A stretch of 42,703 bases of DNA. Source: a virus. Shown piece by piece: positions 1 to 42,703 of the stretch. A program made the position numbers and the translations under genes. Below the pieces are notes generated by a model. The model had not been told where the DNA came from, searched no databases, and saw only the letters and a list, made by a program, of their open reading frames with translations. The stretch spans positions 1 to 42,703 of the IMG/VR virus record IMGVR_UViG_3300020171_000064; one strand, 5' to 3'. Each line of letters opens with the position of its first letter. Within the stretch, counting starts at the first letter, position 1.

Positions 1-1
1 G

Positions 2-130
2 GATTTAACAATTACAGGCTATTCCTCCATGCTTTGCATGAGGGAATACACAGGGAGTTTAACATACGATTTGACTAATGGCGTGTACCAGATTCCCTTA
101 AGGTACCGGGTTATGGCGTGTAAATCATAG
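2..130 (+). CDS. C-terminal end of an unidentified virion or tail gene (5' partial)
   Basis: An open frame enters from the left edge and stops at TAG 128-130, giving the last 42 residues of a protein. The end reads as beta-rich (GVYQIPLRYRVMA). It lies just before the tail-tube genes, so a head-tail joining or tail-terminator protein is a reasonable guess, but I do not recognise the family. Its last 20 nt overlap the convergent minus-strand gene at 111-380. The assignment as a real gene rests on position and the uninterrupted frame only. Confidence 0.45.
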   Translation, partial: DLTITGYSSMLCMREYTGSLTYDLTNGVYQIPLRYRVMACKS

Positions 131-380
131 GTATGTAGGTTCGGGTAGTAGACGCTCTAGTCATTTTCAATTCCGCTTCTATGGGCAGGAACTGATTGCA
201 TTTAGGGCAATACGGTTTATCAATTTCAATTTCATCCCCGTCAAAGTATTCAAGATGATGTAAGCGATATTTGGGCGGGTTGCTCCAGTTAATTAAATTA
301 CCACATTCGCAAGTAAAGGAGAAATTAGGATTTTCCTCTGTCATGGAAGTAACATCTAACATTTCACGTTCATATTCCAT
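111..380 (-). CDS. Small zinc-ribbon protein, leaderless, minus strand
   Basis: An 89-residue protein with one Cys pair near residue 24 (CECG) and another near residue 58 (CPKC), the arrangement of a four-cysteine zinc ribbon. The rest is acidic and soluble. It runs against the surrounding tail genes and has its own near-perfect promoter (-35 TTGACA, 18 nt, -10 TATAAT), with only six bases between the -10 and ATG. There is no ribosome binding site, so the message should be leaderless. Its position and independent promoter suggest a moron-type accessory gene. Function unknown; DNA or RNA binding is inferred from the ribbon. Confidence 0.75.
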   Translation of the reverse strand: MEYEREMLDVTSMTEENPNFSFTCECGNLINWSNPPKYRLHHLEYFDGDEIEIDKPYCPKCNQFLPIEAELKMTRASTTRTYIPMIYTP

Positions 381-386
381 AACGAA

Positions 387-416
387 ATTATAACATTCTT
401 TCTCTTAGATTGTCAA
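387..416 (-). promoter_or_regulatory. Consensus sigma-70 type promoter for leaderless transcript
   Basis: On the minus strand the -35 TTGACA lies at 416-411, an 18-nt spacer follows, and the -10 TATAAT lies at 392-387. The ATG begins 6 nt later, so the expected start of transcription falls on or next to the start codon. The same layout recurs at five other genes in the window. Confidence 0.8.
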
Positions 417-453
417 ATTATTTAGCGAGCAAGGATTAAAAACAAGGAGGTAA

Positions 454-648
454 ATGGAAATAACAGTTGGAAAACTCTTAGAAGTTGGGGGGCAATTACA
501 AAGGGAAATACAAGAAGGTCTCAAATTGATAGAGACTTGTGATGATTTAATAAAAGCATACAACACCAAGATTGAGAGTATAAAAAAACTCTGTGGTCAA
601 GTGGTGGATTTATGCAATGGAATAAATCTTTTAGCAAGTAAGAATTAA
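454..648 (+). CDS. Small helical protein ahead of the tail-tube genes, unknown
   Basis: A 64-residue, almost entirely helical, Leu/Ile/Lys-rich protein with two cysteines, preceded by a strong AGGAGG site. It sits 14 nt before the first tail-tube gene and ends on the next ribosome binding site, so it is probably co-transcribed with the tail module. A chaperone or small structural role fits the location, but no family is recognised. Confidence 0.65.
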   Translation: MEITVGKLLEVGGQLQREIQEGLKLIETCDDLIKAYNTKIESIKKLCGQVVDLCNGINLLASKN

Positions 649-662
649 GGAGGTAAATACAA

Positions 663-1040
663 ATGGGAACACATATTTCAGGAAAAGCGGGGTCGGTAGC
701 GTCCCCAACCACTGTTGCAGGAATTAAGTCCTGGACACTAGATTACACGGTCGATACCTTAGAAACAACTGACTTTGCCGATGCAGGCGTGCGATCCTAC
801 ATCGTGGGTTGCAGCGGATGGTCGGGAAGCTTCGAGGGCTTTAAGGATGCCGCGCCACAGGCTTTGACGACAGGAACATCAGCAGTTAATGTGCAATTAC
901 TAGAATCAGCTACTTCGAACCAACACTGGTATGGTAATGCTTTCATTACAGGCGTCCACGCTAGTGCAAGTTTTGATGGCATAGTTACTTACAGCTATGA
1001 TTTTCAGGGCACTGGTGCGTTACACGTAGCTTCAGCATAA
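663..1040 (+). CDS. Tail-tube-like (major tail) protein, paralogue 1
   Basis: A 125-residue Gly/Ser/Thr-rich, beta-strand-rich protein starting MGTHISGK. The core contains SWTLDYT, DTLETTDFAD and WSGSFEGFKD and ends in a YSYDF.GTGAL strand. Size, composition and position (before two chaperone-like genes and the tape measure) fit a siphovirus major tail protein that polymerises into the tail tube. The next gene repeats the same N-terminal octapeptide and the same core with over half the residues identical, so this is the shorter member of a tandem family. It has a strong GGAGG site 9 nt before ATG. Identification is by context and internal homology, not by a database match. Confidence 0.75.
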   Translation: MGTHISGKAGSVASPTTVAGIKSWTLDYTVDTLETTDFADAGVRSYIVGCSGWSGSFEGFKDAAPQALTTGTSAVNVQLLESATSNQHWYGNAFITGVHASASFDGIVTYSYDFQGTGALHVASA

Positions 1041-1051
1041 GGAGGTGAATG

Positions 1052-1873
1052 ATGGGAACACATATTAGCGGGAAAAACGGTGGAATATACAGCGAGGCAC
1101 TCGTGGTGGAAAATTGTGAGGATACATGGGAAGAAGGCACTCCGACAGGCTGTACAGATGAAGCAATAACGGACTGCAAGGTAGGCACTTATGCTGCCAG
1201 AGTTACAACAGATGCAACTGCTATTGCTGACCAGGTACTTATGTCTGAGGTGATTCCTGCGGGGGCTGCTAGAGACCTTTCGACATATCAAGCAATTATC
1301 TTCTGGGCTAGGTCAAATGTAGCCGCGCTTACTGCGGATGACCTTAAATTACAGATAAGTGAATCAGCACTTTGCGCTACCCCAGCGGAAAGTCTAGCTT
1401 TACCAGCTTTAACGGCAAATACATGGCAATGGTGCTTTGCTCTGTTTACGGGCGGTACTACCACCCGTGATGTAATCATATCTGTTGGGTTGTATCAAGA
1501 TACCGATTTGGGCGTGGGCACTTTTGACATTGATGATGTCGAGGCATTGAAGGAAGACCAGGGCATCAAGTCATGGACTTTGGATTACACATCAGACACG
1601 CTTGAGACCACGGACTTTGCAGACACGGGCACCAGGTCTTACATTGCTGGATGCAATGGTTGGTCGGGGAGTTTTGAAGGATTCAAGGACGGAGCACCTT
1701 TAAGTATAGGTTCTGAAGTCTATCTGGTTCTTGGTGAAACCAACACAGCGGGTCAGCAATGGATAGGCAAGATTGTAATAACGGGCGCACATGCAAGTGT
1801 CAGTTTTGATGGACTGGTTTCATACAGCTACGACTTTACGGGAAATGGAGAGCTTCAAGTTCCTTCAGTGTAA
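1052..1873 (+). CDS. Tail-tube-like paralogue 2 with inserted beta-sandwich domain
   Basis: A 273-residue protein. Residues 1-8 and about 170-273 repeat paralogue 1 (MGTHISGK, then GIKSWTLDYTSDTLETTDFAD, WSGSFEGFKDG and a YSYDFTGNGEL ending). Between them is a foreign segment of about 160 residues (ENCEDTWEEG through FDIDDVEAL) that reads like a jelly-roll, carbohydrate-binding-type beta sandwich: alternating strands, aromatic residues and a closing FDIDDVEAL strand. I start it at 1052, not 1049, because that puts the GGAGG site 6 nt upstream and matches paralogue 1. A decorated minor tube subunit that projects an adhesion domain is the likely role. The domain type is inferred from pattern only. 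Confidence 0.7.
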   Translation: MGTHISGKNGGIYSEALVVENCEDTWEEGTPTGCTDEAITDCKVGTYAARVTTDATAIADQVLMSEVIPAGAARDLSTYQAIIFWARSNVAALTADDLKLQISESALCATPAESLALPALTANTWQWCFALFTGGTTTRDVIISVGLYQDTDLGVGTFDIDDVEALKEDQGIKSWTLDYTSDTLETTDFADTGTRSYIAGCNGWSGSFEGFKDGAPLSIGSEVYLVLGETNTAGQQWIGKIVITGAHASVSFDGLVSYSYDFTGNGELQVPSV

Positions 1874-1901
1874 TACTTTAGATGACAAAGACATTCTAAA
1901 A

Positions 1902-2234
1902 ATGACAACAGGGAAAGTCGGGGCTTTTTTCGTTGGCGATGAACAGATAGGCGGCTTCTTTGATTGGAGCCTAACGATAAATCTGGCTAGTGGCATTGAT
2001 GGGAATTTCAGGACTCATCGAGTGGCAAGCTGGAGCGCTATTGCTAACGCATACTGGTTTGAACGTAAACTTTATGATGTGGAGGCGAGGTTCTTCAGCG
2101 ATGCCACAGACCACTATTGGAGCGGGAAAGTAAAGCTGGGTTTATACCGATTTAGAACCAATGTGTTTATCAAGGAGCCGCTGGAGTTTCATGGAAACGG
2201 CGTGCTGGAGGTCAAATCATGGTTAAGGAGTTAG
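1902..2234 (+). CDS. Tail-tube-like paralogue 3 (diverged)
   Basis: A 110-residue protein that keeps the outline of the two preceding genes: GGFFDWSL early, a run ending in YDVEARFF, HYWSGKVKL near the middle, and a closing EFHGNGVLEV strand that parallels DFTGNGELQV in paralogue 2. ATG 1902 lacks a clear ribosome binding site. ATG 1845, which overlaps the upstream gene, is an alternative, and translational coupling is likely. The gene ends at TAG 2232-2234, and the same frame stays open for another 107 codons. Common origin with the tube genes is likely from the ending and spacing; the function is inferred. Confidence 0.6.
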   Translation: MTTGKVGAFFVGDEQIGGFFDWSLTINLASGIDGNFRTHRVASWSAIANAYWFERKLYDVEARFFSDATDHYWSGKVKLGLYRFRTNVFIKEPLEFHGNGVLEVKSWLRS

Positions 2235-2237
2235 AAA

Positions 2238-2558
2238 ATCGATAAGGAGCAACTGACAGGCATCGTATTCCTAGCACGGAAACTCCATTGGTCAAGAGAA
2301 GAAATTGGGAAACTATCTCCGAATCAGTTCCAAACTCTATTAGAGGAATTAACGTTCCAAGAACAACAAGAGGAATACCAAAGAAACCATCGCGTGGCTT
2401 CCTTGATGGCAACCATTATAAATTGCACGCCCCGGAAGGAAACACGTCGGTATAAAGCAGCAGATTTCATAGGAAACCCGCCACAGAGGGAAGATAATAT
2501 CTCCCCCCTGCAATTAGCCAAAGATAAGGGATTGAAAATCCCCGAAAAGGAGGATTAA
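2238..2558 (+). CDS. Tail assembly chaperone-like protein with no normal start codon
   Basis: About 106 residues with clear coding character: helical, charged, including WSREEIGKLSP and an EELTFQEQQEEYQ helix, then a region (TIINCTPRKETRRYKAADFIG) that resembles the second tail-assembly chaperone encoded before tape measures. The frame is open from just after TAG 2232-2234, but the first in-frame ATG, GTG or TTG is over 50 codons in, past conserved-looking sequence. An AAGGAG site at 2225-2230 lies 7 nt before an ATC codon at 2238, exactly where ATG is expected. The choices are initiation at ATC, readthrough of the upstream TAG in the same frame, or a base error. It ends 1 nt before the next gene. 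Confidence 0.6.
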   Translation: MDKEQLTGIVFLARKLHWSREEIGKLSPNQFQTLLEELTFQEQQEEYQRNHRVASLMATIINCTPRKETRRYKAADFIGNPPQREDNISPLQLAKDKGLKIPEKED

Positions 2559-2559
2559 A

Positions 2560-2859
2560 TTGGAAAATGTATTAACAGAAGCAACGGGCAAGGAAATAGT
2601 CCTGGATGGGAAGACCTATAAATTGTCACCCTTAAATCTTAATACTATGGCTGAACTAGAGAAGGCTTTTGATTGCAGTCTGGACAAACTTATGGATAAG
2701 TTTGGGGACAAGCAAGCCTCAGCTTTTAGATTATTGCTGTTTACCTTGCTTCGAGAAAATCATCCAGAATTAACCTTGGAACGTGTAGGTGAAATCGTGC
2801 CGATAGAAAGATTGGCCGAATTATCAGAGTTGATAGCTAGTGTAATGACTGCGAAATAA
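2560..2859 (+). CDS. Tail assembly chaperone-like protein
   Basis: A 99-residue protein starting at TTG with a GGAGG site 6 nt upstream. It opens with a short beta hairpin (EIVLDGKTYKLSPL) followed by a helical bundle, the usual layout of the first siphovirus tail chaperone, and lies directly before the tape measure gene. Such chaperones coat the tape measure during tail assembly. In most siphophages this type of gene comes first and the C-terminal-extension gene follows; here the extension-like gene (2238-2558) comes before it. Family call by layout and position. Confidence 0.65.
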   Translation: MENVLTEATGKEIVLDGKTYKLSPLNLNTMAELEKAFDCSLDKLMDKFGDKQASAFRLLLFTLLRENHPELTLERVGEIVPIERLAELSELIASVMTAK

Positions 2860-2872
2860 TAGAGGTTAAAAT

Positions 2873-5800
2873 ATGGCAATTGGAAACGTTCTAGGCGAGC
2901 TTGTTGTCAAAATTGGCGCAGATGTAGCAGATCTTCAGAAAGGCTTGGGCGAAGCCGAAAAGAGTGGTGAGGGATTCGCTGCAGGCTTTGAGAAGCACCG
3001 CAAGACAATTGGCATTGCCATGACAGCGATAGGCACTGCCATTGTCGGCACCGCTGTTTTGTCTATTAAAGCCTATTCTGACATGGGCGATGAAATTCAG
3101 AAGATGGCTATGAAGACAGGATTCTCCACGGAAGCCTTGTCTGAGTGGAGGCACATGGCCGAATTGGGAGGAACATCCCTGGGGACTGTGGAAAAGGCCA
3201 TTAAAATAATGGCGAACACGCTAGAAGATGCCACTGATGAATCCTTAAAAGCTAGTATTGAAGCATTAAAGGGGGAAACTGGAGCTGCTAGCAAATTAAC
3301 TGAGGCTAATGAAAAGTTAAATAAGGCAGTTGAAGCGTTAACAAACCGCAAAGCCGAATTAAATAAACAAATCGAATCAACATCAGCCAAATTGGCCCTG
3401 GCAAACCAAAAGTGGGAAGAAACCACCAGAGCAGCGGAGAAAGCGGGCAAAGCCCTCCCCGAAAGTGCTCTTATGCAGCACAAAATAACTATTTCAGAAT
3501 TAAAGGATAAATTAAGCGATTTAGGAACAGAATATGATGGCATAGATACTAAAATTGAAGGTACTAAAGCACAAATAAAAGACGCTAGTGCTCAAATTGA
3601 AGCGGGTGTTCCCTCATTAGGGATATACGCTTTAGCGTTCCAAAAATTAGGTATCACCCTTGAGGAGTTAAAAGGCAAAACGCCTGAAGAAACCTTTAAT
3701 ATTCTTACTCAGGCTGTAGCTAAGATAGAAGACCCGTTGCAACGGTCAGCCTTAGCAATGGATATATTTGGTAAATCAGGGACTGAGTTATTACCCATTT
3801 TGGCTGAGGGAGTTGAGGGTATGGCAGCCCAAAGGCAAGAGGCTCACGATTTGGGGGTAGTTTTTGACCAAGAGGCTGCTGATAAGGCAGCCAAGTTCAA
3901 TGATGCCAATACAAAGCTTCAGACTAGTTTAATGGGTATCAAGATGATAATAGCGGATAAATTGATACCAGTTCTTATGCCTCTGATTGATGGGATAACC
4001 AGCGTGGTTAAGAAGGTCGGCGATTGGATGAATGCACATCCCGAACTCACAAAGGTAATCTTGATTGTCGTAGGAGCAATAGGTGGCTTAATGTTAGTTT
4101 TAGGCCCGTTATTGCTTATATTGCCAGGGTTAATAACGTTATTACCATTTTTAGGGGTGGCTTTTAGTGCCGCCTTGGGTCCAATAGGACTGATTATACT
4201 GGCCATAATGGCCATCATAGCCATAGTGATTTTAGTAAAGAAACACTGGACGGAGATTAAGGCATTTGCCATAAAGATTTGGAACGCGATTGCAGGGTTC
4301 TTTAAAAAAGTGGGCGAGACGATTAAGAAAATCTTTCTCAATATGACACCAATAGGCATAATAATAGGTCACTGGGAAGAGATTGTAGACTTTGTCAAAG
4401 GCGTCCCTGACAAAATTAAGGGGTTCTTTACTGGCATCGGGGATAAAATAGGCGGATTCTTTAGTGGCCTAAAGGACAAAGTATCTCGCCATTTCGATGA
4501 GACGACTGCAGCGGTTCAAGGCGTGCCTAGCAGGATTGCTGGGTTCTTCAGCGGTATAAATGAAAAAATCTCTCCCCATTTTGAGGGCGCCAGCACGGCG
4601 ATTGTAGGTATACTAGATAAACTAGGTGTTGATACTGAAGGGATTTTAATCGCCATGAAAGCCAAATACGATGAATATGGCGGAGGCATCAAGGGCACTT
4701 TCATGATGTATTTCGAAGGTATTAAGACAGCCTTGGTAGGTACTGATGGGAAATCAGGCATATTGGGAAAGTTGGGCATTGATACTGGAGCGATTTTAGC
4801 CACTATGAAGACTACTTTTGAGACTGAGGGCGGAGGGATTAAAGGTGCTTTTCTAGCGGCTTTATCAGGCATTGGTACAGTTCTAGGCCAGTTAGGTATT
4901 GATATTCAACCTCTTAAAGATGCTTGGAATTGGTTAAAAACCAATGCTAGTGTGGTTTTTGATGCGACCAAGACTGCCCTATTTGATACGGTAAAGAATG
5001 CTATTGATGCCCTAAAATCTGCCTGGGAATGGATAAAGAGTAACCTAAGCCAGACCCTAAACTTAGCAAAGTCAGCAGTTTTTGATACTGTGATGGTTGC
5101 TGTGGATGCTGTGAGGGCAGCATGGACTTGGGTAAAGGATAACTTTACACAAACTTTAAGTTTAGCCAAGACGACACTCTTTGATACCGTGCAAACGGCC
5201 ATAAACGCCGTGAGAACGGCATGGGAATGGTTGAAAACTAATTTTAGTGTAGCTTTTGATTTAGTTAAATCAACCGCCTTTGATACGGTTAAAACCATCG
5301 TGGACGCCCTAAAAACAGCGTGGGAGTGGGTTAAGGCAAATGCTTCAGCCACTTTTGATTTAGTTAAGACGGCGGTCTTTGACACCGTGAAAACTGCTGT
5401 AGACGCTGTTAAAACCGCTTGGGAATGGATAAAAGGTAATTTAAGTCAGACTTTAGGTTTAGCAAAATCAGCAATCTTTGATACGGTAACAACTGCCGTA
5501 GACGCCCTGAAGACTGCCTGGACTTGGGTTAAGGATAACCTATTGCAAACTCTGAGTTTAGCTAAATCAACCGCTTTTGATACCGTTAAAACCATCGTGG
5601 ACGCCCTAAAGGTGGCTTGGGAATGGATAAAGAGTAACCTAACTCAGACCCTAGACTTAGCTAAATCCACTGCTTTTGCCACGGTAAGTAGTGCTGTTGA
5701 TACCCTTAAATCAGCTTGGGACTGGGTTAAAACCAATCTTAAACAAACATTAGACTTAGGCAAAACTGCCTTATTTGATACTGTAACAACCGTCGTAGAT

Positions 5801-6979
5801 GCACTGAAGGTGGCGTGGGGATGGTTCTCCGACAAACTAAAATGGACGCTGGACTTGGCCAAATCAACCGCCTTTGATACTGTAAAGACGGTCGTAGATG
5901 CGGTGAAAGAAGCATGGAGTTGGTTCTCAGACAAACTAAAATGGACACTAGATTTAGGTAAGACAGCCCTATTCGATACGATAAGCACTGCAGTGGACAC
6001 CGTGAAGTTGGCTTGGAGTTGGTTCTCCGACAAGCTGAAGTGGACGCTAGACTTAGGCAAATCTGCCCTATTTGATACCATTAGTACAATGGTAGATGCC
6101 TTGAAGACGGCTTGGGGTTGGTTTTCAGATAAACTAAAGTGGACTTTGGATTTAGCCAAAACACTTACCTTCGATACCGTAAAAACCGTTGTAGATGCTT
6201 TAAAAACAGCATGGGAATGGATAAATACTAATCTAAAAATAACCTTAGACTTAGCTAAAACTACCCTATTTGGTACGGTAAGCACGGCAGTAGATACCTT
6301 AAAAACGGCCTGGGAATGGGTTAGGACAAATAGCTCTGCGACCTTAAGTTTACTTAAAGGAGTATTATTTGATGCTGTGGCAACCGCCGTGCAAGCCGTG
6401 AAAGACGCCTGGGATTGGTTAAGGACATGGGGGCCTGGCTCCGTAACCCTCGATTTAGTCAAAGGTACAGTGTTTGATGCGGCGGTAACTGCCGTGCAAG
6501 CCTTAAAAGATGCTTGGGCATACCTACAAGGCAATTCCTCTCTCACACTCAGTGCTGCTTACGAGTTCGTAAAAGATATAGTCAACCCTGTTCTATATGG
6601 GCTAAATAGTCTCATAACTGGCCTCAATCTCTTCGTAGTTGGTGGCATTAACTGGTTACTGTATTATATAGCTATGACTATTTGGTGGGCTAGTTTAAAA
6701 ACTGTCTCTATTCAACCGACTTATATGACGGAAATCCCATACGTCCCATACCTCGCTAAAGGTGGCATTGTATCTTCCCCGACACTAGCACTGCTAGGTG
6801 AGGCAGGCCCTGAAGCAGTAGTGCCGTTAGGCGTGGGCACAAGAGGAGCTGAAATCACTATAAATTTAACTGGCAATACTTTCCTAGGCAACGAGGCCGA
6901 GGCTAGACGGTTTAGTAGAATGATTATGCAATATATCCGAGAGGAGACAAGAAATCTTTACGGCTCCCCCGCATTTTAA
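2873..6979 (+). CDS. Tape measure protein with a 16-fold 33-residue repeat
   Basis: A 1368-residue protein. The N-terminal 130 residues look like a phage tail tape-measure domain (LGELVVKIGADVADLQKGL, then a hydrophobic helix). Residues 135-245 form a Lys/Glu-rich coiled coil. Residues 390-450 hold several hydrophobic helices (membrane-type). Residues 684 to about 1220 are a tandem 33-residue repeat whose unit runs AW.W, then T.DL.K...FDTV, then VDALK. The C-terminus has the usual GGIV..PTLALLGEAGPEAVVPL ending. The protein sets tail length and is ejected with DNA. At about 1.5 Angstrom per residue it predicts a tail of roughly 200 nm. It is the largest gene of the tail operon after the tail-tip gene. 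Confidence 0.92.
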   Translation: MAIGNVLGELVVKIGADVADLQKGLGEAEKSGEGFAAGFEKHRKTIGIAMTAIGTAIVGTAVLSIKAYSDMGDEIQKMAMKTGFSTEALSEWRHMAELGGTSLGTVEKAIKIMANTLEDATDESLKASIEALKGETGAASKLTEANEKLNKAVEALTNRKAELNKQIESTSAKLALANQKWEETTRAAEKAGKALPESALMQHKITISELKDKLSDLGTEYDGIDTKIEGTKAQIKDASAQIEAGVPSLGIYALAFQKLGITLEELKGKTPEETFNILTQAVAKIEDPLQRSALAMDIFGKSGTELLPILAEGVEGMAAQRQEAHDLGVVFDQEAADKAAKFNDANTKLQTSLMGIKMIIADKLIPVLMPLIDGITSVVKKVGDWMNAHPELTKVILIVVGAIGGLMLVLGPLLLILPGLITLLPFLGVAFSAALGPIGLIILAIMAIIAIVILVKKHWTEIKAFAIKIWNAIAGFFKKVGETIKKIFLNMTPIGIIIGHWEEIVDFVKGVPDKIKGFFTGIGDKIGGFFSGLKDKVSRHFDETTAAVQGVPSRIAGFFSGINEKISPHFEGASTAIVGILDKLGVDTEGILIAMKAKYDEYGGGIKGTFMMYFEGIKTALVGTDGKSGILGKLGIDTGAILATMKTTFETEGGGIKGAFLAALSGIGTVLGQLGIDIQPLKDAWNWLKTNASVVFDATKTALFDTVKNAIDALKSAWEWIKSNLSQTLNLAKSAVFDTVMVAVDAVRAAWTWVKDNFTQTLSLAKTTLFDTVQTAINAVRTAWEWLKTNFSVAFDLVKSTAFDTVKTIVDALKTAWEWVKANASATFDLVKTAVFDTVKTAVDAVKTAWEWIKGNLSQTLGLAKSAIFDTVTTAVDALKTAWTWVKDNLLQTLSLAKSTAFDTVKTIVDALKVAWEWIKSNLTQTLDLAKSTAFATVSSAVDTLKSAWDWVKTNLKQTLDLGKTALFDTVTTVVDALKVAWGWFSDKLKWTLDLAKSTAFDTVKTVVDAVKEAWSWFSDKLKWTLDLGKTALFDTISTAVDTVKLAWSWFSDKLKWTLDLGKSALFDTISTMVDALKTAWGWFSDKLKWTLDLAKTLTFDTVKTVVDALKTAWEWINTNLKITLDLAKTTLFGTVSTAVDTLKTAWEWVRTNSSATLSLLKGVLFDAVATAVQAVKDAWDWLRTWGPGSVTLDLVKGTVFDAAVTAVQALKDAWAYLQGNSSLTLSAAYEFVKDIVNPVLYGLNSLITGLNLFVVGGINWLLYYIAMTIWWASLKTVSIQPTYMTEIPYVPYLAKGGIVSSPTLALLGEAGPEAVVPLGVGTRGAEITINLTGNTFLGNEAEARRFSRMIMQYIREETRNLYGSPAF
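4922..6511 (+). repeat. Coding tandem repeat, 99-bp unit, 16 copies, in the tape measure gene
   Basis: Fifteen units of exactly 33 codons are followed by a sixteenth of 35 codons and a decayed seventeenth. Each starts with an Ala-Trp codon pair. Four neighbouring units (about 5813-6208) carry a variant AW.WFSDKLKWTLDL, which shows local duplication. Protein conservation is clearly higher than DNA conservation; third codon positions differ widely between units. Confidence 0.9.
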
Positions 6980-7155
6980 TACCTTGTATCTTTCCCACTC
7001 ACAAGAAATGGTATGGGATGACCTCGCCCTATCATTACATCGGAAAAACAATAACAGGGGCGAATTTTCGCATCGTGGTGCGAGTCAAAGGCAATAAATG
7101 ATGATATAGGGAGGCACGCTTTTGCCTAGTCTAATGGTTATTGAGGAAATAAATA
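6980..7155. other. 176-bp gap between tape measure and tail tip, no convincing gene
   Basis: It contains a possible 29-codon frame (7008-7097) without a ribosome binding site and a short imperfect stem (CGCA.../...TGCG near 7060-7080). A GAGG site just upstream serves the next gene. One GCACGC motif lies at about 7112. Nothing else is supported. Confidence 0.4.
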
Positions 7156-10100
7156 ATGCCTGATATGAAAATACAAAAGGTAACTGACCCAGCCAAGATT
7201 GTTACTGACCCTGCATTGCTTTCCGAGTTGGCGAAGCAAGGGATAGACAAAGATTTTGTAGAGTTATCACAGGATTATGCCTCTGCTTATGTCAATGACA
7301 AGAGAATAAAAGGGCAATCTCCGTATGCCAAATTCTACCGAGACCTGAAAAGTAACAAACAGTTCATGGTAGTCTCTGGACTTCCAATGGTGGACGCTGA
7401 TGGAGTTAAAATTGAATGTGGCTGGCGGGTAGCAGGCATAAACTACTTTTCTGAGAAAAATAACCTATTCCGAGCCAAAGTTCAGGGGACAGATATTGAG
7501 TTAGTAGTCAGGAATGACCAGCCAGATGGTAAAAAAGCTAATGATAGGTTATCTTACAAACCTCAGTTATTCCTTAATAGTGTAGAGCAAATCTGCGGGC
7601 ACTCTACCCTCTTACCAGTTGACCCTGTGAATCCTAACTATCTTGAGAACACCCTTGAGTGGGATTATGGTATTGCCAAGCGAAGACTCAGGATTATTGA
7701 AGGGCAGATACAAGGTAGTTGGATATTCCCTGTAAATCCTAATGGTGAAGTCAGGGTCAAGTATAACCAAACTGGTGACTATAGGCTTAGACTAGGGCAA
7801 TTCAAGGTTAATGATGATGAGGAGATAATATCCACCTCTGTCTTCGCTTCTGCAGAATATCCCTTTACAGTTTCAGATTCTGCAACCTACTATCCTGATG
7901 CTCATATTGAGACAACAAGTGTGGATGGTCAGGCTGCACATATAGGTGCTGATAACTGTAGTTGGGCAACTGTCAGGGATGGAGCAGGGAATGATGTATC
8001 TGATTCCGATAGCGTTGGCCAAGCGCTGGTGGCTAATGGTTCAACCTCCCTTTATCGCTATATATACAGACCTATTATTCTTTTTGATACTTCAGGATTA
8101 CCAGATACTGCCATTATATCAGCAGCTACTTTATCTGTATGTGGACAGGATAGATATCATCAGATTACAGCAAATCCAGCTGTTAACGTGTATTCATCCA
8201 ATCCCGCATCCAATACCGCTCTTGCTGCAGGTGATTTTGATAGCTTAGGAACAACTGCCTTAGCTACGGCGATAGCCTACAATGATTGGGTTCTTTATAC
8301 GTACAATAACTTCACCCTAAATGCGGCTGGTATAGCTGTTATACCAACCTCTCCAGCAAATGCTTGTGCTAAATTTGGATTACGGGTAGTTTATGATGCT
8401 ACGAATAATGCTCCTGGTTGGGTTGGTAACACTTATTACGATGGCCTTTTCCTCTATTTCTCCGAGCAAGGTAATGGCTATAAACCTAAACTGGTAGTTA
8501 CTTACACAGCAATCGTAGCTCCCACAGTTACCACTCAAGCAGTAACTGCTATAACCACAACCACAGCGACTGGTAACGGAAATATCACCGCTACGGGTGG
8601 TGAGAACGCTAGTGCGTGGGGAACTTGTCTTGCCACAACTGCAAATCCGACTACGGCGGATACGGTTGACGCTGGCTCAGGAGCAGGGGGGGTAGGAGCT
8701 TTTACCACTTCAATAGATAGTCTAGCCAGCGCAGTAAAGTATCATGTTAGAGGCTATGCCACAAATTCGGCAGGCACAAGTTATGGTGCTGATGTAACTT
8801 TCATCACGCTAGTAACTTTTACCATGCAATTAGGTTTAAATTCTATATTAGCAAGAGGTTTTCAAGCTTCACCTGACATCATTGCATCGCTAGGTCTTAA
8901 TTCTATATTGGCAAGAGGCATGCAGACTTCACCTGATATTACCATCCCAGTGGGGTTATCTAGTAATTTGACAAGGGCTATTGAAGTCACGCCTGATATT
9001 TCTACTCCGCTTGGGTTATCAAGCAATTTAACCAGGAGCATTGAAGTCACGCCTGATATTTCGGCACAGGTTGGGTTATCAGGTATTTTGTCTAGGATAA
9101 TTGCAGTAGAGCAAACTATAAAAACCGCCATTGGGCTGGTTACCAATTTATACAGAGACTATTTTGAATTATTTTCAACAGCACTTGGCTTGAATACATC
9201 CTTATCACGACAGATAGAAAGCACGCGTGGGATAACAACTCAGGTAGGTTTATCTTCTTTTCTAACAAAGCTCATTGATATAACGCCGCCTCTTAAGGCT
9301 GTTGTTGGCTTAATAGGAACGCTAAAGCACGCAACCGATAGCTTGTTAAAGCAAGCCGTAGGTTTAGTAGGAACTCTAACAAGAAATACAGAATCTAACC
9401 CGTCTGTTTCAACCCAAGTAGGATTAACTCCGTCATTAACTCAGGAAACGGGAATTCAAATTCTTGCCAAAGTAGGGTTACCTAGCTTTCTAACCCGAAC
9501 AATTGAGACCAACCCTACGCTTTTATCAGCCGTTGGCCTTGTGGGGACATTATTAAGGGCAATTGAATCTTCCCCTCTTATTGCCACTGCTGTGGGGTTA
9601 GCGGGCAACTTAAGGCACGCTACAACTTCTATCCTCTCGACGGCGACAGGACTAATAGGTAACCTGAAGCACGATACTGCCAGTTTATTGAAGCAAACTT
9701 TAGGCTTGAATGCCAGCTTAACAAAGAGTATAGAGACAAGTCCCGATGTGACGACACAGATAGGCTTGAACGCCACAATGATTAAGGAAGTGGGAATCGG
9801 GATTCTGGCTAAGGTTGGCTTGATAGGCACGCTGTCCAAAGTATATGAATTTATACGGACACTTCTAGCCAAGGTAGGTTTAGCACCGACACTGTCCAGA
9901 GCAATTGAAGTTACCCCCGATATGGCAACGCAAATCGGGTTGGTAGGCTTCATAAGATTCCTGGGTCTTGCCGAACTTAAAATATATGTAGACTGGAACA
10001 ATGATGGCGACTTCGCTGATGCTTACGATGACATTACATCAGATGTCAAATATCTGACTATCCGCAGGGGGCGCAGCTCAGAGCTAGGCGTTGCCGAGGC

Positions 10101-11346
10101 GGGCACGCTTGAATTGAGATTAACCGATCCTGATAGGAAATACTCTCCCGAAAATGCTAGCAGCGTTATTGTAACTAGCGGTGGTAGTCTATTGCCTAAA
10201 CGCCCGATAAAAGTTACCGCAAGTTTGGGGGGCGTTGTCTCCCTCTTCTATGGCTACTTAGAAAATCTGATATGCCATCCGAGCTATGATGAGCAAGAAA
10301 CATATCTCTATGCAATAGACGGGCTTGATTTTCTGTCGCGTGCTGAGATTTCATCCACATTGTATAAGAACCAAGCAACAGGAGCTTTAGTAGGCAGTAT
10401 ATTAAATAGCGCTGGCTGGCCTGCGGGCACTAGAGACATTGATACAGGGCAATTGACTGTCCCATTCGGATATTGGGACAGCACAACAGCCAAAAATGCC
10501 ATAGAAGATTTGCAAAAGAGCGAGTTCAAATCCTTTGCCTATATTGACAATCGGGGTTATTTTTGCTGGGAAGATGGTATCTACCGCGATTCGGCAGTTT
10601 CCAAAGCTACTTTTGATAACGATTATCAAGACATAGGCTATGAATATGGGGCAAAATCCATTTATAACGAAATTAGGGTAACATTCAGGAAATGGGAGCT
10701 TCAACCGTTAGCTGAAATCTGGAGGTTAGAGGAAGTTCCTTCTATTGTCGCAGGGTCTCCCAAGACCTTTTGGGCTAGTTTTGCAGACTTAACAGATTCT
10801 ATCACCACGCCTGTAAGCACCACAGATTACTTAGCAAACACGCAAGCCGACGGGCTTGGCATTGATAAAACCTCTCAAATATCAATAGTAATTACGAAAT
10901 TTGCCCAATCGGCAAAGCTGGTGGTTACAAACAGTATTGGGACTGTGTATCTAACTCTTTTGAGATTGCGTGGTGAGTTGTATGATTCTAAATCTTCCGT
11001 TACAGCTAAAGCGGAGGATACTGGAGTCGGCAGTTCGCAAGCGAAATATCAAAAGAGGACGCTGACCATAGAAACGAAATTCCTGACTGATGCCGTTGTG
11101 GCACAAACTTACGCTAATGCTGCATTGGCAAAATACAAAGACCCACAAGCGGATGTTACTTTAACCTTAATAGGAACCCCAGAGGGCATGAGCGACCAAC
11201 TTATTCAACGGCAAGTTTCCGATAAAATTAGAGTCATAAATACCAGGCTAGGCTTGGACAAGGAATTTTTCATAGAACAAGTTACTTACAATTTCAGCGA
11301 GGGGAACAAAAAACAACAGGCCACATGGGTGTTGAGCGAGGCATAG
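7156..11346 (+). CDS. Modular tail-tip / receptor-side protein with DNRLRE-like, FN3-like and GL-repeat regions
   Basis: A 1396-residue protein in clear modules. Residues 1-235 are an unrecognised N-terminal region. Residues 240-455 look like a DNRLRE-type beta domain (SDSATYYPDAHIE, YRPIILFDTSGLP, PKLVVTYT). Residues 458-557 look like a fibronectin-III-type domain. Residues 558-935 consist of about 20 short repeats beginning with a GL pair. Residues 936-1000 match a motif seen in phage tail hub/tip proteins (VDWNNDGDF, RRGRSSELGVAEAGTLELRL, KYSPENAS), and the last 400 residues look like a baseplate-hub-like region. It lies between tape measure and fibre, where distal tail and tip proteins are encoded. 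Domain calls are by pattern. The gene ends TAG, 1 nt before the next ATG. Confidence 0.75.
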   Translation: MPDMKIQKVTDPAKIVTDPALLSELAKQGIDKDFVELSQDYASAYVNDKRIKGQSPYAKFYRDLKSNKQFMVVSGLPMVDADGVKIECGWRVAGINYFSEKNNLFRAKVQGTDIELVVRNDQPDGKKANDRLSYKPQLFLNSVEQICGHSTLLPVDPVNPNYLENTLEWDYGIAKRRLRIIEGQIQGSWIFPVNPNGEVRVKYNQTGDYRLRLGQFKVNDDEEIISTSVFASAEYPFTVSDSATYYPDAHIETTSVDGQAAHIGADNCSWATVRDGAGNDVSDSDSVGQALVANGSTSLYRYIYRPIILFDTSGLPDTAIISAATLSVCGQDRYHQITANPAVNVYSSNPASNTALAAGDFDSLGTTALATAIAYNDWVLYTYNNFTLNAAGIAVIPTSPANACAKFGLRVVYDATNNAPGWVGNTYYDGLFLYFSEQGNGYKPKLVVTYTAIVAPTVTTQAVTAITTTTATGNGNITATGGENASAWGTCLATTANPTTADTVDAGSGAGGVGAFTTSIDSLASAVKYHVRGYATNSAGTSYGADVTFITLVTFTMQLGLNSILARGFQASPDIIASLGLNSILARGMQTSPDITIPVGLSSNLTRAIEVTPDISTPLGLSSNLTRSIEVTPDISAQVGLSGILSRIIAVEQTIKTAIGLVTNLYRDYFELFSTALGLNTSLSRQIESTRGITTQVGLSSFLTKLIDITPPLKAVVGLIGTLKHATDSLLKQAVGLVGTLTRNTESNPSVSTQVGLTPSLTQETGIQILAKVGLPSFLTRTIETNPTLLSAVGLVGTLLRAIESSPLIATAVGLAGNLRHATTSILSTATGLIGNLKHDTASLLKQTLGLNASLTKSIETSPDVTTQIGLNATMIKEVGIGILAKVGLIGTLSKVYEFIRTLLAKVGLAPTLSRAIEVTPDMATQIGLVGFIRFLGLAELKIYVDWNNDGDFADAYDDITSDVKYLTIRRGRSSELGVAEAGTLELRLTDPDRKYSPENASSVIVTSGGSLLPKRPIKVTASLGGVVSLFYGYLENLICHPSYDEQETYLYAIDGLDFLSRAEISSTLYKNQATGALVGSILNSAGWPAGTRDIDTGQLTVPFGYWDSTTAKNAIEDLQKSEFKSFAYIDNRGYFCWEDGIYRDSAVSKATFDNDYQDIGYEYGAKSIYNEIRVTFRKWELQPLAEIWRLEEVPSIVAGSPKTFWASFADLTDSITTPVSTTDYLANTQADGLGIDKTSQISIVITKFAQSAKLVVTNSIGTVYLTLLRLRGELYDSKSSVTAKAEDTGVGSSQAKYQKRTLTIETKFLTDAVVAQTYANAALAKYKDPQADVTLTLIGTPEGMSDQLIQRQVSDKIRVINTRLGLDKEFFIEQVTYNFSEGNKKQQATWVLSEA
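8830..9963 (+). repeat. Coding repeat of alternating 18- and 20-residue GL units in the tail-tip gene
   Basis: About 20 units run head to tail. A typical unit has a hydrophobic residue, GL, two or three small residues, L, a small or polar residue, a basic residue, then IE, TP, DI and TQ. Unit length is 20 residues, but at least five units are 18, so the change is always two residues, as expected when a beta strand shortens. The DNA is well diverged between units. I do not recognise the repeat family. Confidence 0.85.
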
Positions 11347-11347
11347 T

Positions 11348-13927
11348 ATGACAGTAAAAATATATTTCGACCCAACAGGGAAATTGGTGGTAGATAATGC
11401 AGGGACAGCAAGTGCAGCATGGTTAGCAAGACGCTCTCAGATTGAATTATGTGTAGATAGATTAACAGCAGGAACGATAACCTCAAAGATAATTACGCTA
11501 GGAGTTACGGATACTATGGGTGATGTTAAAATTCAAGCAGGGAAAACTGATTTCACCAACACCGAAACTGGATTTATATTGGGCATGGATGACAGCGATT
11601 CCAATTATCCTAAATTCTATATCGGCAATACAACAGCATATCTAAATTGGACAGGTACTGCCTTAAATATAGCGGGGGCTATTTCGGCAGGGACAATTGA
11701 TATTGGTGGTGATGACGCTACTTCTTTCCATGTCGATGCCGATGGAGGCATTTGGTCTGGAGCGTCAGTTGCAAACAAAGCGACAGCACCGTTTAGGGTA
11801 AGTAATGCGGGAGCGTTAGTTGCGACTTCAGCAACTATTACAGGAGCGATTACTTCCACATCAGGGACAATAGGTGGTTTTACATTATCTGCAACCGCTC
11901 TTTACGCGGGAACTACGACAACAAGAATACAACTGGATACCTCGGCTGGTATTCATTTGGGAGCAACCGCTTTTGCCGATGCTCCCTTCAGAGTCTCCTT
12001 AGCGGGGGCGTTAGTAGCCACAAGCGCCACGGTTACAGGGGCAATTACAGCTTCGTCGGGGTCTGTTGGTTCATTTACAATAGGAACATATCTCTATACA
12101 GGAACAAAAACAGCATACAACGACGCAAATGCGGGTGTTCATCTAGGGAGTGATGGCCTAGGTATTGGCAACAATGTGTTTACCGTTTCCTCCGCAGGCG
12201 CTCTTGTTGCTACCAGTGCCACAATAACGGGGACAGTTACATCTACGGCTGGAACTATCGGAGGATTCACTTTATCATCAACTGCCCTCTATGCAGGAGC
12301 AACGACCACGAGGATACAGTTAGATACCACCTCTGGAATTCATCTAGGAGCTACGGCTTTTGCGGATGCGCCTTTCCGTGTATCCTTAGCAGGTGCTTTG
12401 ACTTGCACAACAGCTACAATAACGGGGGCAATCACAGCCACGTCAGGAAGTATTGGAAGTTTCACCATAGGAACGTATCTCTACACTGGGTCAAAGACAG
12501 CATACAATGATGCCAACGCAGGTGTTCACCTTGGCAGCGACGGACTTGGTATTGGTAATAACGTTTTCACAGTTTCCTCTGCTGGTGCTCTTGTTGCTAC
12601 CTCAGCCACAATAACGGGAGTGATAACCGCAAATACGGGTTATTTGGGCGGTACAAGTGGTTGGGTAATTTCTGCTGGTTACATCAAAGATGTCGCTGGT
12701 ATTGTTGGTCTTTCAGCCGTTGTAACTGGTGGAGATGATATTCGCTTTTGGGCTGGTCATGCCACGCCAGCATCCGCTCCGTTTAGAGTGACAGAGGCAG
12801 GCGTGGTAACAGCTACCTCGGCTACTATAACAGGAACGGTTACAGCTACGGCTGGAACCATCGGGGGTTTTACCCTTTCATCTACTGCCCTCTACGCTGG
12901 TGCTACTACGACCAGAATACAGTTAGATACTACTGCTGGAATATGGTGTGGTGCTACGGCTTTCGCCGATGCTCCGTTTAGAGTTTCATTGGCAGGAACA
13001 CTTTATTGCATAGGAGCAACAGTCCAAACGGCAGCAAGCGGGGCAAGAACGGTTCTAAGCTCAACGGGAATCGCAGGGTATGATGCCACTACACAACGAT
13101 ACCTATTATCCAATGACGGCAGCGGCTGGTTCGGGAGCGCAACGGCTTTTGCCTGGACTACTTTAGGGGCGGTTACGGCAACAGCTATCACAGTCCAGAC
13201 GGCAGCAAGCGGCGCACGCATAGTTATGGATACTACGGCTATTAAGGGATATGATGCTACCACACAACGCTACCAGTTGTCAGCCGATGGTTCGGGTTGG
13301 TTCGGAAGCTCAACTGCATTAGCTTGGACAACGGCGGGCGTTCTAACGTGTACTGGCATCACGGTTCAAAGTGCGGCTTCACCTTCAGCAAGAGTTGTAA
13401 TAGATTCTTCCTATATTGCAGGATACAGCGACGCCACGGTTAAGCAATTCTATATCAGTGCTGCAGATGGGAAGGCTTATTTTGCTGGTGGTAATGCCGT
13501 TTTAAGCACTTTAGGTCTCGGCTTCTTATCATCAGGTAATCTTCTTTATTGGACTAATGCAGGTAACACTGGCAGGATTGCTTATGCTGGAGAAACCAAG
13601 CTACTCACTATTGATCCTGGGTCTGGTGGGTTTATTTATCTGCTAGGGACACTTGTCACGCATCTTCTTTTTGATGCTGATGGTGCGTATGATGTAGGCG
13701 ATACTACAAACAGAATACGTAGAGTGTGGGCAGATAATATCACAGTTGGTGAAGTAGCTACTTTAGGTAGTGTCCTTATTGATGCTGCTGGTTATTTGAG
13801 ACTGCCTTATAAAACTGACACTGGAGACCCTGCGGGAGGGACAGAAGGACGTCTCTATGTCAATCTCTATGACAATGCTTTGAGGCTATATGCCGATGGC
13901 GCGTGGAGGTCAGTATACGCATGGTAA
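11348..13927 (+). CDS. Tail fibre with long beta-repeat shaft
   Basis: An 859-residue Ala/Thr/Gly/Ser-rich protein with very few charged residues, typical of a trimeric beta-helical phage fibre. The shaft alternates two modules: one with GTIGGFTLS..ALYAG..TTRIQLDT and FADAPFRVSLAG, and one with IGSFTIGTYLYTG, HLGSDGLGIGNNVF and SSAGALVATSATITG. The C-terminal part (AAGYLRLPYKTDTGDPA, EGRLYVNLYDNALRLYADG) looks like a head or receptor-binding tip. It probably binds the host surface. It follows the tail-tip gene by 1 nt, so the two are coupled. No chaperone gene is evident. Confidence 0.8.
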   Translation: MTVKIYFDPTGKLVVDNAGTASAAWLARRSQIELCVDRLTAGTITSKIITLGVTDTMGDVKIQAGKTDFTNTETGFILGMDDSDSNYPKFYIGNTTAYLNWTGTALNIAGAISAGTIDIGGDDATSFHVDADGGIWSGASVANKATAPFRVSNAGALVATSATITGAITSTSGTIGGFTLSATALYAGTTTTRIQLDTSAGIHLGATAFADAPFRVSLAGALVATSATVTGAITASSGSVGSFTIGTYLYTGTKTAYNDANAGVHLGSDGLGIGNNVFTVSSAGALVATSATITGTVTSTAGTIGGFTLSSTALYAGATTTRIQLDTTSGIHLGATAFADAPFRVSLAGALTCTTATITGAITATSGSIGSFTIGTYLYTGSKTAYNDANAGVHLGSDGLGIGNNVFTVSSAGALVATSATITGVITANTGYLGGTSGWVISAGYIKDVAGIVGLSAVVTGGDDIRFWAGHATPASAPFRVTEAGVVTATSATITGTVTATAGTIGGFTLSSTALYAGATTTRIQLDTTAGIWCGATAFADAPFRVSLAGTLYCIGATVQTAASGARTVLSSTGIAGYDATTQRYLLSNDGSGWFGSATAFAWTTLGAVTATAITVQTAASGARIVMDTTAIKGYDATTQRYQLSADGSGWFGSSTALAWTTAGVLTCTGITVQSAASPSARVVIDSSYIAGYSDATVKQFYISAADGKAYFAGGNAVLSTLGLGFLSSGNLLYWTNAGNTGRIAYAGETKLLTIDPGSGGFIYLLGTLVTHLLFDADGAYDVGDTTNRIRRVWADNITVGEVATLGSVLIDAAGYLRLPYKTDTGDPAGGTEGRLYVNLYDNALRLYADGAWRSVYAW

Positions 13928-14039
13928 GAGGAAATAGACATAATCTTTACACGATTTCAGGGGTAGGCATACTATCCCCTTGACTTTCAAGGCAGAGGGC
14001 ACGCCTGCCCCATTGTAGTGCATACAGTGAGGAATAAAG
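13928..14039. other. Short non-coding gap after the fibre gene
   Basis: It contains a small hairpin (GGCAG and CTGCC flanking a GCACGC motif, 13986-14010) without a T-run, and a 13-mer (CATTGTAGTGCAT, 14011-14023) that recurs in the gap before 18393. A GAGG site serves the next gene. No further signal is seen. Confidence 0.35.
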
Positions 14040-14222
14040 ATGACACAGACAGAAGCTTGGATGCGGGAATATGAGGCACTAAAGACAATGATAGGTGATT
14101 TAGGGATGGCCGTTGTCTGGCAACCTGCGGTACACCAGGCCAATGGTGACACGGCATGGCATCATGTCCATGCTTGGCGTGAGGCTGGAGTCACTAAAGT
14201 TGAAATTAGAAAAGTAAGGTGA
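14040..14222 (+). CDS. Small protein, unknown, end of the tail operon
   Basis: A 60-residue protein with GAGG 8 nt upstream of ATG. The N-terminal half is an acidic helix (TEAWMREYEALKTMI), and the second half is His/Trp-rich (AWHHVHAWREAG). Its position after the fibre gene suggests a late accessory protein. No family is recognised. Confidence 0.55.
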   Translation: MTQTEAWMREYEALKTMIGDLGMAVVWQPAVHQANGDTAWHHVHAWREAGVTKVEIRKVR

Positions 14223-14225
14223 GAT

Positions 14226-14393
14226 ATGTTAGAAGGTTTGCGATTGGGTTTTTGCGATGCGTGCAAAAATAGACAATTGCTCGCTAAGATACATCTGCGG
14301 AGTGGACGAATTATTTCTCTTTGTAAATATTGCCTCAGTGAGAATAAACAGAAGATAATAGGAGCCGAAAACCTATATAAAGGCGCAGTGTGA
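14226..14393 (+). CDS. Small four-cysteine zinc-finger protein
   Basis: A 55-residue protein with CDAC at about residue 10 and CKYC at about residue 35, an evenly spaced treble-clef or zinc-ribbon pattern on a basic chain. It starts 3 nt after the previous stop, without a strong ribosome binding site, so translation is probably coupled. Nucleic-acid or protein binding is inferred. Confidence 0.6.
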   Translation: MLEGLRLGFCDACKNRQLLAKIHLRSGRIISLCKYCLSENKQKIIGAENLYKGAV

Positions 14394-14449
14394 CTTTAAT
14401 TCGCCTTGGAATATTCTTGATAGCGAGGTTTTTATGATAGGAGATAACG

Positions 14450-14659
14450 ATGGGATGCCTCCATTGTGCCGTCAATTTCATTACTTACAACGATTGTGGC
14501 TGGTGCTGGAATCGTGTGGAGGGGGATATTATGTGCCGATGCCTTGATTGCGGATGTTACTGTGAATGCGGCGATAAATATTGCGACTACCATATCTTGG
14601 TTCATATAGCACATGATAATGAGATAGAAAATGAAACCGAGCGATTATCGCCAAGATAA
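14450..14659 (+). CDS. Very cysteine-rich small protein
   Basis: A 69-residue protein with about twelve cysteines in the first 48 residues, in runs such as CLHC, CGWC, CRCLDCGCYCEC and CDYH, followed by an acidic tail. The spacing could hold two or three zinc ions in cross-brace form, or bind another metal. GGAG lies 7 nt upstream of ATG. It is the last gene before the terminator at 14699. No family is recognised. Confidence 0.55.
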   Translation: MGCLHCAVNFITYNDCGWCWNRVEGDIMCRCLDCGCYCECGDKYCDYHILVHIAHDNEIENETERLSPR

Positions 14660-14698
14660 ATAACCTTGGCTTGATAGTTCTAACATTCATATATTAGC

Positions 14699-14730
14699 CC
14701 GGCATTTTGAAAAGAGTGTCGGTTTTTTTT
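14699..14730 (+). terminator. Rho-independent terminator of the tail operon
   Basis: An 8-bp stem (CCGGCATT with AGTGTCGG, two G-U pairs) and an 8-nt loop are followed by eight T. It closes the late tail transcript immediately before a new promoter. Confidence 0.85.
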
Positions 14731-14743
14731 GTTTACGAATGAT

Positions 14744-14772
14744 TTGACAAAAAAATAAAGGCATGTTACAAT
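14744..14772 (+). promoter_or_regulatory. Promoter of the HTH-like gene (leaderless layout)
   Basis: TTGACA 14744-14749, a 17-nt spacer, then TACAAT 14767-14772. ATG follows after 6 nt, so the transcript should begin at or beside the start codon. It starts the second transcription block. Confidence 0.8.
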
Positions 14773-14778
14773 TTAAAC

Positions 14779-15006
14779 ATGGATATAGTAGAAGCTTTGA
14801 AGGAATACCAGCGATGTTTCTCCTGGCGAGATAGTAACGTGGCATCTGTGGTAGGCATTTCAGTTGCACAATGGTCACGCATTAAACACAGGAAGGTTAA
14901 AATTGGAGCTATCCTTACCAAACGAATCACAGAACATCTGCCGATTATGGTAATCTCCCTTAGAGGGATTACCTATGCTATTCTTATGAAAGGAGACACG
15001 CAATGA
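14779..15006 (+). CDS. HTH-like small regulator, leaderless
   Basis: A 75-residue protein. Residues 17-45 read like a helix-turn-helix (RDSNVASVVGISVAQWSRIKH), with the second helix carrying the Gln-Trp-Ser-Arg face usual for a Cro/XRE recognition helix. It is the first gene after the tail terminator, has its own consensus promoter and no ribosome binding site. It could repress or activate the operator-bearing promoter 200 bp downstream. The stop overlaps the next ATG (ATGA). The regulatory role is inferred. Confidence 0.65.
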   Translation: MDIVEALKEYQRCFSWRDSNVASVVGISVAQWSRIKHRKVKIGAILTKRITEHLPIMVISLRGITYAILMKGDTQ

Positions 15007-15188
15007 AATGCAACAAAAGGAGATTCACTTGCCTGGCATGCGGAGCACAGTTTAGATGTGCCATAGCTGCTTTCCTGCATAATTTTACCAATCACATGGG
15101 AGTTGACTTAGGACTGGAAAAGGAATGTAGTATATGTCTTCTGAGAGACAGTGCAAATTACGCACCAACAAAGCTATTCATGAACTGA
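15003..15188 (+). CDS. Small C2H2/zinc-finger-like protein
   Basis: A 61-residue basic protein with CLACGAQF at residues 10-17, a later HNFTNH pair, and CSIC at about residue 43. The first two parts form a classic C2H2-like finger (C-X2-C...H-X4-H). Its start overlaps the stop of the HTH gene, so the two form an operon and may act together. DNA binding is inferred. Confidence 0.6.
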   Translation: MKCNKRRFTCLACGAQFRCAIAAFLHNFTNHMGVDLGLEKECSICLLRDSANYAPTKLFMN

Positions 15189-15212
15189 CTTGACATAACA
15201 GAATATTTTCAG
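15189..15212 (+). promoter_or_regulatory. Conserved upstream operator/activator element, copy 1
   Basis: A 24-bp block (starts CTTGACATAAC, ends ATTTTCAG) that is identical on the minus strand at 30633-30656. In both places it lies 9 nt before a second shared 15-bp block containing the promoter -35. Its centre is about 60 nt upstream of the predicted transcription start, where an activator or repressor would bind. Confidence 0.75.
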
Positions 15213-15220
15213 TAAACCGC

Positions 15221-15258
15221 CAAAACCTATTGACAAATTTTATCAGGGGATTTATACT
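15221..15258 (+). promoter_or_regulatory. Early operon promoter with shared -35 block
   Basis: The block AAAACCTATTGACAA (15222-15236) is shared with the minus-strand promoter at 30.6 kb. Within it lies TTGACA 15230-15235, then a 17-nt spacer and TATACT 15253-15258. It gives a leader of about 30 nt with a GGAGGG site before the gene at 15294. It probably drives the long run of small genes to the right. Confidence 0.75.
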
Positions 15259-15293
15259 AATGACAGTGAATAAAATAAACGGAGGGAAAGGAA

Positions 15294-15578
15294 ATGACAG
15301 TTACCATAAAACCTTTGAGGGAAGAGGGTTTTATTATCGTCCGTGGGAAGGATGTCCCAATTGCCTATGAGATAGGAGGGAAGAAATACATAGCGAGTGC
15401 CGTTCTTACTCCAACCAAGGGGAGATGGGGCGTGCATAATGACATATACTTCGGGCTATTCAAAGTAGGAACTGGTGAGCAAATAACTAAGTCTCATATC
15501 AACAAAGGAATTGAATTGGCAAAAGCAAAGGAGGGAAAAACAAATGGCGTATTTGATAGTTCCAAATATGAGGGATGA
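15294..15578 (+). CDS. First gene of the early operon, unknown
   Basis: A 94-residue protein preceded by GGAGGGAAAGG. The N-terminal half is beta-rich (MTVTIKPL, GFIIVRGKDVPIAYEIGGKKYIASAVL), the second half helical and basic. It is the first gene behind the operator-bearing promoter, so it is likely to be made very early. No family is recognised. It overlaps the next gene by 35 nt. Confidence 0.65.
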   Translation: MTVTIKPLREEGFIIVRGKDVPIAYEIGGKKYIASAVLTPTKGRWGVHNDIYFGLFKVGTGEQITKSHINKGIELAKAKEGKTNGVFDSSKYEG

Positions 15579-15744
15579 GAAGATAGTTTGCCAACAGCGA
15601 TGCGAGCATATTGATTGCGCAGCTATGCGAAAGGATTTCATTATGGCTGAATGTGAGATATGTCATAATAGATTCCTTTCAGGGGAATCATTCTGCTATC
15701 TAGAACATGGTACAAATCGCAAAGCACACTTCAGGTGTTTATAG
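15544..15744 (+). CDS. Small Cys/His protein, probable zinc binder
   Basis: A 66-residue protein; start chosen at 15544 because GGAGGG lies at the right distance. Residues 16-25 contain Cys, Cys-Glu-His and Asp-Cys, and residues 37-66 contain CEIC, a lone Cys, H and a final C. This spacing fits a two-zinc or RING-like fold. Function unknown. Confidence 0.6.
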   Translation: MAYLIVPNMRDEKIVCQQRCEHIDCAAMRKDFIMAECEICHNRFLSGESFCYLEHGTNRKAHFRCL

Positions 15745-15756
15745 GAGAGGAAGAAA

Positions 15757-15951
15757 ATGAAACATAAACCAAGTGAGCAATTTTCCCTGAATGACATGGC
15801 TTTCTCCCTGCCACAATGCGATATTTGCGGCACTACGAAGCAAGGCACGCGTTATATTCCCAAAACCCTTATCGTCTATTGCGAGGAGTGTTGGCAAAAA
15901 GGAGGCAAAGATGACATTTCGCGAGCTACAGATGAAGTGGGCAGAAGATGA
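15757..15951 (+). CDS. Small zinc-ribbon protein
   Basis: A 64-residue protein with CDICG at residue 21 and CEEC at residue 42, a clean four-cysteine ribbon, following an AGGAG-type site. It overlaps the next gene by 41 nt. It is one of a cluster of small zinc proteins in this block. Function unknown. Confidence 0.65.
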   Translation: MKHKPSEQFSLNDMAFSLPQCDICGTTKQGTRYIPKTLIVYCEECWQKGGKDDISRATDEVGRR

Positions 15952-16081
15952 CTTCGCCCTAGCCACGATTGACCTAGAAGGTGCTCTTGCTCAATTATGT
16001 GATATTATTTACAAGGCACTCAATCTAAGGATAACATCGGGGGATATGTCACGCTTACTAGATGACAAAGGAAGGAGGTAA
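15911..16081 (+). CDS. Small helical protein, unknown
   Basis: A 56-residue protein; ATG 15911 was chosen because a perfect GGAGG lies 6-7 nt upstream, inside the previous gene. It is entirely helical and acidic in the first half (ELQMKWAEDDFALATIDLEGALAQL). No family is recognised. Confidence 0.55.
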   Translation: MTFRELQMKWAEDDFALATIDLEGALAQLCDIIYKALNLRITSGDMSRLLDDKGRR

Positions 16082-16086
16082 TAGAA

Positions 16087-16287
16087 ATGGAAAAGAAAAT
16101 ATGCCCATTGCGATATTCAAGCAGCGATTATTGTATCCGTTGTCAGGACGATTGTGCCCTCTGGAATGAGGAGTGGAAAATGTGTAGTCTGGCCTTGCCT
16201 GGTCAAAGTTACCAACAAGGATTTGATGATGGTTTCGACGATGCAGTGCAAACGGCCAGTGAGCGGAATACGCCATTAGGGAGGTAG
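16087..16287 (+). CDS. Small cysteine-rich protein of a common phage type
   Basis: A 66-residue protein with the pattern CP..., C..C..DCALW and MC in the first 35 residues, followed by a Gly/Asp-rich helix (GFDDGFDDA). Short CP...C...CALW...C proteins are common in phage early regions, where they probably bind zinc or stabilise a disulphide fold. GGAGG precedes it. The function is not known to me. Confidence 0.65.
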   Translation: MEKKICPLRYSSSDYCIRCQDDCALWNEEWKMCSLALPGQSYQQGFDDGFDDAVQTASERNTPLGR

Positions 16288-16289
16288 AA

Positions 16290-16427
16290 ATGACAAGACT
16301 TGAGGAACTGATACTCATATTGTGGAGCGATAAGGGCGAAATGCCTGAGCAAATCGCCGATGAGTTGTGTATTCCCAAAGACCAAGTTGAAGATATCATT
16401 GAGTGCAGAGAAAACTATAGGAGGTAG
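16290..16427 (+). CDS. Very small HTH-like protein
   Basis: A 45-residue protein whose middle (EQIADELCIPKDQVEDII) has the length and pattern of a helix-turn-helix, following GGGAGG. It is tightly packed (2 nt gaps both sides). A DNA-binding or adaptor role is inferred from the pattern only. Confidence 0.5.
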   Translation: MTRLEELILILWSDKGEMPEQIADELCIPKDQVEDIIECRENYRR

Positions 16428-16429
16428 AT

Positions 16430-16600
16430 ATGTTTCCTAAAAGCACAGATAGGTTATTCTGGAATTTAGTGAAAGAAGCACGGCGTATGGTGAAACTGAA
16501 GTATTCATGGGGGGAGCAAATATTTGGTTGGTATGAGATTAGGCGTTGGCTGATGGGATATAAACATGGATACCTTGATGCCGAAAAGGAAAGGAGATAA
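16430..16600 (+). CDS. Small basic Trp-rich protein, unknown
   Basis: A 56-residue protein rich in Arg, Lys, Trp and Tyr (LFWNLVKEARRMVKLKYSWG), following AGGAGG. It ends in an AAGGAGATAA run that also serves as the ribosome binding site of the next gene. No family is recognised. Confidence 0.5.
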   Translation: MFPKSTDRLFWNLVKEARRMVKLKYSWGEQIFGWYEIRRWLMGYKHGYLDAEKERR

Positions 16601-16601
16601 A

Positions 16602-17189
16602 ATGAACGAAGATAAAATGAGGGCCTTAACGATTGCGGGGGATGGCATAATAGGCAGGTATGGTGTTTTTGTTGTATATGACAATGCTTCACTAGGTAGG
16701 GCTGCTGAAGCTTTAAGTATAATTAGAGGATACCTGAAAGATGTTGAAACTACCAGGCAAGAATTAGTAAAGCCCTTCAACGATGGTGTCAAAGCACTAA
16801 ACGCTAAATTCCACGCACTGACGGCTCCCAAAAAGGCTTTGGATGATGATATTACTAAGCAGATGGTGGCTTACAGATCCGAACTTGAAGCCCAGCGTGC
16901 CGAGCAGCAAAAGCAACTTGATGCAGAGGCACGGGCAAATCTTACTGAGGACGCCTTGATACCCGAAGCCATAGCTCCTATTGTACCTGAACAATCAAAG
17001 AGCGTGCAAACAATGGATGGCAAAATCACCTTTGTAAAAGTAAGGAAATGGGAATTGATAAACATAAAGGAAGTCCCTCTTATATTTCTGACAACAAATG
17101 ATGAAGTAATAACAGAGAGAATAAAAGCGGGTTTTGAAATCCCTGGCATCAGAAGCTGGACTACGGAAATTCCACAAGCACGCAGGTGA
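16602..17189 (+). CDS. Coiled-coil phage protein next to a RecB-like nuclease
   Basis: A 195-residue protein starting at 16602 behind AAGGAG. The middle is a long coiled coil (ALSIIRGYLKDVETTRQELVKPF through QRAEQQKQLDAEA), and the C-terminus has the pattern W.LINIKEVPLIFL, then GFEIPGIRSW. This arrangement is common in phage early regions near recombination nucleases and single-strand annealing genes, where its exact role is not established. The context, with a PD-(D/E)XK nuclease 450 nt downstream, supports a recombination or replication accessory role. Confidence 0.7.
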   Translation: MNEDKMRALTIAGDGIIGRYGVFVVYDNASLGRAAEALSIIRGYLKDVETTRQELVKPFNDGVKALNAKFHALTAPKKALDDDITKQMVAYRSELEAQRAEQQKQLDAEARANLTEDALIPEAIAPIVPEQSKSVQTMDGKITFVKVRKWELINIKEVPLIFLTTNDEVITERIKAGFEIPGIRSWTTEIPQARR

Positions 17190-17192
17190 AAT

Positions 17193-17390
17193 ATGCTGCT
17201 TAGACTTGGGAGATTCGTTATAGATTGCCCGTATTTAGGTGTTTGGAGTTGCGAAGCACGTAAATGTGTGGAGAATCACTTATTGGAATGGAAGCCAGAG
17301 GATTGTCGGGATTGTTCACAATGCCGCTCTTTCCAAGAACTGCCAGAGGCAAGGATTAAAAAGGAGGTAAAAGATGAACTGGAGACCTGA
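17193..17390 (+). CDS. Small cysteine-rich protein
   Basis: A 65-residue protein with six cysteines (DCPYLGVWSCEARKC, then DCRDCSQC) and an acidic, basic-mixed tail. It probably binds zinc. AGGTGAAAT precedes ATG. It overlaps the next gene by 17 nt. Confidence 0.55.
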   Translation: MLLRLGRFVIDCPYLGVWSCEARKCVENHLLEWKPEDCRDCSQCRSFQELPEARIKKEVKDELET

Positions 17391-17646
17391 AGGTTGGAGA
17401 AATCCTTATAAGCATAGCGATAGTGTGCAAGCGTGGGATATACCAGAGGCTTATTATTTTGCATCTGAAGAGGAATGGATAACCTACGAAGCTGGTGCAG
17501 ATGCTATGCTTGATATTTTGAAGGTTATTGGTATAAAGGTTGAAGCCCGTTCATATTTATTAGCAGATGAGAGCGACAGAAGAGATATTATAGTCCCTAA
17601 ATCAAAGGGTTGGTTGGTCTTCATTCCTGATGAGGAGATAAGATGA
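17374..17646 (+). CDS. Unknown 90-residue protein
   Basis: An aromatic and acidic protein (NWRPEGWRNPY, EAYYFASEEEWITYEAGADAML) ending in a beta strand (KGWLVFIPDEEI). A perfect AAGGAGG precedes ATG. Its stop overlaps the nuclease start (ATGA), so it is translationally coupled to it and may be a partner. Confidence 0.65.
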   Translation: MNWRPEGWRNPYKHSDSVQAWDIPEAYYFASEEEWITYEAGADAMLDILKVIGIKVEARSYLLADESDRRDIIVPKSKGWLVFIPDEEIR

Positions 17647-18338
17647 ACGAACGCTACTATCCTTATGAAACAGAAACGGGCACTATTCAACTCCCCTCCG
17701 TTACGACTCTTCTTGGTGTCGCAAACAAAGAGGGTCTTAATATTTGGAGAAGTAAGATGGGCTTTGAGTTAGCAGAGCAAACCTCAGAGGAAACGGCTTC
17801 GGTGGGAAAGGAGATTCACAGTTTTGTGAGCCATCTTTTACAAGGCATGCCAATCAGCAAATTAGAATGGGAACAACTTGATGACCAAATCAAGAACGGG
17901 ATTCGTGCTTTCGAAAGATTCAGGGTAGCAACAGGACTTGTAATGGTGGATTGCGAGAAGGTAGTTTATAATCTAAAATATGGCTATGCGGGCACGCTAG
18001 ACTTTGTTGGGACGGCTGGAGGGAGTGGCGCTATAATAGACTGGAAATCCGGGGAACGATTTTGGCCATCACATTTTGCCCAGGTTGCTGCCTATTACCA
18101 CGCACTGCCACAGAGACGAGCTATTAAGTGGCTGTATGTGGTAAACTTGAATAGGAATAGTGGGATACCAATAGTGAACAAGCTTGCGGTAAAGGACGCA
18201 ACGCCCTATTGGAAATACTTTCTAAGCTGTCTCTCGCTCTTCAAGAACACTAAAGCTATTGAATCATTGCATGCCCCAAATAGGGGGGTAAAGGAGGCAA
18301 TCAATGGTAATGGTCACAAAAGTTCCGCAATAGGCTAA
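17643..18338 (+). CDS. PD-(D/E)XK exonuclease, RecB/Cas4-like
   Basis: A 231-residue protein with the ordered motifs of the RecB/Cas4 nuclease family: GKEIH (His59), GTLDFVG (Asp120), IIDWKSG (Asp133, Lys135) and a QVAAYY motif (Gln147, Tyr151). These residues bind two metal ions and cut DNA. No iron-sulphur cysteines are visible. It is probably the phage recombination exonuclease, acting with the coiled-coil protein upstream and the possible ssDNA-binding protein downstream. The C-terminal 40 residues are basic and Gly-rich. Confidence 0.8.
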   Translation: MNERYYPYETETGTIQLPSVTTLLGVANKEGLNIWRSKMGFELAEQTSEETASVGKEIHSFVSHLLQGMPISKLEWEQLDDQIKNGIRAFERFRVATGLVMVDCEKVVYNLKYGYAGTLDFVGTAGGSGAIIDWKSGERFWPSHFAQVAAYYHALPQRRAIKWLYVVNLNRNSGIPIVNKLAVKDATPYWKYFLSCLSLFKNTKAIESLHAPNRGVKEAINGNGHKSSAIG

Positions 18339-18392
18339 AAACCGCATTGTAGTGCATCTGGTGGCAAAATAAAAGAATGGCAAGGAGGGAAA

Positions 18393-18662
18393 ATGAACCA
18401 GCAAGAAAGAAAACCAATAGACATCACCAAAGAGTTCCCCGTTAGGAAGCAATTCTTACTTTATTGTCAGGATGGCTATAGTCTAAATTGGGGAAGATGG
18501 TCTGCCACGGTTAAATCTCTGGATTTGAACAAGGAAGAGATAACCCTAGATATATCCCAGGATTGGGAAGGCGCTGCGCATCCTTATGGGTTATATTGGT
18601 ATGAAACAAGAACCATCAAATTTAAGGATTTTATCATTCCAATACTAGGGCAAAACGAATAG
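18393..18662 (+). CDS. Unknown 89-residue protein
   Basis: A beta-rich, acidic protein (KQFLLYCQDGYSLNWGRW, EEITLDISQDW, TRTIKFKDFIIPIL) that looks like a small barrel. A strong AAGGAGG lies 5 nt from ATG. The 54-nt gap before it carries the 13-mer also found at 14011. No family is recognised. Confidence 0.6.
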   Translation: MNQQERKPIDITKEFPVRKQFLLYCQDGYSLNWGRWSATVKSLDLNKEEITLDISQDWEGAAHPYGLYWYETRTIKFKDFIIPILGQNE

Positions 18663-18670
18663 GAGGTAAA

Positions 18671-18910
18671 ATGAAATATCCAAATGACTTCAAGGTATTT
18701 GAGGGGAAAAGGCTTTCCTCAGAAGAAATCAATGATTTGATTCAGGAAACCCTTGAAGATGCCCAGGAGGTCGAGCCAAGCGAGTTTGATACATTGCTCG
18801 CAAGCAGCAGCACGGGTGATATTAAGGTTGAGATTGAGGAGTTTGGTTATATTGCAGTATGGCAACTCATGGCTAATTATTGGCCCCAAAAGATAGAGGA
18901 GGGAGAATGA
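18671..18910 (+). CDS. Small acidic protein, unknown
   Basis: A 79-residue, strongly acidic protein (about one quarter Asp/Glu), with helices at the N-terminus (SSEEINDLIQETLEDAQEVE) and a hydrophobic strand near the end. AGGAGG precedes it, and its stop overlaps the next ATG. Such acidic phage proteins often act as DNA mimics or inhibitors; that is speculation here. Confidence 0.6.
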   Translation: MKYPNDFKVFEGKRLSSEEINDLIQETLEDAQEVEPSEFDTLLASSSTGDIKVEIEEFGYIAVWQLMANYWPQKIEEGE

Positions 18911-19083
18911 CATTAGAAAAAGCCATCGAAATCCTAGAAACTATCCCTGAATATACAGAGGATGGGCAACCAATAGGTGAACTAACTGCTAGAAGGCTAG
19001 GCATCGAGGCTTTGAAGTGGTATCAAGGACAAAAGGAAAGACGAGGTCAGTGTATATGGCTCCTGGGCGAGACAGAGAGTTAA
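18907..19083 (+). CDS. Small helical protein, unknown
   Basis: A 58-residue protein starting at 18907, overlapping the previous stop (ATGA). It includes TLEKAIEILETI and a helical LTARRLGIEALKW. Short proteins with this LG.EALK pattern are common in phage early operons; no function is known to me. Confidence 0.55.
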   Translation: MTLEKAIEILETIPEYTEDGQPIGELTARRLGIEALKWYQGQKERRGQCIWLLGETES

Positions 19084-19094
19084 AGGAGATAAAA

Positions 19095-19358
19095 ATGGCA
19101 AAAGCAATAGTTACGCATATACAAGTGGGGGGTGGTGTTTACGCAGGTAGTTTAGAAGAGGCTTGTGAGGAATTTATTGGAATGGTTTCTAGTAGTTCAG
19201 GCTATCGTGCAAAGATTAACTTCACCATAAAGCTCCCAGATGGAACTATAAAAACTATAACCATAAGGGACGAAGATGAGGAAACTGTGGCTTATGGTGA
19301 TTTTGCAGGGCTACCCGATTTTCTTGAATATTCCAAAGACGTTTGGGGGGTAAAATAA
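19095..19358 (+). CDS. Unknown 87-residue protein
   Basis: A mixed alpha/beta protein (MAKAIVTHIQVGGGVYAG, FTIKLPDGTIKTITI), following AAGGAG. Start 19095 was chosen over an upstream ATG because of that site. No family is recognised. Confidence 0.6.
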   Translation: MAKAIVTHIQVGGGVYAGSLEEACEEFIGMVSSSSGYRAKINFTIKLPDGTIKTITIRDEDEETVAYGDFAGLPDFLEYSKDVWGVK

Positions 19359-19472
19359 ATGCTAACAGTAATTATTATAGCCATCGGTGTGACAATACTG
19401 GTAGTAGTTAGCTATAATCTTGGCTTCGCCTATGGTTATGAGCGAGGAAATAAGGAGGTAAGCAATGGATAA
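19359..19472 (+). CDS. Single-span membrane microprotein
   Basis: A 37-residue protein: residues 2-20 are a continuous hydrophobic span (LTVIIIAIGVTILVVV) followed by a Tyr/Arg/Lys-rich end. The GGGGGGTAAAATAA run before ATG contains a usable ribosome binding site. It overlaps the start of the next gene by 8 nt. Inner-membrane location is likely; role unknown. Confidence 0.5.
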   Translation: MLTVIIIAIGVTILVVVSYNLGFAYGYERGNKEVSNG

Positions 19473-20256
19473 GAAAATTATGACAGTGGCAAAAGTCGAA
19501 GCCATAATGGAGGAAGGCAAACAAGTCGGGAAACTTGTCAGCGACAATGAGGGGAATTCGTTAAAAGTCAAGAAGGGGCAAGGAGGCAAGCTTGAAGCAA
19601 GATGGGGGGAGCTTACACCAGGCAAGACTTTCGAGTTTGAAATGGGAGAATTTAAGGGCTACCCCTTTGTGGCGGATTTTTCGGTAATTACATTATCCAG
19701 CGTAGAGACTGTGCCTCATGTAGTAACGGAAAGGGAAACTAGGTCGCAGACCACAAATGCCAGCATTGAATCGCAAGTTGCCGTCAAAGCTATCACTGAA
19801 CTATGGATAGCAGACAAACTAAAAGATGACTCACCAGAAGTTATCGCGTGCCGACAATGGTTTCTAGGCAGATTACCTTGTGATTTGCCTGAACTTACTA
19901 TGCTTACTATGATCGTAGATAACTCAAGAATATTATCCAAGCCTAGCACGCAGACAAATCCCTTAGTAAGCACGCTTACAGATATGGGGGGAGTTGTAAA
20001 ATCTGTTATAGACACGGGGACAAGCGTACACGCCGTTGTAGTAGAAAAGGATAGAGAGTTCAAAAACGCCGGGGAATTTCTTATGGAGGCGTATAAGACC
20101 TTTGGACTGACTTCAGCCAAGGTATGTAAACTTCTTGGGGTAAATACTATTTTAGAAGTTAAAGACCTTACAGGTGCGTGGGTTTTTCTTACCACTTTGA
20201 AAGAGAAGCAAGATGAAGAAATCGCCGCTAAAAAAATTCAGCAAAAAGCAAGCTAA
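19465..20256 (+). CDS. Possible ssDNA-binding or replication accessory protein
   Basis: A 263-residue protein. Residues 1-80 are beta-rich with alternating basic residues (KQVGKLVSDNEGNSLKVKKGQGG, KTFEFEMGEFKGYPFV), the outline of an OB-fold. Residues 90-200 are helical, and the last 60 include a conserved-looking helical segment (FKNAGEFLMEAYKTFGLTSAKVCKLLGV). AAGGAGG lies upstream. Position between nuclease, HNH and ATPase genes supports DNA metabolism. The OB-fold is a pattern inference, and an unknown recombination factor is an alternative. Confidence 0.5.
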   Translation: MDKKIMTVAKVEAIMEEGKQVGKLVSDNEGNSLKVKKGQGGKLEARWGELTPGKTFEFEMGEFKGYPFVADFSVITLSSVETVPHVVTERETRSQTTNASIESQVAVKAITELWIADKLKDDSPEVIACRQWFLGRLPCDLPELTMLTMIVDNSRILSKPSTQTNPLVSTLTDMGGVVKSVIDTGTSVHAVVVEKDREFKNAGEFLMEAYKTFGLTSAKVCKLLGVNTILEVKDLTGAWVFLTTLKEKQDEEIAAKKIQQKAS

Positions 20257-20452
20257 ACGGGAGCGTGAATTAGCTAAAATCCCGCCACCATTGGACGGAT
20301 GTTGCGAGAATTGCAGAAAATTTCCCGACTTCCGCGGCTTGCAAAAGCACCATAAGGTATTCCGTTCGCACCAGGGACAAGACACGCGTGAGAATCTTAT
20401 ATGGGTTTGTGGTAAGTGCAGTTCAGCGTTTCACGGCATAAAGGAGGTATAG
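20213..20452 (+). CDS. Small HNH-type nuclease or recombination protein
   Basis: A 79-residue basic protein with CCENC at residue 30, LQKHHKV at residue 43 and a final ENLIWVCGKCSSAFHG. The Cys pair, His-His and N...C..C...H order is the beta-beta-alpha metal centre of HNH endonucleases. It overlaps the previous gene by 44 nt, with only a weak ribosome binding site, so coupling is likely. It may be a short HNH nickase that works in replication or packaging. Confidence 0.7.
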   Translation: MKKSPLKKFSKKQAKRERELAKIPPPLDGCCENCRKFPDFRGLQKHHKVFRSHQGQDTRENLIWVCGKCSSAFHGIKEV

Positions 20453-20656
20453 ATGGATAAAGAATTAAGAGAGAAGATAGCCAAAATTATAGGCGAGTGT
20501 GGGGATGAATGGTATCTTACTGAGACTGCCTCACCTGAAAGAATTGCTGACCAAATTCTTTTCCTCATCAAAGAGGCTGGCTACCGCAAGATAGAACCTA
20601 TAATTAAAAAGAGGGCAGAGTTTAAGACTGCCTATTGTGATGAATTGGATTACTAG
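20453..20656 (+). CDS. Unknown 67-residue helical protein
   Basis: A helical protein (LREKIAKIIGECGDEW, RIADQILFLIKEAGYRK) whose pattern recurs as a segment in the protein at 25340 (FLERAAKAIQDAGYQK). AAGGAGGTATAG precedes ATG. No function is known. Confidence 0.6.
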   Translation: MDKELREKIAKIIGECGDEWYLTETASPERIADQILFLIKEAGYRKIEPIIKKRAEFKTAYCDELDY

Positions 20657-20657
20657 A

Positions 20658-20924
20658 ATGATATATGACCAGCCTTTTTGTATTATCGGCTCACGGGGAA
20701 TTTTTAAGGGAGCGCATTTTGGTTATCTCCCTGCCTTGGAATTTCCAGCAACCGATAGCACGCTTGCGGAATTACTTGATAAGATAGAAGTCTTAGAAGA
20801 TGCTATAGTATATCAGCCTATTAGAAGGAATGAAATGGACGAGTTAAAAGGCGAGCTCCGACACATCCATGATAGCGTGCATGGATTACAGGCTCGGCGG
20901 AAGGAGAAAGAATCATTATATTAA
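20658..20924 (+). CDS. Unknown 88-residue protein
   Basis: I start it at ATG 20658, one base after the previous stop; 20637 in the same frame is possible. The first half is mixed (FCIIGSRGIFKGAHFGYL), the second half a charged coiled coil (LAELLDKIEVLEDAI, ELKGELRHIHD). No strong ribosome binding site is present, so coupling is likely. Confidence 0.5.
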   Translation: MIYDQPFCIIGSRGIFKGAHFGYLPALEFPATDSTLAELLDKIEVLEDAIVYQPIRRNEMDELKGELRHIHDSVHGLQARRKEKESLY

Positions 20925-21187
20925 GTCTACAGAGAAAAGAAGGTTCCCCCCCTTCCCCTTATACCCTATCCCCCCTTCCAAGAAAAGAGTTAATTAGTAT
21001 GTAGTATAACTAACTAATACTTAAAGGGTTTTGTAATGCGAAAAAACCAACCAAATATGAAAAGAGGTCTTGGTAGCTTTGTAACGGCGTTGCAGAAGCG
21101 TTTCAAAACCATTTCAGAGGCGTTACAATCATTAAAATTCTTAGTAGATAAGTTGACAGCATTAAAAATATATGATATAATAATTAT
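20925..21187. other. Non-coding stretch with origin-like features
   Basis: It has a 45-nt pyrimidine-rich tract on the plus strand (20943-20982), then an AT-rich inverted repeat (TTAGT...ACTAA, 20993-21020), then GTAACG/CGTTGC/CGTTAC-type words at about 21080, 21092 and 21119. Similar words return at 21867-21911 on the other side of the HNH gene, just before the ATPase gene. This could be a replication origin or regulator-binding region. A weak 60-codon frame (21036-21218) is probably not a gene. Confidence 0.35.
21153..21181 (+). promoter_or_regulatory. Promoter of HNH gene, leaderless layout
   Basis: TTGACA 21153-21158, a 17-nt spacer, TATAAT 21176-21181, then 6 nt to ATG 21188. Both hexamers match consensus exactly. 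Confidence 0.85.
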
Positions 21188-21646
21188 ATGGGTGATAAAT
21201 CTAGGCTTAAAAGATTAACTACTCGGTTCAAGAATCCAATTAAGGTAGAGGATTATGTGCGTTGTTTGAGGTTGGCGGGTTTTACTGAAGAGGAAGCTTA
21301 CGCTGATATAACTGAAAAGGTTCATCAACACGGGAAAGATGCTATACTAGGTAGCCAATTGGATATTGCAGATAAAATTTATGCGGAAAAGTGGCAATTT
21401 AGAATTCGGCGTATTTTAATAGGGAAACACACTGAAGAGGAATGGGAAGAAAAGAAAAGACAATATAGTTATAGGTGCATTTATTGCGGAGCCAGGGATA
21501 GGAAACTATGCAAAGACCATGTTATACCTGTTTTTCTGGGCGGAGCAAACACTATTGATAATATCGTTCCTGCTTGTAAAAGTTGTAATTCCCAAAAAGG
21601 GACAAAACCATCTGAAGTATTTGTGGAGGGAGGGCAAATATTATGA
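21188..21646 (+). CDS. HNH endonuclease, leaderless
   Basis: A 152-residue protein with a complete C-terminal HNH centre: CIYCG, CKDHVIP, GG.NTIDNIVPACKSCN. The N-terminal 90 residues are helical and basic and may bind DNA. There is no ribosome binding site; the consensus promoter sits 6 nt before ATG, so the gene is an autonomous transcription unit. It ends overlapping the next gene. It is likely a free-standing homing-type endonuclease. Confidence 0.85.
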   Translation: MGDKSRLKRLTTRFKNPIKVEDYVRCLRLAGFTEEEAYADITEKVHQHGKDAILGSQLDIADKIYAEKWQFRIRRILIGKHTEEEWEEKKRQYSYRCIYCGARDRKLCKDHVIPVFLGGANTIDNIVPACKSCNSQKGTKPSEVFVEGGQIL

Positions 21647-21867
21647 TAGATAATTTATCGGCACGGATTATAAACTGGGTTGAGCAAACAGATGGGTGGT
21701 TTTCATATCTTCAGTTAGATGAAGCGCTAGGAATAACTCACGCTAAAGATAAAAATACTAGGAGAGTTATTATGTGTCGCTTATGCAAAGAGGAAAAGGT
21801 TTGGCGAGTCAAAAAACACCATCCTCTTTTTCATTTTAGAATTGTGATAAATTTTGGGGGTAAGTAA
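21643..21867 (+). CDS. Stand-alone winged-helix protein, paralogue of the ATPase N-terminus
   Basis: A 74-residue protein. Its layout (INWVEQTDGWFSYLQLDEALG, then NTRRVIMCRLCKE) matches the first 55 residues of the ATPase at 21925 (QEWIKLTNGWFSTSDIDRELDVG, then SARRVILHRLVKE). It is a winged-helix DNA-binding module without the ATPase. The two genes arose by duplication or fission. It probably binds the same DNA and acts as a loader or regulator. Confidence 0.7.
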   Translation: MIDNLSARIINWVEQTDGWFSYLQLDEALGITHAKDKNTRRVIMCRLCKEEKVWRVKKHHPLFHFRIVINFGGK

Positions 21868-21924
21868 CGGAAGTAACTCTTGCAACTTTGGTAGCTCTTG
21901 TAACGCTAGACAAGGAGTGATAGA
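21868..21924 (+). promoter_or_regulatory. GTAAC-type repeats before the ATPase gene
   Basis: A short gap carrying AAGTAACTC, TTGCAAC and TTGTAACGC words spaced by about one helical turn. A related TTGGTAGCT/TTGTAACG pair occurs at 21070-21090. Possible binding sites for the winged-helix proteins or an origin part. Confidence 0.35.
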
Positions 21925-22767
21925 ATGATAGTATTGACTCAAGGCGCAGTACAGGAATGGATTAAGCTGACTAATGGCTGGTTCAGCACTTCTGATATTG
22001 ACCGCGAACTGGATGTAGGTTCAGCACGGGGCAAAAGTGCTAGGCGTGTGATTCTCCATAGGTTAGTTAAGGAGATGCTTATAGAGAAACACCCGACTAA
22101 AGAGGGGCTTTATCGGCTTATTCAGCATTACAATGAAATGGACTATCATAATACCGACCCTTATAATTTCTTCCCTATTCAAATGCCTTTCAATTTAGAA
22201 GACCATGTTTTACTACATCCCAAAAATATAGCCGTGATAGCGGGCAGCCCGAATTGTGGAAAAACCGCCTTTCTACTTAATGTCATTAAACTCAATATGA
22301 ACAAACATGATATTTGGTATTTCACTTCTGAATTGGGGACGGGGGAGCTACGCTTGCGTCTTGACAAGTTCGACATTCCGATACAGGACTGGAATTTCCA
22401 CGCAGTGGAATGCTCGCAGAATTTCCCTGATGTTATCCAGCCCGATGCCCTTAACATAATTGATTACCTGGAGTTCGGGAGTGGTGTGGAGTTCTATCAG
22501 ATTGCTGATGTATTTAGACGTATAGTAGACAAACTACAGGGTGGTATTTGCTGGGTGGCGCTGCAAAAAAAGAGGAACGCTGAACTTGGGCGGGGAGCGG
22601 AGTTCTCTTTGGAGAAGCCACGCTTGTATTTATCGTTAGACAATGGTAAAATATCCATAGTGAAAGGTAAGAACTGGGCACGCGAAGGCGAGAACCCAAA
22701 TGGACTTAGCTGGAAGTTTAAGTTAGTCGCAGGTTGCTGGTTTATTGACATTGAAGAAATCATATAA
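21925..22767 (+). CDS. Winged-helix plus RecA/DnaB-like ATPase
   Basis: A 280-residue protein. Residues 1-60 are a winged helix. Residues 95-280 are a RecA-fold ATPase with Walker A GSPNCGKT at 107-114, a FTSELG strand at about 133-138 (catalytic Glu 136) and a C-WVALQKKRN sensor strand near 207. It resembles the single-domain DnaB/RecA-like ATPases that phages use as helicase or helicase loader. It is shorter than DnaB (about 450 residues) and lacks the primase-binding N-domain. GGAG precedes ATG. It is probably central to phage DNA replication. Confidence 0.8.
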   Translation: MIVLTQGAVQEWIKLTNGWFSTSDIDRELDVGSARGKSARRVILHRLVKEMLIEKHPTKEGLYRLIQHYNEMDYHNTDPYNFFPIQMPFNLEDHVLLHPKNIAVIAGSPNCGKTAFLLNVIKLNMNKHDIWYFTSELGTGELRLRLDKFDIPIQDWNFHAVECSQNFPDVIQPDALNIIDYLEFGSGVEFYQIADVFRRIVDKLQGGICWVALQKKRNAELGRGAEFSLEKPRLYLSLDNGKISIVKGKNWAREGENPNGLSWKFKLVAGCWFIDIEEII

Positions 22768-22781
22768 GGAGGAATACAAAG

Positions 22782-23492
22782 GTGAATAAAACAAAAATAG
22801 AGTGGGTCAAGAATCCTGATGGTAGCCAAGGCTATACAATCAATCCTGTAAAGGGATTATGCCCTGTGGCTTGTTCTTACTGCTATGCTCGTGCTATGTA
22901 TAAGCGGTTCAAATGGAATCCTGAGATACGATGGGAGCCAGAGTGCTTGTTAGACCTTGAACTTATCAAAAAGCCGTCACGAATATTTATTGGTTCAATG
23001 ATGGAATTGTTTGGGGATTGGGTGAAGAAGAAATGGTTGCAAGATATATTCTACTGGTGGCTTCCAAAATACCCTCAGCATACCTTCATCTTCCTCACCA
23101 AACAGCCCCAAGAATTGCCCAAATGGTCACCATTTCCCCGAAATTGCTTTGTTGGTGTCTCTGCTACAAACGCCAAAATGGCTGAGGAAGCAGGATTTTG
23201 GCTTTGGGAAATTAAAGCGAAAGTTAAGTTTGTCAGTTTTGAGCCCTTGCTGGAACGTATCCCTTTGCATTTTGCTGATTATATTTCTGATGATGTACAA
23301 GGAATAAATTGGGTCATCATTGGCACACAGACACGACCTTCAAAGCCGCCGAAGGAAATCTGGGTAAGGGAGATCACGGGTGCGGCAGTTAAGGCAGGCG
23401 TGGCTGTATTCCACAAAGACAACTTAGGTAACATATTTGATGCAGAATTTCCCAAAAGGCAAGAGATGCCAAAGGAGAAATGTGATGGATAG
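22782..23492 (+). CDS. DUF5131 / phage Gp37-Gp68 family protein, radical-SAM-like
   Basis: A 236-residue protein with GTG start behind AAGGAGG. It shows IEWV, then CPVACSYCYA (Cys27, 31, 34), the three-cysteine pattern of radical SAM enzymes, then WEPECLLD, FIGSMMELFGDW, FLTKQP and VSFEPLLE, which are hallmarks of the DUF5131 family common in phages. A 4Fe-4S cluster is expected. The reaction is not established; DNA-base or nucleotide modification has been suggested by context. It is followed by a coupled small gene. Confidence 0.85.
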   Translation: MNKTKIEWVKNPDGSQGYTINPVKGLCPVACSYCYARAMYKRFKWNPEIRWEPECLLDLELIKKPSRIFIGSMMELFGDWVKKKWLQDIFYWWLPKYPQHTFIFLTKQPQELPKWSPFPRNCFVGVSATNAKMAEEAGFWLWEIKAKVKFVSFEPLLERIPLHFADYISDDVQGINWVIIGTQTRPSKPPKEIWVREITGAAVKAGVAVFHKDNLGNIFDAEFPKRQEMPKEKCDG

Positions 23493-23781
23493 TTTAGAAA
23501 TTAGAGAGGCTTATTTAGATTTAAGGACGGCAATCTTTGAGAGGGAGCGTGCCGATTGGCAGGGGCAGCGTAGTGGGTTCGGTGCCCTTATGGAAGATGA
23601 CATTATACCCTGCAAAAAGGAAATCAAGGAGTTTATCAAATCGGACTGGTTTAGAATCTATGCGAATTCTAGTGAGCCGATAGAGCAGGTGAGGAAAAGG
23701 CACCTTGCGAGCCTAGGGCCATTTCGGAAGAATAAGAAAATGACTGCCAAGCAATTTGACAAATTACAAGGGGTATGTTAA
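23485..23781 (+). CDS. Unknown 98-residue protein
   Basis: It starts at 23485 behind AAGGAG and overlaps the DUF5131 stop, so the two are coupled. Mostly helical and charged (REAYLDLRTAIFERERADW, KEIKEFIKSDWF). No family is recognised. Its last 26 nt contain the promoter of the downstream RNA. Confidence 0.6.
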   Translation: MDSLEIREAYLDLRTAIFERERADWQGQRSGFGALMEDDIIPCKKEIKEFIKSDWFRIYANSSEPIEQVRKRHLASLGPFRKNKKMTAKQFDKLQGVC

Positions 23782-23784
23782 GAT
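23756..23784 (+). promoter_or_regulatory. Promoter for the structured RNA region
   Basis: TTGACA 23756-23761, a 17-nt spacer, then TAAGAT 23779-23784 (4 of 6 matches). It lies at the very end of the upstream gene and points into the non-coding stretch. Predicted transcription start is about 23791. Confidence 0.6.
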
Positions 23785-23790
23785 TTCAAT

Positions 23791-24345
23791 ATAAGCTGTA
23801 CTTTAAAAATTGAATAGTGGCTCGGTGGTGAAAAAGGAGACACACTGCCTCAGGGGAAGTCTGTCAGAGGAAGAAATGGCTGACTGGAATGAGCTTCTCA
23901 TCTGGGTGACAATGGCAACAAAAGCGGAGTTCAGAGCAGCCGATGGTGTTGCTCAAGTCCCAGCCGAGTAGCTTTCCCCGAGGCGATGTTGTAACCCAGG
24001 TGCTTCAACAGCGCCAGTCTTGCCCTGGGGACTGGAGAAACAGGACAAGTGTTGAAAGGGCAGGTATGTTTCTGCTCCGTCCGAGTAAACCTTGGGGAAG
24101 GAAAACTCCCTGAGCCAGAATTCCTGCAAAGGCTGTCAATGGGTGCGGCCAGGCTCAAGGAGAGCCAGCCCCCCATAGGGTGAGACCCCCTATGCAATGG
24201 GTAGCTATAGGATAGTAAGGAATGGCACTATCCTGGCTGGCGAGACTGGGGATGCCCCAACAAGCTCCGTGGTAAGTTGGTAGCAAACGGAGTGGGTGGA
24301 TACCAGCCCTATAAGGGGCATCTCCAGATAATAGAATTAGAAAGG
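23791..24345 (+). ncRNA. Candidate large structured RNA, class not identified
   Basis: About 555 nt without a plausible plus-strand gene and visibly richer in G and C than its neighbours. Helices visible by eye: 12 bp between 23972-23983 and 24090-24101 (two G-U); 7 bp between 24004-24010 and 24050-24056; a 6-bp hairpin 24014-24019/24030-24035; a CATAGGG/CCCTATG hairpin near 24174-24195; a 7-bp hairpin GGATAGT/ACTATCC at 24210-24232; 7 bp between 24164-24170 and 24235-24241; 11 bp between 24248-24258 and 24315-24325 around a CTCCGT/ACGGAG hairpin. A further 11-of-12 pairing (23899-23910 with 23991-24002) would cross the first and form a pseudoknot. Length and ornateness recall phage RNAs such as ROOL or GOLLD, but I cannot assign it to a class. 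Confidence 0.7.
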
Positions 24346-24347
24346 AG
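24248..24347 (+). promoter_or_regulatory. Leader switch element, copy 1 (anti-SD type)
   Basis: The GCATCTCC word (24318-24325) pairs with the upstream strand 24248-24258 over 11 bp, or alternatively its CTCC pairs with the GGAG of the ribosome binding site at 24344-24347. The two pairings exclude each other, so the upstream helix would expose the site and the downstream one would hide it. Controls the MazG-like gene if real. Confidence 0.5.
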
Positions 24348-24352
24348 GAAAA

Positions 24353-24667
24353 ATGAAATACACAGAAGAGGAACAATATGGTGGGAAAATAGAGAGCATG
24401 GATGTTGGTATTGGGGAGTCCCTTGGGTATGAGATATTTTCTGAGGCATTAGGAGCTTCATTAGATTACCAACCATTTAATTCTGCACATGAAGGCATTG
24501 CTATTATATGGGAGGAGTTTCTGGAACTGCAAGAGGAGGTGTTTCAAAAACAATCAATTCGCAGTATCACTAAAATGAGGAAAGAAGCAATTCAACTTGG
24601 GGCAATGGCATTGAGATTTGTTTATGATGTCTGTCAAGATAGAAAGCTTCTAAGGAAGGGGAGATAA
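24353..24667 (+). CDS. MazG-like nucleotide pyrophosphohydrolase family protein (probable)
   Basis: A 104-residue all-helical protein. Residues 45-65 have HEGIAIIWEEFLELQEEV, the E..E-type metal-binding helix of MazG/dUTPase-like proteins, and residues 76-95 have the paired helix RKEAIQLGAMALRFVYD. The likely role is hydrolysis of NTPs or dNTPs. AAGGAGG precedes ATG, just downstream of the structured RNA. The second acidic motif is less clear, so catalytic activity is uncertain. Confidence 0.55.
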   Translation: MKYTEEEQYGGKIESMDVGIGESLGYEIFSEALGASLDYQPFNSAHEGIAIIWEEFLELQEEVFQKQSIRSITKMRKEAIQLGAMALRFVYDVCQDRKLLRKGR

Positions 24668-24668
24668 G

Positions 24669-24724
24669 GGGGGTGCTGAGGTTGGGGAATGACCAGCCCA
24701 GCATCTCCAGATAGAAAAGGAGAT
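24669..24724 (+). promoter_or_regulatory. Leader switch element, copy 2 (anti-SD type)
   Basis: Strand 24669-24678 pairs with 24699-24708 over 10 bp (two G-U), enclosing a GGT/ACC hairpin. Alternatively ATCTCC 24703-24708 pairs perfectly with GGAGAT 24719-24724, which is the ribosome binding site of the gene at 24729. Same logic and same core word as copy 1. Confidence 0.55.
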
Positions 24725-24728
24725 AGAT

Positions 24729-24833
24729 ATGAAATTTGATAATAGCTGGTTTACAGGATTCTTTATTGGGCTGATTCTAGGTTGCTGTGCAATGGTTTTC
24801 ATATTAGGTTGGTTTGGAGTCTTACTTTGTTAG
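24729..24833 (+). CDS. Single-span membrane microprotein
   Basis: A 34-residue protein, nearly all hydrophobic after residue 7 (GFFIGLILGCCAMVFILGWFGVLL). GGAG precedes ATG within the switch hairpin. Probably an inner-membrane peptide; function unknown. Confidence 0.6.
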   Translation: MKFDNSWFTGFFIGLILGCCAMVFILGWFGVLLC

Positions 24834-24860
24834 ACATCTTCATTAGAAAGGAGGAAACAG

Positions 24861-25079
24861 ATGGATATAAATGAATTACTGGATGCGATAAAAGTGGGAC
24901 TGATAGGTTGTATTGATGGTGGAATAAGGAAACTTGAAACAACAGTCTCTGATGATAAGAGAGTCTTAACTTACTGGGTTGGAGGTGTCCTCCGCATTGA
25001 CATAAAAGGATTAGAAAGGTCCAGTAAGCCAAAAAGGCATCTCCAGATAAAAGGAGGACAAGATGGTATGGCCAGATAA
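24861..25079 (+). CDS. Unknown 72-residue protein
   Basis: It starts behind AAGGAGG. The first 50 residues look like a small alpha/beta protein (ELLDAIKVGLIGCIDGGIRKL, RVLTYWVGGVLRIDI). The last 20 residues are encoded by the third leader element and overlap the next gene, so that part is probably not conserved. Confidence 0.55.
   Translation: MDINELLDAIKVGLIGCIDGGIRKLETTVSDDKRVLTYWVGGVLRIDIKGLERSSKPKRHLQIKGGQDGMAR
25037..25058 (+). promoter_or_regulatory. Leader element copy 3 (GCATCTCCAGATA)
   Basis: The 13-mer at 25037-25049 is identical to those at 24318 and 24701, and again stands just before a GGAGG site (25053-25057). CTCC/GGAG pairing is possible; the upstream G-rich partner is weak here. 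A decayed fourth copy is at about 24836. Confidence 0.5.
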
Positions 25080-25098
25080 AGGATTGAAGGGGGACAAA

Positions 25099-25353
25099 AT
25101 GGATGAATCATTAGAAAAGGAAATTTCGGAGATACTAACAGGTGAAGAAGAACTGCCTAGCATTGAGGAAATTAGAGAGTTCTTTAGACACTACGACAAC
25201 CTGCAAGACATTACTGTACCGTGGTTTCACGCTATGGATAACTATTTACAGAGGAGCGTACGAGAACGCCCTCTCTGGTTTGCTCTAATAGATGCTTTCA
25301 GGGCGGGGAGAGCTTACCAGGATATGAAAGGAGGACAAGATGGAAGGATATGA
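25099..25353 (+). CDS. Unknown 84-residue acidic protein
   Basis: ATG 25099 (behind GGGGGA) is preferred; ATG 25063 in the same frame, behind GGAGG, would add 12 residues. Mostly helical and acidic (ESLEKEISEILTGEEELPSIEEIREFF). It overlaps the next gene by 14 nt. No family is recognised. Confidence 0.55.
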   Translation: MDESLEKEISEILTGEEELPSIEEIREFFRHYDNLQDITVPWFHAMDNYLQRSVRERPLWFALIDAFRAGRAYQDMKGGQDGRI

Positions 25354-25870
25354 ACGAGACCAGTATCTGATGGAAGACTATGAAAAAGACCATATAGAAG
25401 GATCAGAAGCTGAAGTACAGGCAGATGCTGATGCTAGGGAGGATAAGATAGATAAGCTAAAGAAAATCATACAAGAGGCATGGAATGAGGGGGACAGACT
25501 AATTGCGATAGAGGAGGATACCTTTGGTGCCTTTTTAGAAAGAGCGGCCAAGGCAATCCAGGATGCGGGCTACCAAAAGGCAGAGACTATTGGCGAAGTA
25601 TTCGCTAAGGCTAAGAAGCGACCAGACTTAGTATTTCCCCCTGAATATTATGAGCTAACGACAGATGAATTAGGTGATGATGAACTTAGCGAACCTGCGG
25701 CTGGAGCAATGGAAAAGATTATTGAAGCTGTAGGCACAAAGGCAGAGGGCAGGTTGCTGGTGGATAAAAATACAGTAGTATTGTGCCAAGAGTTCTTATG
25801 CAAGATATTTAATCAGACTTCAACTTTTCTGGAATTTCTGAAAGCTCTTAAAAGGCGGGAGGAGAAATGA
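25340..25870 (+). CDS. Unknown 176-residue acidic protein
   Basis: AAGGAGG precedes ATG. The N-terminal 35 residues are highly acidic. Residues 35-75 hold two helices resembling the protein at 20453 (KIIQEAW, AAKAIQDAGYQK). A second domain with LVDKNTVVLCQEFLCKIFNQ follows. It overlaps the next ATG (ATGA). No function is recognised. Confidence 0.6.
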   Translation: MEGYERDQYLMEDYEKDHIEGSEAEVQADADAREDKIDKLKKIIQEAWNEGDRLIAIEEDTFGAFLERAAKAIQDAGYQKAETIGEVFAKAKKRPDLVFPPEYYELTTDELGDDELSEPAAGAMEKIIEAVGTKAEGRLLVDKNTVVLCQEFLCKIFNQTSTFLEFLKALKRREEK

Positions 25871-26217
25871 CCGAGTTAGAATTGAGAGACAAGATTAAAG
25901 AGTTTGTGGTAACTATTCGAGCGGATGTTATTTACGATAACAAGAGCGTAAGGTGCTTTGAGAATCGTATAGATGACCTTATGGTTCTTATCAAGCAAGC
26001 CTGCTGGCTGAAGGGCGAGGGCGAATTGCCAAAGAATCCTTATCCTAAAGAGATATTCACAATGGATATTGAGGAATCGGGCAAATTCTTACGGGAGACA
26101 ATCGGCGATGCTATGACAACTGCTACTAGCGGAGCCTTAGGTCGCCTTGTTTACTCAAATTGCCAGGATGATTATGATGAGCAAGGGTTTAAGCCCTGCC
26201 TGGAGTGGGATAAATGA
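25867..26217 (+). CDS. Unknown 116-residue protein
   Basis: An alpha-helical, mildly acidic protein (ELELRDKIKEFVVTIRAD, RIDDLMVLIKQACW) coupled by ATGA overlaps to both neighbours. Its FENRIDDLMVLIKQA helix again resembles the repeated helical segments of 20453 and 25340. Function unknown. Confidence 0.6.
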   Translation: MTELELRDKIKEFVVTIRADVIYDNKSVRCFENRIDDLMVLIKQACWLKGEGELPKNPYPKEIFTMDIEESGKFLRETIGDAMTTATSGALGRLVYSNCQDDYDEQGFKPCLEWDK

Positions 26218-26393
26218 TTAAAGCGATTCTCAAACTGATACTCTGTACGAATGGCCTACACTTGTGGAAGTTCTTTCCTAAAGGTGGGGCGAAAGAATCT
26301 TATATTTGGTGTAACTTATGTGACCGCACGGAATGGTGGGATGAAGAAGGTGGTTACTATGTACCCCCACCAAGTGAGGAGTGGGAGAAATGA
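26214..26393 (+). CDS. Small zinc-ribbon-like protein
   Basis: A 59-residue protein. It starts with a hydrophobic segment (IKAILKLILCTNGLHLW), then YIWCNLCDRTEWWDEEGG. With only one clear Cys pair plus Cys17, metal binding is plausible but not sure. The layout resembles the gene at 27027 (hydrophobic start, then a CEVC pair), so the two may be related. It overlaps both neighbours by 4 nt. Confidence 0.55.
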   Translation: MIKAILKLILCTNGLHLWKFFPKGGAKESYIWCNLCDRTEWWDEEGGYYVPPPSEEWEK

Positions 26394-26593
26394 GATGTGA
26401 TATTTGTGGCAGGGATAATCTTACAGAGAAGGAGCTAAATGTCCACACTAAGTTTTTCCACAAGAAGGTATCTGATGCAGCACACCAATCACAACAACTC
26501 TCCTCTGGAATATGTCCTGAATGTGGTTCAACTTTGTGGTTCCAGGAAGGTTGTTCTACCTGTTTTTCGTGCGGATGGTCAAAATGCGATTAA
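26390..26593 (+). CDS. C2H2 finger joined to an NrdJ-tail-like zinc ribbon
   Basis: A 67-residue protein. Residues 3-25 form a C2H2 finger (CDICGRDNLTEKELNVHTKFFH). Residues 42-66 (CPECGSTLWF, then GCSTCFSCGWSKC) follow the pattern of the C-terminal zinc-binding tail of B12-dependent ribonucleotide reductases. The catalytic reductase is absent, so this is a stand-alone metal module, perhaps for nucleic-acid binding or for interaction with a host reductase. Start 26390 overlaps the previous stop. Confidence 0.65.
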   Translation: MRCDICGRDNLTEKELNVHTKFFHKKVSDAAHQSQQLSSGICPECGSTLWFQEGCSTCFSCGWSKCD

Positions 26594-26663
26594 CAGAGTT
26601 GTTGCTGGTTTCTCAAAAGCCATGACATTTTACAGCCGAAGAGGAAATGATGGAGTTTAGGGC

Positions 26664-27014
26664 ATGAGAGAAGCGAGGCTAAAGTTAACGGAAAGCCAAC
26701 TTAGTGCTCAAGTTAAGGCTTACTTAGAAATTTTAGAGTCACAGGGAAAACTATTTTGGCTACGTTTGAACGCAGGGCAGTTTGTCTTTGAGGATAAGGA
26801 CGGCAAACGAAGGCATTATAGTGGAGTGCGAAAAGGTTGTAGCGATTTTCTAATTTTGATGCCTGGCCACGTTATTTTTCTCGAACTTAAGAGTACCACA
26901 GGTAAGATGAGCGAGTATCAAAAAGAGTTCGCCAATCTGGTGAATTTCTTTGGAGCGGAATACAGGGTAGCCAAGGATTTTGACCGAGTTCAGGAGATAC
27001 TATATGAGATTTGA
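26664..27014 (+). CDS. VRR-NUC domain nuclease
   Basis: A 116-residue protein with the PD-(D/E)XK core of the VRR-NUC family: SQLSAQVKAYLEIL, then LNAG, GCSDFLILMPGHVIFLELKS (catalytic Asp85 and Glu-Leu-Lys), and YQKEFANLVNFFGAEYRVAK. In phages such short VRR-NUC proteins act on Holliday junctions or branched DNA. Their usual length is about 100-130 residues, so this is complete. Confidence 0.85.
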   Translation: MREARLKLTESQLSAQVKAYLEILESQGKLFWLRLNAGQFVFEDKDGKRRHYSGVRKGCSDFLILMPGHVIFLELKSTTGKMSEYQKEFANLVNFFGAEYRVAKDFDRVQEILYEI

Positions 27015-27026
27015 GGAGATACTGAG

Positions 27027-27185
27027 ATGATTCTTATCTGTTGGTTCAAGACGTTTTGGCGGACACTAAATAGCCTGTGGTTCCCTGCTGGCATTTATAT
27101 CAGTGGGCATGATTTTGCGGAGCAAGAAGATGGTACATTAGAGTGCGAAGTATGTGGAGCAAAGAGCAAGGCAAGTTTAGAATAA
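27027..27185 (+). CDS. Small protein with hydrophobic start and one Cys pair
   Basis: A 52-residue protein: ILICWFKTFWRTLNSLWF, then LECEVCGAKSK. It resembles the gene at 26214 in layout. Ribosome binding site GAGGAG. Function unknown. Confidence 0.5.
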   Translation: MILICWFKTFWRTLNSLWFPAGIYISGHDFAEQEDGTLECEVCGAKSKASLE

Positions 27186-27212
27186 GTTTTAAGGAGATAG
27201 AAAGGAAGGCAA

Positions 27213-27353
27213 ATGCTAGCATCACAGCATTGCAAAGAGGCCGAGCAGCAGATGAAAAAGGCACTGAAGGAGATAAGGAAGGCTAGACGACACTTTAAGT
27301 TTTTGAGGAAGCAACAGAAGGCTGTGCGGAAGAAGCTGGGTATTAAGAAATGA
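27213..27353 (+). CDS. Small basic coiled-coil protein
   Basis: A 46-residue protein, about one third Lys/Arg, predicted as one long helix (EAEQQMKKALKEIRKARRHF). A weak AAGGAAGG precedes ATG. Nucleic-acid binding is plausible. Confidence 0.5.
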   Translation: MLASQHCKEAEQQMKKALKEIRKARRHFKFLRKQQKAVRKKLGIKK

Positions 27354-27378
27354 CAGAAACTGGACTTTGCGAGTATAA
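27350..27378 (+). promoter_or_regulatory. Probable promoter of HNH gene copy A
   Basis: ATGACA at about 27350-27355, an 18-nt spacer, then TATAAT at about 27373-27378. Unlike the leaderless promoters this leaves a short leader with a GGGGG ribosome binding site. Confidence 0.55.
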
Positions 27379-27396
27379 TAATTCCAGGGGGATAAT

Positions 27397-27975
27397 ATGC
27401 CAGAAATAGGTGAGATTAAAAAAGGACAGGATTTAGGTTTTACCAGATACTATAAATTTATATGGCGTGCTTGTGTAGATTGTGGGAAGGAGCGATGGGT
27501 TAGATTGAAGAGAGGGCAACCTAAAAATAGATATTGCCTTTCTTGTGCCCACAAGGGAAACTCAGGCGGGAAAGGATCAAGAGGAATGTGGAAGGCTGGT
27601 TGTAAACATAAAATAAAAAATAGTAGCGGGTATATTGAAATTAAACTCCAGCCTAATGACTCATTTTATCCGATGGCTAGTAAAGGGGGTTATATTTTAG
27701 AGCATCGTTTAGTTGTGGCAAAGAGACTTGGAAGATGTCTATTAAAAAGTGAGCATGTCCATCATATTGACGGGATTAAAGACCATAATAAAGATAATAA
27801 TCTTCAGTTACTTAGTCAGGCAGACCATAGTATTAAAATTCAATTATGCCAACATTGCTCACTCAGGCAGGATATACGAATGGTGCAATTACAAAATAAA
27901 ATGTTACTAGAACAAATACGAAACCTAAACTTGAGATTGATGGATGTTGGAATTCTAAAAGGCGTTAAGATATGA
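27397..27975 (+). CDS. HNH endonuclease with shared N-terminal zinc module, copy A
   Basis: A 192-residue protein. Residues 1-52 are a zinc module (MPEIGEIKKGQDLGF, IWRACVDCGKERWV, YCLSC) also found at the start of the genes at 30767 and 34219. Residues 100-145 are an HNH_3-type centre (ILEHRLVVAK, HVHHIDG, DNNLQLLSQADH). The last 45 residues are a coiled coil. It is a likely homing-type nuclease. It ends overlapping the next ATG. Confidence 0.85.
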   Translation: MPEIGEIKKGQDLGFTRYYKFIWRACVDCGKERWVRLKRGQPKNRYCLSCAHKGNSGGKGSRGMWKAGCKHKIKNSSGYIEIKLQPNDSFYPMASKGGYILEHRLVVAKRLGRCLLKSEHVHHIDGIKDHNKDNNLQLLSQADHSIKIQLCQHCSLRQDIRMVQLQNKMLLEQIRNLNLRLMDVGILKGVKI

Positions 27976-28271
27976 CAGAGAAAGAACTCTATTTTTATTT
28001 AAATGATTACGCTAAGTTATCAACTGTATCGGTTGAATGGAGGACGGGGCAGCCGACACTTTCCGATAAATATGATGGGATAGACGCAAAAGTTTCTATT
28101 GACATGGCGATAAGAGAATTAGAGTTAGAGGAGAAGTTTGTTATCGTGGTTAAGCTTATATGTGATTTTCCTGAGTGTGCTTACTGGTTAGGCACGCCCG
28201 ATATAGAGGGAATAAAGGAACGGGCAATTTCTAAAATGCTACTATTTCTAAATAAAGGAGAGAAAATATGA
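27972..28271 (+). CDS. Small HTH / sigma-like regulator (tentative)
   Basis: A 99-residue protein whose second half (DMAIRELELEEKFVIVVKLICDF, YWLGTPDIEGIKERAISKML) has the spacing of a sigma-70 region-4 or ArpU/RinA-type late activator: a run of helices ending in a recognition-like IEGIKERA. If right, it could switch on late genes. It is coupled to both neighbours by 4-nt overlaps. The call is tentative. Confidence 0.4.
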   Translation: MTEKELYFYLNDYAKLSTVSVEWRTGQPTLSDKYDGIDAKVSIDMAIRELELEEKFVIVVKLICDFPECAYWLGTPDIEGIKERAISKMLLFLNKGEKI

Positions 28272-28438
28272 ATTACTGGTTGGGAGTTCTGGGGACATGG
28301 GTCATGTGTGACGGGATTGCCTCATTGTGGGCATATACCAGGCCTGGAATCACGCAGTCCTGGTTAAGAGACCATAGTTTGCGATGTTTGCGGATTGGGC
28401 TGGGAATTGCTATAATTATTATTGGAGCGATAAGCTAA
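28268..28438 (+). CDS. Small membrane protein, two spans
   Basis: A 56-residue protein with hydrophobic segments at residues 3-19 and 41-56 (LRIGLGIAIIIIGAI). It starts inside the previous stop. Role unknown. Confidence 0.6.
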   Translation: MNYWLGVLGTWVMCDGIASLWAYTRPGITQSWLRDHSLRCLRIGLGIAIIIIGAIS

Positions 28439-28505
28439 AATGGCTAATTTGGAGCATATAGACAAAAGAGGAGAACCCCTTGGAACGCACGCATAGGAGG
28501 TATAG

Positions 28506-28886
28506 ATGAGAGAGATTAAATTCAGAGCTTGGTACAGAGAAGGGAAATGTTGGCTTGACAGTGTTCGTGTTTTTGGAGATGGTTCATGGTATGGTTCGCT
28601 AATTGGAGAAAATGGAATTGAAGTAGGGGGATATGATGAGCGAGAATGTGATCTTATGCAGTTTACGGGGTTACTTGATAAACAAGGCAAGGAAATTTAT
28701 GAGGGAGATATAGTTATTGGATTTCCCACGGGCAACCAGCCTGCCATTGTGGACTTTGCGCACGGGGCATTCATGACTTACTGGAAAGCAAGGGATGAAT
28801 GGCGTTGGTTATATCAACCCACCTATGTTTGGGAAGTCATCGGCAACATTTGGGAGAATCCTGGATTATTAGAGAGGCACGCGTGA
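28506..28886 (+). CDS. YopX family protein
   Basis: A 126-residue protein with the YopX signature: REIKFRAWY, LMQFTGLLDKQGKEIYEGDIV and a closing WEVIGNIWENPGLL. YopX proteins are common in phages of Gram-positive and other bacteria; the biochemical role is not known. AGGAGG precedes ATG. Confidence 0.9.
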   Translation: MREIKFRAWYREGKCWLDSVRVFGDGSWYGSLIGENGIEVGGYDERECDLMQFTGLLDKQGKEIYEGDIVIGFPTGNQPAIVDFAHGAFMTYWKARDEWRWLYQPTYVWEVIGNIWENPGLLERHA

Positions 28887-28913
28887 CATGAGGTCACAAA
28901 TTGAGAGGTCAAG

Positions 28914-29765
28914 ATGGAAACTGAAGAGCCGCGCTGGTTCGGACACATTTTAGATAAATCCTTCAAGCATTTGAGGATTGTCATTATTAGCGACCCGCAC
29001 TATGGCAATCCTTTATTCTCTGAGAAGCACTTCACACGCACAATAGATTTTGTTAAAAATAATCCTGATGTCTATTGCATATTGAATGGCGATTTGTGCG
29101 AGTCTTCCCTCCGCACATCAAAGGGTGACATCTATAAACAAGTTGGCACGCCGCAAGACCAAAGGGACTGGATAATTGAGAAACTCACGCCGTTACATGA
29201 CCGCATTCTTGGGATGACTTCAGGGAATCATGAAATGCGAATTTATAATGAGGCTGGCATGGACATTTCGAAAGACATTGCGGCAGCATTTCATGTCCCG
29301 TATCGTCAGGAAGGTATCTTCCTTAAGATAATGTTTGGGGACGGGAACGACAGCGTTGAAGGCAGACCATATGTCTTTTGGGCATATTGCACGCATGGCT
29401 ATGGTGGGGCACGGACAAAGAGCGCTAAGGCTGTGAAGGCAGAGAGAGTTGCGGCCTGGGTACACACCGATTTCATCGCGATGGCGCACGACCATGTGGT
29501 GAATGTTTCCCCTGATGTTTACTTGATACCTGATAATCGGGGGACTGTTGACACAAAGACGGGATTCCTTACTGGCAAATTAACAGCACACAGAAAGATG
29601 TTAATTAAAACGAACGCGTACCTGAAGTGGGGAGGATATAGTGAAATGGGAGGTTTCCCTCCCGTTGATTTGGCTACTCCTGTTGTTATGTTACTCACGC
29701 CTGAATCTGAATATTGGAAGTTGATTCCTGAAAGACCGCAGAAAGCTGTCAAGGTGATTGTGTAG
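28914..29765 (+). CDS. Calcineurin-like metallophosphoesterase
   Basis: A 283-residue protein with all motifs of the family: IISDPHY (Asp27, His29), ILNGDLCE, TSGNHEMR, CTHGYGG and AMAHDHV. These coordinate two metal ions for cleavage of a phosphodiester. The substrate is unknown; DNA, RNA or cyclic nucleotides are possible. Its last 17 nt overlap the end of the convergent minus-strand gene at 29749. Confidence 0.85.
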   Translation: METEEPRWFGHILDKSFKHLRIVIISDPHYGNPLFSEKHFTRTIDFVKNNPDVYCILNGDLCESSLRTSKGDIYKQVGTPQDQRDWIIEKLTPLHDRILGMTSGNHEMRIYNEAGMDISKDIAAAFHVPYRQEGIFLKIMFGDGNDSVEGRPYVFWAYCTHGYGGARTKSAKAVKAERVAAWVHTDFIAMAHDHVVNVSPDVYLIPDNRGTVDTKTGFLTGKLTAHRKMLIKTNAYLKWGGYSEMGGFPPVDLATPVVMLLTPESEYWKLIPERPQKAVKVIV

Positions 29766-29931
29766 TTTGCTTAACTGTAATTCCATCATAGCAATTGCCA
29801 TATACTTTATAGCCTAACTTCATTAAACTAAACACATATCCATCATATAGCAATTCTGGGGCTATGTCTCCTTCGAATTGTCCCTTGTATTCCCTTCCTA
29901 TCCATTCTTGAAATGTATAAGGCGCTTTCAT
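29749..29931 (-). CDS. Small protein of the minus-strand cassette, unknown
   Basis: A 60-residue protein (MKAPYTFQEWIGREYKG, ELLYDGYVFSLMKLGYKVYG) behind a strong AGGAGG. It is the last of four minus-strand genes. No family is recognised. Confidence 0.65.
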   Translation of the reverse strand: MKAPYTFQEWIGREYKGQFEGDIAPELLYDGYVFSLMKLGYKVYGNCYDGITVKQTTQSP

Positions 29932-29944
29932 TTCCTATTCCTCC

Positions 29945-30241
29945 TTAGCTAATATTTATTCTGCCTCCATAATCGCCATGTCTACCTGTTACTTGTTGGG
30001 TGATGTGTTCTACATCATTGTTCTTCTGCTGCCAAGTCTGACCAGGTTTGGCATCACAATGAATCTTTAGCCAGCATGACGCCGTGCCCGTACCATGACC
30101 AACTTTGACATTGGTATAACCTGCTTCTAGTAAGGCTATTTTGACAGCCTTCGTTTCCTGCCTATGGTTGTTATGTAGTCGCCATGTGTGGCAAGCTAAC
30201 TCGCCGCTGATTGCTTGCCTCTCGATTAAGTCTAGGTTCAT
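29945..30241 (-). CDS. Unknown 98-residue protein of the minus-strand cassette
   Basis: A strong AGGAGGG precedes ATG. The middle (KAVKIALLEAGYTNVKVGHGTGTASCWLKI) looks like an alpha/beta unit with a Gly-rich turn. It has been placed on the minus strand together with 29749 and 30171, under the promoter at 30.6 kb. Function unknown. Confidence 0.7.
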   Translation of the reverse strand: MNLDLIERQAISGELACHTWRLHNNHRQETKAVKIALLEAGYTNVKVGHGTGTASCWLKIHCDAKPGQTWQQKNNDVEHITQQVTGRHGDYGGRINIS

Positions 30242-30452
30242 TTCCTTTCCCTCCTTTTTTTAGTTTCATTTCCTTGACACACTCTGTTCCAAGCTTCAAA
30301 ATGTCATCCTGGTTATCTTCGGCATGAAACCAATGCAATTTGCTACGAGCTTTGCGGCAATCATCACATTTATAATCACCTTCAAACAAGCCATCATAAA
30401 TCCAAGTTCTGATGTACCAATATTGATATTTACTGCCTTTCCGAAACTCCAT
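30171..30452 (-). CDS. Unknown 93-residue protein with Cys pair
   Basis: AGGAGGG precedes ATG. Contains CDDC at residue 29 and a later lone Cys, on a basic chain (YQYWYIRTWIYDGLFEGDY). Its end overlaps the start of the 29945-30241 gene by 71 nt, so the last 20 residues are probably not selected. Confidence 0.6.
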   Translation of the reverse strand: MEFRKGSKYQYWYIRTWIYDGLFEGDYKCDDCRKARSKLHWFHAEDNQDDILKLGTECVKEMKLKKGGKGNEPRLNREASNQRRVSLPHMATT

Positions 30453-30580
30453 TTCCTTTTCCCTCCTGTTTTATTTGCCTGCAATATCTTTCTTAGTTCC
30501 CGCGATAGTGCCTTCGCCTCTTCCTGTTCCAGGTAAGTCTGGAAGTCTTTTAGCTTCTTATCCAATTCCTTTGCCTTCAT
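30296..30580 (-). CDS. First gene of the minus-strand cassette, leaderless, probably shifted at its 3' end
   Basis: The first 42 residues are a convincing charged helix (KELDKKLKDFQTYLEQEEAKALSREL). The rest runs antisense-like through the next gene in another frame and is hydrophobic. A one-base shift near 30473 would give a TAA directly before the next ribosome binding site, so the gene probably ends there in relatives. The ATG lies 6 nt after a -10 box, as in the other leaderless genes. Confidence 0.5.
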   Translation of the reverse strand: MKAKELDKKLKDFQTYLEQEEAKALSRELRKILQANKTGGKRKWSFGKAVNINIGTSELGFMMACLKVIINVMIAAKLVANCIGFMPKITRMTF

Positions 30581-30586
30581 ATACTA

Positions 30587-30615
30587 ATAATATACCACCC
30601 TCTCCAGCTTGTCAA
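30587..30615 (-). promoter_or_regulatory. Promoter of the minus-strand cassette
   Basis: On the minus strand TTGACA lies at 30615-30610, then a 17-nt spacer, then TATTAT 30592-30587, and ATG after 6 nt. The -35 lies in the 15-bp block also found at 15222-15236. Confidence 0.8.
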
Positions 30616-30632
30616 TAGGTTTTAGGTAATCC

Positions 30633-30656
30633 CTGAAAATATTCTGTTATGTCAAG
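30633..30656 (-). promoter_or_regulatory. Conserved upstream operator/activator element, copy 2
   Basis: The 24-bp block is identical to 15189-15212 in opposite orientation, again exactly 9 nt before the second shared block. It marks the minus-strand cassette as co-regulated with the early operon. Confidence 0.8.
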
Positions 30657-30766
30657 TAGACATTCTTATTAGGGTATAGAGACCTTTCTAGCTATGAAAT
30701 TCCTTAGTGTAGCTACTAAAAACAAGATTTGACAATGTATGATACAATATATGGAAGGGAAATATA

Positions 30767-31342
30767 ATGCCTGAAATAGGTGAGATAAAAAGAGCTAACG
30801 AGATAGGTCATAAAGGCACAAATAATTTTATCTGGCAAGCTTGTGTAGATTGTGGGAAAGAAAGATGGGTCTCATTTCGTAAGGGGAAACCTGTATCTAA
30901 TAGATGTATTTCGTGTGGTCTGAAAGCGAATAATCTCATAGGTGAAAGAAGTAGTAATTGGAAAGGTGGAAGAGAGGTAGACAGAGGATATATCAATGTT
31001 AAGCTTTGTTCTGACGATTTCTTTTTCCCTATGGCTAATTCCAAGGGCTATGTCAGAGAACATCGCTTGGTTTATGCTCAGCATTTGGGAAGATGTCTCC
31101 ACCCGTGGGAAATTGTGCATCATAAGATTGGGAAGTTAAATGAGAAAGGAGAAAAAGACAATAACTTTAGTAATCTAGAACTCACTACTAGAGGGGAACA
31201 CGATAGACTCACGCAAATGGAGCTTAAAATTGATAGGCTGCTCGAAAAACAAAAGGATTTGATGGCACAAATCAAATTGCTACAATGGCACATTCTAGAA
31301 TTACGGGGGAACAAGAATGTTATTGAACAATTGGTTGCTTGA
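30767..31342 (+). CDS. HNH endonuclease with shared N-terminal zinc module, copy B
   Basis: A 191-residue protein. The first 50 residues (MPEIGEIKRANEIGHKGT, IWQACVDCGKERWV, RCISC) are nearly the same as in copy A. An HNH_3-type centre follows (REHRLVYAQHLGRCLHPWEIVHHKIG, then NNFSNLELTTRGEHD), then a coiled-coil end. GAAGGG precedes ATG. Copies A and B are related throughout and probably moved as homing genes. Confidence 0.85.
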   Translation: MPEIGEIKRANEIGHKGTNNFIWQACVDCGKERWVSFRKGKPVSNRCISCGLKANNLIGERSSNWKGGREVDRGYINVKLCSDDFFFPMANSKGYVREHRLVYAQHLGRCLHPWEIVHHKIGKLNEKGEKDNNFSNLELTTRGEHDRLTQMELKIDRLLEKQKDLMAQIKLLQWHILELRGNKNVIEQLVA

Positions 31343-31520
31343 AAGTCTGCAAACTATAAAAAATCTGGCAGATACGGCTGCATTGGCAAAGAATACGGGT
31401 AATGAGAGGCTAATCTTTACGCAGTTAGAATTGCTTTACATGGAAGCCGAACAACTGGTTCAGGATTTTTGCGTGGAGGAGAATGGGCACGCTAACTCCT
31501 TTGGTTTTGTCGATAAATAA
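31317..31520 (+). CDS. Small helical protein, unknown
   Basis: A 67-residue protein (LQTIKNLADTAALAKNTGNERLIFTQLELLYMEAEQL) behind GGGGGA inside the end of the HNH gene. Helical hairpin likely. It directly precedes a holin-like gene. Confidence 0.55.
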   Translation: MLLNNWLLESLQTIKNLADTAALAKNTGNERLIFTQLELLYMEAEQLVQDFCVEENGHANSFGFVDK

Positions 31521-31714
31521 TGGATGGTAAAGTATTTCTGGGTATCACAGCCATAATTTGCTTGGCTATTGTGTCCATCGTAGCTATGTTTTCCCTATCG
31601 GACGCATCAAAGTTAGTTTATGCCGTGGTTGCTGTCATTTCAGGCATTGCGGGTTTTGAATTGAAGCCCGTACTTACTATGCTAAAGAGGCGTTTTGCAA
31701 AAGGAGGTAAATGA
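31520..31714 (+). CDS. Holin-like small membrane protein
   Basis: A 64-residue protein with two membrane spans (GITAIICLAIVSIVAMFSL and LVYAVVAVISGIAGFEL) and a basic C-terminus (KRRFAKGGK), the class II holin layout. No endolysin is recognisable nearby, so lysis is only one possible role. The start overlaps the previous stop (TAATG). Confidence 0.55.
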   Translation: MDGKVFLGITAIICLAIVSIVAMFSLSDASKLVYAVVAVISGIAGFELKPVLTMLKRRFAKGGK

Positions 31715-31986
31715 TAGACACCTTACCTATTTTCAAATGTCCGTATCCTAAATGCCGAGACTTTGACACAGTTCTGTGTGCTTCATGCGTCCATAGCAAC
31801 CTTCAGAGCTATTATGAGCCACGCTCAACTGTATGGCATTATCCTGACCCTCGGTATTTTTACAATCCCTACTATCCTGGCTTTCATTACACTTCTCCTC
31901 CTCAAACAGCAGGGGATTTTTATTATAATCCCAGTCCTACGACATGTGATAGCATGACAAGCGGGAACTCAGCTAACATAATATAG
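31711..31986 (+). CDS. Tyr/Pro-rich protein with Cys-rich start
   Basis: A 91-residue protein behind a perfect AAGGAGG. Residues 10-26 hold four cysteines (CPYPKC, CASC). Residues 35-76 are very rich in Tyr, Pro and Asn (YPDPRYFYNPYYPGFHY), probably extended or disordered. No family is recognised. Another frame (31763-31957) would encode a hydrophobic peptide. Confidence 0.6.
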   Translation: MIDTLPIFKCPYPKCRDFDTVLCASCVHSNLQSYYEPRSTVWHYPDPRYFYNPYYPGFHYTSPPQTAGDFYYNPSPTTCDSMTSGNSANII

Positions 31987-32013
31987 AAGATTAAGTAGGC
32001 ATGGCAGGTAAAA

Positions 32014-32454
32014 TTGGGTGAAGGGAAACATCCAGGCGGCAGACCTAAGAAACTTACAAGACGAGTAGGACGCCCCAAAAGCATTGCATCCGAGGCACGC
32101 AAGAAACTTAAGCCCGAACAAATCGCATTCGCCGAGTGGCTCGCTATTCCTAAAGATGAAAGAGTACCTAAGCTCCAGAAGGAATTTGCTGAGCAGATTG
32201 GCGTAGCTGATATAACCGTCAAGCTATGGAAGCACATCCCTGAAATCTGGATGGTGCGTGACGAGGTTATGGACGCCGCGGGGCGTGAATTAGTTCCTGA
32301 AGCTTTGGCAGCACTTAAGCGTGTATTGAAGTCTGACAGTTCCCAAGCTATCAAGGCAGCTTCGGACATTCTGAGTCGTTACGCGGAGCCTGTCCGCAAG
32401 AGTCCCATTATAGCCACGCTAAAAAATCTCTGGGATGCATATCATCACAATTGA
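32014..32454 (+). CDS. Probable terminase small subunit
   Basis: A 146-residue protein with TTG start. A basic N-terminus (GGRPKKLTRRVGRPKS) is followed by a helix-turn-helix of the type found in phBC6A51-like small terminases (LKPEQIAFAEWLAIP, LQKEFAEQIGVADITVKLWKHIPEIW) and a helical C-terminal part for oligomerisation. It would bind the packaging site and load the large terminase. It lies 3.8 kb from the large subunit gene, an unusual distance. Confidence 0.65.
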   Translation: MGEGKHPGGRPKKLTRRVGRPKSIASEARKKLKPEQIAFAEWLAIPKDERVPKLQKEFAEQIGVADITVKLWKHIPEIWMVRDEVMDAAGRELVPEALAALKRVLKSDSSQAIKAASDILSRYAEPVRKSPIIATLKNLWDAYHHN

Positions 32455-32532
32455 CATTGATATTAGATAAAGGAGCCATGTAAGGCACGCTAGTAAGTTG
32501 ACAAAGTATTTAGCATCCTGTATAATTAAAAT
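32455..32532 (+). promoter_or_regulatory. Gap with consensus promoter, leaderless layout
   Basis: TTGACA 32498-32503, a 17-nt spacer, TATAAT 32521-32526, then 6 nt to ATG 32533. A GCACGC word lies just upstream. Both hexamers match consensus. Confidence 0.85.
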
Positions 32533-33027
32533 ATGGATACTTCAGAAACTTATATAAAGATGTGCGTGAAGGCAGAGGAAATACAGAAGGCATGGAAACC
32601 TCAAGGTGGCGATTATTATCTTCATAATTATAGAAATACAACGGGATTTAGTCGTGAGGCAGAAAAGCAAATTTGGGGGGATGCTGACGAAAAGTGGCAA
32701 ACGATAGAGATTTTATGTTACAAGCCAATGGAGGATAAGGATTGGTTTGTTTCAACTGCTGATGGCCAATCACATGTTACATCGGTAGCTGACCTTGTAA
32801 GACATAATTGTATCTGGCTTCCCCGCGAAGACCAATTACAGGAGATGGTGGGGAATTACGAGAAATGTTGTGATGTAATCTATGAGTATTTAGACGCTGG
32901 GGTAGGTAGTGATATGTCTCCGCTCTGGGAGGTTGGATTAAAATCTTTTAAGCAACTCTGGCTTGCTTTTGTGCAAAAGGAACTTTACAACAAAGTTTGG
33001 AATGGCGATGATTGGAAGGCACGCTAA
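32533..33027 (+). CDS. Unknown 164-residue protein, leaderless
   Basis: An acidic, Trp- and Cys-containing protein (MCVKAEEIQKAWKPQGGDYYL; WLPREDQLQEMVGNYEKC; SFKQLWLAFVQKELY). The WLP..DQLQEM.. segment occurs in uncharacterised phage proteins. No ribosome binding site; a consensus promoter lies 6 nt before ATG. Probably a moron-like gene followed by two coupled membrane peptides. Confidence 0.65.
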   Translation: MDTSETYIKMCVKAEEIQKAWKPQGGDYYLHNYRNTTGFSREAEKQIWGDADEKWQTIEILCYKPMEDKDWFVSTADGQSHVTSVADLVRHNCIWLPREDQLQEMVGNYEKCCDVIYEYLDAGVGSDMSPLWEVGLKSFKQLWLAFVQKELYNKVWNGDDWKAR

Positions 33028-33161
33028 TGAAACGAATAAAACCACACACCATACACGCTGGGGAATCCAATATTCGTAGGACAGTTATCTTTGGACTGGT
33101 ATTGATAGCAGTTCTGCTAGGAGTTATGGCTTGGGGGCTGACCTGGATTGGTAAACCCTGA
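33027..33161 (+). CDS. Single-span membrane microprotein
   Basis: A 44-residue protein with a basic start (MKRIKPH) and one hydrophobic span (VIFGLVLIAVLLGVMAWGL), coupled to the previous stop (TAATGA). Positive-inside topology is likely. Function unknown. Confidence 0.6.
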   Translation: MKRIKPHTIHAGESNIRRTVIFGLVLIAVLLGVMAWGLTWIGKP

Positions 33162-33265
33162 TGAGCACGCTTGCTTTATATTCGTACAGTCTCTTTACGG
33201 CAGTTATCATCTTCGCAGTATTATTTATACTAATGAATCGTTTCCCTCCAACTCATAGATTCTAA
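33161..33265 (+). CDS. Single-span membrane microprotein
   Basis: A 34-residue protein with one span (YSLFTAVIIFAVLFILM) and a basic end, coupled by TGATG to the previous gene. The pair may form one membrane unit. Confidence 0.55.
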   Translation: MSTLALYSYSLFTAVIIFAVLFILMNRFPPTHRF

Positions 33266-33276
33266 GGCAGTCTATA

Positions 33277-33384
33277 ATGAGCACGCGTCAGTCTCTTATA
33301 CCCTCTAATGTTCGTCTTTCGCAGAAAGAGTACATCAGAGTTTTATCCAGTTTCCCCCCGGGGGAATCTTGTCTAATCAATTGA
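33277..33384 (+). CDS. Doubtful 35-codon gene
   Basis: An ATG-started frame (MSTRQSLIPSNVRLSQKEYIRVL) without a good ribosome binding site, lying between the membrane peptides and the HNH gene. The sequence looks protein-like but has no independent support. Confidence 0.3.
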   Translation: MSTRQSLIPSNVRLSQKEYIRVLSSFPPGESCLIN

Positions 33385-33515
33385 TTCCTATTAACCTACC
33401 ATCAGTCTCCCTTTATAAGAGAAATGCAGGGCGGGGAGAGCGGGGAGGCTTGCCTGCTTGCCGAGTGATAAACCCTGGGGTCTTACTTGTTCTCGGAATT
33501 CGACTGAGTATAATA

Positions 33516-33935
33516 ATGCATAATTGTGAATGGTGTGGAAAGGATACTGGTAGATACGGTGGTAACGGACGTTACTATTGTAGCCTTGAATGTAGCCACC
33601 AATCTAGATTATGCAAAACGAAACTTAGGCATAGACACTATTTATATCTCTTTGGCGAAGATGGTAAACGGCACGCTGTAAGAGTTAATAAACGCCCCCG
33701 TCCTGATGCTTGTGAGTTATGTGGCGATGTAGATACTAAACTAAATTACCATCATTGGAATGAAGATAACCCCTCGTTAGGTATGTGGCTATGTACGCCT
33801 TGCCATTTTAATGTAGAAGCCTATGAGCATGGCAAGATAGATAAATATCTGGATTTGAAAATTATGATTGAATCTCAACCAGTTGTTGATAAGGGCGGTG
33901 GCGTGGTGGGGTCTTGCTTGCCCGTCGAACGCTAA
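33516..33935 (+). CDS. HNH endonuclease
   Basis: A 139-residue protein from ATG 33516 (an upstream TTG at 33369 would add 49 residues with little sense). Zinc pairs CEWC and YCSLEC at the start, then CELCGDVDTKLNYHHWNED and WLCTPCHFNVE, an HNH centre of the treble-clef type. A TATAAT lies 1 nt before ATG, with no clear -35. A stand-alone homing-type nuclease. Confidence 0.75.
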   Translation: MHNCEWCGKDTGRYGGNGRYYCSLECSHQSRLCKTKLRHRHYLYLFGEDGKRHAVRVNKRPRPDACELCGDVDTKLNYHHWNEDNPSLGMWLCTPCHFNVEAYEHGKIDKYLDLKIMIESQPVVDKGGGVVGSCLPVER

Positions 33936-34147
33936 ACCTTATTAGCACATATATTCTAAGGGTATAATACCAATACTACTCATACTCTCATAGCTAACTC
34001 CCTTATATAATGCAGGTTATAAATATAGACTTCGCATAACTTAAATAAACTAGCTATGAAACCACACCATGCCCTGTTGGTTCACTCCATAATAGGGGGT
34101 ATACGGTAGTTTATTCACTGGAAACTGAGGAAAGCTGCAGGAATACC

Positions 34148-34173
34148 CTTCTTCAAAAATTGGGAAGTTTTTT
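34148..34173 (+). terminator. Weak rho-independent terminator
   Basis: A 6-bp stem (CTTCTT with GGGAAG, two G-U), an 8-nt loop and six T. It precedes the promoter of HNH gene C, as a stronger terminator precedes the leaderless gene at 14779. Confidence 0.45.
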
Positions 34174-34183
34174 CGTCCTAAAG

Positions 34184-34212
34184 TTGTATAATCCTGAGGA
34201 AGATGATATAAT
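34184..34212 (+). promoter_or_regulatory. Promoter of HNH gene C, leaderless layout
   Basis: TATAAT 34207-34212 stands 6 nt before ATG. A TTGTAT at 34184-34189 is placed 17 nt upstream as a weak -35. Confidence 0.65.
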
Positions 34213-34218
34213 ACATAT

Positions 34219-34905
34219 ATGCCACAGTTAAACGAAATAAGAATAGCGAAGGAGCTAGGTTATAAAGGCACTAATAAAGTTATCTGGTCTGCATGTGAGA
34301 AATGCGGCAAAGAGCGTTGGGTTTTTCTAGTTAAGGGTATAGCGACAGATAGATTTTGTCATCCCTGTCAACGTTACGGAAAGCGAAGATATATTCCAAA
34401 GGAATTTAAGAAATGCGGCTCCTGCCAAAAGATATATCCTTATTCTCTCATTTATTTCAAAAGGCGCAAGTTGATTAAGAGTGGGCTGGGAAATACATGC
34501 CGCCGTTGTGCATCCAAGCAAAAACACGAATACAGAAGAAATAATTTAAAGGCAAGGTTATCGGGTAATATATCCCTCCGAATTTCGCAAACTTTACATG
34601 GCAAAAATGGGCAACACTGGGAATCCCTGGTTGGTTTTACTATAGAGAAATTGATAAAACATTTAGAAAGTCAATTTAAGAATGGTATGAATTGGGATAA
34701 CCATGGAGTGAGAGGATGGCATATTGACCACATAATTCCCATAGCCGCTTTCCATTTCACTTCGCCTGATGATATTGACTTCAAGCGGTGTTGGGGATTA
34801 AGCAATTTACAGCCATTATGGGCAGAAGATAATGTCGCTAAAAGTTCTAAAATTCTGAAACCATTTCAGCCAAGTCTAATCTCTTCTAAAATCGGGGAGT
34901 TTTAA
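34219..34905 (+). CDS. HNH endonuclease with shared N-terminal zinc module, copy C, leaderless
   Basis: A 228-residue protein. Residues 1-52 repeat the module of copies A and B (MPQLNEIRIAKELGYKGTN, IWSACEKCGKERWV, FCHPC). A second zinc pair (CGSC, CRRC) follows, and the C-terminal nuclease is of another HNH type (GWHIDHIIPIAAFHF, then WGLSNLQPLWAEDNVAK). So one DNA-targeting module is joined to two different HNH domains within this genome. Confidence 0.85.
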   Translation: MPQLNEIRIAKELGYKGTNKVIWSACEKCGKERWVFLVKGIATDRFCHPCQRYGKRRYIPKEFKKCGSCQKIYPYSLIYFKRRKLIKSGLGNTCRRCASKQKHEYRRNNLKARLSGNISLRISQTLHGKNGQHWESLVGFTIEKLIKHLESQFKNGMNWDNHGVRGWHIDHIIPIAAFHFTSPDDIDFKRCWGLSNLQPLWAEDNVAKSSKILKPFQPSLISSKIGEF

Positions 34906-34910
34906 ATCAG

Positions 34911-35156
34911 ATGAAGCAAGTCTCACTTTACGATATGCATAAGGCTACCAAAGCTAAAATATTAGAGTGGTTACCATTTGAATTGATATGCGATGGCGAA
35001 GTTATAGCTGTTGTAAATTCCCACGATATGCATACAGCTAAACACGATGTGCACAAAGCTACACACCATGTCGCACAAGCTAACGAAGTTGGCAAGGCGG
35101 ATTTCAAAAAGAGTTTATGCAGGCACGGGTTGATATATTGTTCGATATGCAAATGA
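34911..35156 (+). CDS. His-rich repeat protein with Cys end
   Basis: An 81-residue protein with a periodic His/Ala pattern (SLYDMHKATK, SHDMHTAKHDVHKATHH) and a C-terminal CRHGLIYCSIC. A metal-binding or coiled-coil role is plausible. It overlaps the next gene by 4 nt. Unrecognised. Confidence 0.55.
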   Translation: MKQVSLYDMHKATKAKILEWLPFELICDGEVIAVVNSHDMHTAKHDVHKATHHVAQANEVGKADFKKSLCRHGLIYCSICK

Positions 35157-35362
35157 ACACATTGGTACACATTATCTGCGGTTGCATAACCGTCTTGGCT
35201 GGTTATTTTCTCTATCCGTTATTGGGTATTGGGCTTTGGATTAGCTTTCTGGTTATCGAGGTTTGGGACAAAGAAGAATGGGCGAGTTCAAAGTTTGATT
35301 TTTGGGAGTTTGTTCTGGGGGTGTTCTGCTGCAGCGCGGCGCTTTTGTTTTTAAGGTTTTAG
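35153..35362 (+). CDS. Small membrane protein, two spans
   Basis: A 69-residue protein from 35153 (overlapping stop). Spans at residues 3-35 (LVHIICGCITVLAGYFLYPLL...) and 52-68 (FVLGVFCCSAALLFL). Function unknown. Confidence 0.6.
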   Translation: MNTLVHIICGCITVLAGYFLYPLLGIGLWISFLVIEVWDKEEWASSKFDFWEFVLGVFCCSAALLFLRF

Positions 35363-35369
35363 GAGGGAT

Positions 35370-36098
35370 ATGAATGAAACAGTAAAAGTTGATTACAGAT
35401 TCGGGGACATCTGGGACATTCGGGATTTTATCAACCCACATTTAAACACTGTCTTTCTCAATACGGGTGACAAGCGTGTTGAAGACGTGGCTGCCTTCAT
35501 ACGTGATGAATTCACCTATCCTCTTATAAATGACAATCCCAGCGCTGATGGCCAGCTCAGGCGCTATCACAAGTCGCTCTTCAAATATCATTTCCAGAAG
35601 TGCGTTTATTATATGTGGAGCTTCCCGCAGGAAGTTTTAGCGCAGAAACTTGGAATCTGTATAGACACAGCCAACCTGGCTACAAGTTTGCTTGTTCCTA
35701 ATAATGCGTGGTGTTGTCTGGGTGAGGTAAGAGCCATTGATGGCAATCTTCTCGGACTTCACGCGTGGACGGAATTCCCCTACAAGGGAGAGCCAACCAT
35801 CATGGAAACCACTATCCATAAGCCCGCCAACACCTTGGTGCCCGTAAAAGACGCCTATGATAAGAATAGTAATTGGGCGATAAAGGGCGGGGTATATTAC
35901 GTTGAGCAAGCACGGTACAATAATACGACTTTCCATGGAGATTCGGGCATTGTTGCTGTGATGGGTTTGCCAACAAAAAGAGTGTGGCTGTTTGGCCTTG
36001 AGGAAACAAAACTTTTCCCAGCCAAAAAGTTATATCGAGAGTGGGAACGAGAGGAACGGTGGAAAACAAAATTGCTGGCGGAGGCGTATAGAATATGA
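35370..36098 (+). CDS. Transglutaminase-like cysteine protein
   Basis: A 242-residue protein. The segment KLGICIDTANLATSLL places a Cys (about residue 97) at the start of a helix, followed by GLHAWTEF (His about 131) and TIMETT, the Cys-His-acid order of transglutaminase-like folds. Such proteins occur near packaging genes in some phages; whether it cleaves or cross-links is unknown. GGAGGG precedes ATG. Followed by an overlapping small gene and the terminase. Confidence 0.65.
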   Translation: MNETVKVDYRFGDIWDIRDFINPHLNTVFLNTGDKRVEDVAAFIRDEFTYPLINDNPSADGQLRRYHKSLFKYHFQKCVYYMWSFPQEVLAQKLGICIDTANLATSLLVPNNAWCCLGEVRAIDGNLLGLHAWTEFPYKGEPTIMETTIHKPANTLVPVKDAYDKNSNWAIKGGVYYVEQARYNNTTFHGDSGIVAVMGLPTKRVWLFGLEETKLFPAKKLYREWEREERWKTKLLAEAYRI

Positions 36099-36238
36099 TG
36101 GGTGCTAGAACCTGGAAAGAACTTAAGGAATGGGAGAAGGGGGAAAAGGGTAAAAATAAAGGCCTCGACAAAGCCTTCCCTCTCAGTAAAAAAGAGATTA
36201 CAAAATCCTTGGAATCACAGATTGTGACCTTAAACTGA
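36095..36238 (+). CDS. Small basic protein before the terminase
   Basis: A 47-residue, Lys-rich protein (TWKELKEWEKGEKGKNKG, AFPLSKKEITKSLE). It overlaps the preceding stop and the terminase ATG by 4 and 1 nt, so it is tightly coupled to packaging. It may be an accessory to the terminase. Confidence 0.55.
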   Translation: MMGARTWKELKEWEKGEKGKNKGLDKAFPLSKKEITKSLESQIVTLN

Positions 36239-38607
36239 TGGATGAAGTGCAGGGTCTGAGCAGGGAGTCCTTTAGGCGAATTATACAGTGGTGGAGGGAT
36301 GAACCTGTTGTATTTGTGCGTGAGATATTAGGTATAGAGTTATGGAGCAAACAAAAAGAGATAATAGAAGGGATACGGGACAATCCCAGAATAACGGTGA
36401 GGTCATGCTCAGGAGCGGGGAAAACGGTAGCAGCAGCGTGCACGATATTATGGTTCTTGTATTGTTTCAGGCCCGCAACGGTGTTAACAACGGGCAAGAG
36501 TTTTCGCCAGGTTAAGGAACAATTATGGCGGGACATAGGGGCTTACCATAGCAGGGCGAGAATACCTTTAGGCGGGGACATCAACCAGACAAACCTTAAC
36601 ATTTCAGAGGATTGGTTCGCCTTGGGGTTTTCCACCGATGAGCCTGAGCGGATCACGGGATTCCACAACGAAAATGTATTAGTGGTGGTAGACGAAGCCT
36701 GTTTTGACGATAAGACAGAGATATTAACTCAAGAAGGCTGGAAATTCTTTTCGTTACTAAAAGATAACGATAAGGTTTTAACATTGACCAAACGGGGTCA
36801 AGGCGAATTTAAGAAACCTGATAAACTCATATCCCTCTCTTATGAAGGGGAAATGCTTCACCTACAGCACAGAGCTTGTGATATTTGTATTACCCCCAAT
36901 CATAATATGTATTATGGGAGTTCTTGGGGAAAGTGGCAAATTAAAGAGGCAAAAGAGTTAAAGTCTGTTTTTTATTTGAAGCGTAATTTTAAGTGGCGGG
37001 GGAGTACAAGAAAGTCCTTTTTGCTACCTTTTATGAGGTTTTATAGGCAGAGATATAATAGGCGTTATGTAGATATAGGGGATTGGGTAGAATGGTTGGG
37101 CTGGTATTTATCCGAAGGTTCTCGTAATGAATACAAAGTGGTTATCTCCCAAAAGGACAAAGACAGATTAGAGGAAATAAAGAAATTATCAGAGAGGCTG
37201 GATTTTCCATGTAAGATTTATGAAAATGAAGTTCATATTAGCTCACAGCTCTTGGCTAATATAGTGGGGGAATATGGAAATGGGGCTTGTTCAAAATTTG
37301 TTCCTCAATACATAAAAGAATTGCCCCCCAAACATATAAATCGGTTCTTATCTAGCTACCTTAAAGGTGATGGTTATATTAAGCAAGGCAGAGAAATTTA
37401 CTATACATCGTCACCACAAATGGCTGATGATTTACAAGAGCTAATCTTAAAAACTGGAGATTGTTCATCGGTTAGGCTAAGGCACATCAGAGGTCAACGA
37501 AAATGGATAATTGACCATTGGGCTGAAAGTAAATCTGATGGTTATGTTATCAGCCGATATAAACAAGTTAGTTTAATCAAAGTTAGGCCTCGGAATATCA
37601 AAAAGGAATACTATAAAGGGAAAGTCTATTGTGTAGATGTCCCTCCGTCGCATTTGATATTTACCAGAAGAAACGGGCATTGTGTGTGGACTGGCAATAG
37701 TGGATTAAGCGATAATGTTTACGGAGCGATAGAGAATCCTCTATCCGCAGGGAATACTAAATTATTATTGTTGGGCAACCCAACGCAGAGCACGGGGAAG
37801 TTCAAAGACAGTTTTGCAAGCCCTTTGTACAAGAGCTTCCACATATCGGCCTTTGACACTCCCAACCTTTTGGGAGAGGAAGGTTATCCATTCCTGGTGA
37901 ATGCCAAAGCCGTAGAAAACGCCAAAATAGAATGGGGCGTGGACAGCCCGCTTTATGAGGTTTATATCTTAGGCGAGTTTCCTTCTGGGGAGACTGACAG
38001 ACTGATTCCCTTCGGGCTTGCCGAAGCTGCCATAATAGCGGAGATGAAGGAAGAAGGGACTGTCGCTATGGGGGTTGATACCGCACGCTTCGGCGATGAT
38101 GAGAATGTTCTGTATGTCAGGAAAGGAAACAAGGTCGTATATCATAAGGTTTGGACTAAAGCCGATACGGGAACAACGATAAATCAGATTGCGTCCAAGA
38201 TACGAGAATACAAGCCCTCCGTGGTCAACATAGACGAGGGCTACAACCCAGGGGTCATTGACGGACTTGTGGCTCAAAAGTTCAATGTGAACGGAATCAG
38301 TTTTGGCGGGCAAGCGAAAGACCCTAAAACCTTTGCCAACATCAGGGCTGAAATGTGGTGGGAGCTGGCCGAAAGGTTCAAGCGTGGGGAGATTCAAATA
38401 CCGAATGATAAGATTTTATTGAAGCAATTGACGGACATCAAGAAGAAGCCTTTGAACAGGCTCGACCAGATTATTTTAGAGAGCAAGCAGGAAATGAAAC
38501 AGAGGGGATTAAAAAGTCCCGACAGAGCCGACGCACTGGCGTTATGTTTTTATGAATTGCCACGGAAAAGCCAAAGTCCCTTATGGTGGGTAGAATTGGA
38601 GGATTAA
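36238..38607 (+). CDS. terL: Terminase large subunit containing an intein
   Basis: A 789-residue precursor. Exteins: residues 1-154 with Walker A SCSGAGKT at 56-63 and Walker B VLVVVDEA at 147-154, and residues 488-789 with the nuclease acids MGVDTARFG, VNIDEGYN and SPDRADALAL. After removal of residues 155-487 a normal 456-residue terminase remains. It packages DNA with its N-terminal ATPase and cuts with its RNase-H-fold nuclease. The joint falls immediately after Walker B, so the uncut protein should be inactive. Confidence 0.92.
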   Translation: MDEVQGLSRESFRRIIQWWRDEPVVFVREILGIELWSKQKEIIEGIRDNPRITVRSCSGAGKTVAAACTILWFLYCFRPATVLTTGKSFRQVKEQLWRDIGAYHSRARIPLGGDINQTNLNISEDWFALGFSTDEPERITGFHNENVLVVVDEACFDDKTEILTQEGWKFFSLLKDNDKVLTLTKRGQGEFKKPDKLISLSYEGEMLHLQHRACDICITPNHNMYYGSSWGKWQIKEAKELKSVFYLKRNFKWRGSTRKSFLLPFMRFYRQRYNRRYVDIGDWVEWLGWYLSEGSRNEYKVVISQKDKDRLEEIKKLSERLDFPCKIYENEVHISSQLLANIVGEYGNGACSKFVPQYIKELPPKHINRFLSSYLKGDGYIKQGREIYYTSSPQMADDLQELILKTGDCSSVRLRHIRGQRKWIIDHWAESKSDGYVISRYKQVSLIKVRPRNIKKEYYKGKVYCVDVPPSHLIFTRRNGHCVWTGNSGLSDNVYGAIENPLSAGNTKLLLLGNPTQSTGKFKDSFASPLYKSFHISAFDTPNLLGEEGYPFLVNAKAVENAKIEWGVDSPLYEVYILGEFPSGETDRLIPFGLAEAAIIAEMKEEGTVAMGVDTARFGDDENVLYVRKGNKVVYHKVWTKADTGTTINQIASKIREYKPSVVNIDEGYNPGVIDGLVAQKFNVNGISFGGQAKDPKTFANIRAEMWWELAERFKRGEIQIPNDKILLKQLTDIKKKPLNRLDQIILESKQEMKQRGLKSPDRADALALCFYELPRKSQSPLWWVELED
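36700..37698 (+). mobile_element. Intein with LAGLIDADG-type homing endonuclease
   Basis: 333 residues (Cys155 to Asn487 of the precursor). Block A starts CFDDKTEILT, block B has ITPNHNMYY, the two endonuclease motifs are LGWYLSEGS and FLSSYLKGDGY, block F is VYCVDVPPSHLIFTRRNGH, and the end is WTGN followed by Ser488. The penultimate residue is Gly rather than the usual His; such inteins can still splice. The endonuclease acidic residues are kept in the second motif and replaced by Glu in the first, so cleavage may be active. Confidence 0.9.
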
Positions 38608-38609
38608 AG

Positions 38610-38765
38610 ATGCTGGAGAAATTGATAGATAAAAACCAGGCCTATTTCTGGACTAGTAATTGGCAGGAGAAGGAAAGGAAAGCTGACGAGGACATCAAGG
38701 CTAGTCGAGTTAAGGTATTTGATTCAGTCGAAGAACTTATCAAGGAATTAAATAATGGGAATTAG
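38610..38765 (+). CDS. Small protein resembling an antitoxin tail
   Basis: A 51-residue protein from ATG 38610, behind GGAGG. The part FWTSNWQEKERKADEDIK, then VKVFDSVEELIKEL, looks like the C-terminal tail of AbrB/MazE-type antitoxins, which wraps a toxin, but the N-terminal DNA-binding half is absent. It lies between terminase and portal, so it may be a small packaging partner, and the resemblance may be only superficial. Confidence 0.6.
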   Translation: MLEKLIDKNQAYFWTSNWQEKERKADEDIKASRVKVFDSVEELIKELNNGN

Positions 38766-39978
38766 AGAATTTCTACGGATACGAACGCAAAAGAACCTAG
38801 CTAATATTCCGCACGCTCAAGGCTGGTATTGGAATATAAGCGGTGCTGGGGATTATGAAATCAGCAATAACTACAGCGGATTTGAGAAGGCTTACCGTGA
38901 GGAGGTGTGGGTTCAACGATGTATAAATTTAATAGCCAGTTGCGTGTCTTGCGTCCCTCTTAAATTGTATAGAGGTGAAGAAGAAGTAACTACCCATCCC
39001 ATTTTGAAATTACTGGCTGATGTCAATCCCCTGACAATGAATTCCAGCGAGTTATGGAAGGCGACTATAATCGGGCTGAAAGTTTACGGGAACGCCTACT
39101 GGTATCTTGAAAGACGGGGAAAAGAAGAGCCGCAAGAAATTTACTGGCTCAGGCCGTCATGCGTCAAAATCATGCCTTCAACCGACACTGATAAATACAT
39201 AGATCATTATGAATACATCCCTGGCACCAAGACGGCTGGTTATAGGTATAATCCGAGAGATATAATCCACTTCAAGTATTTCAACCCCGATGACGACTAT
39301 TACGGGTTATCCCAATTATCTTCCGTGAGAGAGGCAATCTCTGCCGATTTATATGCGCAGGCGTGGAATAAGTATTTCTTCAAGAACTCCGCACGCCCCG
39401 ACGGGTTCTTCATTACGAAATCCACTCTTACTGATGAGCAGAGAAAGATGATGAAGAAGTCCATCGAATCACAATTCAAGGGCGTGTCCAAAGCGCATAC
39501 AGTCGCCGTGCTTGAAGAAGGGATGGACTATAAGCAGATTTCAACCACGCCGAAGGATGCCGAATGGAGCGAACTCAGGACAGCGTGCAGGGAGGCGATA
39601 TGCTCAGCTCTAGGTGTCCCGCCTGTTATGGTGGTTGCTTTTCAGGCCGCTACTTATTCGACGGCAATTGAGCAAAAGAAGTCACTATGGCATGAGACCA
39701 TAATACCCGAATTGAAATATCTTGAAGAAGTTCTAAAATGGAATCTAGTGCCTCAGTTCAAGGGCGCTGAGGGGTTAAAGCTACAGTATGATTTATTGAA
39801 CGTGCCCGCCTTGCAAGAAGAAGCCAGCGATAAATATGAACGACTATTCAGGGCAACGGGAGTTCCCTTCTTGACTCCCAATGAAGCCAGGACGGCGATA
39901 GGATTGCCGAAACTAAAAGATGTCAAAGGTGCTGATGAATTATACACTCCTCTTAATATGATCATAGGTCAAAGTTAG
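38755..39978 (+). CDS. Portal protein, HK97 family
   Basis: A 407-residue protein of normal portal length. Recognisable segments: WVQRCINLIASCVSCVPLKLY, HPILKLLADVNPLMTxS-like, YGNAYWYLERRG, HFKYFNPDDDYYGLS and SALGVPPVMV followed by YSTAIEQKKSLW. It forms the dodecameric DNA gate at the head vertex. Overlaps both neighbours by a few bases. Confidence 0.92.
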   Translation: MGIREFLRIRTQKNLANIPHAQGWYWNISGAGDYEISNNYSGFEKAYREEVWVQRCINLIASCVSCVPLKLYRGEEEVTTHPILKLLADVNPLTMNSSELWKATIIGLKVYGNAYWYLERRGKEEPQEIYWLRPSCVKIMPSTDTDKYIDHYEYIPGTKTAGYRYNPRDIIHFKYFNPDDDYYGLSQLSSVREAISADLYAQAWNKYFFKNSARPDGFFITKSTLTDEQRKMMKKSIESQFKGVSKAHTVAVLEEGMDYKQISTTPKDAEWSELRTACREAICSALGVPPVMVVAFQAATYSTAIEQKKSLWHETIIPELKYLEEVLKWNLVPQFKGAEGLKLQYDLLNVPALQEEASDKYERLFRATGVPFLTPNEARTAIGLPKLKDVKGADELYTPLNMIIGQS

Positions 39979-40688
39979 TGGCAACAAAGAAGCAACTCGC
40001 TATTGTCCAAACTTTAAGGCGCTCATCTAACCAGGGCATCAAGGTCATGAGGCATGCCTTGAGAGGCTTCTTAACCGCCCACAAAGCGGAAATAATGAGA
40101 CTTGCTCTGGCAGGGCAATGGGATGACATAGACAAGATTTTCAGTGACCTCCCTGTTAAAGTCAAGCCCGCCCTGGCGACAGTTTACGGTGAATCGGCGA
40201 ATATCATTGCTCGGAGTTTGGGGATAGTTAAGAAAGCCGACGAGGATTGGGCTGATTTATTCGGCCCTGATGTAAGTTTTGATATATGGAATCCACGAGT
40301 TGTCGCCTTCCTAGAATCGCACGGCATGGAGCTTTCCAAGACTGTTAGCGAAGGTTTGAGGCATGCCTGTATTGAATCCCTGGCGGAAGGTTATAAGTTG
40401 GGCGAAAGCATCCCGCACCTGATGGAAAGGCTGGAGAAAACACTTACAGATTTCAGCCAAGCCAGGCTTGAAATGATTGCACGCAGCGAGACCCTGATGG
40501 CGAGCCAGAAAGGAGCTATTGAAAGCTATATTCAGAGCGGCGTGATTCACGAAGTGAAATGGCTGGCTACGGAAGATGAAAGAGCGTGTGATGAATGTTC
40601 TCTATTGGACGGTATGACATTCAATGTTAGCGAAGTCCCCGGGTTACCTCATCCTGACTGCAGGTGTACCGTAGTGCCCATAATATAA
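39978..40688 (+). CDS. MuF-like head morphogenesis protein
   Basis: A 236-residue protein with GTG start overlapping the portal stop. The C-terminus carries the MuF signature ARSETLMASQKGAIESY, then DERACDECSLLDG and PHPDCRC. Such minor head proteins associate with the portal and may be injected. The N-terminal half is helical. Confidence 0.85.
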   Translation: MATKKQLAIVQTLRRSSNQGIKVMRHALRGFLTAHKAEIMRLALAGQWDDIDKIFSDLPVKVKPALATVYGESANIIARSLGIVKKADEDWADLFGPDVSFDIWNPRVVAFLESHGMELSKTVSEGLRHACIESLAEGYKLGESIPHLMERLEKTLTDFSQARLEMIARSETLMASQKGAIESYIQSGVIHEVKWLATEDERACDECSLLDGMTFNVSEVPGLPHPDCRCTVVPII

Positions 40689-40689
40689 A

Positions 40690-40833
40690 ATGAATAAATG
40701 GAAAGTATCGCATGCACGCGTGGACTCTACGGAACTTGAAGAGTTCCTTAAGAAGGGCTGGGAGCCGTTTGCCGTGAGCAACCAGGGTATCAAAATTTGG
40801 TTAAGGAAACAGGTTATATCTAAAGGAAAATGA
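40690..40833 (+). CDS. Small protein, DUF4177/DUF1737-like pattern
   Basis: A 47-residue protein (ELEEFLKKGWEPFAVSNQGIKIWLRKQV). The layout, a helix, GWEPF and a strand ending in WLRK, is that of small phage and bacterial DUF4177/DUF1737-type proteins. No strong ribosome binding site. Function unknown. Confidence 0.6.
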   Translation: MNKWKVSHARVDSTELEEFLKKGWEPFAVSNQGIKIWLRKQVISKGK

Positions 40834-40843
40834 GGAGATTGCC

Positions 40844-41416
40844 ATGCCAGAAGTTACAGAAGAAAAAATAAGGATACCAGTTTTAGAATGTAAAATCACT
40901 GCCACGATAGATATTAGCAAGAAGGACGGAATTCAAGGTCTCTACTGCGGAGAGGAAAAACAGGTTGCTACCTATCTATTTGACAATAAAAAGTGGACGA
41001 TGGCTGAGGCTAAAGAATGGGTAAAAGAACACATGCCCGCTAAAACAGAAAAAACCTGGGAAGTCCCCATATACAAATCTGAAGAGGAACGGTTTGTATA
41101 TGGGATTGTATTACAACCCGACATTATAGATGCCCAAGGCGACACGGTCAACAAAGAGGAAATCGCTAAGGCGGCTCATTCCTTCATGGAGAATTGCCAG
41201 AAGATTGGAGTCCAGCATAACAAAATAGTTCCCCAGGTGAAGATTTGGGAATCCTATTTGGCGCCGCAGGATATGACAATTGCTGGGCAAACTGTAGTTA
41301 AAGGTTCATGGGTACTGGGTGTCCATGTCTTGGATGACGAGGTATGGGGTCAGGTAAAGAAGAACGAATTGACGGGGTTTTCAATAAAAGGTTACGCAAA
41401 CACGAGAGGTGAATAA
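40844..41416 (+). CDS. Prohead protease, XkdF-like
   Basis: A 190-residue protein. Residues 85-187 match the XkdF-like putative serine protease pattern: VYGIVLQPDIIDAQGDTV, then QHNK, IWESYLAPQDM, GSWVLGVHVLDDEVWGQV and ELTGFSIKGYA. It processes head proteins during maturation. Located just before the scaffold-like and major capsid genes, as expected. Confidence 0.8.
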   Translation: MPEVTEEKIRIPVLECKITATIDISKKDGIQGLYCGEEKQVATYLFDNKKWTMAEAKEWVKEHMPAKTEKTWEVPIYKSEEERFVYGIVLQPDIIDAQGDTVNKEEIAKAAHSFMENCQKIGVQHNKIVPQVKIWESYLAPQDMTIAGQTVVKGSWVLGVHVLDDEVWGQVKKNELTGFSIKGYANTRGE

Positions 41417-41793
41417 TGGCAAGAATGTTATCTGACATAGATTTAGACGAAGTGAGCTTGGTAGACATTCCAGCTATCAAGCGTAAATTTCTAATTGTAA
41501 AAAGACAGGAGGCAAATATGGATGATAAAGAAACAAAGGATGTGACATTGGAAGATGTCAAGAGCAAGGGAATCTCTAAAGAAGGCGAGCACGCCAAACC
41601 CAAGGAAGAGACTGAAAAGGCTGGGGCTAAATTCTCTAAGGAAGACAAAGAGAAAATACGGGCTATAGCCAAGCAGATTCTTTCCTTAATTGAGGAAGAA
41701 ATAGGGGAGGCTGTTGAGGTTAAAAAGAGCGAACTCGATTTAGACGAGATTCTTTCTTATGTAAAGACCAAAACTAAGGAATTGGTCAAATAG
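41416..41793 (+). CDS. Scaffold-like protein with an XkdF-tail start
   Basis: A 125-residue, strongly charged protein. Residues 5-28 (LSDIDLDEVSLVDIPAIKR) resemble the closing strand of phage prohead proteases. The rest is Lys/Glu-rich coiled coil, typical of scaffolding delta domains. The start overlaps the protease stop by one base (TAATG), so protease and scaffold may be split parts of an ancestral fusion. Confidence 0.7.
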   Translation: MARMLSDIDLDEVSLVDIPAIKRKFLIVKRQEANMDDKETKDVTLEDVKSKGISKEGEHAKPKEETEKAGAKFSKEDKEKIRAIAKQILSLIEEEIGEAVEVKKSELDLDEILSYVKTKTKELVK

Positions 41794-41812
41794 ATTTTTA
41801 GGAGGTAAATAA

Positions 41813-42703
41813 ATGGATAAGGAACTTAAAGACAAAGTTGACGCTGCTATCACGGAGGGCGTCAAAGAGGCAAGAAACGAAAAGGAGGAAATAGACAAGG
41901 CGGTCAAAAGAAGCGTCGCCTTTGCTCCTCCGCAAATCATACACAACAGGGGCGACTCCAAGACTTTCTCCTATTGCCGATTAATCAAGGCAATGGCAAG
42001 TGGGGACTGGTCAAATGCTTCATTTGAAAAGGAAGCCGTAGAAAAGGTGGCGGGTACTTTCCCAGAAGCTGGCATTTACGGCCCTACAAGCACGACCACG
42101 GCGGGTGGTTATCTGATTCCCCCGGAGTATTCCACGGAACTGATTGACCTACTAACTGCTCAGGCAGTGGTAAGGCAGGCAGGAGCTTCTGTATATCCCA
42201 TGTCAAGGGACATTCTTTATATCCCTAGTATGACTGCTGGGGCTACAACCACATGGGGGCCAACAACTCAGGGCACTGCACTGACTGGAGATACGACTAC
42301 CGCTTTCGGTCAAACAACCATAACGGCCAAGAAACTGTATTGCTTCGTTGGTATTTCCAATGAACTTCTGGCGGACAGTTCTCCCGCGGTGGAGGCTATT
42401 GTCAGGCGGGATATAGTTAGGGAATTGGCTTTGGCTGAGGATAAAGCTTTCTTGATGGCTCAAACAGGTGCGCCAGTCGGATTACTCTACACTCACGCCA
42501 ATGGATATGCTAACTATGGTAATGGTACCACGGCGTTACTCCAGACCAATTACATCTATGCTGGTGGCAATGCCACAACGGCTGTGGCTGGTGGTGGAAC
42601 GATAACCTATGATGATGTCATGGACGCCATGTACAAGGTCGAGGCTCAGAATGCAAAAGTTACTGGCTTTATCATGCACCCTCGAACCAAGAATACCTTA
42701 CGC
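41813..42703 (+). CDS. Major capsid protein, HK97 fold (3' partial)
   Basis: 297 residues, cut by the right edge. A short charged delta-like helix (residues 1-30) is followed by the HK97 fold start: GGYLIPPEYSTELIDLL, AGASVYPMSRDILYIPSMT, AKKLYCFVGISNELL, LALAEDKAFL. A perfect AGGAGG lies 8 nt before ATG. About 100 further residues are expected beyond the edge. Confidence 0.92.
   Translation, partial: MDKELKDKVDAAITEGVKEARNEKEEIDKAVKRSVAFAPPQIIHNRGDSKTFSYCRLIKAMASGDWSNASFEKEAVEKVAGTFPEAGIYGPTSTTTAGGYLIPPEYSTELIDLLTAQAVVRQAGASVYPMSRDILYIPSMTAGATTTWGPTTQGTALTGDTTTAFGQTTITAKKLYCFVGISNELLADSSPAVEAIVRRDIVRELALAEDKAFLMAQTGAPVGLLYTHANGYANYGNGTTALLQTNYIYAGGNATTAVAGGGTITYDDVMDAMYKVEAQNAKVTGFIMHPRTKNTLR

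Follow-up and report, generated by a model that had tools for sequence, protein, structure and literature searches.

Related hairpins before three phage gene starts and a fold-prone non-coding gap: a plausible orphan structured leader

Cluster K mycobacteriophages carry Start-Associated Sequences (SAS) and extended SAS (ESAS), in which a near-identical short repeat stands just before several start codons (PMC3203893). About half of the SAS copies have an imperfect inverted repeat immediately upstream, and the function of these start-associated repeats has been unproven since 2011 (PMC3203893). Phages also carry large structured RNAs, among them ROOL, which often lies near phage tRNAs (PMC12286853). 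Here we describe a gap in a 42.7-kb virus record that bears comparison with both. The record has siphovirus-like genes (tape measure, portal and terminase), and no tRNA was found anywhere in the window (the whole 42.7-kb stretch of DNA that was analysed). The gap is flanked by an upstream ORF that ends at 23781 and a downstream ORF that starts at 24353, and its G+C content (23782-24345) is 52% vs 43% for the phage. The features discussed below are as follows.

23756-23784, + strand: sigma-70 promoter candidate where the upstream ORF ends (TTGACA-17-TAAGAT, the -10 extended by TG); a consensus match only, 10/12
23782-24345, + strand: non-coding gap rich in structure, a candidate for a leader or an RNA, that holds no long gene-like frame; fold z -3.0 (0/220 shuffles)
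23845-23986, + strand: compact 142-nt domain with closing helix 23846-23857/23975-23985; pair probabilities about 0.8-0.99, z -2.67
23876-23971, + strand: possible 31-aa ORF MADWNELLIWVTMATKAEFRAADGVAQVPAE, preceded by a weak AGAGGAAG site (ATG at 23876); gene-like codon score of 0.07, homologue not found
24152-24235, + strand: three local hairpins (24152-24156/24162-24166, 24174-24180/24188-24194 and 24208-24216/24227-24235)
24246-24327, + strand: element A, a 13-bp helix (24246-24258/24315-24327) that closes two hairpins and ends before the Shine-Dalgarno of ORF 24353; pair probability 0.99
24318-24330, + strand: exact repeat GCATCTCCAGATA, copy A
24343-24348, + strand: Shine-Dalgarno AGGAGG of ORF 24353, read from the sequence
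24353-24667, + strand: downstream ORF of 104 aa, perhaps MazG-like from recognised sequence features
24669-24708, + strand: element B, a hairpin (24669-24678/24699-24708) extended by GGTTGG/CCAGCC before the start of the 34-aa ORF 24729; z -5.5
24701-24713, + strand: exact repeat GCATCTCCAGATA, copy B
24981-25044, + strand: element C, whose arms (24981-24989/25036-25044) fall within the last part of ORF 24861-25079 and before ORF 25063, from an arm-pairing test
25037-25049, + strand: exact repeat GCATCTCCAGATA, copy C

An earlier note on this DNA had claimed that the region holds no credible gene, and this was borne out. Scored against the codon use of the phage's own genes, no 120-nt stretch of 23782-24350 was gene-like except in one short frame of 54 codons (23807-23971), which had a gene-like score over a single scoring window. 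Searches with all open frames of the gap against PHROGs, Pfam and, by tblastn, phages returned no convincing relative. An intron inserted in a gene was ruled out, as both flanking ORFs look complete and the second has a ribosome site immediately ahead of it. For a replication origin, which was also considered, no iterons were found. The promoter reported in the earlier note is present as a sequence, with TG before its second hexamer, and is a candidate by consensus match. It was the sole + strand promoter-like site found in 3 kb; because the scan yielded fewer such sites (3) than shuffled sequences did (5.8), which is to say fewer than by chance, we regard it as a candidate promoter only. No + strand terminator was found between 22500 and 25500, and a typical-looking one (a hairpin followed by a T run) is present elsewhere in the phage, near 14690-14730.

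As a whole, the gap folds more stably than chance would predict. Its minimum free energy (564 nt) was -208.6 kcal/mol (z -3.0), a value reached by 0 of 220 dinucleotide shuffles, and a run with 100 shuffles gave z -2.55. It ranked third lowest among 67 phage windows of 564 nt (mean z -0.48, sd 1.4; 20 shuffles per window), and one of the two windows below it (at 24151) overlaps the gap. Another strongly folding 564-nt stretch (14401-14964; z -5.2, 20 shuffles) contains the terminator-like hairpin near 14690-14730, where the block of structural genes ends. Over-stability was as marked on the reverse strand of the gap (z -4.0), so folding energy does not tell which strand is in use. The 150-nt windows tiled across the gap folded ordinarily, and ensemble diversity was not unusually low (14 of 60 shuffles were as low). 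The claim that chance pairing of this density is unlikely did not survive comparison with shuffles. Perfect helices of 7-10 bp were as frequent as in shuffles, which led us to reject pairing density as proof of structure, and only long helices (at least 11 bp with G-U allowed; 5 vs 2.05 expected, 1 of 60 shuffles) and near-perfect 12-mers (38 vs 19.8, 2 of 40 shuffles) were enriched. When the gap was divided into sub-domains, the signal fell within 23845-23986 (z -2.67, 0 of 120 shuffles) and 24242-24331 (z -4.47, 0 of 120), while 23986-24120 was at chance (z 0.0) and 24130-24245 was not beyond it (z -1.1); the cuts were picked after inspection of the fold, which makes these z values somewhat flattering.

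Within the compact 5' domain, the predicted inner helices are 23891-23899/23966-23974, 23902-23906/23959-23963 and 23914-23920/23947-23953, together with a hairpin at 23858-23866/23877-23885. A long-range helix (23818-23825/24110-24117) was predicted with pair probability 0.8. Several helices listed in the earlier note are mutually exclusive. Its 12-bp helix (23972-23983/24090-24101) and its possible pseudoknot of 11 pairs out of 12 (23899-23910/23991-24002) are present in the sequence as written, but both use bases of the 5' domain, compete with the more probable pairings 23846-23857/23975-23985 and 23897-23906/23959-23968, and would displace the domain if they formed. The reported 11-bp helix 24248-24258/24315-24325 is likewise present, but is in fact 13 bp long and is the closing helix of element A.

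The 3' arm of this helix belongs to a repeat that the earlier note overlooked and that recurs at two downstream gene starts. Exact copies of the 13-mer GCATCTCCAGATA begin at 24318, 24701 and 25037; even when up to 2 mismatches are allowed there is no further copy, and each of the three lies a few bases 5' of AGGAG and a start codon (ORFs 24353, 24729 and 25063, of which 24729 encodes 34 membrane-like residues). For each copy, the best arm partner within 80 nt upstream exceeded that found in shuffled upstream sequence (p 0.0005 for A, 0.027 for B and 0.0045 for C), and among 117 places in the phage that resemble ribosome sites, the upstream 70 nt of element B were the most stable. Each copy has a different 5' arm (GGGGATGCC, GGGGGTGCT and GGAGGTGTC) that nonetheless pairs; the differences are G-U/A-U swaps or, further in, two-sided changes between A and B. 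These pairing-compatible changes may be read as covariation of a kind, among only three paralogous copies of which C is weak. The minimum-energy fold of element C differs from the hairpin of A and B, in that TGTCCTCC pairs with the Shine-Dalgarno GGAGGACA. A and C have 15 nt in common at the repeat, and A and B have ACCAGCCC in common just before it. Exact ribosome-site stretches are also shared between neighbouring starts (16 nt at 24336-24351/24842-24857 and 17 nt at 25050-25066/25327-25343), and local duplication of start regions is therefore likely to be part of the history of this locus. Three copies within 730 nt may be the product of recent local duplication and not a sign of function.

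The earlier note had the region end at the ribosome binding site of a MazG-like gene. The site is there (AGGAGG, listed above), but the gene label draws on recognised sequence features only: no Pfam match of the downstream protein speaks for it, and searches of Pfam and PDB did not confirm MazG. In a model that starts at 24242, with hairpin A formed, this Shine-Dalgarno is almost fully unpaired; with the full leader it is only partly open (0.35-0.95), in a model that is uncertain at such length. The upstream domain could in principle influence how open the site is. In other viral contigs, the leader was absent before six relatives of the downstream ORF, which start directly after another gene, and the leader therefore does not travel with this gene. 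In one of the contigs with such a relative (L004), a reverse transcriptase-like ORF is preceded by an Rfam RT-15 RNA (2014-2207, 153.6 bits).

Searches for relatives of the gap itself gave no homologue. The Rfam check proposed earlier for ROOL, GOLLD and group I and II introns was run and returned none of them even at E = 10. Scans of the whole window at gathering thresholds, and of the region at E up to 10, gave only chance matches such as STnc380 and gyrA. In the all-Rfam scans, no known riboswitch or cis-regulator aptamer was found (best matches at E about 1, far below gathering scores), and the covariance models of ROOL (gathering 99.1 bits), GOLLD (gathering 150 bits), the conserved catalytic core of group I introns (RF00028) and domain V/VI of group II introns (RF00029) had no match at E 10. 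For ROOL it is these scans that carry weight, as a dedicated search in which control genomes gave no signal is weak alone. Of the earlier suggestion of a free RNA or a giant leader, the non-coding character and the folding above chance thus stand, and membership in ROOL, GOLLD or the group I and II introns does not. By blastn, the region and its parts found nothing meaningful among 50,697 phage and 72,556 plasmid records. The RNA was absent from the whole records of relatives identified through the downstream ORF (L001-L006), the portal (L008, L009 and L014-L021) and an ATPase ORF. Patterns over the terminal hairpin, and over the 13-mer plus ribosome site, had no match in IMG/VR viral contigs. 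Two 15-mer patterns hit 50 loci, every one unrelated in context, and an apparent excess of longer matches in the first 15-mer set could not be extended and was due mostly to unrelated reading frames and to repeats within the same contigs.

The nearest portal is 54% identical and lies on a 13-kb contig; every gene found to be shared with that contig belongs to the terminase-portal end of the phage. When genome contigs were searched with the portal for a possible host, the single match, on an Elusimicrobia MAG contig (35% identity), was too weak a basis for naming one. Elsewhere in the record, the tape measure gene (5000-6250) has many direct repeats with in-frame spacing (exact copies of 25-26 nt, spaced by 99 nt and multiples), and the terminase large subunit (36238-38607) has an apparent intein, with split terminase matches and a LAGLIDADG domain at residues 368-423. 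ORFs 27397-27975 and 30767-31342 have exact stretches of 20 and 14 nt in common at the same offset; the former has a weak HNH endonuclease match, and the two may be copies of a duplicated homing endonuclease-like gene.

We conclude that the gap is real non-coding, fold-prone sequence in which the start-associated hairpin module is the best-supported piece and the remainder is an orphan candidate. We tentatively favour a 5' leader that belongs to an early phage operon and acts in cis, with its terminal hairpin among the three start-associated hairpins, as a reading that is possible though somewhat short of probable. Transcription would probably start at the promoter-like site, or read through from upstream, and would run into ORF 24353 without meeting a terminator. 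The leader would comprise the folded 5' domain and the stable end hairpin, one of the three related hairpins before ORFs 24353, 24729 and 25063, and this terminal hairpin would affect use of the ribosome site. The shared 3' arm GGCAUCUCC could pair with its own 5' arm and leave the Shine-Dalgarno open, or alternatively pair through CUCC with the AGGAG just downstream and close it. Such a switch between open and closed states is suggested by the sequence, and in the full-leader model the site is only partly open. The hairpins would thereby set translation, or would be recognised in common by a protein or by a nuclease that processes the RNA.

A cis-acting leader is favoured over a free RNA like ROOL or GOLLD because hairpins with the 13-mer precede three Shine-Dalgarnos and their arms still pair. 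The leader reading gains from the missing + strand terminator and from a 3' hairpin that belongs to a family of three before ribosome sites, and it loses because the six relatives of the downstream gene have no leader. Against it also stand element C, which lies inside coding sequence and has a best fold unlike that of A and B, the equally over-stable reverse strand, the frequency of promoter-like sites by chance and the lack of a homologue for covariation between genomes. That the leader is not tied to the downstream gene would suit a free-standing structured RNA of an undescribed class, transcribed from a promoter of its own and freed by processing near or at the terminal hairpin, as would the promoter-like site, the high G+C for this phage, the folded 142-nt domain and the long-range helix. 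We nevertheless consider such an RNA unlikely: it would have no terminator, no tRNA nearby, no Rfam relative and no homologue in the phage and plasmid records, its middle (23986-24120) folds no better than shuffles, and the 3' element that it shares with two further translation starts points to a cis role.

It is somewhat unlikely that the gap is ordinary G+C-rich intergenic or decayed sequence (for instance remnants of lost genes, or an insertion) that folds well by chance, with only the short start-associated hairpins functional. The chance frequency of 7-10-bp helices, the ordinary 150-nt windows, the unexceptional ensemble diversity, the over-stability of both strands and the fact that no conservation could be shown all agree with this explanation; it is countered by the whole-region z, by a 5' domain that beats 120 of 120 shuffles and by the failure to find a protein family trace in any frame. 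A short protein gene (31-53 aa) with untranslated surroundings is very improbable: the gene-like frame and the weak ribosome site before the ATG at 23876 speak for one, but it would cover under a third of the gap and overlap the folded domain, and no relative was found in PHROGs, in Pfam or by tblastn against phages. Distinctly unlikely, too, is a class of large phage RNAs distinct from ROOL, GOLLD and every Rfam family, in which a 5' domain closed at long range is joined to a 3' hairpin module, copies of which serve as start-associated regulatory elements at other gene starts. We regard the locus as a plausible orphan structured leader whose suggested function is regulatory.

If the leader works as proposed, a phage would be using a single hairpin module repeatedly, at several gene starts close together, and a 460-nt structured extension would have been built or acquired on one such module. 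If the gap instead encodes a free RNA, the small set of large phage RNAs would grow by one. At present it is one orphan sequence. An independent start-associated case in an unrelated phage, with a repeat arm that pairs, would make a test of translation control straightforward.

Compared with ROOL and GOLLD (RF03087 and RF02032; PMC12286853), the gap is similar in being several hundred nucleotides long, intergenic, phage-borne and rich in predicted helices. It differs in having no model match at E 10, no nearby tRNA, no terminator and a junction with a downstream gene, and its structure has no covariation support. It resembles translational riboswitch-type and other long mRNA leaders in that structured non-coding sequence runs right up to a Shine-Dalgarno and CUCC may alternatively pair with AGGAG; here, in contrast, Rfam gives no match to a known aptamer, there is no ligand, and the leader is not conserved together with the gene that follows. 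The closest likeness in arrangement is to SAS/ESAS. The cluster K SAS, GGGATAGGAGCCC, includes the ribosome site, whereas GCATCTCCAGATA precedes the site and is the 3' arm of an inverted repeat. Here there are three copies only, within 730 nt and unrelated in sequence to the SAS, and one of them has the 460-nt structured extension. As in cluster K, exact copies of a short repeat (three of GCATCTCCAGATA) each stand before AGGAG and a start codon, and an inverted repeat is linked to them, strongly for A and B and more weakly for C. The repeat family is not a member of SAS/ESAS but, judged from these sequences, would work like them.
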